The notes below the pieces were generated by a model. It ran no database searches, was not told the origin of the DNA, and worked only from the letters and a program-made list of their open reading frames with translations. Made by a program: the position numbers and the translations under genes. This document shows, piece after piece, positions 1-64,000 of a stretch of DNA of 64,000 bases (the first letter of the stretch is position 1; each line of letters starts with the position of its first letter). The stretch is from Vanrija pseudolonga (taxonomy: Eukaryota > Basidiomycota > Tremellomycetes > Trichosporonales > Trichosporonaceae): positions 1,178,001 to 1,242,000 of the forward strand of contig NC_085851.1 in the NCBI RefSeq assembly GCF_020906515.1, written 5' to 3'.

Positions 1-182
1 TTTGCTTTCGGGTAGCGTGGGTCGAAGTCGACCGCTCCCCCGGCCCTTTTTCCACAGCTCGCATCTATTTTGCTGTCCCCTGAAAAACTGTCGGGGAGCG
101 TTTCTTCGTCGTATGTGTCGTGGAGCCGTCGCGTGCATTGTCCGCGTGGGCTGAGTTCGGAGTGGTGGTAAAGGAAGGTGGG
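1..182. other. 3' flank of the Gds1/APSES-type gene
   Basis: This short stretch lies past the stop codon of the first minus-strand gene. It should hold that gene's 3' UTR and part of the next spacer. I see no open frame here that looks coding. Confidence 0.4.
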
Positions 183-3100
183 TTACTTGGCGCCAACGCT
201 CGCGCGGGTGCGGCGGGGTTGGGCTGGGACAGGAGGGATAACTGGTGCCGCCGAGACTGCCTGAGTCGGAGGGGCCTTGGCGGGCACAGGTGCCGGGGCA
301 AGAGCCTTCACAGGCGTCGGAGCCGCGGCGAGCGGAGGCCTTGCCTGAAGGGCGGGGCTGGGCGCGACTGCTGGAGGGCGGGGAGGTGGTGGTCCAGCAG
401 CGGCAGCGGCGGCCCTAACAACCTGCGGGCCAGTGGCACCTCCGACGACGCTCGACTTGCGGCGCTTGGGCTGAGGCGCGCCGTCGGGGACCGCAGCCGG
501 CGCAGCACGCACGAGGGGTCCCTTGCTGGGACCAGGTGCCGGCGCCTGGCGCATATGAGCCGGTACGTTGGCACCGGGCTGGGCTGGGCGAGCGCCAGGT
601 CGAGGGTGGGGCTGAGTCACGAAGGGCATGCCAAAGCTCTCTGTAGACGAGGTGTGGCGAAGCGAGATACCAGCGAGCTCCTTGAAGAGCTGGAAGAGAT
701 CCTCGCGCAGGATGTTGGCCAAGAGTCGAGTCTCTTGAAGGTTAAACTTGCGGGCGAGGTCGCGGGCCTCGATGAGCGGAATCCACACACCTGGCACACC
801 AGGCGCGTGGTGCATGCCCTGCGGCGAGATCAATGGCACAGTGCGATGCGAGGCTAGCGTCGGCGATGGCGCAGACAGTGCCTCGGCCTGCTGCGCAGGC
901 GGCACACCAAGGGCGGTGAGTAGCGCCGTGCCGTTGACAAAGTCGGTGTCGAGACGACGGAGCACTGTGCATCGACCACCCTTGGTGATCTCAAACACAT
1001 GCGAGTAGCACGGCAGGTTGTCGATCACACAGGCGTCAATCCCCGGGAGCAGTCGCTTCGTGGTGCCGCCGGAGGGAGTCGCAGGTCGCGTCGCTGGAGT
1101 CGGTGCAGCTCCAGAGCCACTGGAGGCAACCGACGTGGCTGGAGACGCGGTCGATGTTCTGGCAACGGGCGAAGCCGTGCGTGTTGGCGCGGCGGTTGTA
1201 GGTGCGCTGTTAGGAGCACTTGTCGTCACTGGCACGTTGTTCACCACAGGGGTCGTTGGCAAGGACTTGGCCTGGACGGGCACGCCCGCAGTCGGTACTG
1301 TGGCAGGAGGAGCCGGGGCGATCGGAGCAGGCGCAGCCGCGATCGGCTTGGGCGCCTTGACTGGTGACTGCCTTGGTTGCGCTGGCGCTTGCTTCGGAGG
1401 AGCCGGCGGAGTCTGCTTTGGTGCAATCGAGGTCGGGGCCGGCGCTGGTGCCGGGGCAATTGCAGGCAGCGAAGGCGCCGGAGCAGGCATCGACGGCGCC
1501 GGCACAGGGGCGGCGACAGGCGTAGGTGTTGGCAAGACAGCAACAGGTGCAGAGGGCGGCGGCGGGGCCAGCTTCGGGAGCTGAGGTGAGACAGCGACTG
1601 GCTGAGGAGGGGCAGGCTGAGTCGCTGGCGGCGGTGCCGTAGCAACCACCGGGGCAATGTCAACCTGGGCTAAAACCGACTCGAGCATCACAAGCTCTGC
1701 CGACATGGAGGGCGAGTGCAGTGACTTCGGGTCGAGGGCCATGAGCGAAGAAGTATCGCAAGGGTCGATCGCCGTCATTTGCAAAGCCATGGGCGATAGA
1801 GTGGTCAATGTTGCAAGCTCGGGGATGCTGTCAGAGGACGACCAGTTGGCAGTCAACTCTGGCCAGGACACCGGGGTTGCGTCGCCAGAGTCGGCGCCAC
1901 TGTTGAGCAGCGTCGGCGATGCACTGCCAGACGACGCAGTCGCGTCGGCAAAGGCCTTGCGGCAGGCGTTCCAGCGACGGCGGTTCTCCTCGGCCTCTGC
2001 CCTCCTCTTAGCGCGGTGCTGCTCCTCGCGAGCCTCGGCCTCAACACGGGCGTTCTCCAGCTCGTCAGGACCAATGGCGTCCTCCTCGCACTCGGGCTCG
2101 GTGTCAACCTGAACCTCGACAGTGTCGGGGGCGGCAGGCTCAGTCATCATGATGTCGGCCGCAGCAAGGACCGGGGTGTTGCGTGTCGACTCGGTCTTGC
2201 GAACAGCGGAGCGGTTGCGGCGGGCACTGGACCGGAGGCTTCGCTTGCGAACGAGCGGCGGGGGCGTAGCCTTGGTCGTCGAGACAGAAGCGAAGCTGGC
2301 GATCGGCGGCACAAAGGGGTTGTTAACACCAATGCCGCCCCAGCTTCCACTGCTCCTCGTGTGCGTGCTCTCGGTGCGTGGAGGCCTGCCTCGGCCTCGG
2401 CCGCGGTGCGGCGTACGTTCAGCCTTGTCGTTAGGCAGCCAGTCGTCGAGCTCGTCGAGAGTGAGACTCTCAGGGCCGAGCAGGAACTCTTGCGTACAGT
2501 CCTCCTCCAGGTCAGGAAGCTCGGAAGACCCGGACGACGGCGACTGTGACGATACAGTCGACTCGCGCGAGCCGTCAAAGATGAGGACCGAGTCGTCCAT
2601 ATCTGTTGATGTCGTGGCCGCTGGGGATGGGTAGTAGTCTTCGGGCTCTTGCTTGATGTTGAGAGCCGAAGCTGCATCTGCCGTTTCACGGGCCCACTCT
2701 GCCGTCTGGAGCTGGCGGTCGCGCTCAGGAGTCGTGACCTCGCCAAGCGTCGAGCCCACTTCGATTTCGACATCCGAGATGACGTCCTCGGCGTAGACAG
2801 GGAGTTGACCCGATTCGTCAAGCCATGACTCGTCGACCGTGTCAACTGTCACGTCCACGTCCATTTCCATGCTTCTCGAGTCCAGTTCGCGCGTCACTCT
2901 GGAGAGGTACTGCGTCGGGCTAGTCTCAACATAAAGCGGAAGTTGTCTGCCGGCTAGGCTTGGAGAAGACACTGGACTGGACAGTGACCACGCAGGCAAG
3001 GCCGTCGGGCAAGCCGCTGACCTGAGTTTGCCCTGGAAAACGGCGGTAGCAGTCGCAGTTGAAGAGGCATCTGTGACGCTCGAGGTGTCCGATGGCGGAG

Positions 3101-4892
3101 GGCGGTTGTCGAGCTGGTTGAATTGGGGCTCGGCTCTGGCCGTTGGGTTCTCGGGGCTGTACGGGAACAGCTCGCGCATGGCGACGGTCGCAGCGTTCAC
3201 CTTTGCGTCCTCTTCAGGCACCCACGATGCCGACATGGCTTCATCGCCCGCCTTGACAAGCAATCCGGAGCCAGTGCCCCAGTCGGTGTTGCCCATCTCA
3301 TCGTCTGAGCTTGAGCTAGACGAGGCCTCAAAGGCAATCTGTTCCAGCTCGACGCTTCGCCTCGCGCCCCATATTGTGTTGTCGAGCGAGTGGCAAGGGA
3401 ATGGCGATTGCTGAACTGCGGGCAAGGGGAGGGGTCCGGCCTGGACGGGCGAGAAGAAGAGTTCACCAAAAGTGGAGTGAACGGGGCGCGAGGGGATCTG
3501 AGGGAAACGCGATCCCGCACTGACAGCCATGGGCGGCAAAATGACGCGGCGCGGTGCGCGTCGGTGGCCAGTGTGTTCGTGTTCAGCTTCCGACTCGGAC
3601 GATTCCGAGTCTGAAGAGTCAAACACGTTGTCGCGACGTCGGCGGCGGGTGGCGTTCGGCTTGGGTGTGAAGGGCGCAGGTGTCGACGATGGCGATTCAG
3701 GCATGAAACTGACCGACGACGCACGCGAAGTCTTGGGCGCAACCTCGGCTTCGGCGTCCTCGGCTTCAATCGCCGCGGCATGTTCGGCGGCCGATGCGGA
3801 GACACGAAGCTTGATTCTCGGCAGGGCTGAAGGAGCTGGAGTCGAGCTGGCACTTGATACCTCAGGGGTGGTCGACTTGTCTTTCCTCCTCGACGCCGCG
3901 GTCGCCTTTGGCGCATCCTCTTTCTTTGTCGGAGCCGGCTTGGCTTGCTTTGGCTTTGGCTGGGCTGGCTTGCGAACCGGAGCTTTGGGGACAACAAGAC
4001 CTGTGAAAGGGTTACGCCACTTGGACCGCCCCACATCAGGTGATAGGTACCACACAGGCCCCTTGGGCCTCGTAGGTCCATCGAAGGCGGCAGGATGCAA
4101 TGCCGGTTGAAGCACTGCTTCGGCAATGGATCCCGCTAGTTGGTATTTTGACAGGACGGGTGTTCGTGGTGGTGTCGCTTTCTGACATCGTGACTGGTGC
4201 ATCCGGATGGCGTTCGCGATCATGGTTGCCGGTGAGACGGCAACCGATGGAGGGCGGATCCATCCGTGTTCAAAGGCAACGGCTGCGAGTTCGTCGGGTG
4301 AGAGGGCGACGTTTCCCTGGGAGCAAGAGTCAGCTTTGCCTTGCAGGGACGGGGCGGTGGGCCAGACACGATTCGACGGAGGCCCGTTACTCACCATTAC
4401 CGCGCATGCACCGCAGATCGCCATGAGCACCTCGTCTGCTTCATCCTCGTCGACAATGCCGCACCCGTCGCGCCCGCCGTACTCGGAGGGGAAGGGGCAT
4501 TGTTGTCGTTCCTTTGCATTTATAGACTTGCGAAGGCCGTGCGCCTTTGGCTCGACATGGTTCTTTGATAGGGACCCGCGAGTCGAGTGAAGGGAATGAG
4601 GATCAGCGGCGCCTCCTGGCGTTGAGGCTGGGGACGCTGCCGAGGTAGGGGGTGGGGTGGGTTCCGCAGCCTGGTGGCGACGCGACGTGCGAGCCGACTG
4701 ACGGACTGGCCGCGATGGCCCGGCGACAGGAGTCGACGATGAGGACGACGCCGTGCCGCTTGCGCCCGCGGCGGCGGCGACGGGGGCGGCCCCAGTCGGA
4801 GCAGACGCCGTGTGGGTAGAGGTTGCGGCTGGCGTGGTGGGAGTGGTGGTTGTCGAGTTGGTGGTCGCGGCGTGCCTCGCAGAGCGAGCCAT
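183..4892 (-). CDS. Large nuclear protein with Gds1-like N-terminus and APSES/KilA-N-like C-terminal domain
   Basis: Two exons, 4892-4395 and 4316-183, give 1,543 residues. The 78-nt intron (GTGAGT donor, CTGAC branch, CTCCCAG acceptor) is a multiple of three without a stop, so the unspliced frame also stays open. Residues about 130-280 carry a block resembling the Gds1/HARE-type winged helix (HGWIRPP, IRMHQSRCQK, VLSKYQLAGS, VWYLSP). Residues about 1255-1384 resemble an APSES/KilA-N DNA-binding fold: FEITKGGRCTVLRRLD, FVNGTALL, GVWIPLIEARDLARKFNL. The middle is long, acidic and serine/proline rich, with a proline-alanine run before the second domain and a basic KRRK patch after it. A chromatin or transcription role is inferred from the domains. 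The first ATG after a stop-free leader was taken as start. The family is recognised but not the orthologue. Confidence 0.8.
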   Translation of the reverse strand: MARSARHAATTNSTTTTPTTPAATSTHTASAPTGAAPVAAAAGASGTASSSSSTPVAGPSRPVRQSARTSRRHQAAEPTPPPTSAASPASTPGGAADPHSLHSTRGSLSKNHVEPKAHGLRKSINAKERQQCPFPSEYGGRDGCGIVDEDEADEVLMAICGACAVMVSNGPPSNRVWPTAPSLQGKADSCSQGNVALSPDELAAVAFEHGWIRPPSVAVSPATMIANAIRMHQSRCQKATPPRTPVLSKYQLAGSIAEAVLQPALHPAAFDGPTRPKGPVWYLSPDVGRSKWRNPFTGLVVPKAPVRKPAQPKPKQAKPAPTKKEDAPKATAASRRKDKSTTPEVSSASSTPAPSALPRIKLRVSASAAEHAAAIEAEDAEAEVAPKTSRASSVSFMPESPSSTPAPFTPKPNATRRRRRDNVFDSSDSESSESEAEHEHTGHRRAPRRVILPPMAVSAGSRFPQIPSRPVHSTFGELFFSPVQAGPLPLPAVQQSPFPCHSLDNTIWGARRSVELEQIAFEASSSSSSDDEMGNTDWGTGSGLLVKAGDEAMSASWVPEEDAKVNAATVAMRELFPYSPENPTARAEPQFNQLDNRPPPSDTSSVTDASSTATATAVFQGKLRSAACPTALPAWSLSSPVSSPSLAGRQLPLYVETSPTQYLSRVTRELDSRSMEMDVDVTVDTVDESWLDESGQLPVYAEDVISDVEIEVGSTLGEVTTPERDRQLQTAEWARETADAASALNIKQEPEDYYPSPAATTSTDMDDSVLIFDGSRESTVSSQSPSSGSSELPDLEEDCTQEFLLGPESLTLDELDDWLPNDKAERTPHRGRGRGRPPRTESTHTRSSGSWGGIGVNNPFVPPIASFASVSTTKATPPPLVRKRSLRSSARRNRSAVRKTESTRNTPVLAAADIMMTEPAAPDTVEVQVDTEPECEEDAIGPDELENARVEAEAREEQHRAKRRAEAEENRRRWNACRKAFADATASSGSASPTLLNSGADSGDATPVSWPELTANWSSSDSIPELATLTTLSPMALQMTAIDPCDTSSLMALDPKSLHSPSMSAELVMLESVLAQVDIAPVVATAPPPATQPAPPQPVAVSPQLPKLAPPPPSAPVAVLPTPTPVAAPVPAPSMPAPAPSLPAIAPAPAPAPTSIAPKQTPPAPPKQAPAQPRQSPVKAPKPIAAAPAPIAPAPPATVPTAGVPVQAKSLPTTPVVNNVPVTTSAPNSAPTTAAPTRTASPVARTSTASPATSVASSGSGAAPTPATRPATPSGGTTKRLLPGIDACVIDNLPCYSHVFEITKGGRCTVLRRLDTDFVNGTALLTALGVPPAQQAEALSAPSPTLASHRTVPLISPQGMHHAPGVPGVWIPLIEARDLARKFNLQETRLLANILREDLFQLFKELAGISLRHTSSTESFGMPFVTQPHPRPGARPAQPGANVPAHMRQAPAPGPSKGPLVRAAPAAVPDGAPQPKRRKSSVVGGATGPQVVRAAAAAAGPPPPRPPAVAPSPALQARPPLAAAPTPVKALAPAPVPAKAPPTQAVSAAPVIPPVPAQPRRTRASVGAK

Positions 4893-7445
4893 ACCACGAG
4901 CCAGCCCGTGAGTGAAAGGCGAAGAGAGCTAGTGCTTCGACGAGACCCTTCTTGCGGTGGAAGCGAGCAGCACGGGAGTGCTCTCACACCTCGAAGGGCT
5001 CGGCAACGACTGCCGTGTCGGGTTGGTCGACAGTAGCGTGTCTGAAAGCCGTGCTTGCGAGTCTGCGATGCAGAGTCACTTGAACGGTGGCGAAGAGTGG
5101 AAAGGAGAAAACGATGTTGCAGTGGTGGTGGCGAAAAAAGGGCGGGCCGATCGGAGCGAGGTGAATTACGCGTCAGAGGGGTTGCGCGCGATTTTGCGGG
5201 TTTGCGGGTTGCGCGGCGACGGTGGGGTGGGTGGGGTGGGGGCAAAGGTGTCACACTCGTCGTCGGCCCGGCTGCGTCGTCCGTCTCCCTGGCTTTTGTC
5301 GTGTCCGTCACTGGTTGTACTGCAACCAAATCAATGGTGCAATCAAGGGAGGGACGAAGCGTTGTCGGGATACGCGTGGGTGGGCTGGTTTTGGTGCGCG
5401 CGAGGGGTTGGTGTTGTGCTGCGTGTTGCTGTGTACTGCAAGTGGAAAATAAGAAGGAATGGGCCGTGTCGTGCGAAGCCTACCAAAGCAAAGCAAAGAC
5501 GGCGGGGCGCAGGTGTCGCAGTTTTGGCGTGCAGGCGCGGCGGCGGCGTGCGGGGAAGATGGTGTTGCTGCTCTGCGTGCAGTAACTAGCAGCGTGCCAG
5601 CCTCTCAAAGGAAGGGGGCCGGGGGGGCGTCGTCGAAAGAATGTGTAGACGGGTCCTCGCGCACAAGAGGCGTATCAACACGACGACGACGACGACGGCG
5701 AGGCGGCGGCGTGCGAGTTGGGAGGGAGGAGGGGTAGTCGTCTGGCCGGTCGGACGCGGACGGATGACTGTGCACGGCAAAGCAAGGCGGCGGGCGAGAT
5801 GGGGCGCTGAAACCGAAACCTGGCGAGGGCGGTGGGTGGTCCCAGCGATGCGCGATTGTAGGTGGAGGAAGGTGAGTGCCGTGCCGGAGGGAAGGGGGAG
5901 AGGAGAGAAGGAAGGGGGGGAGGAGAGGCGGAGGGCGGAGGGGGGAGGAGTGAGAGTGAGTGAGAACGAAGCTTGGAGTTGAGTGAGTGATTTGTGTGTA
6001 AGTGGTGTGGGATGCGAGATGCAATGTTGCGCGCGAGCGGGTGGTGGTGGTGCACGCTGCGAATTGCGGCGGGCGGGGGGAAGGAGGGAAGGCAGGCAAA
6101 GCAAGCGAGCCAGTGGTGGGTCGGTCGGTCGGCAGACGGGCAGCGGGCGGAACAGGCAGAGTCGGTCCAGGGCGGTTGGCTGGGTTTGACTGATTGAGTG
6201 GGCACACGGGGTGGCTCCTTGGCTGGCCGTTGGACGATCTACTACCACTACTGGGTTGCATGCACACACGCCGTTGCCGCCCTACAAAACAAACTACAGG
6301 GTGTGGTTGCGCGGCTGGGGCAGGGGGCAGCAAGGCGACTCTGGGGCGTCTCTCTTTTGGCTCTGGCTCCCTTGCTCTGAGACGAGGCGAGGCTGATTGT
6401 GGTTGGATAGCAGTGTCCCGTCAAAACCACTTGCTCCACCTCGCTAACCCTCGCTGGCTGTGCCGCCTGTGCCGCCTGTGCCGCCCGCCGTGTGCCGCTC
6501 CAACCCAAGACGAATACAGGAATACAAGGCAAATGGAAAAAAGGACTCGAAAAACGTCACTGACCCAGGGGGGGGGGAATGGGGCTGCTCTACCTTGCCT
6601 CGCTCTGCCCTTGTGACACCTCAGGCACGCAACTCACCCTGGCGGCGTTTTTCAGTGCAAACTAGCAGTCATCCCAAAGGCTTGAGGCCCAGGCCAAGCA
6701 ACAGAACAGAACAGCAGTACACTCTAATCCACTCACTCACTCCACCCACCACTCCTTCCACCCTGATTAACACAATTTTCCCTGAAGCGAGGAAAACATT
6801 GTCGTCGTCGTCACATCCAGTAAACCGCGACGTGGCGTCATTACAAAAACAGCCAGTTCCTCCAACGTGACCGAGAATGCATAGCAGGAGATGCCACTTT
6901 AGCATCCGTCCACCCCATCTGCAAGCTGCCGACTTCTCACGGCCAGGCTCGGCCAAAGCACAGCCCACTTCCCACACACCCACACTTATGCTCTCCATGG
7001 GGGCCCAGCTCCACCCGCGTCGCTTCCCGTAGACATTCTTGGCGAGGCATGCACATGTTTGAACGCCGCCTCAGAGCACAATAGCATCTTGGAACACTTG
7101 GAATCTCGCCAAGCTGCCCCAACAAGAACTGAGACGGTGGCATGAATCGCGTCTCGCCCGCAATCGCGCCAGTGGCTCACAGTGGCGTTTCACAACAAGC
7201 AAGCAACGACGCAGCGACGCAGCACGCGCAGCAATCATGGTGGCACATGGCAGACGCCAGGTGGCGCCAGACTCGGCCGCTAAGACCCGCAGACGGCACC
7301 CAAAGACGACGACAACGACGTCAGAACCGGGCCGGCCCAGCCCTCGGCCCCGTTCGCTCACTGCTAGCTGCTAATCTCGATGCATGTCGAGGTGCGCGGG
7401 ACCAGATTGACCGGATCACCCCCACACCCCCACTCTATAACGGCA
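4893..7445. other. Gene-free spacer: long leader and promoter of the Gds1/APSES-type gene
   Basis: This 2.5-kb spacer separates the start of the first gene from the 3' end of the OST48 gene. On the minus strand it is pyrimidine rich, most clearly at about 5870-5960 (the plus strand reads as A/G runs), which fits a promoter or leader for the gene at 4892. Many open frames exist in both strands but they are low complexity and none has a recognisable domain or a convincing exon chain. No tRNA-like fold was seen. Confidence 0.5.
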
Positions 7446-9025
7446 CTACTCTGCCTTTTTCTTCTTCTTGTCACCCTCGGCAAGCGAGGCCCAGAGCGCG
7501 ACAAACAGAAGGAATGCTGCTGATGTGGACAGGGCTCCCGTGTAGAACGGGTAGGCACCCGTAATCCACCGGGGGTGCTCGTCATGCCTCAGAGGCACAA
7601 CCGAAGCCTTGTCCTCGGTAGTGATCGAGGTCCATCCAGGACGCCAGTGCGACACGACGAACTTGAAAACACCGTGGCGGTCAGGAGCGACAAAGCTCGT
7701 CGAGTAGGTCGTGTCGGATGCCGACGAGCTCTTCTCAACCAGCGCCGTGCGGATGAAGGGGTCAAGCATGGTGAACTCGAGCTGGAGGTCCTTGGTCGAG
7801 AAGGGCACCCACTGCGACGAGCCGTTGGCGGCCGTCGAGTGCTGGGTAAGAGTGATGTTGTAGGTCTGAAGAGCAAATGTCAGCAACAATGATACTACCC
7901 CACGTCGTCATCCTGGCCAAAGATACCCACCACAGTGTCCTTCTTGCGATACTGGTCCCTAGGCTCGGTCTCGCCCTGGCGGTGGTGCGTCGTGTTCACC
8001 ACACGGACAACACCAGTCTCCTGGAAGATCCACTTTGTGAGGTCGTCAACAAAGGCGCGGTTGCCAGTCTCCTTGCTGCGGGGTTTAGCTTGAATCCAGT
8101 GCACACCACGCAGTCGCGCCACGCCACACCAACTCACCCATCAAGCTTCTTGCCCCACCACGCGTCCGAGAGGAGGTCGGGCGAGCCGACAAAGCCCACG
8201 CGCACATTGTTGCGGTTCTGCATGGCGCCAACGACGCTGACCTTGGAGCCGGCAAGCTGGTTCTCGCGGCCGGCCTTGACCTCAACGGGCTTGCCCTCCT
8301 CGTCGGCGATGTACGAGGTCGAGGGGGCGGTCGCAATGTCAACGAGGAACGGGTTGAGGCCGGTCCGGAAGCCGGTGCCCTTGGCGTACACGACTGGGCC
8401 GGCAGTCTTGCTCTCGCCGAGGATGGGCGAAGGGCCGACGAGCGCCGAGCTGTCGAGCACGACCGTGTCGATCTCGCTGCCGGCCACGTGGGAGAAGGCG
8501 TCGACGAGCTCAAGGCCGCGGGGCGCAGCCTCAATGTCGTACTCGCGCAGCGTGTCGCGCTGCAACTCGCTCAGGCTGGGCGAGAGGATGTGCAGCGTGT
8601 TGAGGAACTCTGACTGGGCGGCGAGCACGTTTTGGGGGTTGAAGCCCTCGGACAGCTCTGGTTATGTCAGCCTTGTTCCATCTATTTCAGCCCCGTCACA
8701 GCACCCACTCTCAGCCTCGGGCGCGAAGAGCACGAGGTGGTCGTGCGCGGGCACGCCGAAGGGCTGGAGCCAGCTCTCGTCGGTCGGCTTCTTGAACGTG
8801 AGGGTGTACCCGCGGTCTAAATGATGCGTCAGTACGGCTCTATCACCGCCGCCGGCATCATCCCCACACCAACGCACCCTTCAGCGAGCCAAAGAACTTG
8901 GAGTAGTCGCCCTTGTCAATCTTGGGGTCGAGGATGACGAGCACGCGGTCGCCCGTCGCCGAGGCGGCGAGCGCCGGCGCGGCGAGGAGGGCCAGCGAGG
9001 CAGCAGCGAGGAGGGAGGCGCGCAT
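7446..9025 (-). CDS. WBP1: Oligosaccharyltransferase 48-kDa subunit (OST48/Wbp1)
   Basis: Five exons, 9025-8878, 8816-8709, 8657-8138, 8075-7931 and 7865-7446, join in frame to 446 residues, the usual size of OST48/Wbp1. The protein is a non-catalytic subunit of the ER oligosaccharyltransferase, which moves the glycan from dolichol onto asparagine. Residues 1-20 form a signal peptide (MRASLLAAASLALLAAPALA). The lumenal part holds the family blocks VLVILDP, DRGYTLTFKKP, LVLFAPEAE and TGNRAFVDDLTKW. One membrane helix (about 415-435) is followed by a short lysine-rich cytosolic tail (KKKKKAE) of the dilysine ER-retention type. Introns are about 50-66 nt. It is divergent from TSR2 with a 400-bp shared promoter. 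The start is fixed by the signal peptide. Confidence 0.95.
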
Positions 9026-9427
9026 CGTCTGTGATGGGCTGTGCTGTGCTCCCTTGATGCAGTTGTTGCGGCCGTGAGATGGTTGAGATGCGGCAGTGGA
9101 ACAGACAGTGGTTGACTGAGGCGTTGCGGCTGCGGCATCGTCGCGGCGGAGACGTGGCGAGACTGACGCGCAGCGCTGGCTGGGTGGCCGCACGTGGCGA
9201 TTTGATCCCGCGATATGACGGCGGCGAGCGGCAATGAGCTCTGTGCGTTCTTAGATTTTGAAAGTGGATCGAGGTCGAGCAGTGCAATCTACATCTCTAC
9301 CAGCTCTATCGCAACACAAACACAGCAGCATCGCAAAGAGCAACAGACGACAGCGAAGCAAGCGACATCCAGCCACCACCCCATCCCTTCGACCCCACAC
9401 ACGCTCACACCCCACCCCACACACACA

Positions 9428-10054
9428 ATGTCCGACCCCGCCCCCTCCCCTCAGATCCTCCACTTTGCGCGCGGCGTCGTCGCCCTCCTGGACCTCTGGC
9501 CGGCGCTCACCATCGCTGTGCGGGAGGGATGGGGCGGCCACGAGTCGGCCGACAAGAAGACGTGGCTTGCGTCCGAGCTGATCGACGCGTTCGAGAGCAG
9601 GGCCGACTACACCGAGGCGGACGGCGTGCGCACCGTCGACGCGAGCAACGCCGCCGACCCGCCGCTCGACATCGACCAGCTCGCCGACCTGCTCACGCAG
9701 GTCATGAGCGACGAGTTTGACGCCGCCATCGAGGACGGCAGCGTCGAGCCCCTGAGCGCCGACATTCTGCGCCTGTGGCGCGACGTCGTCGCCCCCTCGG
9801 CGCGCACGCCAGAGGAGACGGTCGCCGCGCTCGAGCGCAAGGCCGCCGAGGTGACCCGCACCGGCGTGTCCGCCACCTCTGGCGGTGGCCCGCAGGAGGA
9901 GGACGGCAGCGACTGGGAGAGCGAGGACGACGACGACGAGATGGACGAGGACGAGGCGCCTCAGCTCGTGCCGGCCGAGCAGCCCCGCCAGCGCCAGGAG
10001 CCCGTCGTCGACGAGGATGGGTTCACCGTCGTCCAGAAGGGCCGAAGGCGTTGA
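9428..10054 (+). CDS. TSR2: Pre-rRNA processing protein TSR2 (WGG domain)
   Basis: A single exon of 208 residues. The VREGWGG motif at residues 31-37 is the hallmark of the Tsr2/WGG family, and the acidic stretch DWESEDDDDEMDEDE followed by a basic end (VVQKGRRR) is also typical. Tsr2 chaperones ribosomal protein eS26 into the 40S subunit and acts in 20S pre-rRNA processing. The ATG at 9428 follows an A/C-rich leader and gives the family-length protein. The same frame is open upstream to an ATG at 9215, which would add 71 residues of low complexity; I treat that as leader. It runs convergent with PIS1. Confidence 0.9.
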   Translation: MSDPAPSPQILHFARGVVALLDLWPALTIAVREGWGGHESADKKTWLASELIDAFESRADYTEADGVRTVDASNAADPPLDIDQLADLLTQVMSDEFDAAIEDGSVEPLSADILRLWRDVVAPSARTPEETVAALERKAAEVTRTGVSATSGGGPQEEDGSDWESEDDDDEMDEDEAPQLVPAEQPRQRQEPVVDEDGFTVVQKGRRR

Positions 10055-10561
10055 GCTGGTGCACCCGACTCTGCCCTCGGTTCATAAGCAATCCTGCAAA
10101 CCAGCACCAGGTCGAGACTGCAAGGACATCCCACCCAGCCTCGACATCGCCGAGTGACAAACTCGGTCTCCCGCTGCCCAGCTCAACCCACCACCATAGC
10201 CTCGTTGTGTACATTTTTGCATAAGTATAGTCGTTTGGAGCAAATGTGCGAGCCGTGCGTCCTTCCCTTGAGCCGGGGCATCGTTACTCACCGCCGTGGC
10301 TGACTACTGATAGGGCCCATGACGGCTTATCTGCATCGCGTGGCTGACCGTCTTATCTGGCTCAACGCCATTTCTCCGCTCCCAAGCCCTCTGCAAACAC
10401 GTCAAACACGTCCTACATGATGCTACTGCGTGATGTATATATCCCGTAAAGAGAGTGTCATGTCCCCCAGACTCTGGCTCTAGTCTTTCATATCTACCAT
10501 GGCCAAATATGCAGCGCGGTGCCGCCGCCACACGGGCACCACGGGGTGTGGAAGTCGCCGC
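10055..10561. other. Gene-free spacer between convergent TSR2 and PIS1
   Basis: This half-kilobase lies between two stop codons and should hold both 3' UTRs. No coding frame, tRNA or repeat was seen in it. Confidence 0.5.
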
Positions 10562-11890
10562 TTACTTGTCGGCAATGGCCTCGGCGTTGTCCGCCTCGGC
10601 CTTGTTCTCGCGGGCCTCCCTTCGGGAAGCAATGTCGATGCCGACGAGCTGAGGGTCAGCGTAGGTCCACACAAGACCACTTACAATCTTGGACGCCTTC
10701 CAGAACTGCACAACGTTGATGACCTGCTTGGCGAACATGATGGGGAAGCACAGGAGTCCGATGAGCTGGGGCCAGGTCATCCAGCCAATGATGGGCACAC
10801 CGGAGAGGAAGGGCGCGTACTGGGCAAGCGAGCCAGAGAAGATGGCACGCTCGACCGAGGCATTAAGGTAGAGGCAGACGAAGAAGAGCTCGTTGGCAAA
10901 GCAGAAGATGAACAGGGTCGTGCGGTCGTTGTAGTAGTACCACAGGATGCGAGATACGTCCTGGCCGACATTCTTGTGACTTGTCGCTCCAGTGACGAGA
11001 GAACTGGAGTGGGGTGAGCACAGGCACAGGCACACACACGGCCAGACTTACGAGTACATGTGCATGTAGTGCGATGCGAAGTCGAGCGAGATGAGGAACT
11101 GGAAGAGGAGGGGCAGGCCGTTCTCCGTGTAGGTGGCGGCGAGGAAGGTCAACAAGCAGGCCGTGGTGCAGCGGTCGGTGACCATGTCGAGGACGGCTCC
11201 AAACTTTGTCTCCTGGTCCAGGAGGCGGGCTGCGAGACCGTCGAAGGCGTCCAGCAAGCAACTAACACCATACAGCACTGTGCAGATCTTTGGGTGGAAC
11301 GGCATGTAGTAGAGGGACGCCGCTGCGAGGATCACACGAGCGTAGCCGATCAGGTTGGGGACGAAGAAGAAGACGTTCTCGTCGACGCTGTAATCGTCAG
11401 TGCTTGTCATAACGGTCTGGAAAGCCAGTGGCGGTACCACTGCAAGCTCTACTCACGTCGTCGTACTGCAGAGAGGCAAATGGGTCAGCATGATCAATCT
11501 CCGTTAAACCGGCGGGGCGAGATTGCATCGCAGCAGGTTGACTCACGCAAGGTCAAGCGATCTGGGGCAGTCAGCATGAGCTCGATGGACAAGTCTTAGG
11601 AGGCTGGGGGGACGAGGCTAGGTACAGCTACGACGAGCTTGGTGTGGCAAGTTTGTGGTCGTCGGACCTTGCCTCGCTCGCCCCCACACGCATCAAACGT
11701 GCGATTGCCAGCCTCCGCAGCAGCTTAACACGCACTCCTTTGCATCGCGGTACTGTGTCATCGAGTTTTCGCGCTGGCGTTGCCTGAGTGGGCCCGACTT
11801 TGTGTTGACAGCCGACGAGGTGGCTGCGTGCTTTGGAGAGGGAGCGGGTGAGCCCTCGCCCGAAACTTGTGAGCGGGTGGTTGGTGCCAT
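10562..11890 (-). CDS. PIS1: Phosphatidylinositol synthase (CDP-diacylglycerol-inositol 3-phosphatidyltransferase)
   Basis: Six exons by eye: 11890-11736, 11561-11547 (15 nt), 11465-11457 (9 nt), 11387-11052, 11003-10685 and 10648-10562, giving 306 residues. The enzyme joins CDP-diacylglycerol and inositol in the ER membrane; its product feeds phosphoinositides, sphingolipids and GPI anchors. The CDP-alcohol phosphatidyltransferase signature D-G-x2-A-A-R-x8-G-x3-D-x3-D is intact: DAFDGLAAR, then FGAVLDMVTDR. Several hydrophobic helices follow. The N-terminus is soluble and variable. Two very small exons lie between good GTGAGT donors and CAG/TTACAG acceptors; the 9-nt one keeps frame whether used or skipped, so it is unsure. 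The last intron is only 36 nt (GTAAGT...CTGACCCTCAG) and in frame, so it too could be retained. The downstream CDP-alcohol core is certain. Confidence 0.9.
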
Positions 11891-12661
11891 TGCGGTGGGT
11901 GAGGTTGGGATGGGGGGTTGGTGCGTGTGTGAGAGTTGAGTGAAGCAGGGTTGCGCCTTGTCGCGTGTATGGGTAATATGCGATGGGGGTGTTTATAAAA
12001 GGATTGTGATGTTGAAGAAGGAAGAAGGAAGAAGAGGGGGGGTGATGCAAGTCGAGTGCCGACGACGCAAGACGAGGGAGATAGCAAAGTGTGGTGTGTG
12101 ACGGTGGTGTGTGGTGGTTGGTACTTGCGTAGCCGTTGGTCGTCCTCTCGGCAGCCGCAGCGCCGCCGCGCGCAATGAGCCAGGCAGCGGTGGGTGGCTG
12201 GGCACACTCAGCACAGGAAAACACCAACGACGACGTAGGTGGTGCCAAGCGTTACGTAACAACACCTCATACATGCCGTTGGAGTGGGGGCCGCCGGCTT
12301 CGGCCACCCCTCGCCGATGGCCTCTGCGCGTGGCGCCGCCCGCGGGGGTGGAGCATGGAGCACTGCATGCATACGCCGTTGGGGACAAGGCAGCGTGCGT
12401 GCTATTGCAGCACGGTGGGTGTGAGGCGAGAAGAGCACAAGTAGGGTGAATCGTGTGCACCTCGCTCTCGGCGATCTCATTATCAAGGTGGGGCGGGGCG
12501 GCTAGCAGTGGGACCAGCCGTGAAATATACTCCCGCCCGTCCATCGGCCCGCCACGCCGTTGCCAGTCCGCCACGCTGGCTAGACGTCGAGCTGATCATA
12601 CGTGCACTGTATAACGCGTCTATTGACAATCGACTCTGACCCGGCCCGACCCACACACAAC
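11891..12661. promoter_or_regulatory. Divergent promoter region of PIS1 and COG6
   Basis: This 770-bp gap separates two start codons on opposite strands, so it should hold both promoters. A TATAAA on the minus strand at 11997-11992 lies about 105 bp before the PIS1 start. A TGCATGCAT palindrome sits at 12364. No coding frame stands out. Confidence 0.5.
11992..11997 (-). promoter_or_regulatory. TATA box candidate of PIS1
   Basis: TATAAA on the minus strand about 105 bp before the PIS1 ATG. The distance suits a fungal TATA box with a leader of some tens of bases; use is not shown. Confidence 0.4.
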
Positions 12662-14964
12662 ATGGCAGCGCCGCCCCAGCCGCGTCCGCTGCTCGTCTCG
12701 ACGCCGTCAGGCGGCTCGACATCAGCATCGGGGAGCTCGACACCAGTGCCGGCCGCGTCGCGCAACAACCCCATCTCGCTGCGCATCTACAAGGCGATCG
12801 GGACGAGCTTTGACGACCGGGGCTCGCGCGAGGCGCTCGAGATCGCCTCTGGGTTCTACGCGTCCAGCAAGGCAAAGGGCAAGGCCAAGGCTGAGGACGG
12901 CGGCGACGAGGCCGCGGCGCCGATTAGGCGCACGCTGCGCGGACAGAGCGCCGCGACTGCACGCCGTAACCTCAAGCGCGACGTCGAGGCGCGTCTCGCT
13001 GGCGGGTCGCAGCATTTCCTCGAGGCGTTCGGCGAGGTTGACAAGAAGCTCGACGTGCTCCGCGAACACATGCTCGAGATGCAGAGCCGCTGCGACCAGG
13101 TGCAGGCCGAGCTCGACCAGGCCAACAGCGGTACAAAGTATCTGCTTGAGCGGGCCGACGGACTGCGATCACAGAGGTGGGCTGGGTTGCGGCAATGGCA
13201 GCACTGACGCACTCCAGGTCGTCTGCGCAGCTCCGTACCTCGCTCGTCACGCTCTTCCTCGCGCGCTTCACGCTCACACAGGGCGAGGAGCGCGCGCTCA
13301 GCTCGCGCGAGTTTGACCTGGGGCCAGAAACGTTTAAGGCGCTCGACCATGTCGAGGCGATCCGCTCCGACTGCCGCGCGCTACTCGGCGGCGACGAGGC
13401 CAAGATGCAGGCTGGGTAGGTTGTGGTTTGTGTCTGGGGCGGGCGCTGACACTCCAGACTCGACATTATGGCGTCGACTGGCGTGCAGATGGAGGCAGGG
13501 TACACCAAGATCCACCGTTGGCTCGAGTTCCAGTTCCGCCAGATGACGCGCGACGCGCAGCTCGAAGTCTCGGGGGTCATGCGCGAGGCGGTGCGCCGTC
13601 TCGGCCAGCGACCAGGGATGCTGAAGTGGGTGGTGGCCCGATGGCCGTTCCGTCTGTTCACGACTGACACGCACGCAGGGAGGTCCTCCACGTCCTCACC
13701 TCAACCCGCCAGGCATCAGTCCTTAGCGCGTTCCTCGACGCGCTGACGCGCGGCGGGCCGAAAGGCCTCCCGCGCCCGATCGAGATCCACGCGCACGAGC
13801 CGACACGCTACGTCGGCGACATGCTGGCGTGGGTGCACCAGGCGACGGCGACAGAGCACGAGCTGCTCGAGTCGCTCTTTGGCGTCGGCAACCGCGCGCG
13901 CATGGTCGGCGCCGAGCGCTCGGTGCTCGAGCGCACCGAGGCGGAGAAGATGGTCGCCGAGGCGCTCGACCGTGATCTCGAGGGCCTCGGCCGCCCGCTC
14001 AAGCTCCGCATCGAGCAGACGCTAAAGAGCCAGGAGGGCGTTATCACGACGTACCGTATCGTCAACCTCCTCCAGTTCTACCTCGTGACTATGCGCAAGA
14101 CGATTGGGCCGGACGCCTTGCTCTCCAAGGCTCTGCAAGAGTGAGTTGCATTGTTTGGAGCCAACTGACCCCAGGCTGTACGAGCACGCCGACGCGGCAT
14201 TCTTCGAGACGCTCGAGGCGCAGGGCCGGTCACTGCTGCGTTTCCTGCACCCGCCTGACGCCAACCTCAGCCCGCCGCTCGCGCTGCGCGACGCGAGCCA
14301 GGTGCTCCGCGAGATCATCGCAGTGTACGACACGTCGCTGGTGGACGACGCCGAGCGCGAGGGCGACTTTGCCAAGCTGCTCAACGCGGCCGTCGACCCC
14401 GCCGTCGAGATGTGCGAGCGCATGGCCGACCTGCGGAAACAGAGCTCGCCCTCGTCGGGCGCTTGGGACCGCGACGTCTTCTTGGTCAACTGCCTCGAGT
14501 ACCTCCAGCACACGCTCGAGATTTACCCCTTCACTGCCCCGCGCGTGTCCACGCTGCAGGAGCAGGTGCAGACGCATATCGAGTCGATGACCTTCGAGCA
14601 CCACGGTAAGCTGCTCGAGCAGTGTGGCCTGGCGCCCGTCATGAAGGCAATCAGGACACGGCCAGCCGACACGCCCCTCTCGCGCCTGCCTGGCGCCACG
14701 CCGAAAGAGCTCACCGCCGCGCTCACCCAGTTCTCGTCCTTCCTCACCAACCACGACCCGCTCACGTCTCCCCGCCTCGCGCTCCTCTCCAACCCCCGCC
14801 TGGCGGAGGGTATCCACCGCACAGCGCTGCGGCGCATTGCCACGGCGTATGCCGAGGTTGCCGACCATGTGCTCGACAAGAACGAGGGCTACGAGTTTGC
14901 CGAGACCCTGCTGCGCCGTGGGCGCGACGAGGTCGAGGTGGCCCTCGGTGTGGCCGAGCTGTAG
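12662..14964 (+). CDS. COG6: Conserved oligomeric Golgi complex subunit 6
   Basis: Five exons, 12662-13176, 13218-13415, 13458-13625, 13679-14140 and 14175-14964, join in frame to 710 residues, the usual Cog6 length. COG tethers retrograde vesicles at the Golgi and keeps glycosyltransferases in place; Cog6 belongs to the lobe B half. The sequence has the family start NPISLRIYKAIGTSFDD (about residues 36-52), an early coiled coil (EVDKKLDVLREHMLEMQSRC) and long helical repeats after that, with blocks such as YTKIHRWLEFQFR and FLVNCLEYLQHTLEIYPF. Introns are 34-53 nt, close to the lower limit. It converges with SEC53, leaving only 143 bp between stop codons. Confidence 0.93.
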
Positions 14965-15107
14965 ATGGAAGTGGCTGGTGCCGCCGAGGCATAGAGGTAG
15001 ACAAGGGGATAGCTTTCTGGGCACACCTGAGCCTCTCCGCACCACAATGTACTATTTTTTCATCATGAATCTATGGGCAGAGTCCGTCTGGCAGCTGTAC
15101 GCCGCGT

Positions 15108-16231
15108 CTACTTGGAAAGGAAGAGCTCGTGGAGGATCTTGAGGGTGTCGTCGGGGTTGTTGACGGCGTGGCCAATGGTGCGGGGGTCGTTGTAGATCTC
15201 GTAGTCGTTGCCGCCCTTGTAGGTCTGGGGAGGTCAGCTGGGGGTAAAGACGCGCCACGCCGCCACTACACACCTTGTCACCGAAGAAGTGGATCTCGTC
15301 AAAGCCCTCGCCCTCGAGCCTGCCGAGAGCGTACGTCTTGTCCCAGCCGTGGGGGAAGACGTCGAACGAGATCTGGCCGCCGATCGAGTACGTGAGGTTG
15401 AGGTGGGCAAACTTCTCCTGGAGGACCTTGACAAAGGCAGCACGGATGCCGTGCTGCTTGTCGTACACCTCGTAGTCGTTACGCTCCTGCGTCGACGCGT
15501 TACGGCCGATGGGCGAGACGTTGATCATGCCGTTACGGAACTCGATGAACGTGCCGCGCTTGATGGGGATGTCGACCTCGGAGAGGTAGCGCAGGATGAA
15601 GTTGGCGAGCTTCTTGTACTCCTCCTCGCCGACGTGCTGGATGAACGAGGCCGACTGGAGCTTCTGGCCGAGCTTGTAGGCCGTCAGGCCGTTCTCGGCA
15701 AAGCCATAGTCGAACGAGTTGAGAACTGCGGGGGTTAGCGGGGCGCGATGACCTTGGCGAGGAGCGGGGGGCTGGGGTGCGGGGCCTGGGCCGGCGCGGG
15801 CGTGCAGAACCACTTGAACGACGGGGGACGACGCCAGATGACGCCACGACGCCGAAGGACAGCGCAAGCTTGCAGGCTAGGCTACCGCCGCGCGTTCTCA
15901 CGCCCCGTCGACGAGCCGGACGACCAAGCAGCTCCCTCCCTACCCAGCTCGCCCGCTCGCGAGCTCGCTCGCTCGCTCACAGCACACACTCACCATCGTT
16001 GCCGCCGGTCGAGAGCTGCTCGACAATCTTGCTCAAGTCCGAGCCGCCGACGAACGCAATGGCCGTCTTCTCGCGCAGAGCCTTGAGGGCAGCGATCATC
16101 TCGGGGGTGGCCTGCTGGCGCGCGAGGGAGAGGGTGCCGTCCACGTCGAACATGCAGATTGTGCGCGGGTGGGCGCGCTCGGCGAACGGCTTGACGCCGG
16201 CGGGGAAGGCGGACGCGGGGGTGGTGGACAT
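15108..16231 (-). CDS. SEC53: Phosphomannomutase
   Basis: Three exons, 16231-15994, 15725-15274 and 15224-15108, give 268 residues. The enzyme turns mannose-6-phosphate into mannose-1-phosphate, the source of GDP-mannose for N-glycans, O-mannose, GPI anchors and, in capsulate relatives, capsule. It is a cytosolic HAD-fold enzyme: the nucleophile motif is FDVDGTL (D at about residues 28-30), followed by FVGGSD, the cap blocks [21 protein letters not shown] and [10 protein letters not shown], and the metal-binding [19 protein letters not shown] and GGNDYEIY. The first intron is 268 nt, much longer than its neighbours. A TATAAA lies 62 bp before the ATG. Confidence 0.95.
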
Positions 16232-16922
16232 TTTGTGTAAGTGGTGTGGGTGTGGGTGACTTGAGGGAGGTGGTTAGTGATGTGGTTTGCGATTTATATT
16301 GGGGGCTGCAGTGAGCTGGCTTGGCTGCTGGCGTGGAGGAGGCGTCGTCGTCACAGCCGCTATGATTTTGCGGCTGGCTCAAGAGTTGTGTTGCGGCCAG
16401 GGACCCGTGTCTGTGCCCCCGCGCGTTTAATCTTTGGCCCTTGAGTCTGGCGTTCTGGCGTCTCTGGGCGGGCGGGTCAGGGGAGACTTCAGCGCGACGG
16501 AAAGGACGGGACGCGCAGCACCAAATGGCCATTTGCAGAGGCCGGCGCTGCTCGCGTAGAATGCATACAAATGCGGCAGGAGCATTATACAGCGCGCGCA
16601 GCATGCCGAGCCTGCATGCCAGCAGCACGCACCGCGTCCCGTCGTGGCCGCTGCCACCGCGCTGCACGTGGACGTGGAACGTGCCTGGTTCCACGTCGCC
16701 GGCGAGGCTTCGAGAGCTTGCGGCTTTGGTGACTTTTTGCTTAGTGAGCGTCGTGTCGCCGCCGCGCCGCCACTATGCATTGCGCGTGTGTGTGTGTGTT
16801 GCTGAGAAGGCTAGAGAACGACGCTACAGCGCTATTAGAATAGCAAAGAGAGACGTGGGTAGAGAGAGTTGTTGCATGCCACTTGTCGCGTGTGCCTGTC
16901 CTTTGTTTGCCGCTGCCATCAA
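16232..16922. promoter_or_regulatory. Divergent promoter region of SEC53 and the acetyl-CoA transporter
   Basis: A 690-bp gap between two start codons on opposite strands. It holds a minus-strand TATAAA at 16298-16293 for SEC53 and two GCATGC motifs near 16605-16620. No convincing coding frame. Confidence 0.5.
16293..16298 (-). promoter_or_regulatory. TATA box candidate of SEC53
   Basis: TATAAA on the minus strand, 62 bp before the SEC53 start codon. Confidence 0.45.
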
Positions 16923-19082
16923 ATGTCCCAGGCCGAAGAGCAGCACCGCCAGCTGCAACAGCCCGCGACGCGATCGACGGCGCCGTCACCGACCACCTTG
17001 TCTCGTCGCTCCCGCACGGCCCGACCGGCAACATCGTCTCCTGACAAGTCGCACAAATCATTGCACAACCACAACCAACAACTCACGCATCGCAGGTCTG
17101 CTGCATCATCAAACAGCAACACATCTCATCACACTCGTTTACCTACTACATCAGGCGCAGCCTCCACCAGCGCAGCCCACGACTACGACTCGGACTCGTC
17201 CATCTCCTCTGCCACCTCCACCGCCCTCGTCGACGCCATGCTGAGCGGCCGCGACGCAGCGTCCAAGCGCGCGCGCGCGATCGAGGATCTGGGCGACTTG
17301 GAAGAAAAGGGCCTGCTGCACCGCGACGACGCGCCCAGCGGCGGCGCAGACACACCGCGCAAGGGCAAGGGCCAGGACCCGCGCGAGGCAGTCTTCGAGA
17401 AGCTCGAGTTCCAGGACACGGACGAGCAGGTCGCCCCGGGGCTCAAGAGCAAACGCGACAAGCACGCCTTCTCGCTCCTCGTCGTGCTCTACCTCCTCCA
17501 GGGCGTGCCCCTCGGTCTCACGTTCGGCACGCTGCCGTTCCTCATGAAGCCGTACATCTCGTACTCGGCCCTCGCCGTCTTCGCCCTCTCCACCTGGCCG
17601 TACAGCCTCAAGCTCTTCTGGTCGCCCATCGTCGACGCGTGGTTCATGCCCAAGTGGGGCAGGCGCAAGAGCTGGATCGTGCCCGTGCAGGGCATCACCG
17701 GGCTTGGGCTGTGGTTTATCGGCTCGCGGATCGAGGGCTGGCTCGCGGCCAAGGAGCACATTGACATCAACTTCTTGACCTACGTGTTTGGGTCTCTGAT
17801 CCTCGCCGCGGCGACCCAGGGTGAGTTACAACGGCGGCCTGTAGCCAGAGCCCAGCTAACTCTTGCAGATATCGCCGTCGACGGCTGGGCACTCACCCTC
17901 CTCTCGCCTCCAAACCTGTCCTACGCGTCGACAGCCCAGACAATCGGCCTGGGTATCGGCTCGGCCCTCTCCTTCACCGTCTTCCTCTCCCTCAACTCGG
18001 TCGAGTTCAGCAACAAGTACTTCCGCACCACGGCTGGACACCAAGACTACCCGCTCGTCAGCCTCGGCTCGTACCTGCACTTCTGGGGCGTCATGTACAT
18101 CGTCGTCACCCTGTGGCTCATCTTCTTCAAGGTCGAGGACCCCGTCAGCGAGACGGACCCCGACCTCGACGTCAAGAAGGTGTACGGCGTCATGTGGAGC
18201 ATTATCCGGCTGCCTAGTGAGCTGAGCCTACGCCCCCTAAACTGCCACTAACCTCCCTTCCAGACATCCAGGCCTTCCTCTTCGTCCTCCTGATCGCCAA
18301 GTTCGGCTTCCAGGTCAACGAGTCGGTGACCAACCTCAAGCTGCTCGAGAAGGGTCTGAGCAGGGAAGACCTCGCTGTCGCCGTGCTCCTCGACTTCCCA
18401 GCGCAAATGATTGTCGGGTGGCTGACAGCCAAGTGGAGCCGGCCAGTCCACGGCCCCGACGAGGGCCGTCACCCCTTGAGCGCGGGCAACGGGCGCTCGT
18501 CGCAGCTGAGCGGCACGCTGCGCCTGTGGGTGATTGCCTTCTGGGCGCGTCTTGCCATGGCGGCCATCGCAGCCGCCGTCGTGTGGGCGTTCCCCGTCGG
18601 CAACGTCGGCAGTGGCTACTTTGCCCTCGTCGTCGCGACGACGCTCCTGACCAGCCTGTCCAACACCATGTCGTTCGTCGGCATCACCGCCTTCCACACC
18701 CAGATCGCAGACCCCCTCATCGGCGGCACGTACATGACTCTCCTCAACACCGTGTCCAACCTCGGTGGCACGTGGCCCAAGCCGCTCATCCTCCGCTCGG
18801 TCGACCTCCTCACCGTCTCGTCGTGCTCGACCACCGGACTCCAGTGTACCTCGGACGAAGGCAAGGCGGCGTGCAAGACCGCAGGAGGCACCTGCAACAT
18901 TGAACGCGATGGCTACTATGTCATGACGGCGATCTGCATCGTCTTGTCAGCGGCCTTGTTGACACTGCACATCCTCCCAACGGTCAAGCGACTCCAGGGT
19001 GAGTTGCACTGCGTGTGTAACGCCCCAACTGACATCCCCAGCCCTGCCCATGTCCGCCTGGCGAGTAAAGATCCCAGCATAG
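16923..19082 (+). CDS. Acetyl-CoA transporter (SLC33A1/AT-1 family)
   Basis: Four exons, 16923-17820, 17869-18216, 18264-18998 and 19042-19082, give 673 residues. The family carries acetyl-CoA from cytosol into the ER/Golgi lumen, where it serves acetylation of proteins and glycans. The first 180 residues are soluble and serine/basic rich; the membrane domain begins with KHAFSLLVVLYLLQGVPLGL and carries the family blocks WPYSLKLFWSPIVDAWF, GRRKSWIVPVQ, DIAVDGWALTLL and SNTMSFVGITAFHTQIADP, with about eleven helices. The last exon codes for just 13 residues. In cryptococcal yeasts lumenal acetyl-CoA would serve capsule O-acetylation; applying that here is inference. An ATG at 16869 in the same frame would add 18 residues; 16923 fits better. 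Only 61 bp separate its stop from that of NUP133. Confidence 0.9.
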
Positions 19083-19143
19083 AGGTATCAGTTCTACATT
19101 ATGCATATATGCCGCTCGTGTCGTCGCTCTCTCTGCTAGCTCT

Positions 19144-22100
19144 CTACATGTCCACGTCGTCGCTCGCCAGGTCGGACGCCACCAGCTCGGACACGGCACG
19201 AACGCGCTCGTCCAGCCCGACATTGGCAATCAAGTTGTCCAGCGTCTGGATCTCGTCCTCGGCATCGGCGAGCAGCTCCTCGACCGCGCCAGCGGCGAGT
19301 TCGGGAAACCGTGCGGCGATCTCTGCCAGCTGCGGAGCCTGAGCGGCAGTCTTGGGCGAGAGGATGAAGGTTGGGGGGATTTCTGGGTGGTCAGCTAACA
19401 CTGTCAACATGTGAGCAGATGACCTACCTGCCCGCCCCTCGCGAATGGCCAGCAGCGTCTGGTAAGTGAGAGTCTGGCGCTGAAGCTGGCGCTGGGCTTC
19501 CTCGCTGCGGCCCGCGGTCTGCGCAATCTGTGCCCAGCTGGAATTGTCAGCGCTAGAACTCGAGTCCCTGCAGCAGCAGCACTCACTCATCACGGATGAA
19601 CACGCGACGCCACACCGAAATCAGCGCAACCTGCTTGCGTGCCTCGGGGAGAGCCTATAGACGTCAGCACTGCCCAGGCATCACACACTCACATTGTCCG
19701 CAACAAGACGCTCGAGAGCGATGGCAGAATCACGCTCGCGGCCGCCAATGTTGTCCTTGAGCGTGAGGACGTCCACGAGGCCCTCGACGTCGAGCGCGTC
19801 GCCAGCCAGCAGGCGGTTGATGAGCTGGATGAGCAGCCGTGTGTAGGCTGGTCGGCCAACGAGAACCTTGGCGTTCTCGGCGACGTAGCCCTCGGCACTT
19901 GGCTGCTTGGGGTAGCCAGTGGTAGGCGCAACGCTCACAATGGCGTCCTGCAGGGCGTTCTCGACGTTGATGACGTCGAGCTCGTCGTCGATAGCTACAA
20001 CTAGTCAGCACACAGGTCGCCTGGCCGAAACCAAACGTACACTCCAACAGGCGGCTGCGCGCTTCGTTGTCGCCCTTCGACTTGATCTCGGCAACGGCAG
20101 ACAGCTTCGCGATGCTGCTGAGAATCTACGTTGCGTCAGCTTACCACTAGGGCCAGCTCCATTCCCACTCACGTGCTTCTGGTCCAAGTCGATGGTTCCA
20201 CGGTCAACCTCGAAGAGCGCTGTGGCAGCATCACCATAACGCTTGCTGGCAATGTCGTGGATCCACGAAAGCTCGGGGTGAGGGAACTGCTGGAAGAAGG
20301 CTGAGAGTAACGAGCCGTACACCTCGTCCTGGCTCAGGAGAGTGTACACTTGGCCATTGTCGATGTACCACTGGTAAAGGACAAACGCAAAGTCCTTGCC
20401 AAACCTCTCGATGTACTGCTCGATGCGCGCAGGTCCAGCGGACGAAGCGGGGTTCTGACACAGGTAGACGAGTGTGGGGAAATCGCGGTGGTGCTCGGCG
20501 AGCTCGTATGCGGCGCCGACACGGTCAATGCCAACGAGAGGACGGATGATACGGGGCTTGAGCTCGGCCCAGCGCTGGCCAAGAGTCAGGCCGCTGGTCG
20601 GGTCTGCGCCTCCGTTCATCTCAGTCGCGCTCGTCCGCAGCTTGTCCTCCATGTTGTCGCACAAGGCAGCGGCGAGGCTCGTCATCTGCTGCTTGAGCAC
20701 GTCCTGATCCCTTTGCTGAGCCGCCTGCTCTGTGTTGGCCGCTGCGCCAGTCGTTGGGGGCGCCTCGTCGACGACCGACCCGAGGGTGCGTGTCCGCGTC
20801 TTGATGAGCTTCTCGGTCGCAATGTACAGGGCCTCGACGTCATTGATGAGCGTGTCGCTCGCGGTCCAAAGTGCGACGGCGGGGTGCTGGCGGTCCACCT
20901 GGTAGACGTTGACACCGTTCTCGCGGACCACGGTACACCCGTGAAGGACGGTTAAGAAGATGCGGTTGGCCTCGAGGACCCATTGAGAGAGGTCGACACC
21001 GGTCACCGAGACAGCCTTGAACGACTGGAAGACGGTATCCAAGAGGCGGTCAAGCTGCAAAACGTGCTTGCGGAAGAAGAGGCGGACAAGGTCGTCCTGG
21101 GCTCCGGCGCCCAGCTGCTCCATCAGGATGGTGATCGAGTCGGCAAGTAAGCTCAGCGGGGAGTGACTGTAGACCTGGTCCATCACCCTGTTCTGGTAGT
21201 CCCAGAGATCGATGGCGGCCCCGACCTTCTCGGCGTGAGCGCACAACCGGCGGCGAGTGCTCTCAGGGAGCAGGCTGAGTGCGTGGTTGCGGTGGACAAA
21301 GTCCATGAGCTCCTGGAGACGGCCGTAGCGGTCGGTCAAGAGGGCGCGGATCTCGTAGATGGCAGGCAGGTTGGGCGAGGACGACGAGACAATCTCGATC
21401 GACACGGTCTCGGCAGCCTCGGCGACATCTCCCCGGTAACCTGGAGGCAGGTCAAAGGTCAGCGGGTTGTCGCCGCGGTCACCAAAGAACACGGCCTGCT
21501 CCATGCGTGAGCGGATGGCGGCCGTAGCTGAAGCCGAGGACGACAGGTTGCGGTTGGAGACAACTCCCTCCGCCACCTCGATGGTCATAAGACCGCCGAC
21601 GGCCGCCATGGCGACAATAGACGAGATGCCACTGCGAGTAGCTCCAGGACCAACGCCAATGAAGGCATTGTTCGTCTTGAGCTTGACGCTGTCCTCGTAG
21701 GCATTGCTGGACAGCGAAGCCATGACAATGGCCTCGGCGAAGCGGACGAACGCCGTCTGGCTGCCTGTAGGGATGTACAGCTTCGGGGCGTCGAGCGTGC
21801 GGGGGTCGTCGTGGGCGACGTAGGAGAGGTAGACGATGTTGTTGAGCGTGACGGTGTTGGAACGGACATTGTTCTCGAAGAGCACCACGGCGTGCGAGTT
21901 GTGCAGGCGGCTGTTGTACTCTGACGAGCCGGACTGGGGCTGAGAGTAGGACACGAGCGCGGCGAGCTGGCCCGAGCCGACCGATACGAGATCGCGGAGC
22001 TCGAGGTGGACGTTGCCCGAGCTCCAGGTCCTCTCGTCATCGAAGAGCGACTGGCCGATCGACTCGCGGAGGTCAAACTCGTGCACGAGGCGCACGCTAC

Positions 22101-23010
22101 CGTCCGGTCCGACGGTCCACTGCTGTAACGTGCTTTGAGCAAGGAAGTGCACGCCGGCCGCGGACTTGGTCACGGCGGCGATGCCCTTTCGCTCGGTGCT
22201 GTCGTTGAAGATGGCGGGCGAGGAGCGGCCAAACAGGCCACTGCTGCGCGTGAACTGGGTTGTTGTGGGGACGAGCAGCCCTCCAACGGGCGCGATGCGG
22301 ATGAGCCACGCCGTGGACACTGTCGTCGTGACGACGAAAGTGCTCGCATCAAGCTTCCACAGCTTGTCGGCGTACACGCCGTCGCCGCCGAGCTGGAGCT
22401 GGACGCTCTGGAAGCGCTGGGCGTTGGCGAGCGCGAGGCTCATGCTCTCCCAGAAGCGCACCTCGCCCGTAGCGGAGACGAGGACGAGGCCGGGCTCCGA
22501 GGGCGCAGAGTAGAAGGCCGCGAGGACGGGGGGCTCGGCCTCGAGTCCGGTCGTGTAGGCTAACGGCGGGGCGGGGAAGGCGTAGACGGTCGGGGACGAG
22601 TGGGTGCGCTTGGCGTAGTTCCATGCGACGGCCGAGCTGGGTGCCGCGACGAGCGCAAAGCCGGACGCGGGGTCGACGCTGGCGTTGACAGTCGAGACCA
22701 TAAAGTCTGCCTGGGCGACGCCCTGCGCGACCTCGGTCGGGAGCGCGCCAGCAGCGATGACGGCGTGCCGCTCGTCCTTGGACCAGAAGATGCGCTGCGC
22801 CTCGTACTCGTCGCCGCCGCCGCGCTCGCGGTCGGCGCGCGGCGTGCGCGCGCTCTCGGCCTCTGAGCGGGTCGGCGAGAGCTGGCTCTCGCGCTGGCGG
22901 GACGGGCGGACCGACGGCGCCGGCGTCGACTCGGCGGAGAAGAGCGACCCACGCGCGACCGACTCACGGCCGCGCAGGCCTCGTCTTGGCCGGGCAGGCG
23001 TGTTGAACAT
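19144..23010 (-). CDS. NUP133: Nuclear pore protein of the Nup133 family
   Basis: Six exons, 23010-20173, 20125-20041, 19994-19693, 19654-19587, 19537-19428 and 19382-19144, give 1,213 residues. Nup133 is a scaffold subunit of the Y-complex (Nup84/Nup107) of the nuclear pore. A basic, disordered first 90 residues lead into an N-terminal beta-propeller (blocks FWSKDERHAVIAAGALP, VLVSATGEVRFWES) and then a long alpha-helical part (LSLLPESTRRRLCAHAEKVG, WYIDNGQVYTLLSQDEVYG, FFQQFPHPELSWIHDIA). All small exons are at the 3' end. An in-frame ATG 38 codons upstream (23124) exists; I chose the one at 23010 because the extension is low complexity. The stop is 61 bp from that of the convergent transporter gene. 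Confidence 0.88.
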
Positions 23011-23224
23011 GGTTTTTGTGTGGTGGTTGTGTTGATGTTGAAGCAGCACCTTGATGGAGTTGATTGTTCTTGTTGAAATCGAGTGTTGTGTGGGTGGGTC
23101 ACGTGGGCCAACCAACCCTGGCAATTAGGAGCCAGTTGTAATGGTATTTACAAGTGTAGTTCTAATCCGCCTTCCATCGCCACTGTTGTTTCCTCACTTC
23201 TCTCCAAAACTCGACCAGACGACC

Positions 23225-24102
23225 ATGGAAGGCAAGGTAAGCGACCAGCCTCGAGCACCACTGACACCCAGCCACCACCACCGGAGCGCAAGCAGTGGGA
23301 CAAGGGCGAGTGGGCCGAGAAGGCACGCGCGCGGGATGTCGCGGCCGCAGACCACGCAAAGAAGGCCGAGGAGGCGGCCAAGGAAGGTGAGTGAGCTGCT
23401 CTGCTCATGGACTTCAGCTCACACCGCCCCCCAGGTCGCAAGTATCGCCCGATGCCGGACGGGCCAGCGCCGACAGGTCTTGCACAGCAGCACAAAGATC
23501 TGAACCTGAGCAAAAACCTCGGCAAGACGGTGCTGGTGCAGACGAGTACGGGGACACAGGGGCCTAGGGGCGCTGGATTCTACGTGAGTCGCTGGCTGCG
23601 CTGTCAACAACGTTCAAGCCGCTGCTGACGAGGCCAGTGTGAGCTGTGTAATCGCACGCTCAAGGACTCGCTGTCCTACCTCGACCACTTGAACTCGCGG
23701 TTTCGTGAGTACAGCTCACGTGTTGCATCGAGCTTGCAGCTGACTCCTCCCCCAGACCTCGCAAAGCTCGGCCAGTCAACCCACGTCGCGCGCTCAACAG
23801 TCGCGCAGGTACGCGAACGCATCTGCCAGCTGCGCGAAGAGTCCAAGACCAAGGTCGACGCAAAGAACTTTGACTTTCAGAAACGCCTCGCGGTCGTCAG
23901 GGAGGCTGAGCAGGCCAAGAAGGACGCGCGGAGAGAGGACCGCAAGCGTAAGCGCGAGGAACGGCGCGAGGAGGCCAAGCTCGGTCGTGTGGGCGTGCAG
24001 AAGGGCGCGAGTGGCGCCGAGGTCGCCGCTGCTGTTGGCGAGCAGAATAGCATCGAAGCCATGATGGGCTTTGGTGGGTTTGGAGGGGCTCGCAAGCGAT
24101 AG
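23225..24102 (+). CDS. SNU23: U4/U6.U5 tri-snRNP zinc-finger protein Snu23 (ZMAT2)
   Basis: Five exons, 23225-23236 (12 nt), 23272-23386, 23435-23583, 23638-23704 and 23756-24102, give 229 residues. Snu23 joins the spliceosome with the tri-snRNP and sits in the B complex near the 5' splice site. The U1-type matrin zinc finger is C93-x2-C96...H109-x5-H115 (CELCNRTLKDSLSYLDHLN), followed by the family block LAKLGQSTHVARSTVAQVRE, a coiled basic region and a glycine-rich end. The zinc finger is itself cut by an intron between its two histidines. The first exon codes only MEGK. It is divergent from NUP133 across 214 bp. Confidence 0.93.
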
Positions 24103-24479
24103 ACGGAGTACGAAGGGAGAGACACATCAGACACTCTCGGCCAGTTTAGACCTGTTGTATCATCAGAATGCAAGCAGCAGCTGCATCCATACCCACGCCC
24201 ACACACCCGCAACACGCTCGCGCGCAAAATTAACAGTGTCCAACTTCACGGATACATCATGGGCGAATACGAACATTACGATAAATGGGCAAGGTAAAGG
24301 ACTAGGGTCCAGTGAGTACAGTCTAGAGGGGCCCTTTGGGGACATGATGGGCAGCTAGGCCATATATGGCGGCTAAGGCTCGACGGCAGCTAGGCCACGG
24401 CCGGCGCGGTCGGCGGGAAGGAGGTCGGCGGGGACGGACATGTACATGTCCCGGCACGACAGTCGATCGCGTCGTCGTT

Positions 24480-27400
24480 TTACTCCTGGCCGAAGCCCAG
24501 GGTCTCCTCGACGGCAAGGGTGAGCTTTTGCTCAAGCGTGTCGTAAGACTTGTATGCTGGCAGGTCGATACGGTTGAAACACGTGTGCGACTTTGGCAGC
24601 TGAGTGATCTCACCGGCCTTCTCAATGGTGAAGCGACGGGGGCCGTCGGAACCCTGCAGGTCCTTGAAGCCGTTGACGGGGATACGCGAGGTACCGGTGG
24701 TGAACTGGAGGAGACGCGACTTGCGCTCGGCGGGCCAGCTGCGAACAATCTTCCAGAACCACTCGACAACCTCGTCTGAGGGGTTGTAGCCACGGTAGTC
24801 GGTGTGCTTCTGCCAGTCGTCCACGTCGATCTCGGACATACCGCCGATGAGCAGCTCGAGCTCGCGCTCGTCGAACACGTTGATGAGCTCCTGGGGGATG
24901 AGCTCGTTGAAGCCCGACATGAAGGCCTCGAACTGCTCCGACACTCGGCGAGAGATACGGTACTCGGTGACGTAGTTGACGTAGTCCTTCTTGTTCTCCT
25001 CGGTGACGTCGATGTCACGGCCGCCGGGCTTGAGGTCGATGGTGACGAGCTCACCAAAGTGCTCCTCGCTGATCGAGAACGTGTCCTCAATGACATCGGT
25101 GATGTCGTTCTCGAGCATCCACGTGAGACCACGGTGGAGACCAGCGTCCACAGACTCGAGGTCGGCAAGGGTAATCTTCTTCTTCAGGATCATCTTGTAG
25201 AAGGAGACAATGAAGTAGGCGTCGAGGAAACGACGGTGGAAGATACCGAGACCAACAACACGGCCGATAAACTTGAAGTAGTTCAGGTGCTCGGGGTTGA
25301 CGCCAGAGTTGGGGTTGATCTGGAGAGTGTAGTTGTCGTGCGCCGAGTACTCGAAGAGACAGTAGAAGGGGTTGAACATTTCGTGCGAAAGCAGGAAGAA
25401 GAATTCACGAGACAGACCTCCGTAGTCGAGACCGTCTTCACCCTCGAACTTGATCATCAGACGCTTCTTGAGATCGTTGGGCGACTGGCGCATGATCTCG
25501 GTGTACGAGCCCTCGAAGATGTTCTCACGCGACACCTTGATGTGGCACTGGCCCGTGTTGGAGCGGAGCGCCGGCTGCGAACGGAAGTAGATGAGCTTGC
25601 GACGGAAGTCACGCTTGTACTGGGGCACGTTGACGTCAAGCGAAGAGGGCAGACGGGGGTCGTCCCAGGTCGTCGTCTTGGTGTTGTGGTCAACGAAGTA
25701 GACACGAGCAGTGGAGGTGAGACGCATTTCCCATCCAGAAGGAAGAGGGCCAAGCTGGGAGACAGTCTGGGGCTGGATCTGAGTGCCCGACTGTCCGGGG
25801 GCAATGACGCGGAGGAGCTGCTGGCGACGGGGGTCGACCCATGTCGTCGTGCGCGTGTTGTGGTCGACGAAGTAGGGGCGGCCCTCGGGGGTGAAGCGCT
25901 GCTCCCAGCCGGCGGGAAGAGGTCCAGTGCCGACGGTTGTCTGCTGGCCAACAGGCAGAGTTGTGGCCTGGTTGGTGGGGGTGTGAGCACCAGTGTTCTG
26001 CGTGTCGAGCATGTCGTCGGCCAGAGTACGCTGGTTGTGGCGGGCAAGAGCGGCGGCATTCTGGCTAGCCTGGGTAGTCGTGTTGGACGACTGGTCGCTG
26101 CTGGGACGGCTCCACGTGGTAGTACGTGTGTTGTGGTCGACATAGTACTGACGACCAAGGTGGTCAATACGGCGCTCCCAGCCTCCGGGGAGAGGACCAA
26201 GCTGGTCAGAGTGCGAGTCGAACTGGTGGCCGGCAGCGCCGGTGGGGTTGTTGTTGAGACCCGCTGTCGCGGTGGCAAGAGCAGTCATTGGCTGGTTGCT
26301 CTGTGCGGGTGGCGCGGGGTTGGAGGGGGGCTGCGGGTTGGCCGCGGGAGTAGGAGGGGCCACTGCTGGAGGGGACGAGAGGCCAGCAGCTGGGCTCTCG
26401 GGCTCAGGGGTACCGTTGGCAGCACGGGTCTGGTTGCCAGTGTTGACCGAGATGGCCGAGTCGCCAGCAGCAGCGCTCGTGCTGGCCGTGTTGGCCGCGT
26501 TGGCGGGAGGGTTGGTAATGGGGGTAGTAGTCTGCGTGGAGAGGTAGATGATGAGCTTGCCGTCGACAGCAACCTTCTCGGATCCCTTCTTCAAGTCGCG
26601 TGTGAGCATCTCTGTAGTCGGAGTCAGCACTATCCGGTTGCTTTACCAAGACGACGACGCACCCTGGCCACCGAGCTCAAGGTCGCTGAAGACATCGGAA
26701 ACCTTGATGTTGATAACACCGAGGAAACCCTGGTCCTGCTGCAGCGACTGTTAGTTGGGGGCCACGTTGGTATGCAGCAAGCGCCCGCACGCACCTTTCT
26801 CTTGAACTTGCGCTGGTCAAAGATTTGGACGGCAACAACGCTCGAGTCCTTGACCGTGCTTGTAAAGTCAGTATTGTAACGACGACAACGTTGGCCCTTG
26901 CGTTGCGTTGCGGAAGCGAAGGGAGGCGAAGTGGCGGAAACAATCACACCAACTCCCAAGCAGACCCCGTCATCGGTGACACGGCGGCGTGGCCGGATCC
27001 GCCCCGGCCACACCGACGTTGACACCGCGGCATACAACACAACTGCGTGCAGCGCAATATGATGGTCGTCGCTGCACCGACGCACGCATGCAACGAGCAG
27101 CAACATGCAAGCAAGCAGGTGCACTTACATGTCAAAGTTCTCATTCCAGTAGGGGTTGAGGGTGCGCTTGATGACCGAGGTCGTGTGGAGCTGCTCGCCG
27201 TCGACCGAGACGATGGCAAAGGGGTCTGGGAGACGGAGGATGTCGCGCTTGATTAACGAGTCGGCAGCGACGACTGTGAGGAGCAACAGAAGTCGTGGAG
27301 CGGGGGGGGTCCAGTGCGATCCGCAGCAGTGCAGGACAAGCGGTGCAAGAAGCAACGAGGCGCAGAGATGGCAGTGGAGAACGAGCCCGCGTGCGGCGAT

Positions 27401-27781
27401 GAAGACCGCGATGTTGCGTGACGCAGTGCAGGGGTTGCCGATCAGTGCGTTTGTGTGTGTGTGTGCGATGCGACACATGGACATTAGCAGGCGCGAGTGG
27501 AGAAGCATTACGGGAGGAGGAAGACAGCGTCAGCGATGGCCCCAACACGGTTTTTACGGCCTCGACGTACTCGTAATGCGGATACGGCGCGGCCTGTAGT
27601 AGTGATGGCGGCGGTGGTGAGGGACGACGGTGTGGGGGAGCGGACGGGTGGCGACGGAGTAAGGCGTATTATGATGAGTCACGAGAAGCACTGGGTCAGC
27701 TGGAGTTCTCGGCGCCGTGGAGAGACGGGGGGAGGGAAGTACGCACTGGTGGGCGCGGTTCTGGAGCGTTGCGCTCGACAT
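24480..27781 (-). CDS. RSP5: NEDD4-type HECT ubiquitin ligase (C2, three WW, HECT)
   Basis: Six exons, 27781-27747, 27593-27571 (23 nt), 27273-27129, 26858-26795, 26735-26663 and 26611-24480, give 823 residues. Rsp5 ubiquitinates membrane proteins for endocytosis and sorting, and many other substrates, by binding PPxY motifs. The C2 domain (about 16-135) contains [25 protein letters not shown] and [13 protein letters not shown] domains lie at about 252-284, 343-375 and 401-433, each with the two tryptophans and VDHNT. The HECT domain runs from about 480 to the end, with catalytic cysteine 791 ([11 protein letters not shown]). Introns 2 and 3 are long for this window (297 and 270 nt). The acceptor of exon 5 is CAGCAG, so splicing could add one glutamine. 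Confidence 0.95.
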
Positions 27782-28594
27782 TGTGCGCTGCGGTGCTGCT
27801 GCTGCTGCTGCCTGCTCTGTTTGTGGTGTAGGAGATGCTGGTGTCGATGGACGGGAAGTTGAAGGTTGGCTTGTGCGAGTTGGAGAAAGAGATGATAGTG
27901 GTGGGAGGTAGAGCATGTGGTGGGTGGATCGAGTTGAGTGTGCGCTGGTGGTGCTGGCTGGCTGGTGCTGGTCCTGCGGCGGCGGCGGCGGGCGGGCGGC
28001 GGCGCGGGGCTGCTAAGCAGGTTGCTGCTGCTGCAGTGAGTGGTGCTGGGTGCAGACAGGACCACGATTCAGGGATTTTTGCAGGAAACGGACGACGACG
28101 ACCAGCAGAGAGAGGCAACGGCGCGGGCACAAGGGCGGCAGCGCCGACACTGGGCGGAATCAAAAATCGACGACTCGCACAGTATCCCAGTTCACATATT
28201 GCAGGGTTCGGTCCTAGGTTTACCCATCTTTCCCAGCAACGGCAGCTGGCAGCAACGGTGGACGTCCGCCTCGTGACTGACTAAGCCTTGAATGGCGCCA
28301 TTTACACTAATTCACGCATACACAGTCAGTCGAAGTCGTAATAGCCGCATCAAGGCCTAATACACCAAACACATAGCCCGGCGTTGAAACTCATGTCTGA
28401 CGCAACATTGTCCCAGTCGCCCACCTCAACGACGTCAACACATTCCTGGTTTCCTGGGCAGCCCATGTCGCTCTCCTGCGCAGTCATCGGCCCACCCTTC
28501 TGTCCCTTCTGTGCCCACGCAACAACTACATTACATCACACACGCACAAGAGCCCAAATCCTGTTACACTAACAGAGGCCATACAGCCTTACTA
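27782..28594. other. Gene-free spacer upstream of RSP5
   Basis: This gap holds the RSP5 promoter and leader and the MIF2 3' UTR. On the minus strand it is rich in C and CT runs near 27900-28060. No coding frame was recognised. Confidence 0.5.
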
Positions 28595-30863
28595 CTACTC
28601 TTCCTCTTCCGCCACAACAGGCAGCAGGCTCGCGTCCTCCGCGGCCTCGATGTTCTCCAGCGCCTCCTCCTCCTCGTCCGTAGCCATAATCTTGCGTGCC
28701 TGAGCAAAGAACAGCTCGGCCTGCTTGTTCTTGGATATGTTGTGAATCTCGTACATGTTGCCTGGGCCGGTCAGCGAGTGCCAAGTGCTGCTTACATGTC
28801 AACTTACCCCGAGGGATCAGGAACTGGGCACCCGTGGCTGCCACAAAGGTCGTCTTGTGCACCGTCACCCGCACCACACCCTGCATAACGTAAAAGACCT
28901 GCGCGTCGTCAGCATGCACCAAGCTAGTATCACTCACGTAGGCATTGTCTTTCGACTGCTTGGCGGGCTTGCTGCCGTCAAGAGGAAGGATGACGACACC
29001 AGAGGCCAGGAACTTGTCTTCACCAAAGACCTTTTGGTACAAGAAGTTGGCGTCTCGGACAGCCTTGGGCTCGAGCATCTTCTTGGTCCACATGACACGC
29101 CGCTTGACGTCGACGTCGCTGGCAAACTGGTTAACTTGGCCAACAGGGATGGAGTCGTCGTCGAGCCCGATCTCCTCGTCCTCGTCCTCGACGACCGATT
29201 CACTTCGACCCCGGCGGTCAGAGCGAGCAGCAACGCTTTCACTCCGTCCAGAGCGTGGCCTGCCGCGCCGACGGCCACGGTTGCTAGGCTTGGGGTGGAT
29301 CTCTTGGGGTTTGCGCACGACCTCCTTGATCTCGGGCTGGTGCTGCCCTCGGGCGTACTCAAAGTGTTCGCCAGCCCACCACTTGAGTGGCTTGAAGTGC
29401 TTGCGGCCTGAGCGCCGCATCTCAAAGTCGCCTTGGTAGTCTGTTTCTCGTTCTGCTCCACGTCAGCGACCGTGATCACGAATGTGCAAAACTCACCGAG
29501 GCCAAACTGCGACACGCGTTTCCGCTTGGCCACGACCTCTGGCTCTTGGGGCTCTCTAGGAGTCCGCGGTGCCCTAGGAGCGTCGGGGTTCTTTGGCGGT
29601 CGCCCACGCCCCCGCTTTACTGGCGGTGGTGGCTGGCCGTCCTGCTCCTCGCCATCCTCTCCCTCCTCGCCCTCTTCGCCCTCCTCGCCCTCCTCGTCCT
29701 CCTCGTCCATCGCGGCCTGTTCTAACCCGACGTCGTCGCCATCGTAGTCGTCTCCTCCGTCGAGATACGCCGGCTCGTGGTCGCCGTTCCCTTGTGCCTC
29801 CTGGAAGCTGTCGGGCACGCCGTCCTCGTGTTCGTCGTCCTCGTCGTCGGGGACGTACCGTCGTGCGAGGCTTGTCCGCTTTGTGCGGACTGGTTGGGAA
29901 TTTGTGGCCGGTGGCTCGTCTTCCTCTGGCTCCTCTTCCTCTGGCTCCTCTTCCTCTGGCTCTTCTCCATCGCCGGGGTCGTCGAACAGCTCCTCCTCCC
30001 CCTCTTCCTCTTCCACGTCCTCGACAGCAGCGCGCGACGGCCGGCCCTTGCGCGGCTGCGGGCTCGCACTCGATCTTAAGCTGACGTCACCCATCTCGTC
30101 AATGTCGGCCGGCGAGAGCAAGTTTGGCCGTGACGCAGAGCCAGACGCGGCGTTCTTCGCAGACCGCGCGTTAGGTGTCCGCGAATCTGGGTTGTAATTC
30201 ACGCCGATGGTCGAGCGGCGGCTGGATGCGCGCGCCAATGGGCTGGGAATACTGTCGTACCCCACGCTCGGGGAGGGCAGGGGAAGGTTTGACCGCTTCG
30301 GCAAGGGCACACTGGGCGGCGGGTCTGCGAGGGGCGTCAGCACCGCAGCGGCGCACTACTCACTCGGCGAGCTCTGGAAGAAGGGCGCAGGCGGGGTCGT
30401 GTTCCCGATGTCGTCCTCGTCGACTAACAGGTCGTCTGCGACCAGCGAATCCGCCTCATCGTCGTTGTGCAAGTCGCTTAACCTGCCCCTGCGGCGTGGG
30501 GCTGGCCTATCGTTCGGGCTACTGCTCGGTCCGCCCCCATTGCGCCGGTTCTTTGGCGTGCGGGTCGTCGGCCTGGACGGCCCATCGCCCGGCGACTTGA
30601 AAAAGGCGTCCATGTCCTCGAATCCGTCCTCGTTGCGCGGCACGTTGGTCGGCATGACCTTGCCTGTGCGGCTGGGGGCGAACGTCAGCTTGTGTCGCCC
30701 AAGCACCAGTCACATCCCCCACTCACGAGCCCACGGCCTGCGGCCGCGCATTGAACGGCACATATTCGTCGCCGCGGCGCCGCCGTCCTGGCGTGCCCGG
30801 AGCTGCGGCGGCCCGGCTGCTTCCCGCCTGCTGGGAGGACGAAGGCCCGCGTTCCTTGGCCAT
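28595..30863 (-). CDS. MIF2: Inner kinetochore protein Mif2/CENP-C
   Basis: Six exons, 30863-30727, 30671-30364, 30324-29497, 29452-28938, 28898-28808 and 28761-28595, give 681 residues. CENP-C binds the centromeric CENP-A nucleosome and links it to the outer kinetochore. The N-terminal Mif2-type block is EYVPFNARPQAVG. Then come a long acidic stretch with glutamate repeats (about residues 225-365), an AT-hook-like KRGRGRPPKNP, and the CENP-C signature RRSGRKHFKPLKWWAGE (about 437-453). The C-terminal cupin dimer domain spans about 555-665 (KDNAYVFYVMQGVVRVTV, GAQFLIPRGNMYEI). Start choice: the first ATG, followed at once by the conserved N-terminus after one intron. Confidence 0.92.
29916..29960 (-). 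repeat. 15-bp tandem repeat in the acidic part of MIF2
   Basis: Three near-identical 15-bp units (plus strand TCCTCTTCCTCTGGC) code for repeated EPEEE blocks. A similar run of glycine-glutamate codons lies at about 29645-29700. Such repeats can change length between strains. Confidence 0.7.
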
Positions 30864-31817
30864 TGTGTGCGCTGTGGTCGCGCTGGGTTGTGGTGCCCGG
30901 AGTGTTCCTCGCGATGTCGCGGACGAGGATGCAAGTAAAGTGTTCGTGAGATTGGAGGAAGGCGAGTGTAACTTGTTTGTTGACGCCAGTTGAGAGATAC
31001 AGTGACGTCGGCATTTGCTTCCGTCTTTAGGCGTGGGTTGGTTGAGGCGTGCCTAGGGGCCAAGGGTGGAATGTGGCAGTTGAGAGGCTCACACTCGAGT
31101 CACTCACCCCATACAGCTGGATGCTTGTTCCGTCGTACTCCAAATCATGGCATTTTATAGGCAGAAATGGGTGAACAATGAGGACAATGTTCAGATTCAT
31201 ACACAAAAAGTGGGCTTTGGATTGCCCAGCACCCTGGGATCAGCTTAAGCGTTTTCTTATTGTCGTCCAATCCTACAGTTGCGAGGGGCGAGGTGACGTG
31301 GCTAGGCGCGACGGTGCTCCTTCTTTTGCGGTTCATGCAGCTCCCAGTGACTGTTTCGGTCCCCGGCAGTTCCCCGTCCCGTATATGAGGGAGTGGGACA
31401 CCGGCAATCCTCTTGGTGTAGCAGACGAGACGACATTGTTGTTATCGCTACCCCTTCACCTCTGTCCGATGCGAGGGGTGTGATCGACTGAAACACCTCG
31501 AATAGGAGGCTGCCGAGGACACAGGGGGACAACCGGGCCACAAAGAGTGCGACTTGTGAGGATGCGGTATGCGTAAAGTCAGAGTTTGTCGACACTGCCC
31601 TCGGCCACCTGCGCAACTCCTGTTGTGTCCCAAGGCGAGGAGCCAAGGCAAGCTGATCCACTGGCACGAAGTGGTGAGGAATCAGGTGCGAGTCGAACAA
31701 CACCGAGCGAGAAGGGAACACTTCCTGTGACCGAGCTCCCTCGACACAGCCGACACTCTTCCACAAGTCCCAGTCAAACACATATTACGCCCACATGCAT
31801 GAGGTACAACACACCAT
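30864..31817. other. Gene-free spacer between MIF2 and PRO1
   Basis: This 950-bp gap holds the MIF2 promoter and the PRO1 3' UTR. Open frames of up to 160 codons occur but show no family motif or exon chain. Confidence 0.5.
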
Positions 31818-33599
31818 CTACAACAGGGCGATCGAGTCGACGGCGTGCTCGGACTCGGAGTAGCCCAGCACCTGCTCGATATGGGAGCTCTTCATGCCCT
31901 TGATGCGGTCAATCTCGACCGAGTTGTACTGAGCGAGGCCCTTGCCGACCTCGATCTCCTCCCACTCGTCCACGGGAGCCGGGGCCTGGGCAGTCTCGTC
32001 CGCCGCAGCGGCGCCAATGGTTCCAAAGCTCACGTGGGCGAGGCGCTCCGAGATGGCCTTCATCGCAGGCGACGAGGGGCCGGTGCGGCTCAGAGGGTCG
32101 AGCGACGCGACGCTCGAGGAGAGGGACAGCGCGGGCTGGATGCTGGGAGTGTCGGGCTGCGAGGCGGCCGACTCGGGCGAGCGGTCGACCGCCGACGTGC
32201 TCGCGGCCAGGGGGTGCGTCTTGCGCAATCCGCTTGGCACGGGCGAGAGCAGGTCAGGGTCGGCGCTGTTGGGCGCCGAGTCTTCCAACCGTGCTGGGGT
32301 CGGCGACTCGGAGATGGGATTTGTGAGAAGCGGCGCCGGCGGGAACCTCTTTCGCCTGCGCACGACGATGCGCACGGCCTGGTGCGATGCGAAGGGACCC
32401 TCGACGCGCACCACGCCCGCAGGGAGGAGACGGCCGCCCGACTCGCGGCGACCAATGGCACGGTACGCGCCCTCGTCGATGACGACTGTGCCGGCCGCGT
32501 GCAGGCCGTGTGCGATCCACCACTTGCGGCTGCAAAGTTAGCGTGCTCCACTATCGTTAACTCACTCCTTGAGCGCCGTCTGGTGACGCAGGAAACGCGT
32601 GCACAATGGACCCTTTTCCAAGTGTGCCACATCTCCTGCCTCGCGTGAGGGGCCGGGGCCGCCCTCGATGATGCCGAAGATGTCGGACACCTTGGTCGCA
32701 TTCATAACCACGGTGGTGACGCCAGCCGCGGTTGCGAGCTCGGCAGCGATGATCTTGGTGGACATGCCTCCAGTGCCGAGCGACGTGCCGAACGTCGCTG
32801 TCGACACCTGCTTGCGCACCTCGGCAATGTCGCGCACGACCCGCACGGCCTTTGCGTCGGGATTTGACCGCGGGTTGTCCGTGTACAGCGCGTCAACGTC
32901 GGTGAGGAGGAACAGGTAGTCGGCGTGCACGACGTTTCCTGCGATGGCAGAGAGCGTGTCGTTGTCACCAAACTTGATTTCCGAGACGGAAACTGTGTCG
33001 TTCTCGTTGACGATGGGCACGACGCCCATCTCCAGCAGCTCCTTGAACGTGTTCTGCGCGTTGATGTACCTTGTTCGCTGGTGGGTCAGCCAGCCCTCAA
33101 GAGTCCTACACCCACGTCACCAATGTCCATGCGCGTAAGAAGGATCTGGGCAATGGGCTGGTCGAGATGCGCGAACAGGTTGTCCCACAGTGCGATGAGC
33201 CGGCCCTGTCCGATGGCAGCGAGTGCTTGCTTCTGGCTGAGGCCCTTGCCTCTCTCCTTCAAACGCATGGTGCGGAGGCCGACGCCAATGGCGCCCGAGG
33301 ACACGAGTACGACGCGGTGGCCCTGCTTCTTGAGGGTGACGACGGTTTCGACGATGGACGAGAGGAGGGGGAGGCGGGGGAGGAATGGCGGTGAGGGCTC
33401 AACAATAGACGAGGTACCTGCGGCATGTCAGAGAGCTTCTTGTCTGTCAGTGTCCTAGCTGATCCGTACCCAGCTTGATGACGATGGTCATGGGCGGCGT
33501 GCGCGGGGTGGAGGGGCCAGTGCCCCCTGCCGACTTTGACCGCGACTGGCATGAGCTACTGCTAGTGTTTGTGCGGACAGGCTTTTGTCTCACTGTCAT
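31818..33599 (-). CDS. PRO1: Glutamate 5-kinase with PUA domain
   Basis: Four exons, 33599-33470, 33417-33116, 33077-32566 and 32529-31818, give 551 residues. The enzyme makes gamma-glutamyl phosphate, the first step of proline synthesis. The amino-acid kinase domain starts at about residue 37 ([11 protein letters not shown]) and carries [45 protein letters not shown] and [10 protein letters not shown]. The PUA domain begins with [20 protein letters not shown] (about 316) and ends in [13 protein letters not shown] and [10 protein letters not shown]. Between these two PUA parts sit about 120 residues rich in serine, proline and alanine (about 385-500), not usual for the family. A TATAAA is 52 bp before the start. 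Confidence 0.95.
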
Positions 33600-34140
33600 G
33601 GTGTGTGTCTAGATGCTGCGAAGAGCAACAACACTGGATGTAGCGCCGGGTTTATAGAGGTGCGAGTCGCGAACCGTCGGGTGAGCCAAGCTTTGGCCGC
33701 TGTGCCGATTTACCGTTGATGTGTTGGTAGGTGGGTGGGTGCGAGTGGGGGAGGACAAAGTCTAGGCGTCTAGGGTATGATCTTGGCCCGTCGATTCCAG
33801 CCGCGATCCGAGCAGCGAGGCAGTAGTAAGGCAGCAGGAGAGCAGGCAGCACTCTACCCGAAGGATAATCGTCGTCACGGCCTGTCTCATTGTCCGACTT
33901 TTGACTCGACCGGTGCACATCGGCTGCGGCCCGGACAAGGCCGTGGCAGCATCGATACCAAACTACACGTCATAATAGTCACGTGATCCAGCCACCCACA
34001 TGCCACGGGCCCCCTCGTGCGATAGTGATAAGCGAAGCTGGGGTCAGCCAAGGTGGTCGAGAGTCGTCGAAGGGTCTTAGCGGGACGGATGGCCGAACAC
34101 GACTTTGGCATTGCTCTCATCTCATACACACGCAGACAAA
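33600..34140. promoter_or_regulatory. Divergent promoter region of PRO1 and the membrane-protein gene
   Basis: A 540-bp gap between two start codons on opposite strands. Apart from the PRO1 TATA box nothing distinct was seen. Confidence 0.5.
33651..33656 (-). promoter_or_regulatory. TATA box candidate of PRO1
   Basis: TATAAA on the minus strand, 52 bp before the PRO1 start codon. Confidence 0.45.
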
Positions 34141-35070
34141 ATGGCAGGCCGTCCTCCCCCCAGCGAGATTGAGCTGTGAGTTGAGACGTGCACGGCAGCC
34201 ACTGACAGCCCAGCCACGAGGCCATCGACTGGATCAACCAGCAGCCTGATGCCCTCACCGGTGAGTAGCGACGCGCGGCACCTTGGCCCATGGCTGACGG
34301 CTGCGTTCTCCTTCACCACGTCCTGGTTGCCTCCCGCCTTGCTCTTCCTCTCAGCCATTGTCAAGAGCAAGCTCCCCGACCTCAAGGGCGAGCTCGGCTG
34401 GCTCCACGTCGGCCGCCTCGACGACTTTGGCAAGTACATGCAGGTCCAGATCCACCCTCCGCCGACCCACGAGGAGAAGGAGGTCCAGATCCCGCTCGAC
34501 CCGCCTATCACCAACCCGTACGACATCCGCCCGCGCCTGTACAAGTTTAGGGCCGAGGCGTTCAACCTGTACCGAATCGTGAGTCTTTGCCGCGTGGCCC
34601 TCTCGAAACGACAGCAGCTCACGCCAACCCCACAGCCTACCAACGTCACCATCGACTACTACACTGCGCCAGCTTGGTTCCCGTTCACGGCACCCGCGCT
34701 GATCGGCATGGCGGTGCTCTTCTTCGCGCAGTGGGGTACGGGCCACTATGCCGATCTTCTCCGGGAGAAGATTGAGTACTACATGGGCCCGCACATGATC
34801 AAGTTTGCGCTTGGCATTGTCGTCTTCTTCCACCTTGCGTTCGAGCCGGCATACATGTTCTGGTTGACGGGCAAGCACAAGGTTCCGTTTGGCCCTCGCG
34901 TCAAGTGGATCCTCACCAACATGGCCATTGGGTTCGGCGCCATCAACGAGTTCCACGAGTGCGTCACGTACGAGCGCCTGCGTCTGGTGTACAAGTCGAC
35001 CGACGTCGGAGACATCGGACCCCGCAAAAAGGGCCAGGAGGAGGTCACCGCCGAGAAAAAGAAGCAGTAG
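34141..35070 (+). CDS. Small multi-pass membrane protein, DUF2470/DUF4499-like architecture
   Basis: Four exons, 34141-34175, 34214-34260, 34355-34578 and 34636-35070, give 246 residues. The first 100 residues are soluble (WLHVGRLDDFGKYMQVQI, then IPLDPPITNPYDIRPRLYKF), with a layout like a DUF2470 domain. After that come about three hydrophobic helices: WFPFTAPALIGMAVLFFAQW, HMIKFALGIVVFFHLAFEPA and VKWILTNMAIGFGAINEF. That order, soluble part then small membrane part, is known from fungal ER-type proteins with DUF2470 plus DUF4499 (TMEM254-like). The C-terminus is lysine rich (EKKKQ), which would suit ER retention. Family placement is from memory of motif layout and is uncertain; no reaction can be assigned. 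Confidence 0.8.
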
Positions 35071-35212
35071 GCTGGACCCCGTCGATGTATTCCGGCCACT
35101 TGGCAGCTGGGGCGGATCTCTCCACAACCGAGCGGTGGCAGAGTGGCACTAACCCTGAGGCACCAACCAGTCATGTTGGTCTCGAGCGGAGCGCGTGCCG
35201 AAGGTTGTTGCA
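35071..35212. other. Spacer between the membrane-protein gene and the copia element
   Basis: A 142-bp 3' flank of the membrane-protein gene, ending in the left copy of the TTGCA target duplication. Confidence 0.5.
35208..35212. repeat. Target-site duplication, left copy
   Basis: TTGCA stands directly before the 5' LTR and again directly after the 3' LTR (40392-40396). Five bases is the normal copia target duplication. Confidence 0.9.
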
Positions 35213-35336
35213 TGTTGGATTCTAGCCTTACGTAACATTGATTCTGGCCACAGGCCGACGCCGCTCTACATGTGCGTGCGTGCAACTATCTTTCTATGCA
35301 ACCATTCTTCTCTCTACTAGCGTGTAAAACCCAACA
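35213..35336 (+). repeat. 5' LTR of the copia element
   Basis: Starts TGTTGGATTCTAGCC and ends GTAAAACCCAACA. The short inverted ends TGTTGG/CCAACA are intact. It matches the 3' LTR at every position I compared. Confidence 0.95.
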
Positions 35337-35354
35337 GATTAAGAGTCAAACACC
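35337..35354 (+). other. Primer-binding site, complementary to a tRNA-Lys(CUU) anticodon arm
   Basis: The 18 bases right after the 5' LTR begin GATTAAGAGTC, whose complement GACTCTTAATC is the well-known anticodon loop of eukaryotic tRNA-Lys(CUU). Copia elements are known to prime from a tRNA cut in the anticodon loop rather than from the 3' CCA end, and this fits that mode with lysine tRNA in place of initiator methionine tRNA. Confidence 0.65.
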
Positions 35355-35782
35355 TCCGACGCCGTCTACGAGTACGACAGCATCCTCGGCGACAGCTCCA
35401 CGCACCAGTACTGCAAGAATCACCACCAGCGACACGTTCCTCGCCCAGGCAGCGAGCTGTGTCAACCGGTGACACAACCAGGCCAACAAGGACCACCTAG
35501 CCGAGCTCACAGGGCAGCTAGAGTAGCAGTTCTTGCGCGAGGGTGTACCCCCAGCGCGGCCCAACGTCTGCGCGCTAACGGCAACGCACGAGACCCAAAA
35601 CTGCGAGCTCGCCATCGCCGTCGGCGCCGCACCTGTGCGAGACGTTCACACTACCACGCCCCCTGGACGCCCTCCACACAACCTCCACCGGGCGTTCACT
35701 CAACGTCATCGCCGTCATCCCACAGTCACGTGACCACGTTCCCACGCACACTGCTCAACCTCCACTACTAGAGGAGACCAAC

Positions 35783-38700
35783 ATGAGCGACCACAGTAAC
35801 GGCGACCTAGCCAAGGCCACCAAACTCAAAGGCTTTGACAGCTTTGCGAGGTGGCACAAGGATCTCCAGGCCATCGCCTACGAAAAGGGCTTTCACGCCG
35901 CGCTCAACGGCAATGAGAAGGACCCTTACCGCAACCCCAATGCGCCGCGCGACAGCCTCGAGCACGCCGGCACCTCCTTACCAGAGGGCTCAGCCTTCAT
36001 CACTCGCCCTGCTCTAGAGGCACGCCGTGAGCGCGAGCGCTCAAAGACGCCGACTCCACCCACCACCGGCGCGTCATCCAGCTCAAGTACCTCGGGCACA
36101 ATCACTCGTCTTCAGGCAGCAACGGCGCAGCGCGCTTTAGAGGCCGCACAACAAGCCGCCCAAGCAACCACAGGAGGACAAGAGGTCACTGGCGTAGACA
36201 TGACAGCCATCTCCGTCATCCTAGCCACCACCATGTCCCTCCTCCACGGCGACTCTGTCAAGCCAGAACCCGATGAGGAAGCCCTTAGCAAGGACGAACG
36301 CGACGAGTGGTTCAAGTGGCAAAAGCGCGAGCTCGGCGCACGTGGCGCACTCCTACGCACCGTCGAGCCCCACATCATCTCGGACTACGAGCATCTGTGG
36401 TACGCCGCAGACATCTTCAAGGCCCTCAAACAGCGCTACCTTTCGGACACCAAGCAGCAGGTGATCCGCATCCGCTCAGCCATGGCCACCCTCTTTGTCA
36501 AGACCGACGCAAACCTTGAGCAAAAGAAAGCCTACATGACGACCTTTCGCAAGAAGCTCACCGAGCTCGCCGACCTGGGCTCTCCTCTCACAGAGGATGA
36601 ACGCGCCCAGATGTTCTACAACGGCATGCCACACGAGCTAGAGGCAACCATCCGCCGCATGGCCACAGACGACAAATGGGAGACCATCTCGCGCGTCTAC
36701 GACAGGTACATCGACTCTGTTAAACGCGATTTGGAGCGCGAAGGCAAGCACGTCGCAGCCAGCGCAAACAAGAAGGACGACAAGGCCGACGAGGCCAGTA
36801 CCTCCACTGGCCGTGGCCGCGGCCGCGGACGCGGGCGCGGGCGTGGACGTGGCGGTGCCACCACTGGGCGCACCACGGACACCGACACCGGCACCTCCAA
36901 CAAACCTCCTCGCTGGTGCGCATACCACCACGTTTTCTCACACATGACCAACGATTGCAACCAGAAGGAGTACCACACGGCCGAGAATACCAAGGACTCG
37001 CCACCTCCTAAGAAGGAGAAGCCCAAGAAGGACGGCGAGGACAAGTCCGGCGCGTCGATCGCCTCATACACGCGTATCCCTGACCACCTCGTGTCGTCAT
37101 ACTCCCACGCGCCACCGGCACAGGCAGCTGCTGCCACCCTCTCGGACACGCATGCGCATCTCCTCATCGACTCAGGAGCCAACACCTCACTCATCGGCGA
37201 CCGCACGCTGCTCAGCAACATCTGCGCGCTCAAGCGCACCGCCTACTTTGAAATGGGCGGCACTGGTTACCTCATCCCCGCGGATGAGGTTGGTGACATC
37301 ATCATCACCACCAGTGACGGATCAGCCACCATCCCAGACGTGCACTACTCCCCCGGCACTGTCCACAACATGATCTCCAAGCGCGTCTGCAAGGAGGCTG
37401 GCTGGACCTTTGACGGAGAAGACACCTGGATGCGCAACGGCGCCGTCAACCTCGAGCTGGACGACAGCCTCAACGCGCGCCCCACGGCGACACTCCGGCG
37501 CCCTCGGCGTGCGCAGGTGGCACCAGTGGACATTGTCCGCGACGACGAAGCTGAACCCGCCAAACCCAAGTACGGCGTTGGCTTTGTCCTTACCATCCAT
37601 CGCCACCTCGCCCACATGGGCAAGACTAAGATGATCGAGCTTGCGCGCGCCGGCCTCCTCACCGGCGTGGACCCAGAAGCCCTGGCCAACTCGGACTACC
37701 GGCTGCGTGATTGCCAACACTGTGCAATGCACAAGTCCACCAACCACCCACGCGACCAGCACTCAATGCGCGGCTCTGCCAAGGGTGAGATGATCCACAT
37801 GGACCTCACCGGCATGATCTCCAACACGAGCGAGCGTGGCAACCAGTATCTCCTCTGCATGGCAGCAGACTACACTGGAGCCAAGGAGTACATCCCCCTG
37901 CCTAGCAAGTCTGGAGCCCCCATCCTTGCCGCCGTGCGCAGTTTCGTGCGCCGCATTGAGAGGCAGACCGGCATCAAGGTCAAGTGGATCCGCTCGGACC
38001 AGGGAACGGAGTTCCTCAACGACGGCATGGCCGAGTACTGCGCCGAGGAGGGTATCAATCACCAGACCTCCGCTGTCTACACGCCAGAGAACAACAGCGT
38101 GGCCGAGCGCGCCATCCGCACCATGAAGGAGGGTATCGCCACCCTCCTTGCCGCCGCACCGCACATCCCTGAAGACCTATGGGACTACGCCGCCGAGTAC
38201 CTCGCCGTCTTAATCAACATGGCATCACTCAATGATGACGGCGTATCGGCGTACGAGCTCATGACTGGCCGCAAGCCCCACTTTGACAATCTCAAGCCCT
38301 TTGGCACCAAGGTGTACGCGCGGCTTGCAAAGGCCAAGGTCAAACACCTCGACACGTTCGAGCGCCCACGATCCGTGCCAGGTTGGCTTATTGGTATCGA
38401 CCCACACTGCGCTGGCTGGTGCGTCCTCCTGGAAAACGACCACAGCGTGATCTACACGCGCGACGTACTCGCTGCAGGGGAGCAAGGACCAGGAGAACCC
38501 ATCGCCGCGCCAGACGACATCGAGTACCTCGAAGACGACCCCGACGCCGAGCAGGATGACGTCAATGATGACGACATTGCGCCGCCCGGTGAAGCCGCTG
38601 CCATCATGTACTACGACCAGCCCATGTCCCTCGCCGCTGCCACCGAGGCCTCCGAAGGCGATGACACCATTCCTGTCCACGAGGGCCTACGCGGCGCAGA

Positions 38701-40201
38701 GCGCGAGCAGTGGCGCAAGGCCATGGACGCCGAACTCGCCAACCTGCAGAAGTACGGCACCTACGTTGAGGCAGACCTGCCCGAGGGACGCAAACCTCTC
38801 TCTGCCAAGTGGGTCCTACGCCGCAAGCGCGACGCCAATGGCAAGATTGTCAAGTACAAGGCACGTCTGGTCGCGCGCGGCTTCATGCAAGTACCAGGCA
38901 TCGACTTCGAGGACACGTACGCGCCTGTGAGTCGCATGGGCACTGTACGCCTGTTCTTCAGCACCTGCGCGGCCAAGAAGTTCAACATCCGCCAATGCGA
39001 CGTCGAAGGAGCCTACCTCAACGGCACGCTGGACGTTGAGCTGTACCTCAGCCCTCCAACCGGCGTTGCTGTCAAACCTGGCAAGGTCCTCATGCTCAAG
39101 AAGGCAATCTATGGCCTCAAGCAGTCTGGCCACCACTGGTGGTTGGAGGCCCGCGCCGCCCTGCTCGAGCTCGGCTTTGAGGCCTGCGAAGACGACTGGG
39201 GTTTCTACCGCCGCAAGACCGACGGAGCGCTCGTGACCATCTACGTGGACGACTTCCTCATCGGTACAGCCACCACAAAGCAGGCCGACGACATTATCAC
39301 CGCCCTCCGCAAGCGCTGGACAGTTGTCGACCTGGGCTACCCCTCACAAATGCTCGGCATCCGCGTTGAGAAGCGCGGCGACACCATTGCGCTCAACCAG
39401 GCCACCTACATTGAGCACATTGCCAAGAAGCACAAGGTGGAGAACTGGAAGACTGGCAAGACATGCCCTCTGCCAACTGCAGGGGAGCTACCCGGCTCTG
39501 AGGACGGCGACGAGCTCAGCGCAACCTTCACCTCCGAGTACAGGACCATGACAGGCGGCGTCCTTTGGACAGCAAGCGTATCACGCCCAGACATCGCCTA
39601 CACAGCTGGCTATCTCGCGCGCTTCAACAACAAGCCCACCACAGTTCACCTTGCGACAGCGCGTCGCACCATTGGCTACCTGTGGCACACGCGCAACCAG
39701 TGGCTTATCCTCGGCAGCGACCCAAAGCAGACCAGGCCTGACGTGTACGCGGACTCGGACCTCGGCGGCTGCGTGGACACACGCCGCTCTACCACCGGCT
39801 ACGTCGCATTCTTCCTGGGCTCGCCAATCACATGGCAATCGCGCCGCCAACAGACCACAGCCACGTCCACGACCGAGGCTGAGTACATGGCCATCTGCGA
39901 AGCTGGCCTAGAAACTGTCTTCCTCCGGCGCATGGCTGAATTTGTGGGCTACCCCCAGGACAAGCCGTCCACCCTGTACGTGGACAACACAGGCGCAATC
40001 TCGTTGGCAAACAAGCCTACTGCGCACTCGCGCTCAAAGCACATCGAGCGCCGCTACCACAAGATCCGCGACCTGGTCAACACTGGCCAGTTTGCTTTGC
40101 AGCACGTACCCGCCGACAAGCAGATTGCCGACGGCCTCACAAAGGCTTTGAGTGGCCCCATGCAGGCCAAGGCCTGCAAGGATCTCAAGCTCCGCGCCTG
40201 A
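35783..40201 (+). CDS. Copia gag-pol polyprotein
   Basis: One frame of 1,472 residues carries gag and pol without a shift, as in many copia elements. Rough order: gag (1-370) with an arginine-glycine stretch and a C-x2-H...H-x4-C finger near 377-391; aspartic protease (LLIDSGANTSLI, near 460); integrase zinc finger H-x4-H...C-x2-C (about 600-650) and core (about 668-850, IHMDLTG, SDQGTEF); reverse transcriptase (about 985-1230) with YVDDFLIG; RNase H (about 1310-1450). Codon use is as GC-rich as the host genes, which may mean long residence in such a genome. Confidence 0.95.
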   Translation: MSDHSNGDLAKATKLKGFDSFARWHKDLQAIAYEKGFHAALNGNEKDPYRNPNAPRDSLEHAGTSLPEGSAFITRPALEARRERERSKTPTPPTTGASSSSSTSGTITRLQAATAQRALEAAQQAAQATTGGQEVTGVDMTAISVILATTMSLLHGDSVKPEPDEEALSKDERDEWFKWQKRELGARGALLRTVEPHIISDYEHLWYAADIFKALKQRYLSDTKQQVIRIRSAMATLFVKTDANLEQKKAYMTTFRKKLTELADLGSPLTEDERAQMFYNGMPHELEATIRRMATDDKWETISRVYDRYIDSVKRDLEREGKHVAASANKKDDKADEASTSTGRGRGRGRGRGRGRGGATTGRTTDTDTGTSNKPPRWCAYHHVFSHMTNDCNQKEYHTAENTKDSPPPKKEKPKKDGEDKSGASIASYTRIPDHLVSSYSHAPPAQAAAATLSDTHAHLLIDSGANTSLIGDRTLLSNICALKRTAYFEMGGTGYLIPADEVGDIIITTSDGSATIPDVHYSPGTVHNMISKRVCKEAGWTFDGEDTWMRNGAVNLELDDSLNARPTATLRRPRRAQVAPVDIVRDDEAEPAKPKYGVGFVLTIHRHLAHMGKTKMIELARAGLLTGVDPEALANSDYRLRDCQHCAMHKSTNHPRDQHSMRGSAKGEMIHMDLTGMISNTSERGNQYLLCMAADYTGAKEYIPLPSKSGAPILAAVRSFVRRIERQTGIKVKWIRSDQGTEFLNDGMAEYCAEEGINHQTSAVYTPENNSVAERAIRTMKEGIATLLAAAPHIPEDLWDYAAEYLAVLINMASLNDDGVSAYELMTGRKPHFDNLKPFGTKVYARLAKAKVKHLDTFERPRSVPGWLIGIDPHCAGWCVLLENDHSVIYTRDVLAAGEQGPGEPIAAPDDIEYLEDDPDAEQDDVNDDDIAPPGEAAAIMYYDQPMSLAAATEASEGDDTIPVHEGLRGAEREQWRKAMDAELANLQKYGTYVEADLPEGRKPLSAKWVLRRKRDANGKIVKYKARLVARGFMQVPGIDFEDTYAPVSRMGTVRLFFSTCAAKKFNIRQCDVEGAYLNGTLDVELYLSPPTGVAVKPGKVLMLKKAIYGLKQSGHHWWLEARAALLELGFEACEDDWGFYRRKTDGALVTIYVDDFLIGTATTKQADDIITALRKRWTVVDLGYPSQMLGIRVEKRGDTIALNQATYIEHIAKKHKVENWKTGKTCPLPTAGELPGSEDGDELSATFTSEYRTMTGGVLWTASVSRPDIAYTAGYLARFNNKPTTVHLATARRTIGYLWHTRNQWLILGSDPKQTRPDVYADSDLGGCVDTRRSTTGYVAFFLGSPITWQSRRQQTTATSTTEAEYMAICEAGLETVFLRRMAEFVGYPQDKPSTLYVDNTGAISLANKPTAHSRSKHIERRYHKIRDLVNTGQFALQHVPADKQIADGLTKALSGPMQAKACKDLKLRA

Positions 40202-40259
40202 AACCAGCAGACCTCCGCACGACAGCCCGCTCGCGCAAACTGATCGCGACGAGACGTCC

Positions 40260-40267
40260 GAGGGGAG
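40260..40267 (+). other. Polypurine tract of the copia element
   Basis: GAGGGGAG stands directly before the 3' LTR, where plus-strand priming occurs in LTR elements. Confidence 0.75.
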
Positions 40268-40391
40268 TGTTGGATTCTAGCCTTACGTAACATTGATTCT
40301 GGCCACAGGCCGACGCCGCTCTACATGTGCGTGCGTGCAACTATCTTTCTATGCAACCATTCTTCTCTCTACTAGCGTGTAAAACCCAACA
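40268..40391 (+). repeat. 3' LTR of the copia element
   Basis: 124 bp, identical to the 5' LTR by eye, with the same TGTTGG...CCAACA ends. Confidence 0.95.
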
Positions 40392-40396
40392 TTGCA
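40392..40396. repeat. Target-site duplication, right copy
   Basis: TTGCA, the same five bases as at 35208-35212. Confidence 0.9.
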
Positions 40397-40462
40397 GCGG
40401 CGTCCAGCACCACCATACCATGCATGCAAGCATACACATACGCGCACAGCCAAAAGGGTATA

Positions 40463-40578
40463 TGCCTTCTACCCGAATCGAACGGGTGACCTTTCCATAG
40501 CAAGCTCCCAGACCTCCTCGGAGGAGGACTGTAGTGGACACTACTAGTGGAAAATTCTAGCCACTGAACTAAGAAGGC
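40463..40578 (-). tRNA. tRNA-Thr (anticodon AGU) with a 43-nt intron
   Basis: The minus strand folds as a cloverleaf: acceptor GCCTTCT with AGAAGGC and discriminator A; D-stem GTTC/GAAT with a GG-bearing loop; anticodon stem TTCCA/TGGAA; loop CT-AGT-A then, after the intron, A; T-arm ACCCG-TTCGATT-CGGGT. The mature length is 73 nt. The intron, 40541-40499, follows position 37 as usual and holds a perfect hairpin (CCTCC-TCCGA-GGAGG). A TTTT run just past the 3' end (about 40455-40452) should end Pol III transcription. Confidence 0.85.
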
Positions 40579-40605
40579 GGGAGACCTCGGCGACGCCGCA
40601 TGCTG

Positions 40606-40690
40606 CTGCCCCACACGGGCTCGAACCGTGGACCTCGGAGTTGTTGCAGAAGTAACAGCTCCACGCGCTAGCCAACTGAGCCATAGGGCA
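40606..40690 (-). tRNA. tRNA-Asn (anticodon GUU) with an 11-nt intron
   Basis: The minus strand folds as a cloverleaf: acceptor TGCCCTA with TGGGGCA, discriminator G (as in other tRNA-Asn), D-arm GCTC...GCGC with one weak pair, anticodon stem TGGAG/CTCCG, loop CT-GTT-A then A, and T-arm CACGG-TTCGAGC-CCGTG. The intron of 11 nt is 40652-40642 and the mature length is 74 nt. There is no T-run in the 27 bases between this gene and tRNA-Thr, so the two may be read as one Pol III transcript. Confidence 0.85.
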
Positions 40691-41652
40691 GGACGTTGTC
40701 GCCTTGGTGCCTGCCGGCGGCGTGACAGACTTTTGAGCGGTGCGAGCGCGAGTCCCTGGTGCGAGGTGGCGGCGACGGACATTCGGAGGGGAGCCGGGGG
40801 TGTCGAGGAGTGGAGGCGGGGCAGTGTAAGGCGAAGGTCGTCAGTGTGTGGTTCGATGTCTACTCGACTGTGTTGGAAGTGTCAGCGATGTTGACTCTAC
40901 GGTGCGAGCGAGCTCTGCCAGATTCAGTGTCTGCAACAGCTAGCCCTAGTTGAGCCAGATCTGCGGATGGCGCCAGTTGTTCCAGGCCTCGCGTAGAGAT
41001 AACGCGGCGTATGGTGTGCAGGGAAGCGAGATATCCCCAGCTTCTGCGACTAGAAAGATTGCGGTGAGTCACGGGAGGGCCGGTTGGCACGGGGTGGGTG
41101 GCAGTGGGTCATGGTGGGTGAGTGGTGGTGGTAATGGCTGTGGCAGTGCGCAGTCGCGTACACCTACGCGAAGGTACGCTTCGGGATGCGCGTTGTGCGT
41201 CATGCACATCCGAATAGATACGAGTTGTCCGTATCGGAGAGGCAGTGCAGACGGAGAACGGCGGGTGCGGTGCACCGGGCGTTGTGCGGCCGGCTTGACT
41301 TGGCAGAGATGCCAGCATTCCGTCACACCAGTGGCACACATAAGGATGGCGGCAGCGATGACGTCGTGCCCCCGCTTCCAACGTCGCTTCTCAAAGCTGT
41401 GCTCACTGCCCGTCTTCTTGAGGTGCACCACTCGGCATGGTCGCTATCGTCGGCAGATGCTTGTGGATGCGGCATCGCGGTGGTGGGCTAGTGGATCGTA
41501 CGGAATGCATATAAGGTGGCGACGGGGCGACGATGGAGGAGGTCATGAAGCCAAGCAACCACCACTGCTCGACCACAGCCAACCGCTCCAACAGCCCAAC
41601 CACACCACAACCAACCCAACCCAACCACACCCACACCCCAACCACACCCACA
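40691..41652. other. Gene-free spacer between the tRNA pair and the small-protein gene
   Basis: About 960 bp. A long frame crosses it but is low complexity. The end of the spacer holds a TATAAGG and an A/C-rich leader that belong to the gene at 41653. Confidence 0.5.
41510..41516 (+). promoter_or_regulatory. TATA box candidate of the small-protein gene at 41653
   Basis: TATAAGG lies 137 bp before the ATG and is followed by a long CCAACCACACCC-type leader, which in yeasts often marks strongly expressed genes. Confidence 0.45.
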
Positions 41653-42029
41653 ATGTCCCTTACCAAGTACACCTCGACCGAGACGCTCCCCGCGTACTCG
41701 CCCGCTGCCGAGCCCATCTCCCCCGTGGAGGAGAAGGCCGCGCTCGCGTCCCACATCGTGGCGCTGCCGCACGAGCTCGACCCGGCGTCCGTCTGCGCGG
41801 CCTACGGCCACGACTCGCGCCCGAACCTCAAGACTGCGCTCGCCCTCACCGTCCCTTCCCCTTCAGCGTCGCCTACGTCCTCGCGAACCGCACCGTCCCG
41901 TGCAACCGGTGCGGCGTGCCCGTGCGCCGCTCTTGCTGCTGCCACGGTGCGCGTAGTGCCCCCGCCGCCGGCACGCCGCTCAAGAAGACTGTCTCGGCCG
42001 GTTCCTCGTCTACGGCGCACAGCGCTTGA
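41653..42029 (+). CDS. Small protein with LPAY motif and CNRC...SCC tail, frame broken once
   Basis: I do not recognise this family. The frame from 41653 begins MSLTKYTSTETLPAYSP and reads with strong GC-ending codons through SVCAAYGHDSRPNLKTALALT. From about 41866 the coding signal moves to another frame, which reads SVAYVLANRTVPCNRCGVPV, RRSCCCHG and a serine-rich end to the stop at 42027. Similarity to the gene at 62182-62639 spans both halves, so both belong to one gene. The shift lies in the C/T run at 41851-41866 and is equal to one missing base. No GT-AG intron can mend the frame without removing the shared VCAA-x-GHD block. It may be a recent pseudogene, an assembly error in a C run, or programmed frameshifting. 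Features: PY-like motif at residues 12-15, one hydrophobic stretch, cysteines as a pair and a triplet. Confidence 0.55.
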
Positions 42030-45000
42030 TGCCGCCCCTTACCGGCTCGCCACGCAACGCCTAATGCCAACGCCCAACGCCAACGCCTAAACCAACGCCG
42101 TAATCCTATCTCTGTATCCATAGCTGTAAACACCCATGTACATATGCACAAGCTGCACATCTGCACGCGTCCACATGTCCGCATCAGGCAGCCGCTCGCT
42201 CGGGGAGCGGGAAGAAACGAGGCCTCGACTGACCCGGTTCCCTCTCGTCATCCCGAACAAACCGTATTTGGTATATTGACGATGCCGAAGTGCGAGACGC
42301 GTCGTGGTCGTGGTCGGTCGCGCGAGCTCGTGCGTGCGGACGCGCGCCGCTAGTAGGGTGCACGTCCATTGCGCGAGCGGCGGCGTATGTCCATGGGCGT
42401 GTGGGCGTGCACTCGTGCGTTGGCTGGCGGCCATTCGCAGATGCATTCGGCCGCCAGTAGCGCATTATCTGTCATGTGGGTAGTGCTATCTGTAATGCGT
42501 GCCACCGAGCCCTGTCGCGAGCCGGCGGTACTGTGCAGGGTTGCACGACCAACAGCGAACCACGAGCTGGCGTGGTCGTCTTGGCGCGTCGCATGATCCT
42601 GCTGGCGTGTTATTGTTTGTGCTGCGGCGCTTGCCTTCTCCGTGTCTCCTGCTCGTCCGCTAGCCCACTCGCCCGCTCGCACGACTCGCACCTGTGGGGC
42701 ACAGCATGCGGCACAGAGGCTCTCCACTGGCTCCCCACGCCGCGCGATCTCGGAGTCGTGCCGTCGTTCCTCATCCGTGGGAACCGTGGCGTGCGTTCGG
42801 CGCACGGCGGCGGGGGCGCGGAGGCGGAGGCGGCCGCACGGCGCAACAGAGATACCTGACTCCGAACGCCTCATGCCGCGCCGAGCCAAACAAGTAGCAG
42901 CAGCAGTGGTACGATGGGATGTATGCTTGCTGCCACGATGGCCAGATGTTTGTGCAGCACTCGTTCTGTGGGGAAGGTACCCGTACCCGTAGTGTGGGAA
43001 AGAGTCTAGGGGCCGGTGGTGGGTTGTAACTGGTGGTACTGTCTGGCCCACCTCTATGACCTGGACCACATTGGTGAGTCGCATCGTGTGGTGCATGCAA
43101 GCAGCAGCTGCAGCACAGCGCAGCAGTAGTCTCCATCCCGTGCCGTGCCCCTCATCGTGTCATATCCGTTAAACCATCTGGAATAGAACTAGAATTCTTT
43201 GGGGCCGTTGAGCGGCACTGTGATAATGCCAACTGCCGCAACTAACCACAAGTGTCGACTCTCTTGCACAGGGAAACCTTGATGCTGATCTGACACGACG
43301 GTTTTGCTCGCCTCGCACCCCCCCGCGCGCTGCGCGTTGTTGCTCGCACTACCTACTCGGGGGTCCATACATCCCTGTGTGCTTACGAGACGGGGCCATG
43401 CGTGTACACATGGGGGCTCATGCCGTCGTTGTTGCTGCCCCACTAAAGTTGATCTGACGCGTCCAAAGGTGGGGAGGGGCAGTTCCGTCTCGACCCTGGC
43501 CGCCAAAGAGAGAAAGGCGACAAGTGATGGGTGCCTTGACAGGGCCAACCCCTTACTGACCAATGAGGTTTCCAGATTGCTTGCACTTGCCGATTCTTCA
43601 CGGTGCAATCAGAGCATTGCCGCAGAGGCCTGGGCCTGGGCACTGCCTGCTGCAGCAGCAGCAGCTGCTGCTGCTAGTCCACTCAGCGTGCTGCTCCTGC
43701 TGCTGCGCTAGGGGTCGGCTGCCGCCGCTCATCAAGATCGACGTATCCCTCGTGCTCTCCTCCGCCATTTGCTCGCCATCATTCCGTGGCATGATGCTGA
43801 ATTGTCCCCAGCCCCCCTCCCCTCTGGCCCTCCCTTCTACGCCCAGTGCAAGTGTGTCAGGCATGCGCCTGCCTGCTTGCCTAGTCGTACATGTATAATC
43901 ACCAATAGCAACGTAGGGGCGTACCGCACGTGTGTGGAGTAGGTGGTGTGCTCCAGCTACAAACAGACCGGGCACAGTCGTCAGTTACAGGTCTTGCATC
44001 ATCACTGCTTGCAGCAGCACGAAAGGGCACGTACGCCGCCGCCGAGATGCACAGCTAGTCCACCTGTTCAGGAGCTCGCCCAGCTGTCCAAGAAAATCTT
44101 TTTAATGGGCGTGCCAGGGGAAGCAGACAGCAAGCAAGCACGAGCTGCTGCAAGATTACCCAGAGAGCGCGGTGGCTTGGGGCAAAAACTTGAACCGTGT
44201 CGGCCGCCATTCAGGGAAAAATTGTGTCTACTTGCCGCCCCACTTGTCGGTCCCTTCCTTCCGGGCCTTGGTGGGTTGGCGGCTCGGCGGAGGCGGCAGA
44301 GGCGGCGGCGGCGGCGGCACGGCGTCATGCTACCTACAGTTCTTGCGCGACTGGGGAGACAGAGACATCTGGCGGATGCTGCTGCTGCAATCCTCTGCGC
44401 TCGTACTACTCTGCTCGGCATTCCCAAGGGGAACAAGGGAGCGCGCACACCTCTGTCGTTCCTAGCCGCCGCCGTGTGTTGCCCATCCCTGTTCGGCACA
44501 CCTGAGGGCTATGGGAAACACACAATCAAAGGTTTAGTCGACCCCATCAAACCATACCGCGTCGTTGCCGCCTCCGCCGCCGCTGCCGCCTGCCGCTACC
44601 TGCCGAGCGAGCCACAGCCACACAGGCCGACCGATACGCATCTCCATCTCGCTTGTAACATTTTTATTCTCCATACACCCAGCCTTGCTGACGCGGGCCA
44701 AGCATCAGCAGCGACAACCCCTTTCTGCTCGCTACCGCGCCACCTGGACCTCAGACCTCGACAACCTGGACCGATTTGGTCTGTCGGTTGGAACCCGAAA
44801 GGTCAGTTGATCCATTCACCACCACTACGACGCCCACTTGTAACCATCGAACTCCTTGCGCCTCTTGTCATTTTCGACCCGCCCCTCCCTCTCTTCCTCT
44901 CGCCCCCCCTTGTCTTTTGCAAACGAGTGTACGACTGGTTCGTTCCCCTCGTGCAACAAGGCAACTATAGATAGGTGGGTACCTCGCTCATGTTTCGAAC

Positions 45001-45271
45001 GCGCGCGTCGTGGCCGACCGAATGGCTGGTCTCATCTTGCAATCTCCTGGGGAATTTTGTCCACCTCGTCGTGGTCAGCTGGATTCGAGCTCGCTCGTCG
45101 AGAGGCTGTCACTCTTGCTCGTGCCCGCACATCATAAGCGCTCCACAAGGCGAGGTCACTGCGATCCAGACAGACTCTCCCCCCCCGCACACCCCTCCAT
45201 TCCTTATCCCACACTCTTTTACCTCGTCACATCTCCCACCCGCTGGCCGGGCAGTTGAAGCTGACAACGCA
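42030..45271. other. Gene-free spacer and leader of the CBM21 gene
   Basis: This 3.2-kb stretch is the longest without a recognised gene. Frames of 248 residues (42350-43096, minus) and 343 residues (43943-44974, plus) are open but low complexity. The last 600 bases are pyrimidine rich on the plus strand (for example 44820-44920), which fits a promoter and long leader for the gene at 45272. A GTGGGT donor at about 44972 and a GGGCAG acceptor at 45254 could bound a 5' UTR intron; weak support. Confidence 0.45.
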
Positions 45272-48200
45272 ATGCCATATCTAGCACCACCACCCCCCGC
45301 GGCTCCCCTCCTCTCTACTACGCCCACCGCCGCACCTCCCTCCTCCTCCCTCCAACAGGCCTACCCCTCACCTCCGTTAACACCCTTATCGGACCCCGCT
45401 TCTCTTCCGCCTGTCACAAAAGTCTTCTGGGCCTCGGAACACAAAACCCCCTCACCGACAGTCCAAAACGACGCTCCCCGTCCCGACCTTCCCGTCCACA
45501 AGTCGCCGTCGACGTCGTCACTGTTAGACGACGACCTTCACTGGAACTCATTCCGCCTCTCACCCCCCAGAGGCAACTCTCTTCTTGCAGTGCTAGGCGG
45601 TGTCCGCGTCCTGCGCATCGACGCCGTATCCGTCTTGGACAGGATGCCGTACTCTGCCAGTGCCGCGGCTGCCGCCTACCGCCGTCGCGAGTCGGCCGAC
45701 ATGGACGTCGTTGACGCCATTCTTCGTGCAGAGGAGAAGTCTACGACTGTTCCAGAGGCCCCCCTCCGTCGTGCCAAGTCTGCATCCGACGTCGACCCCT
45801 TGCCACCATCAGCGGTCGCATCCTCGACCGCCGCAGCCGGCATTTACGTCTCCCCGCCAACCCCAACAACGACGGCCGTGCCTGCTTCGGCATCGTCCGC
45901 GATTCCTTCCATCAGCCAGGTGCCAGTCCTCCCCCGGTCATCCCCATCCCCCCGCGGAGCGACCCAGGCCTTGCCTCGTACCTCGCGAAGCGTTTCGCCC
46001 AACCCAAGTGCGCTCGGTATCACCATCAATGCCAACGTCTTGCCCGAGGTCCGCAGCCCGCCACGCAGACCCGTCGACACGCTGCAGATCACTTCTCGCA
46101 GATCCAGACGCCCACGTCTGTTTGGTTTCACCGGCCTTGGTGACGAGATCGGATCGGCCGCCAGCTCGGCCGCTAGCTCACCAGAGGACCCTTCGTCACC
46201 AGTGACTGCCACAGTATCCCTCGGCTCGGTCCTCCCTCGTCGTTACAACCCTGTTCGCACCCGCAGCGAGACGTCTCTCGACACCCTCCCTCAGGCACCC
46301 CCTCCCCCACGCCAGCGCCGGGGCACCGGCCTCAGGCTCGACCTGGGCAACATTGTGGCCCCAAACATCTCGCAGCCCGTCTCGGCCGGCATCGTTCAGT
46401 CACCATACCACGGTGTCGTCAAGAAGAAGAGCGGCGAAATCGTCCGCCCAGCTCTCAAGTATGTTGGCGAGCTGCTGCCTAACGGCACTCCTGCCGACAA
46501 GTCGCGCCCCATGTTCGAGTCCAAGTCTTGTCCCACAACCCCATCGTGCCCCAAGTACGTGCACTTTGACAGCCAGCTCGAGCACGTCAAGCTCTTCCTC
46601 CAGAACCAGAAGCCTCTGGTCGTTTCTCGCCAGGGAACGCCGACCGAGGAGATGTCGGAGAACGAGATGGACGAGGCGATGGCCGAGGCCGCCAAGGTTC
46701 TCCAGATCCGCCTGCCCAACTTCCCCTCCGACCCACCATCTGATGCCGACATTTTCCTCGAGTCGTTGTTCCTTAGCGAGACCCGCGACGCGCTCCGCGG
46801 CAAGGTTTGCGTCAAGAACATTGCGTTTGAGAAGTGGGTCGCTGTTCGCTTCACCTTCGACTGGTGGCAGACAACGTCCGAGGTCTCGGCAGCCTACAAG
46901 GAGAGCATCCGTGGCGGCTTGTACGACCGTTTCGAGTTCAGCATCAAGCTGTCGGACCTTCTCGACCGCATCGAGGAGAAGACGCTGTTCCTCTGCATGC
47001 GCTACTCGGTCCCTGGTCGTGAGATCTGGGACTCGAACAGTGGCCAGAACTACCAGGTCCTCTTTGAGCGCCGTGCGCCAGAGTCACCGAAGTACATGCC
47101 CAAGCGCGCGGTGACTGTCCCCCAGGGAATGGGCCGTGCGCGTGGCACTAACGCCTGGAGCCTCACTGGCAACGACAACGACCGCATGGCCGATCTCCGC
47201 GCCAAGCTCAACCGCCTCACTTCCGAGGACCTCGAGCTCAACGCGCCCCTCTCTCCTTCCAAGAAGAAGGCATCGCGCAGCCCTCGCTCACCCCGCATGT
47301 CGCCCCGCCGCGCCGTCTCTTCCCCTGGCGCAGGTCCGGGAGCCGACCTGCCCGTGATGTCCGAGCTCGCCAACCGCTACGACTTTGGGTCTGCGCTCAA
47401 GTCTAGCCGCCGCAACTCGCCTCCAAAGGGCCAGAGCTTGGAACTTCCCGTCGCCACCGGCCCATCAAACGACTTCTACTCACCTCGCGCTCACTTGTTG
47501 AACGTTGGTGGTGGACCCGTCTCGCCCATCTCCCCTATCCCTGGCGCTCCGGCCTCCCCCCTCGCCGGCCCATCCTCTCCTCTCGCTGGCCAGTCATCTT
47601 CCCCCCTGGCCAGCCCCGTGCCCGCCGCTATCACAGCTGCTCGCATCGCCACATCACCTACCTCTGTCTTTGCCCCCGCCCCATCGTCACCGCTTGCCCA
47701 CGTGCACGCGCACCCTGGCAGCACAGACTCGAGCCCGACGATCCGCCTGCCGTCTCTCACGAGTGGCACCAGCAGCTCATCAACGTCGCTCTCGTCGGTC
47801 TCCAGCATCACGGCGACCCCCACCCAGTCACCTGCTCTCGACCGTCGCCACGTTGACGTGACGCCATCCGACACGAGCTCGGCTTCGGCTTCTCCCCTGT
47901 CGCCGCCTTCAGACTCGTCGTTTTCATCGTCGGACTCGTTCCCCTGGTCGCCAACGTCCAAGCTGGAGCGCAGCACGGACGACATGAACATGGCCAGCTA
48001 TGCTCACTTTATCGAGCAGTTTTGCTGGGCGGGCGGTGTCTCCTCCCCCGACACGCCTGCGTCGACGAGCGGCACCAACGTTCGCCGGGTACACTCTACG
48101 TCGTCGCTCGACCACTACTTCTCATCGCCTCCCGAAGCCGGCACCCCACGTGTGTTCACTCCCACACAAGGCCTGAGCCGCAGTGCGAGCGCCACAGGAG

Positions 48201-48406
48201 GAGGCACAGGTTCGACGGCCACGCCAAGCGCGTACCGGGCGTCCAAGGCGAGCCCGCCTACTCGCGAGGATCTCGACCACGTGGACAACGCCATCCGGTC
48301 GCTCACAAGCTCCCTTACGAGCACACCCGTCGAGGGCAGCCCCGTCATCAGCCCGGCTATGAGCCGCATCCCCTCTTCTGGGGGCGGCGCCGTGCTCGCC
48401 GCGTAG
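45272..48406 (+). CDS. Protein phosphatase 1 targeting subunit with CBM21 domain (GAC1/PIG-like)
   Basis: A single exon of 1,044 residues. The CBM21 glycogen-binding domain lies at about residues 511-602: VCVKNIAFEKWVAVRFTFDW, YDRFEFSIKLSDL, FLCMRYSVPGREIWDSNSGQ and NYQVLF. Before it, KYVHFDSQLEHVKLF (about 425-440) matches the RVxF type of PP1 docking site as seen in Gac1 and mammalian glycogen-targeting subunits. Such proteins bring PP1 to glycogen synthase and favour glycogen storage. The flanks are long, disordered and rich in serine-proline. The frame stays open upstream to 44975; the ATG at 45272 is the first one followed by protein-like sequence. There is no close partner gene in the window. 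Confidence 0.88.
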   Translation: MPYLAPPPPAAPLLSTTPTAAPPSSSLQQAYPSPPLTPLSDPASLPPVTKVFWASEHKTPSPTVQNDAPRPDLPVHKSPSTSSLLDDDLHWNSFRLSPPRGNSLLAVLGGVRVLRIDAVSVLDRMPYSASAAAAAYRRRESADMDVVDAILRAEEKSTTVPEAPLRRAKSASDVDPLPPSAVASSTAAAGIYVSPPTPTTTAVPASASSAIPSISQVPVLPRSSPSPRGATQALPRTSRSVSPNPSALGITINANVLPEVRSPPRRPVDTLQITSRRSRRPRLFGFTGLGDEIGSAASSAASSPEDPSSPVTATVSLGSVLPRRYNPVRTRSETSLDTLPQAPPPPRQRRGTGLRLDLGNIVAPNISQPVSAGIVQSPYHGVVKKKSGEIVRPALKYVGELLPNGTPADKSRPMFESKSCPTTPSCPKYVHFDSQLEHVKLFLQNQKPLVVSRQGTPTEEMSENEMDEAMAEAAKVLQIRLPNFPSDPPSDADIFLESLFLSETRDALRGKVCVKNIAFEKWVAVRFTFDWWQTTSEVSAAYKESIRGGLYDRFEFSIKLSDLLDRIEEKTLFLCMRYSVPGREIWDSNSGQNYQVLFERRAPESPKYMPKRAVTVPQGMGRARGTNAWSLTGNDNDRMADLRAKLNRLTSEDLELNAPLSPSKKKASRSPRSPRMSPRRAVSSPGAGPGADLPVMSELANRYDFGSALKSSRRNSPPKGQSLELPVATGPSNDFYSPRAHLLNVGGGPVSPISPIPGAPASPLAGPSSPLAGQSSSPLASPVPAAITAARIATSPTSVFAPAPSSPLAHVHAHPGSTDSSPTIRLPSLTSGTSSSSTSLSSVSSITATPTQSPALDRRHVDVTPSDTSSASASPLSPPSDSSFSSSDSFPWSPTSKLERSTDDMNMASYAHFIEQFCWAGGVSSPDTPASTSGTNVRRVHSTSSLDHYFSSPPEAGTPRVFTPTQGLSRSASATGGGTGSTATPSAYRASKASPPTREDLDHVDNAIRSLTSSLTSTPVEGSPVISPAMSRIPSSGGGAVLAA

Positions 48407-50640
48407 GCGTCCGCTTACGTAGCCGATTCCAGCTTCGCTGCTGTTAGACTCTTTTGGCGCTCGGCGGCGCCAAGCCACAGCCACTGTTCCTTGTGAACGG
48501 CGGAGGTGGTGGTGGCGGCGGCGATGCCCTGCAACCAGGGCTCTGTATTTCGCCGTCGCTCGCCTCTACATGCCAATGGCCCGCTCGCCTTGCGCATTGC
48601 CACCCGGACGATTCCCACTCTCTGTCACCATTACCCACGGCACTCTGCAGCCACGTTGTATCAATCTAGACCCCCCTCCCACCCCCCCTCCTCCCCATCG
48701 GATCGGCGTTTCCTAGCATAGCATTACACCGGTCTCTCTTGGTCTCTCTCCCCCCTCATATTGTCGTGCTCGACCCATCACCCTCACCACCCCATACCGA
48801 GTCCCACCCCGACCGGCCCCCCTCCTCCTGGCCTACTACCTACAGCGTCATACATTATATTCCATAGACATTGCATGGCTTGATGCATGCTTCTGCACCG
48901 CGGCGAGGTTTGAGTTGTTGAGTTGGTGGGCTGCAACAGTGATCGACAGGCACTGAGCGAGGCGTTCCACTGGAGTCGGAGGCATCCATTCAAGTGTACG
49001 CCCAGTCGAGAAAACATGCTTTCGGGAGAGGTTTGTTCGCACCTTGATGAAAATGCCACTCGAGGTTGTGTCATGATGTTGTCGTCGTCGCACGCCTGTC
49101 ATTGTGCTGGCCTCGTCGTAATAGGCATCCCATTACGATGCGGGGCCCTTCTTGGCATCGTCACCGTGATTGGTAGCCGTCATTCGCGGGGCCGCGGGGG
49201 CGATGGCCATGCCGCGCCGCGCCACACCACGCCTCGTCGACGTCGACACACGCCTGAAACGGACACGTCCGTCACGCGCAGTGCGAGGGCGATACACCAG
49301 GGGCGAGCGACAGAATGGTCTGCTGACATGAGCAAGTTGCAAGTTTGGCGAATCAGAAGGAGCGGGTGGCATTGCAAGCCGGCGGGGGTCACGAGGCGAT
49401 CCCCGCTGTATGACCGTCGGCGCAGCTAGGGCGTGTTACTCCAGCTGTGAATGCATGCATCGAGCAGAGAGTGTGTTGTGTCGCCACGAGTGCCAGCGAG
49501 CATGCATATGCGCGCTGTGCGTGTGGCCGAGGCGCGTCGGTCGCGGTACCCTCGCTCGCTCGCCCTCGCACGCGGCAAACGGCGGCGGCGTCGGCGGCCA
49601 AAGGGATGCTTTGGTTGTATTAATACCGCATCGCCTGCGTCATAACCCCCCAGCAGCAGCACAGTCAAAGTCTAATTTGGCCCCCTCCCTCGCAACGAAA
49701 AGTGCGGCGAGTCGGCGTTGGAACAAGCCAAGTCAGTGAGCAGTGAGGTATGTCATGCAAGCAAGGGGTTGGAGAATGCGGCGATGCACCCAGCTGCTGC
49801 GCCGGTCGAGACTGCGGCTACGGCAGGCTGCGCGAGACGCGGCCGGCCGAGTCAAACTGTTTCCAGCAGACTGGTGCCACTCGACTTTAACCTGCTGGGG
49901 TCGTTCCCGCCTGACACAACGCGCTGGGGTTAGTAAGAGGGGGATCGATCGTCACCGACCGACCGACTACAGACAGACTGGCCGAACTAGGACGAGGCAT
50001 GTGCCAAAGGACAGCAGCGACAGCCGCCCACACACACTACACCCCCCGCATGCATGCATTGTTGCGATACAGTGATGGAGGGCGACACGAGATGGCGCAG
50101 GCTATGACTGTCCTTTCCATGCATGCATGTACATGGCGCGCCTTGCTTTGCACCGTTGCCTGTTGGTTAGCTTCCGACTTGTAGGGTTGTCGTCGTCGTC
50201 GTTGGCCAGCAGCAGCAGCACCCAGTTGTTCCCTTCTACTACCCGTCTGCTTAACCCTTGCCCTTGCTCCCCCCATCTTCCTTTTCCACGTCGCAACCAA
50301 CCTTGTCCACCACCGTCTTCTTCAACAACAACCTTGTCCTCGTCACCTCTCTCCTCCTCCTCTTCCCCCCTTCCCTCTCCTCTTCCTCTCCGCCGCTCGT
50401 TGCCGACAAAGACTTTTTTGCATACACCTATAATCGGGCCTTGGTTTTAATTTCTTCCACCTATTACCACCACCCACCACTCGGTAACGGCACGCACAGC
50501 AGACAGGCAGCCAGGCAATCTGCACCAGCAACCCGCGCGCGCGCACGCCCGTCGACGTCGCCTTCGCCCGCCGTCCGTCCGTCAATCAACCTGGCAAGGC
50601 GACACCCACCCACCACTGCTTCACTCTCACCTCCCACTCC
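48407..50640. other. Gene-free spacer and leader of the PUF-family gene
   Basis: About 2.2 kb. It contains three strong ATGCATGCA-type palindromes (49451-49460, 50048-50059, 50118-50129) and ends in a pyrimidine-rich leader (about 50210-50400) before the ATG at 50641. No coding frame or tRNA was recognised. Confidence 0.45.
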
Positions 50641-53600
50641 ATGTCCGCCCCGCCCCCGCACCACCTCGCACCAGGCGAAGCGACCACGCCCACTCGCCGC
50701 GAAGGCCGCACACCGCCCCCGGCCCCGAGCGCGGCCTATGCCAAGCGGTACGTACAGCCAAGCCCGTTTAGCACCCCCTCCCGATCTCCCACCCCTCACC
50801 CTCTCTCGCCGTCTGTCCCGCACAGGCCCACCTATAGCATCATCATCTCACACGTCGATCGCCGCGACTGACACATCACTGCAGAGCTCGTGAGATCATC
50901 GAAGACGCAACCGGCATGCCCCTACCCCCACTAGGCGGAACTGTTGAGAACGCGCCGAGCGCAGGACGGAGGCCACGCGCAGGGTGAGTTCCATGAGTGC
51001 TTGTGGACGCCGCCGTTGGACGAGGTGTCGCCAGCATGTTCGCGGCAACATCGCACCCTCTTGCCCACCCACGCGACCGAGTAATGCTCGGCGCTCGGCA
51101 CATCGCGCACACCCTTCCCACCACCATCTCCCCGTCACGTCGACCCCTGCTGACACTTGTATCAGAACGCTGCCATCATCATTCAACGAGGCACGTCACG
51201 AAGGCACTGGAGTACCCGCGTCCGTCACGCCGCCAGATGACGGAGCGCCCAGGCGTACATCGGCGCTCTCGCCGGCGGACCGCCCCGGTCTCCGACACAC
51301 CCACACGACGAGTACCGCCGACGCTCTCGAGATTCGTCCCCGTTCAGGCTCCACTAGTGAGGTCAGCAACGCATTTGCGTCGAGCCCCTTTAGCAACGCG
51401 TGGCTCTCGGCTCCAGGCCTCGTGTCTGCCGCGCCAGGACAAGGCCGCTCGCCCCTCGGATTTGGTCACGGTCTAGGAGGTGCCGGTCCTGTGGGTGGAG
51501 AGCGCGGAGATCGCACAGAGGAGCTTCTCGATCACCACGCCGGCGTCCCCCATGATGACGGCGGCCTCAACTTTAGCACCCTCGACTACCTAGGCCTCGC
51601 CGACTCGGGTGGAGGCGACCTGCCCCCTGCATCCATCTCCGAGCTTAGGAATCAGCACCGCCGCGCAATCGACGCCCACGGCCCAGCTTCCCGCATTCGT
51701 GCGAGCACCGTTTCCAACGTTGCTCGCACCTACCGCCCCAGCGTGACCCAGTTTGGCATCGGCGACGACACGCCAGACTCGTTGCTCGTATCCGCCCTCG
51801 ACCAGGTCTCGCTCTACGACCAGCTACTCCCTGCAGCGCCACTGGGACTTTTCCCAAGCCCAAACTTGTTGGGGGCCACGTCGCGTGATGGTGCCCATAA
51901 CCGACAGCGTGCGACGACCATTGGGGCGTTGGACAACCCTCTGCGCCGCGCTGGCGGGAGCAACGGCCCCGGAGGCTTCCTCTCCAGCATCCCTCAGTCA
52001 CCGCTCCAGGGCGACTACACTTCGCACCTCTTCATGGACACTCGCTTCGGCTACCCTCCCCGTTCCAGGAGCGACCGCGACTTGACTCGCTCGCGAGACA
52101 GCAGTAACACTCGTGCGCCGCGCCTGTCCATTTCCTCAGGCACCAGCCGCACGGGCACACCAGACAATGCGGGTGGCGCGGGCGCGAGCACGCCTCAGGT
52201 TCCGACGCGGTCCCTCTGGATCGGCAATCTTGACGTCAATGCCACCAGCGAGGCCCTCCTTCGTGTCTTCGCTCCGTATGGCGCGATTGAGAGCTTGCGC
52301 ATGCTTCCAGAGAAGACGTGCGCGTTTGTCAACTTCATGGACAAGGCGGACGCCGTCCGCGCGAGGGACGACGTGCTCAACCGCCTCGGAGGCCATGTCG
52401 CCGAGCTCGCAGAGACTGCCCCCGTCCGCATTGGATTCGGAAAGATTGACTCGGCCCCGACTGGACCACCTACCAGCTCGGTCGCGGCTGCTCCACCCGG
52501 CCTCGTGTTCACGAATGGTTCGGTCACCATCACACAGCCAGCCGCCGGTCTTTCCGCCAGCTCTGCATTGGGCCCTCTCGGCGATGGCAGCGACCAAAGT
52601 GCTCTTCCCACGCGTGCCCTCTGGATTGGCAGCATCCCGTCGAGCACCTCTTCTGCGACTCTACTCCAAATCTTCTCGCCATTTGGCCCAGTGGAGTCCG
52701 CCCGCGTATTGACACACAAATCTTGCGGCTTTGTCAACTTTGAGCGTCTGGACAGCGCCATTTCGGCTCGGAACGCCCTCAATGGTCGAGACATCTTAGG
52801 GTCTGATGTCGGCGCCATCCGCATCGGGTTTGCTCGCGTGCCAACAAAGTCGCCCGTCATCGGAGGACCCGAAGCCGAGGTCACTGCCGGCTCGCCCTCC
52901 AAGCTCGGCGAAGGCCTCAACACTGTCCGTGGCGCGACAGCTGTCAGCACGGAGCAGCAGTTGAGTGCCGAGGGCGGTGGCGTCGAAAACTACCGCTCGC
53001 AGCTCGTCCTCGACTTGGTCAAGCAGGGTGTCCACGACCAGGTCATTGAGAAGGGCCTGGCTCAGGACGGTGCCGTCAGTGAGCAGCAGATGATCATGCA
53101 GGTGCTCAGCGGCGGTCGCCGCGAAGAGGATGCCGACGTCCGCGCTGCGGCCGAGGTTCGCCCCCCTGTCACCTACTACACGATGATTCCCGTCATTGGT
53201 GACAGACAGAACACACGCCGATTCGACGTTGCCCGCCTGCGCGAACTGCGCAAGCGCCTCGACTCTGGCAACGCTACCCAGGAGGAGATCGACAGCATCA
53301 CCCGCGACCTTCTCGAGGACAGTGCAGACTTGGCGTCCGACTACATTGGTAACACCATCATCCAGAAGCTCTTCGAGCGCACCGCCCCGGCCCTTCGTCG
53401 CGCCATGCTCGAGCGTATCGCCCCTCACCTGGCCATGATCGGTATCCACAAGAACGGCACTTGGGCAGCTCAGAAGATTATCGAGTGCAGCACGACCGAT
53501 GAGGAGAGGGCTCTCGTGACGCACAACCTGCGCCCGTTCGCTCCTCCGCTCATGTGCGACTCACTCGGAAACTACGTCTGCGCGGGCACCTTGAGATTTG

Positions 53601-54774
53601 GCGCACCCTACAGCGATTACGTGTACGACGCAATGATTGACCGCATGTGGGACATTGCTCAGAACCGCTTCGGTGCTCGTTGCATGCGCACCTGCCTCGA
53701 GTCGCCGCACACGTCGCTGTACTCCAAGAAGCGCATCGCCACTGGCATCATCTTGAACTCAATTCCCTTGGCAACCAACCCCAACGGAGCTCTCCTGCTC
53801 ACGTGGCTCGTCGAGCAGTCCAACCTTCCGGGCCGCTACGGTCTCCTTGCCAACCGCTTTGCCCCGCATGTGGCACACTTGTGTACTCATAAGCTGGCCT
53901 CGTTAACAGTTCTGCGCATCATCAACCAGACCACCGAGGTCGCCGCAGCACAGACGCTCATCTCGACCATCTTCCACTCGCCCAACGACCAGAACCTGAT
54001 AGAGATCCTCTCGGATGCTTCAAACGGCTCTCAGGTGATCGGCAAGATCCTTGCTGTTAGCTCAATCTCGACCGACGAGAAGCCCAAGCTCTTGGAAGCT
54101 GTTCGCAGGGTGCTGCCCAACATCAAGGCTTCTAGCACTCCACCCTACCGCCGACTGCTCGAGGAGGTCGGCCTTCCTGTCCCCGCGGGCCCTACCTACG
54201 CCCGTCCGCCCAACAACCAGCAGAATGTTGGCGGGTGGCAGCAGCCCGGCGCCTATGGAGTTCCTGGCAACCCGTATGGCCAGCCTTTCCCCAACCCTGG
54301 CTTCCCGCAGCCGCTCGGACAGGCTCTCAGCCCGCTGTTGATGCCTCAGAACATGGCACTTGGACCTGCCCACGCCCTGCGGGCCAACTCTCAGAGCCCC
54401 AACTCAAACGGCTCGCCCCGGACCCCTCAGCAGCGCCAGAGGGGTCGTCTGAGCCCAGTGAGCCAGATGATGAGCCCTGGTTCAGATCCTTTCAATCCAG
54501 TGAGTTTACTGCCCTTTCTCTTGTTCGCTCTGCTAACTCTGCAGTTTGCTTCACCTAGCATCGACCTGCCCTACGTTGGTCCCCCCAGCGGAGGCATGCG
54601 CGTTGCCTCGGGCCTTGCAGCGCAGCCCATGGCGTTTGAAGCGCAGCCGAACATTGGCGGTCTTGGCATCATGCCCAACCAGGCGTACTATCCTCAAGGA
54701 GGAGTGAGTTTGACTCGTGATATCGATGGCTGACGAGCCAGCCTGGAATGTACGCAGGGGCAGGCTTCCAGTAA
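50641..54774 (+). CDS. RRM and Pumilio-repeat RNA-binding protein (Jsn1/Puf1-Puf2-like)
   Basis: Five exons, 50641-50747, 50885-50983, 51166-54499, 54545-54703 and 54742-54774, give 1,243 residues. Proteins of this type bind 3' UTRs, often of mRNAs for membrane or mitochondrial proteins, and control their location or decay. Two RRM-type domains lie at about 413-485 (TRSLWIGNLDVNATSEALL, CAFVNFMDKADAV) and 551-625 (TRALWIGSIPSSTSSATLL, CGFVNFERLDSAI). Pumilio repeats span about 775-1050, with SDYIGNTIIQKLFE, GIHKNGTWAAQKIIE, CDSLGNYVCAG, NRFGARCMRTCLE and DASNGSQVIGKIL. The tail is rich in glutamine, proline and glycine. The last intron is only 38 nt and the last exon codes PGMYAGAGFQ. This gene ends in a TAA inside a GC-rich context. 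Confidence 0.92.
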
Positions 54775-56377
54775 CCACACTGTAACATATCATATTGTCC
54801 GCCTGGCGCGGGACGACGACGACGACGAGGAGAAGGGATGAGGGGTGACGGCTCGCCGCTCCACCGCTTAGTCCGGCGGAGGTGATAGGGACGATATAGA
54901 AACTTCAACAACACACTAAGACCCAATTCAAAAGACAACAAAGCCCAAACTTGCAAGAGTCAAAGCCTTTTCTTCAGCTTGCAGAGAGAAGACAAGCACA
55001 CCTCGGCAGAACAAACCAAGTATAAAATCACCCACCACACTCACATTCTGGAGGCTTTCGATTCGGATAGAAGTGACAGTCCTCGAAACCATCGCCACAT
55101 CATCTAGCTTGCGCGTGTGCATGCATCTGTGACCATACGGTGGACGAGAGGGGAGGGGGCGGTAACTACGTACTCAGATCCAGGCCTTGGCATCAAACGT
55201 TCCGTATCACATGGGTCACGGGCTTGCCGTTGATGGTTAGCTGGTTTGACAGCCCTCTCTCAGCCGCAGTAAGACAGACAGGCGTAGGGGAGTGGACGTT
55301 ACGAGCCGGCGGAAGACGGCGGCGGCCGAGGAGTGGATCATGTCTGATTATCAGCCGCGGGAAGTGTGCATAGAAGCTTCTGTGCATAGGAGGGGGGGTG
55401 GCAACTTTGATTCCTTGGGTGCATGTCGGTCGGCTTTGCCACACGCCGATCGGTGAGAGCTGCAGCCGCATGCAGCGGTCGCCGCGGAGCCACCAGCATT
55501 CCGAGGCCATGCATGCTGGCCACTTATCACCTGTTCCCCTGCCCACCGCGTTAGCACGCTCCGTCGGCATCGCCGAGAGCAAGTGCTCGCGCGTTTTGTG
55601 GGAACAACAACGGCACGAGGCAGGAACGCGGCCCGCGGGTCAACCATGTCCGTCGCGTGCCGCTGTGTTTTTTTTGCATGCCGCGCGCATGCCGCAGCTA
55701 TGCGGGGTTCTGTCGATCACGGGGACGGCGGTGGGCGCTGCTGCGCTGGCGCTACGCTACGCTACGCTGCCACTGCCACTGCCATACCCAACCCCGCACT
55801 GGTCGTTGTCAAGCAAGGCCACACGCCAGTCGACGGCGCCGCGGCGCCGCGACGCGTACTTTTCGTCATTGTGTGTTTGGTTTTGTTTGCTCCACACTAC
55901 TTCGGGACGGCCCTCCCGCCCACGCGACTACTGCACCGCTCGATTTATATAGTCTAGTGCGATCACTCTTGCATCATCAAAAAGATCCAGAACAGGCGCC
56001 ATCGCGGCGAGGATACAGCGCTACGCACGGGGCCGGGGATGGCGGGCACGAGCCGGTGAGCCTCGAGTGGTGGTGGGTAGCCTGGGGTAGCCGATTGGGA
56101 GGGGGGTGCGAGGGCCACGCGTTTGCGGTTGGCCAGCCAGAAACAAATAAAAAGTGGGTGTTACGGTGTGAGACTAGGCCGACCGTAACCCCGCTCCTGG
56201 ATGGCAAGGCTTGTGCGCATGCTGTTGCAGAGGGGTAAAAGGAGGAAGAGACGCGAATAGAGGAAAAGGGATGGTGGTATACGACACGCTCCGGAAACAT
56301 GTAGGCGAGATGCTGTAGAGGAAAAATAGAGAGAGGGAGAGGTCGCGCGCTGCCGACGCCGGTCGGTCGTTGTTCGC
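54775..56377. other. Gene-free spacer between the PUF gene and CDC42 (convergent)
   Basis: About 1.6 kb between two stop codons. It holds a small GCTAC tandem run at about 55750-55768 and an ATGCATGC motif at 55508-55516. Open frames in it are low complexity. Confidence 0.45.
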
Positions 56378-57234
<857 letters not shown>

Positions 57235-59118
57235 TGTACTGTGGGCAATGGTCAGTAAAAGGACAAGTCAAAGTAGTAGATTAAAGCGGGATGTGTATGC
57301 AGGGTGAATAGACGGCACGGGATGACAGAGCGCTTGGCCCATCGTCGTCACATGGAGGATGGACGAGGACGACGCGAGGCGGGTGTGCGCATTTGAAGCG
57401 CAATCACGCGTCTCTACCACCGCACACAGGATTGGGATTGGGGGGATGGGCCCCTTTGTACACACAGCGGCGGCGGCGAGGCGCGCGTCTCCGTCTCGCA
57501 GACCGCGGCGCCGCAGCCGCCGCCGCCGTCGCCGTTGTCATGCATGCGCGCATCGCCTTGCACGCCACCCACACGCGTGCTCGATGCCAGTATCAGCTGC
57601 GCCGAGTGGCGGCGGCAACGCCTGCAACATCAGGGGCGGCGTAGAGGGCCGAGCGTGGATGGGACGGTAGTACGGCCTCGGTGGAGGGTGTGTGGAGGGT
57701 GACCAGCGCTGCGTAGATGAAGGGAAGGGGGGTGTAGGGGGTGAAGGAGTACCGACCTGGGTTGATGAGGGAAGACTTGTTGTGGGTGGGCGGCGGAGAG
57801 AGAAGGTGGGGGGTGTGGTTGTGGTGGCCTAGGAGGTAGGCGAGTAAGAGCCGGTTAAGCTTCTCGAGGGATTGGGTTGAATGTAAAGGGGTGGTAAGAT
57901 GGGCAACGAGTTGAACACTGGTGGGGGGGTGGGGGGGTTGGGTGGTTTGGTTGTGCGTTGTATGCCGTGGGGATGGTCGGTGCGCGCGCTCGGTGCTGGG
58001 TTTGGTTGTGTTGACAAGGAGTGCCGATAGAGAGAGTCGAGGGGTTGGGTGGATGGGTTTGAGGAGAAAGAAAGGTTGCAAGGCGGTGGTGGTGGTTTGG
58101 AATAGAAAGGTTGTATCACAGACTGACTGTGATTGTGTTGCTGGCTGGCTGGCGGGCTGGGCGGGCTGGGCTGCCAACTGTTGTCGAGCTGGCAAAGGCG
58201 GCGGCGGACAAAGGAGGGGGGGGGAAGGGGAGAGAGAGGGGAGAGGGGAGGGGGGGGGGACGAGAGGGGGAGGGCGTGAGCCAAAGGGAGGGCCGGGGGG
58301 GGGGAGTGAGTGAGGGCAGTACGGCGGTAGGGGGTAGCGGCGGCGGGGGGGGGCGGGCGTGTCACTCTTAACACTCCTTTGCTATTACAATTCGGCGCAA
58401 TGGACGGTAGCAAATTTCCTAAAGGATGGCTCAAATCTCAGGCAAGTTTTCAAAACACAAAAAAGGTACCAAGCTGGCGGCGACGGGCTGGCGGGCATCT
58501 GGGCCGTTTTTGCACCACACAAGCACCGGATGGCAACACCACAGACACACTCAACACACACGCACACTACTTGCTCGCCTCTCGTTTGCCGGCAACCCGA
58601 TGCATTAACATTACCATGGAACCCAAGCCCGTCCGCTTTCGGTCAATCCATGGCGTCGCCAGCCTGCGATGCCGAAATGCCAACCTACTCTACGCGGATA
58701 ACGTCCAACGTCGCACAACCCATATGGTGTCTGATGATACAGTGTTTGAACCGGTTTCGGCAACTTGGATGCATCAGGACGTTATGGGTTGTTGAGGGCC
58801 CCTTTGACCCACAGTCCTGGGTTGGGTCAAGGACACGCTCACAGCCGCCGCCGCCACCACCACCACCAAAGTGCGTGCTCACCCCTCAATCCAGGCAGAA
58901 AACCACCCAAATTGATCCCGTCGGAAGCGAGCAGGGCGCATGGCAATCGGGGATAACGACAAGTGGCGGGTCGTTGACGGGAGTATTTTGCCACGTGGTT
59001 CCACAAGTGGAGGTCTGCACTTTTGTTCTCGCGCCGCCGATGCTGACATCACCGTAGAGAGAAGATCTTGCAGTGCGTGTTTTGACAGTCAACATCTCGA
59101 CCGCGCAGAAGCACCACA
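57235..59118. promoter_or_regulatory. Divergent promoter region of CDC42 and GPN1
   Basis: About 1.9 kb between two start codons on opposite strands. On the CDC42 side there is a likely 5' UTR intron (acceptor CAG at 57241-57239; a donor near 57756 is possible) and a dense C/CT tract on the minus strand at about 58200-58350. No coding frame with a known domain was seen. Confidence 0.5.
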
Positions 59119-60468
59119 ATGGCAGAGACAACATCACAGCCCATCGCATCGGCTACTCAGTCCAAGGCCACAGCGCCCGAGGCAGCCGCCACCGCCGCGG
59201 CGCCAGAGGCAGGACCCTCAACCACTGGACAGAAGGAGCCGGTCGTTGTCCTCGTCATCGGCATGGCTGGATCGGTGAGTCGCGCAGTGTCACCTTGACG
59301 CGCCAGCTGCAGTCACTAACTCTACCCCCAGGGCAAGACCACCCTTATGCAGCGTCTCAACTCGTACCTCCACTCCAAGGACCAGCCGCCGTACATCCTC
59401 AACCTCGACCCTGCCGTCAGCCACATGCCCTACTCTGCCAACATAGACATTCGGGACACGGTCGACTACAAGGAGGTCATGAAGCAGTACAACCTCGGTC
59501 CCAACGGTGGTATCATGACGGCTTTGAACCTCTTCACGACCAAGTTTGACCAGGTGCTCGGCTTTGTGGAGAAGCGCGCGCAGAGCGTCGAGTGGGTTAA
59601 GCGCCTTGTTCTGGACTGACCACCAGCTACGTCCTCGTCGACACGCCCGGACAGATTGAGATCTTCACCTGGTCGGCGTCCGGCGCTATCATCACAGACG
59701 CCATCGCCTCGTCGCTGCCCACGGTTGTTGCGTACATTGTCGACACGCCCCGCACGACGTCGCCCGCAACGTTCATGAGCAACATGCTGTACGCCTGCTC
59801 GATCCTGTACAAGACGCGCCTGCCATTCATCCTCGTGTTCAACAAGATTGATGTCGAGCCACACGACTTTGCGCTCGAGTGGATGGCCGACTTTGAAAAG
59901 TTCCAGGAGGCGCTCGCCGAGCGTGGCCGCGACGAGAACGGCGAGAACTACATGAACTCGCTGATGAACAGCATGTCGCTCGTTCTGGAGGAGTTCTACA
60001 ACGACATTCGCGCCGTCGGTGTCAGTGCCATGACAGGCCAGGGCATGAAGGAGTTCTTCGCGGCCGTCGAGGAGGGCAGGAAGGAGTACGAGGCGTAAGT
60101 TTGATCGGGGGTACTACTCGGCCCGAGCTCACACCTGCAGCGACTACCGGCCAGAACTCGAGCGCCTCAAGCAGGAGAAGGACGCCAAGGCCGAGGCGGC
60201 CAAGCAGGCTCACCTCGAGCGCATGATGAAGGACATGGGCGTCGACAAGGCACCCAAGGGTAACCCCTTCGGCCCGCACCCCCGAAACGAGCGCGAGGAC
60301 CGGTACATGGACGACGAGGGAGGAGACTCGGAGGACGAGAGGATAGACCGTCAGCAGGAGGCAGAGGAGGAGGCGGACGACCACCCCGAGGTCGCGCCCG
60401 AGGATGACGACGTCATGCAGTATGGAGGGCATGACGAGGGTATGGGAGTGTGGCCCCGGCCTCAGTAG
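59119..60468 (+). CDS. NPA3: GPN-loop GTPase 1 (Npa3/XAB1)
   Basis: Four exons, 59119-59274, 59332-59591, 59627-60094 and 60141-60468, give 403 residues. Gpn1 is needed for assembly and nuclear import of RNA polymerase II. Motifs: G1 [14 protein letters not shown] (about 49-62, cut by intron 1 right before GKT), NLDPAV, the family-defining GPN in [28 protein letters not shown], and FNKIDV for guanine. The C-terminal quarter is acidic and coiled ([20 protein letters not shown] and an E/D-rich run). The second and third introns are 35 and 46 nt. It converges with the guanylate kinase gene with about 180 bp between stops. Confidence 0.95.
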
Positions 60469-60650
60469 GAGATCCACAAACACGCTCCTGCCACATTGTG
60501 TACGTCTAATGCATTGCATGTATGATATCTGCGGTGCAGGATTATTTTGAAGATGGGGCAGGAGAGGGAGCTCGCTCGCTTGCTCGCACGCACGTGGCAG
60601 GATGCTCGATCCAAGAGTCGAAGCACCACAACCAGCACAAAGCGCGTCGC

Positions 60651-61474
60651 CTAGAGCTCGTGGACCTTGAGCTCGGGGAGGTCGTCGCCGACCTTGTCCC
60701 AGCCGTCAGTGCCGAGTGCGACCGCCTCAAGGAGGGCGCCGGCACGCTCGACGTCGTCGTTGACGATCACAATGTCGTGGGCGCCGGTGAGGGCGTGCTC
60801 GATCTCAGCCTTGGCGGCCGCGAGGCGCTTGCGCGTGCTCTCCTCGGTCTCGGTGCCGCGGCCGGCGAGGCGGTCCTTGAGGTGGCCGACGGACGGGGGG
60901 CTGAGGAAGAGGAAGACGGGCTCGAGGGGCGGCGCCTGCTGAGGGCCGGCGACGTGCAGCTGCTTGACGCCCTGCAGATCGATGTCGAGGATGCAGCGCT
61001 TGGGCGCGAGGCCGCGGAGCGCGGCGAAGGTCGTGCCGTAGCTGGGCGGGTCAGCGACTGCTGTGATGTGGCATGCCACGACGCGAGGAAGGCGGAGGTG
61101 CCCAGCACCAGGAGCCTGGGTGCGCAACGTGCCGACCCCCAACGCACGCCCGACTCACCAGTTACCGCCAAACTCGGCCCACTCCAAGAACTCGTTGTTG
61201 TCGACACGCGCCTTGAACTCGTCGCGCGTGACAAAGTGGTACTCGCGTCCGTTCTCCTCGCCCGCGCGGGGGTTACGCGTCGTGTGCGAGACGGAGAAGC
61301 CAAACTCGCCGGGGTACTTGGCGAAGAGGGCCTTGAGGAGCGTCGACTTGCCCGTGCCCGAGGGGCCGCAGATGACGAGGGGCTGGGGGCGCAGCGTCAG
61401 CAGGAAGCACGAGGAGACAGAAGCAGAGGCGCAACACCTACACGGTCAACAACAAGGGGCGAGACGTGCGACAT
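60651..61474 (-). CDS. GUK1: Guanylate kinase
   Basis: Three exons, 61474-61442 (33 nt), 61382-61159 and 61041-60651, give 215 residues. The enzyme phosphorylates GMP to GDP and so feeds GTP and GDP-mannose. Motifs: P-loop [15 protein letters not shown] (about 16-30), the GMP-binding block [54 protein letters not shown] and LFLSPPS. The usual YYGT reads CYGT here. The first exon codes only [11 protein letters not shown], followed at once by the P-loop. The C-terminus is as expected for the yeast enzyme. Confidence 0.95.
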
Positions 61475-62181
61475 GCTGCTGCTGTATGCGCGTGCGAGTG
61501 TGCGGAGGGGGCGAATGGACGACAGTGTGTGTGTTGTGTGGATGCGACGACGCGGTCAACGACGTGTGGGGGTTGAGCTTTTGAGGTTGGTGACGACGAG
61601 CCAAGCACGAAATGTTGACGGGTGCAAGGAGAAATTCAGGCACGGGCTAAAGGTGTCCTTCCCGCCGGCGCCGATCAGAGGCCAGTGGCTGGCGGCGGCA
61701 GCTTGTGGCGGCGGGACGGGCAATGCGAGCGAGCGTGCATCGAGTCGAGGCGAGTGCTGCAGTGAAAGAGTGGCAGCATGCATGGGATGACGATGAGCTG
61801 AGGATGGCATGACAGGCGGTTCTGTAGACGGTGGCAGGACCCCTCGTCGCCACTCGGACCCGACTGCTCCTCCACGCTCGAGACAAGTTGACCAACTCTG
61901 CGTCTGATTCAGGCAGCTCTACCACGACCTTCACGCGACATGTGACTGAATTCATCTATACAAGGTTGGTACGTGGACATGGTATGGTGGTACGGGGTCT
62001 TCAGACGAAGGCCGTTGGCGTGGGTGCTATTAACATTGAACAGAGAGCGCCGGGGACGGTGCTCGGGGAGGAGGGGCAAAGCTTCAGTGGCGGACGGAGA
62101 GTGTGGTACAGGAGTAGAAGTCGGCGGTGCGAGGCAGTCGCGCTTGTTGTCGTGGTCGCCTTGCTATCTGGGTCGCCATGC
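61475..62181. other. Gene-free spacer upstream of GUK1
   Basis: About 700 bp between the GUK1 start and the stop of the small-protein gene on the same strand. It should hold the GUK1 promoter. Nothing else was recognised. Confidence 0.5.
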
Positions 62182-62639
62182 TCACTTCCACGGGCAGCAG
62201 GAGGTACGCTCCACGCGCTCATGGCAGCGGTTGCACTTGGCCGTCTTGCGCTTCGCAAAGCTGGGCCGCCGTCAGCATTCACCCCCGTGTGCCTTCCCTC
62301 GTACCACACTCACTAGAGCATGCTTCCCGGGACAACCGCAGCGAGGGCGATCATGCGCGCCTTGGGGAGGCTCGTGTCGTGGCCGAGCGCGGCGCACACC
62401 TCGGCGGGGGTCGCGCCGTCGGCGAGAAGCGCTGGGGGAGTGGGGTGAGCCTCTGTTGCCGCCCGCAATCACCGCCGCGCGCACTCACCCTCGGCGTCGG
62501 CGTCAGTCTTGGCAAGCTCGCGCTTCTCCTCGCTCGCGGTGGTGAAGGTCGGGCTTGGGGGCACCACGACGTTGGCGTCCTTGGTGTCGGCGTACGGCGG
62601 GGGGACCGAGGCCGTGGGCGAGGGAGGGACGAGCGACAT
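62182..62639 (-). CDS. Small protein with PPPY motif and CNRC...SCC tail
   Basis: I do not recognise this family, but the model is firm: three exons, 62639-62489, 62431-62314 and 62260-62182, with GTGAGT donors and CAG acceptors, join in frame to 115 residues. Residues 1-50 are proline and acid rich and hold PPPY at 13-16, a class I ligand for WW domains. A block TPAEVCAALGHD (about 57-68) is shared with the gene at 41653. Next comes a mostly hydrophobic stretch, ARMIALAAVVPGSMLYFA (about 74-91), possibly one membrane helix, then a basic KRK and the tail CNRCHERVERTSCCPWK, with a C-x2-C pair and a CC pair. The tail cysteines could bind zinc or be palmitoylated. A TATATA lies about 115 bp upstream. 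The function is unknown. Confidence 0.8.
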
Positions 62640-64000
62640 GGTGGTGCGGGAGAGGGTGAGGCGGAAGAGGTAGAAGTGGAGTATGGTTGAGGAGAGTGGT
62701 GGTAGTGGTGTGACAGGTGTGCAGATGGCGAAGAAGCAACTTGATCAACCGCTCTATATATGCACGATGGGCACCACTGAGCGATTTGTCGGCGGCGGTG
62801 CAGGCGGATCTGGACACATGTCTCACATCCCCTCGGTGGGCGGCACGGTCGGCTGCATCGCGTCGCGCCTTGGTGTGTCCACCAGATCTGCATGCGCCCG
62901 AGACAAGACGGCACCACCGATTCCAGAACAACATGCATCGCTATCGTCGTTGAAAGGTGTGTTCTGGGCGGGTTGGCGCGGAGATGCCGGAAGCGAGCAG
63001 CCGGGGGCGGTGCATCTCGACGCAACAGGTGCCACTATGGGAACCGGCGTGGCGGGTCGAATACATCGGTCTGCGGTGCGAGAGGTTGTCCTCGGTCACA
63101 ATGATGTGCATGTTACTGGGACCGAGGCAAGATGCATCGGGCAGAGTGGCAGTACGCCTGCGTCGGACGAGTGCGTCGAGATGCCCAAGTTGCAACAACT
63201 GCTCCCAACATTCTCCTCGACCGCAGAGTGATTTCATGACCCGACGTTTGCGTCAGGCAATGGGCCTCTCTCGCGATAAACGTCTAATAAACATCGAACC
63301 TGTCCTGTCGGTCTCCACGAGTACAAGGACAGTATGCACTGGGCTCGTGATGGCTGAACATCCAAGAACAACCCCTCGACGTGGCGCAAGCACTCATCCT
63401 TACTTCACTTCATTTGGCAGACCAGCTGAGCACTACACCCACTGTGAGCTCGCCGAGGCCCCGCCGTCATCCTTGTCACCCAATCACGACATCGTCAATT
63501 TTTCTACCCGATAGGCAGAGGAACGGACTGTAAGTGAAGGGGGCGTGAGAATATGATGGACTCGCAGCAACGAGGATGGGTCTCAGGAGAGGTTGTCGCC
63601 TCCTTTCACGTCCCAGTCATGGCACGAACAACTGTGTCATGTCTGACGTCGCTTCGGCCCTGTGACGCCAGAGTGCCCTACGATGACCCCGCGCTCGTCA
63701 CGCTAACCCGACAACAGCATCAAGTGAAGGGGTTAGTCGCGTACCGTGACCGCAGGTGTGGCTCGGGTCGGGCTCCCCCTCGCCAGGCACGCCACTCCTG
63801 GCGACGCGGTGGATCGCGTCGGTCGCGCCGTGTTACCGTCTCGCGGTCGCGGCGTCGCTTTGCAACGCACGCGTCGTCTACAAGGCGCACCGTGGCGCGC
63901 AGCGCGCGGTCGCGGTCGTGCCAGCCCCCGCCGGACCCCCGGTCCAAGATTCTCTGTCTGCTAGGCACGACCGACCCCTGACTGGCAGGCTGCATCTCGG
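62640..64000. other. Gene-free end of the window; promoter of the small PPPY protein gene
   Basis: The first 150 bases hold the promoter of the gene at 62639. Beyond that, frames up to 185 residues exist on both strands but none has a known motif, codon signal or exon chain. An exon of a gene reaching past the window cannot be excluded. Confidence 0.4.
62754..62761 (-). promoter_or_regulatory. TATA box candidate of the small PPPY protein gene
   Basis: ATATATAG on the minus strand about 115 bp before the ATG, similar in spacing to the TATAAGG of the related gene at 41653. Confidence 0.45.

Follow-up and report, generated by a model that had tools for sequence, protein, structure and literature searches.

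The window, i.e., the whole stretch of 64,000 nucleotides that was analysed, belongs to the yeast Vanrija pseudolonga (Trichosporonales). It contains a short gene, designated here as A, which is composed of the following parts.

62182-62639, minus strand: gene A (LOC62_03G004043), from start codon to stop codon, three exons, 115 aa
62489-62639, minus strand: exon 1, N-terminus rich in proline, with PPPY
62432-62488, minus strand: intron 1, 57 bp, GT-AG; the P0002 counterpart does not align with it
62314-62431, minus strand: exon 2, C-x4-H-D block and hydrophobic stretch
62261-62313, minus strand: intron 2, 53 bp, GT-AG, phase 2; its place and phase are those of the intron in paralogue C
62182-62260, minus strand: exon 3, basic stretch, CNRC knuckle and tail

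The three-exon, 115-residue gene had been placed exactly at 62182-62639 by the original prediction, and its product is identical to the annotated V. pseudolonga protein LOC62_03G004043 (P0001). An open reading frame from a source labelled 'lgn' (P0002) shares 45 identical residues with exon 1 of gene A in 51 aligned columns (5 differences and 1 gap). The similarity to P0002 is lost in intron 1 and returns at the exon 2 acceptor in a shifted frame (26 of 27 residues), which supports the exon-intron model of gene A. The final 15 residues' worth of leader 5' of the gene A ATG is also identical in the source of P0002, so that conservation in the 'lgn' relative is not confined to the coding sequence. 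Judging by eye from the list of open reading frames, we take the neighbours of gene A to be a guanylate kinase-like gene (60651-61396, minus strand) and a GPN-loop GTPase-like gene (59601-60098, plus strand).

A paralogue of gene A with a broken reading frame is located in the same window.

41653-42029, plus strand: gene B region (LOC62_03G004037 = P0007, 133 aa), paralogue of A, frame broken; the end position refers to the stop codon in the CNRC-tail frame
41851-41865, plus strand: interval of the frame change in gene B, either a real frameshift or an assembly error; P0003 and P0005 show no break at this point

The CNRC tail of gene B is out of frame with the N-terminal half, which carries MSL, LPAY and VCAAYGHD. 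An intron does not explain the change of frame, since the sole GT between GHD and the TTCAG preceding the tail is situated 16 bases before that AG, which is too short. When P0003, an intact B-type protein of the 'lgn' relative, was searched against the genome, gene B was matched in two frames by overlapping parts of the query (residues 1-98 and 68-123); the interval of the frame change was placed by eye, with gene B read against P0003 and the likewise intact B-type protein P0005 of V. albida. The NCBI protein P0007 takes another frame past the break and lacks the conserved CNRC tail. Gene B is thus not an intact gene in the GCF_020906515.1 assembly, and LOC62_03G004037 should be flagged as either truly broken or mis-modelled. 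Two genes of the window had been predicted to encode proteins of one family; this holds for A, and for B as far as homology is concerned, but not for the integrity of its frame.

Upstream of gene B there is a copia-type LTR retrotransposon of young appearance (35213-40391, plus strand), with about 1.3 kb between its end and the gene. It is bounded by identical 124-bp repeats (35213-35336 and 40268-40391) with the TTGCA target-site duplication on both sides, and its open reading frame (35579-40201) encodes gag, integrase and reverse transcriptase domains.

Whole-genome searches, covering 24.9 Mb in 9 contigs, were carried out with several members of the family. The gene A protein, used as a query with one extra glycine, retrieved its own three exons and two further matches, weak but collinear, on contig C1 (E 0.61 and 5.45), where a third paralogue is found.

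L014, 2122-3243 (contig C1): gene C, 354 aa, one 57-bp intron, third paralogue

The intron of gene C is in phase 2 and occupies the position of intron 2 in gene A, and the product combines two PY motifs (LPPY and PPSY) with the family core. The core of P0004, a C-type protein of V. albida, entered with some stray letters at its start, matched gene A exon 2 at E 0.0014. No locus beyond A, B and C was revealed by the queries A, P0003 and P0004 core, which were searched exon by exon with 2 to 4 candidates each. The similarity of the three genes is beyond chance, since the local alignment scores of 121 (A-B), 132 (A-C) and 114 (B-C), with gene B entered with X at the frame break, all lie above the maxima of 1000 shuffles each (71, 65 and 62, respectively). 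The tail of gene C (L014 2750-3243) is long and rich in Asn, Ser, Trp and Cys, with repeated Cys-Gly, and P0004 is similar in composition.

A 12-base word, CGACGATAGCGA, occurs twice in the window (41441-41452 and 62938-62949), upstream of B and A, where shuffles expect none. There are 18 sites of this word in the genome and 9 for the reversed control. The flanks were inspected at 8 of the 18 sites; three of these belong to A, B and C, the one in C lying in coding exon 1, while among the remaining five at least two resemble Asp/Ser-coding sequence by eye. The word is not claimed as a signal of A/B co-regulation and is possibly due to chance.

Beyond the genome, searches of 5.8 billion proteins retrieved P0001-P0007 alone, both at E<=1 (2 of 60 candidates) and at E<=10 (7 of 7991 and 5 of 7997); such searches need shared five-residue words, and the two made at E<=10 scored just the candidates sharing most words. 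The seven proteins are A, annotated B, P0004 and P0005 of V. albida, and one 'lgn' protein of each type (A, B and C). An A-type protein of V. albida was not among the matches of these searches. The two V. albida proteins and those of the 'lgn' relative are the homologues outside the window on which the predicted existence of a real, fast-changing family depended, and the pair scores above the shuffles and the third paralogue on another contig bear it out as well. Judged from the proteins matched so far, and as far as seen, the family seems to occur only in Vanrija yeasts and in what appear to be close relatives. No match was found in plasmid records. The literature search gave no paper with any of the four locus tags, nor with both 'Vanrija' and 'LITAF', and the query for orphan genes in Vanrija gave unrelated papers only among the matches listed.

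The family signature can be written as [L/P]PxY ... C-x4-H-D-x29-CNRC-x3-V. Its spacing is fixed in all five complete members, namely A, P0003, P0005, C and P0004 (this count excludes the broken B, P0007 and two partial sequences, P0002 and P0006): in each of them, the His of GHD lies at a distance of 5 from the Cys, and CNRC at a distance of 31 from that His. The invariant positions of the core alignment are C, G, H, D, two Ala, Pro, Ser, C-N-R-C, V and one later Cys, the last of which was placed by the aligner and varies in spacing. The His of GHD, overlooked earlier, is a possible ligand. From the two genes of the window, a CNRC...SCC tail had been expected to be common to the family; its CNRC-x3-V part is invariant in 5 of 5, but the SCC of A is replaced by SCCC in P0003, SWC in C, PWC in P0004 and SPC in P0005. 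Nor is the tyrosine nine residues before CNRC a family trait, this residue being W in C and P0004. Taken alone, the codon pattern of CNRC is not enriched in the genome (119 matches vs 469 for the reversed control).

The [L/P]PxY motif is found near the N-terminus in all five complete members, and twice in C and P0004; the strict PPxY form is characteristic of A, C and P0004, and LPxY of P0003 and P0005. Among 5000 shuffled N-termini, as many PY motifs appeared in 168 cases for A, 262 for P0003, 943 for P0005, 214 for C and 232 for P0004. Since this amounts to 3-19% of the single-protein shuffles, each case taken separately is merely suggestive, and the PY motifs of paralogues are not independent of one another. 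A ubiquitin ligase frame of the Nedd4/Rsp5 type, containing 3 WW domains and a HECT domain, is present in the same window (24483-26642, minus strand), and its product is a plausible partner of the family PY motifs. To meet this ligase, the PY motif would have to be cytosolic.

The hydrophobic stretch between the two conserved blocks is borderline, with a 17-residue Kyte-Doolittle maximum of 1.55-1.75 in the five complete members; it is nevertheless the most hydrophobic 17-residue window in each of them and is followed by basic residues. It is Ala-rich, contains an invariant internal proline, and has a low hydrophobic moment at its centre, i.e., the centre is not amphipathic. The AlphaFold models are poor (pLDDT 55.9 and 48.7); both give helix-break-helix along the hydrophobic part, with a beta hairpin at CNRC. 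The CNRC region of P0004 gave a sub-threshold Pfam zinc-ribbon match (PriA, E 0.035, 14.5 bits with the cut-off at 26), which is at most a hint of a zinc ribbon. Given that neither C-x4-H nor CNRC varies in letters or spacing among the five complete members, a peripheral membrane protein with a zinc-binding tail, one of the forms originally proposed, is compatible with the data available from the sequences.

On these grounds, it is tentatively suggested that the proteins work in a LITAF-like manner, with a PY arm directed to an Rsp5-type ligase and a zinc-clamped membrane dip, while having no demonstrable membership in the LITAF family. They would be small adaptors facing the cytosol, in which the disordered Pro-rich N-terminus docks on the WW domains of the Rsp5/Nedd4-type ligase through [L/P]PxY. 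The hydrophobic stretch of about 18-20 residues, with the conserved proline at its centre, would dip into the cytosolic leaflet of the membrane. C-x4-H and CNRC might meet around one zinc (C/H + C/C) and clamp the hairpin; if they do share a zinc, both ends are on one side of the membrane, presumably the cytosolic one. As cargo, they would take a membrane protein that is sorted to the endosome or vacuole.

The same stretch may be read as part of a soluble small zinc-knuckle protein, in which a helix-turn-helix and the CNRC hairpin enclose an Ala-rich buried core and the PY motif makes the protein a ligase substrate or regulator. Its borderline, Ala-rich composition with a central Pro is consistent with this, as are the weak models, in which a hairpin and a pair of short helices take the place of a single long helix, and the zinc-ribbon match on P0004. 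However, in 5 of 5 members this is the most hydrophobic window, succeeded by basic residues as at membrane interfaces, and the proteins are probably too small for an evident soluble core; a soluble protein is therefore somewhat unlikely. The tail-anchored or palmitoylated single-pass protein put forward by the original prediction is improbable. It draws on A, B and P0003, where the hydrophobic part is followed by CC or CCC, but there is a single Cys at this site in C, P0004 and P0005, and the conserved items are CNRC and C-x4-H; since SCC is not conserved across the family, palmitoylation at this motif is not supported and is rejected as a family feature. A spanning helix would also bring the PY motif and the tail to opposite sides of the membrane. 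A classical single-pass helix is less likely for a stretch that is borderline, holds a conserved internal proline and has two flanks that both look cytosolic by inference.

The zinc-clamped dip raises the question of a truly divergent LITAF member in which the first CxxC has turned into C-x4-H. The parts do come in the same order, and UniRef labels P0005 of V. albida as 'LITAF domain-containing', which is the sole outside hint of LITAF. However, no match to PF10601 (zf-LITAF) was obtained at E<=10 in A, B (with X at the break), C and P0003-P0007, with the same result for four members that were rescanned, the HMMER filters dropping most matches above about E 0.1; the UniRef label must therefore come from another model. 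Comparison by hhalign with LITAF, and with LITAF and CDIP1 together, gave a probability under 1% for reference letters entered by hand. In pairwise alignments with human LITAF and CDIP1, likewise entered by hand, none of 8 scores stood out (338 to 911 of 1000 shuffles were as good). In place of two CxxC, all five complete members have CNRC alone after the stretch and C-x4-H before it. Searches for LITAF in the V. pseudolonga genome, made with the Pfam family and with a hand-entered LITAF domain, gave no match, without a working positive control, and its absence is not claimed. Based on the negative profile, hhalign and pairwise tests and the single CxxC, membership in the LITAF family is rejected for now, the family is not filed under LITAF, and the divergent-member explanation is considered quite improbable. 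Searches against Pfam, NCBIfam and the PDB sequences yielded chance matches only (best E 0.035, 0.035 and 0.48), as did PHROGs (best E 0.17), so that the early impression that the layout corresponds to no named domain was confirmed by the first three. That these are young genes of little function, partly decaying, would suit the broken frame of B and the matches confined to Vanrija and relatives in shared-word searches, but it is hardly credible with a spacing fixed across three paralogous lines and with exons kept where the intron diverged, even though the leader ahead of the ATG was kept too.

The adaptor with a zinc-clamped membrane dip may be taken one step further. It is possible, though rather unlikely, that a membrane-interrupted zinc site (C/H + C/C) combined with PY motifs evolved independently in these three paralogues and is convergent with LITAF, being restricted to Vanrija and relatives. 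If this is true, LITAF-style anchoring, i.e., a zinc finger folded around a membrane dip, can arise with different ligands, and the family adds to the basidiomycete yeasts a hitherto unnamed group of candidate ligase adaptors.

Among known systems, the knuckles of zinc ribbons and rubredoxins resemble CNRC-x3-V in its weakly predicted hairpin; unlike in those, the other ligand pair of the Vanrija family would be C-x4-H, placed before the hydrophobic stretch. Rcr1 and Commissureless are similar as short proteins with PY motifs that bind Rsp5/Nedd4 ligases: according to the excerpt of PMC5578492, the short insect membrane protein Commissureless binds Nedd4 via L/PPxY, and yeast Rcr1 binds Rsp5 via VPEY with the help of PPSY. 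Commissureless differs in its single transmembrane domain, and the same excerpt, which allows a comparison by description rather than by sequence, has no C-x4-H / CNRC pattern for either protein (PMC5578492). A further close parallel is with LITAF/SIMPLE and CDIP1 (PF10601). As the excerpts of PMC5095921 and PMC5142333 describe it, LITAF has a PPXY arm, a stretch between Cys knuckles, one zinc and both termini in the cytosol, and its zinc-ligand mutants lose membrane association. It differs from the Vanrija family in having two CxxC, where the latter has one and C-x4-H-D in the first half; in the 49 residues from C99 to C148, compared with 31 from H to C; and in its helix, described as amphipathic in the excerpt of PMC5142333, whereas the centre of the Vanrija stretch is not. 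A Cys-flanked hydrophobic stretch is present in both, though shorter and borderline in the Vanrija family; common to both are the small size, the Pro-rich N-terminus with PPxY and one CxxC knuckle after this stretch.
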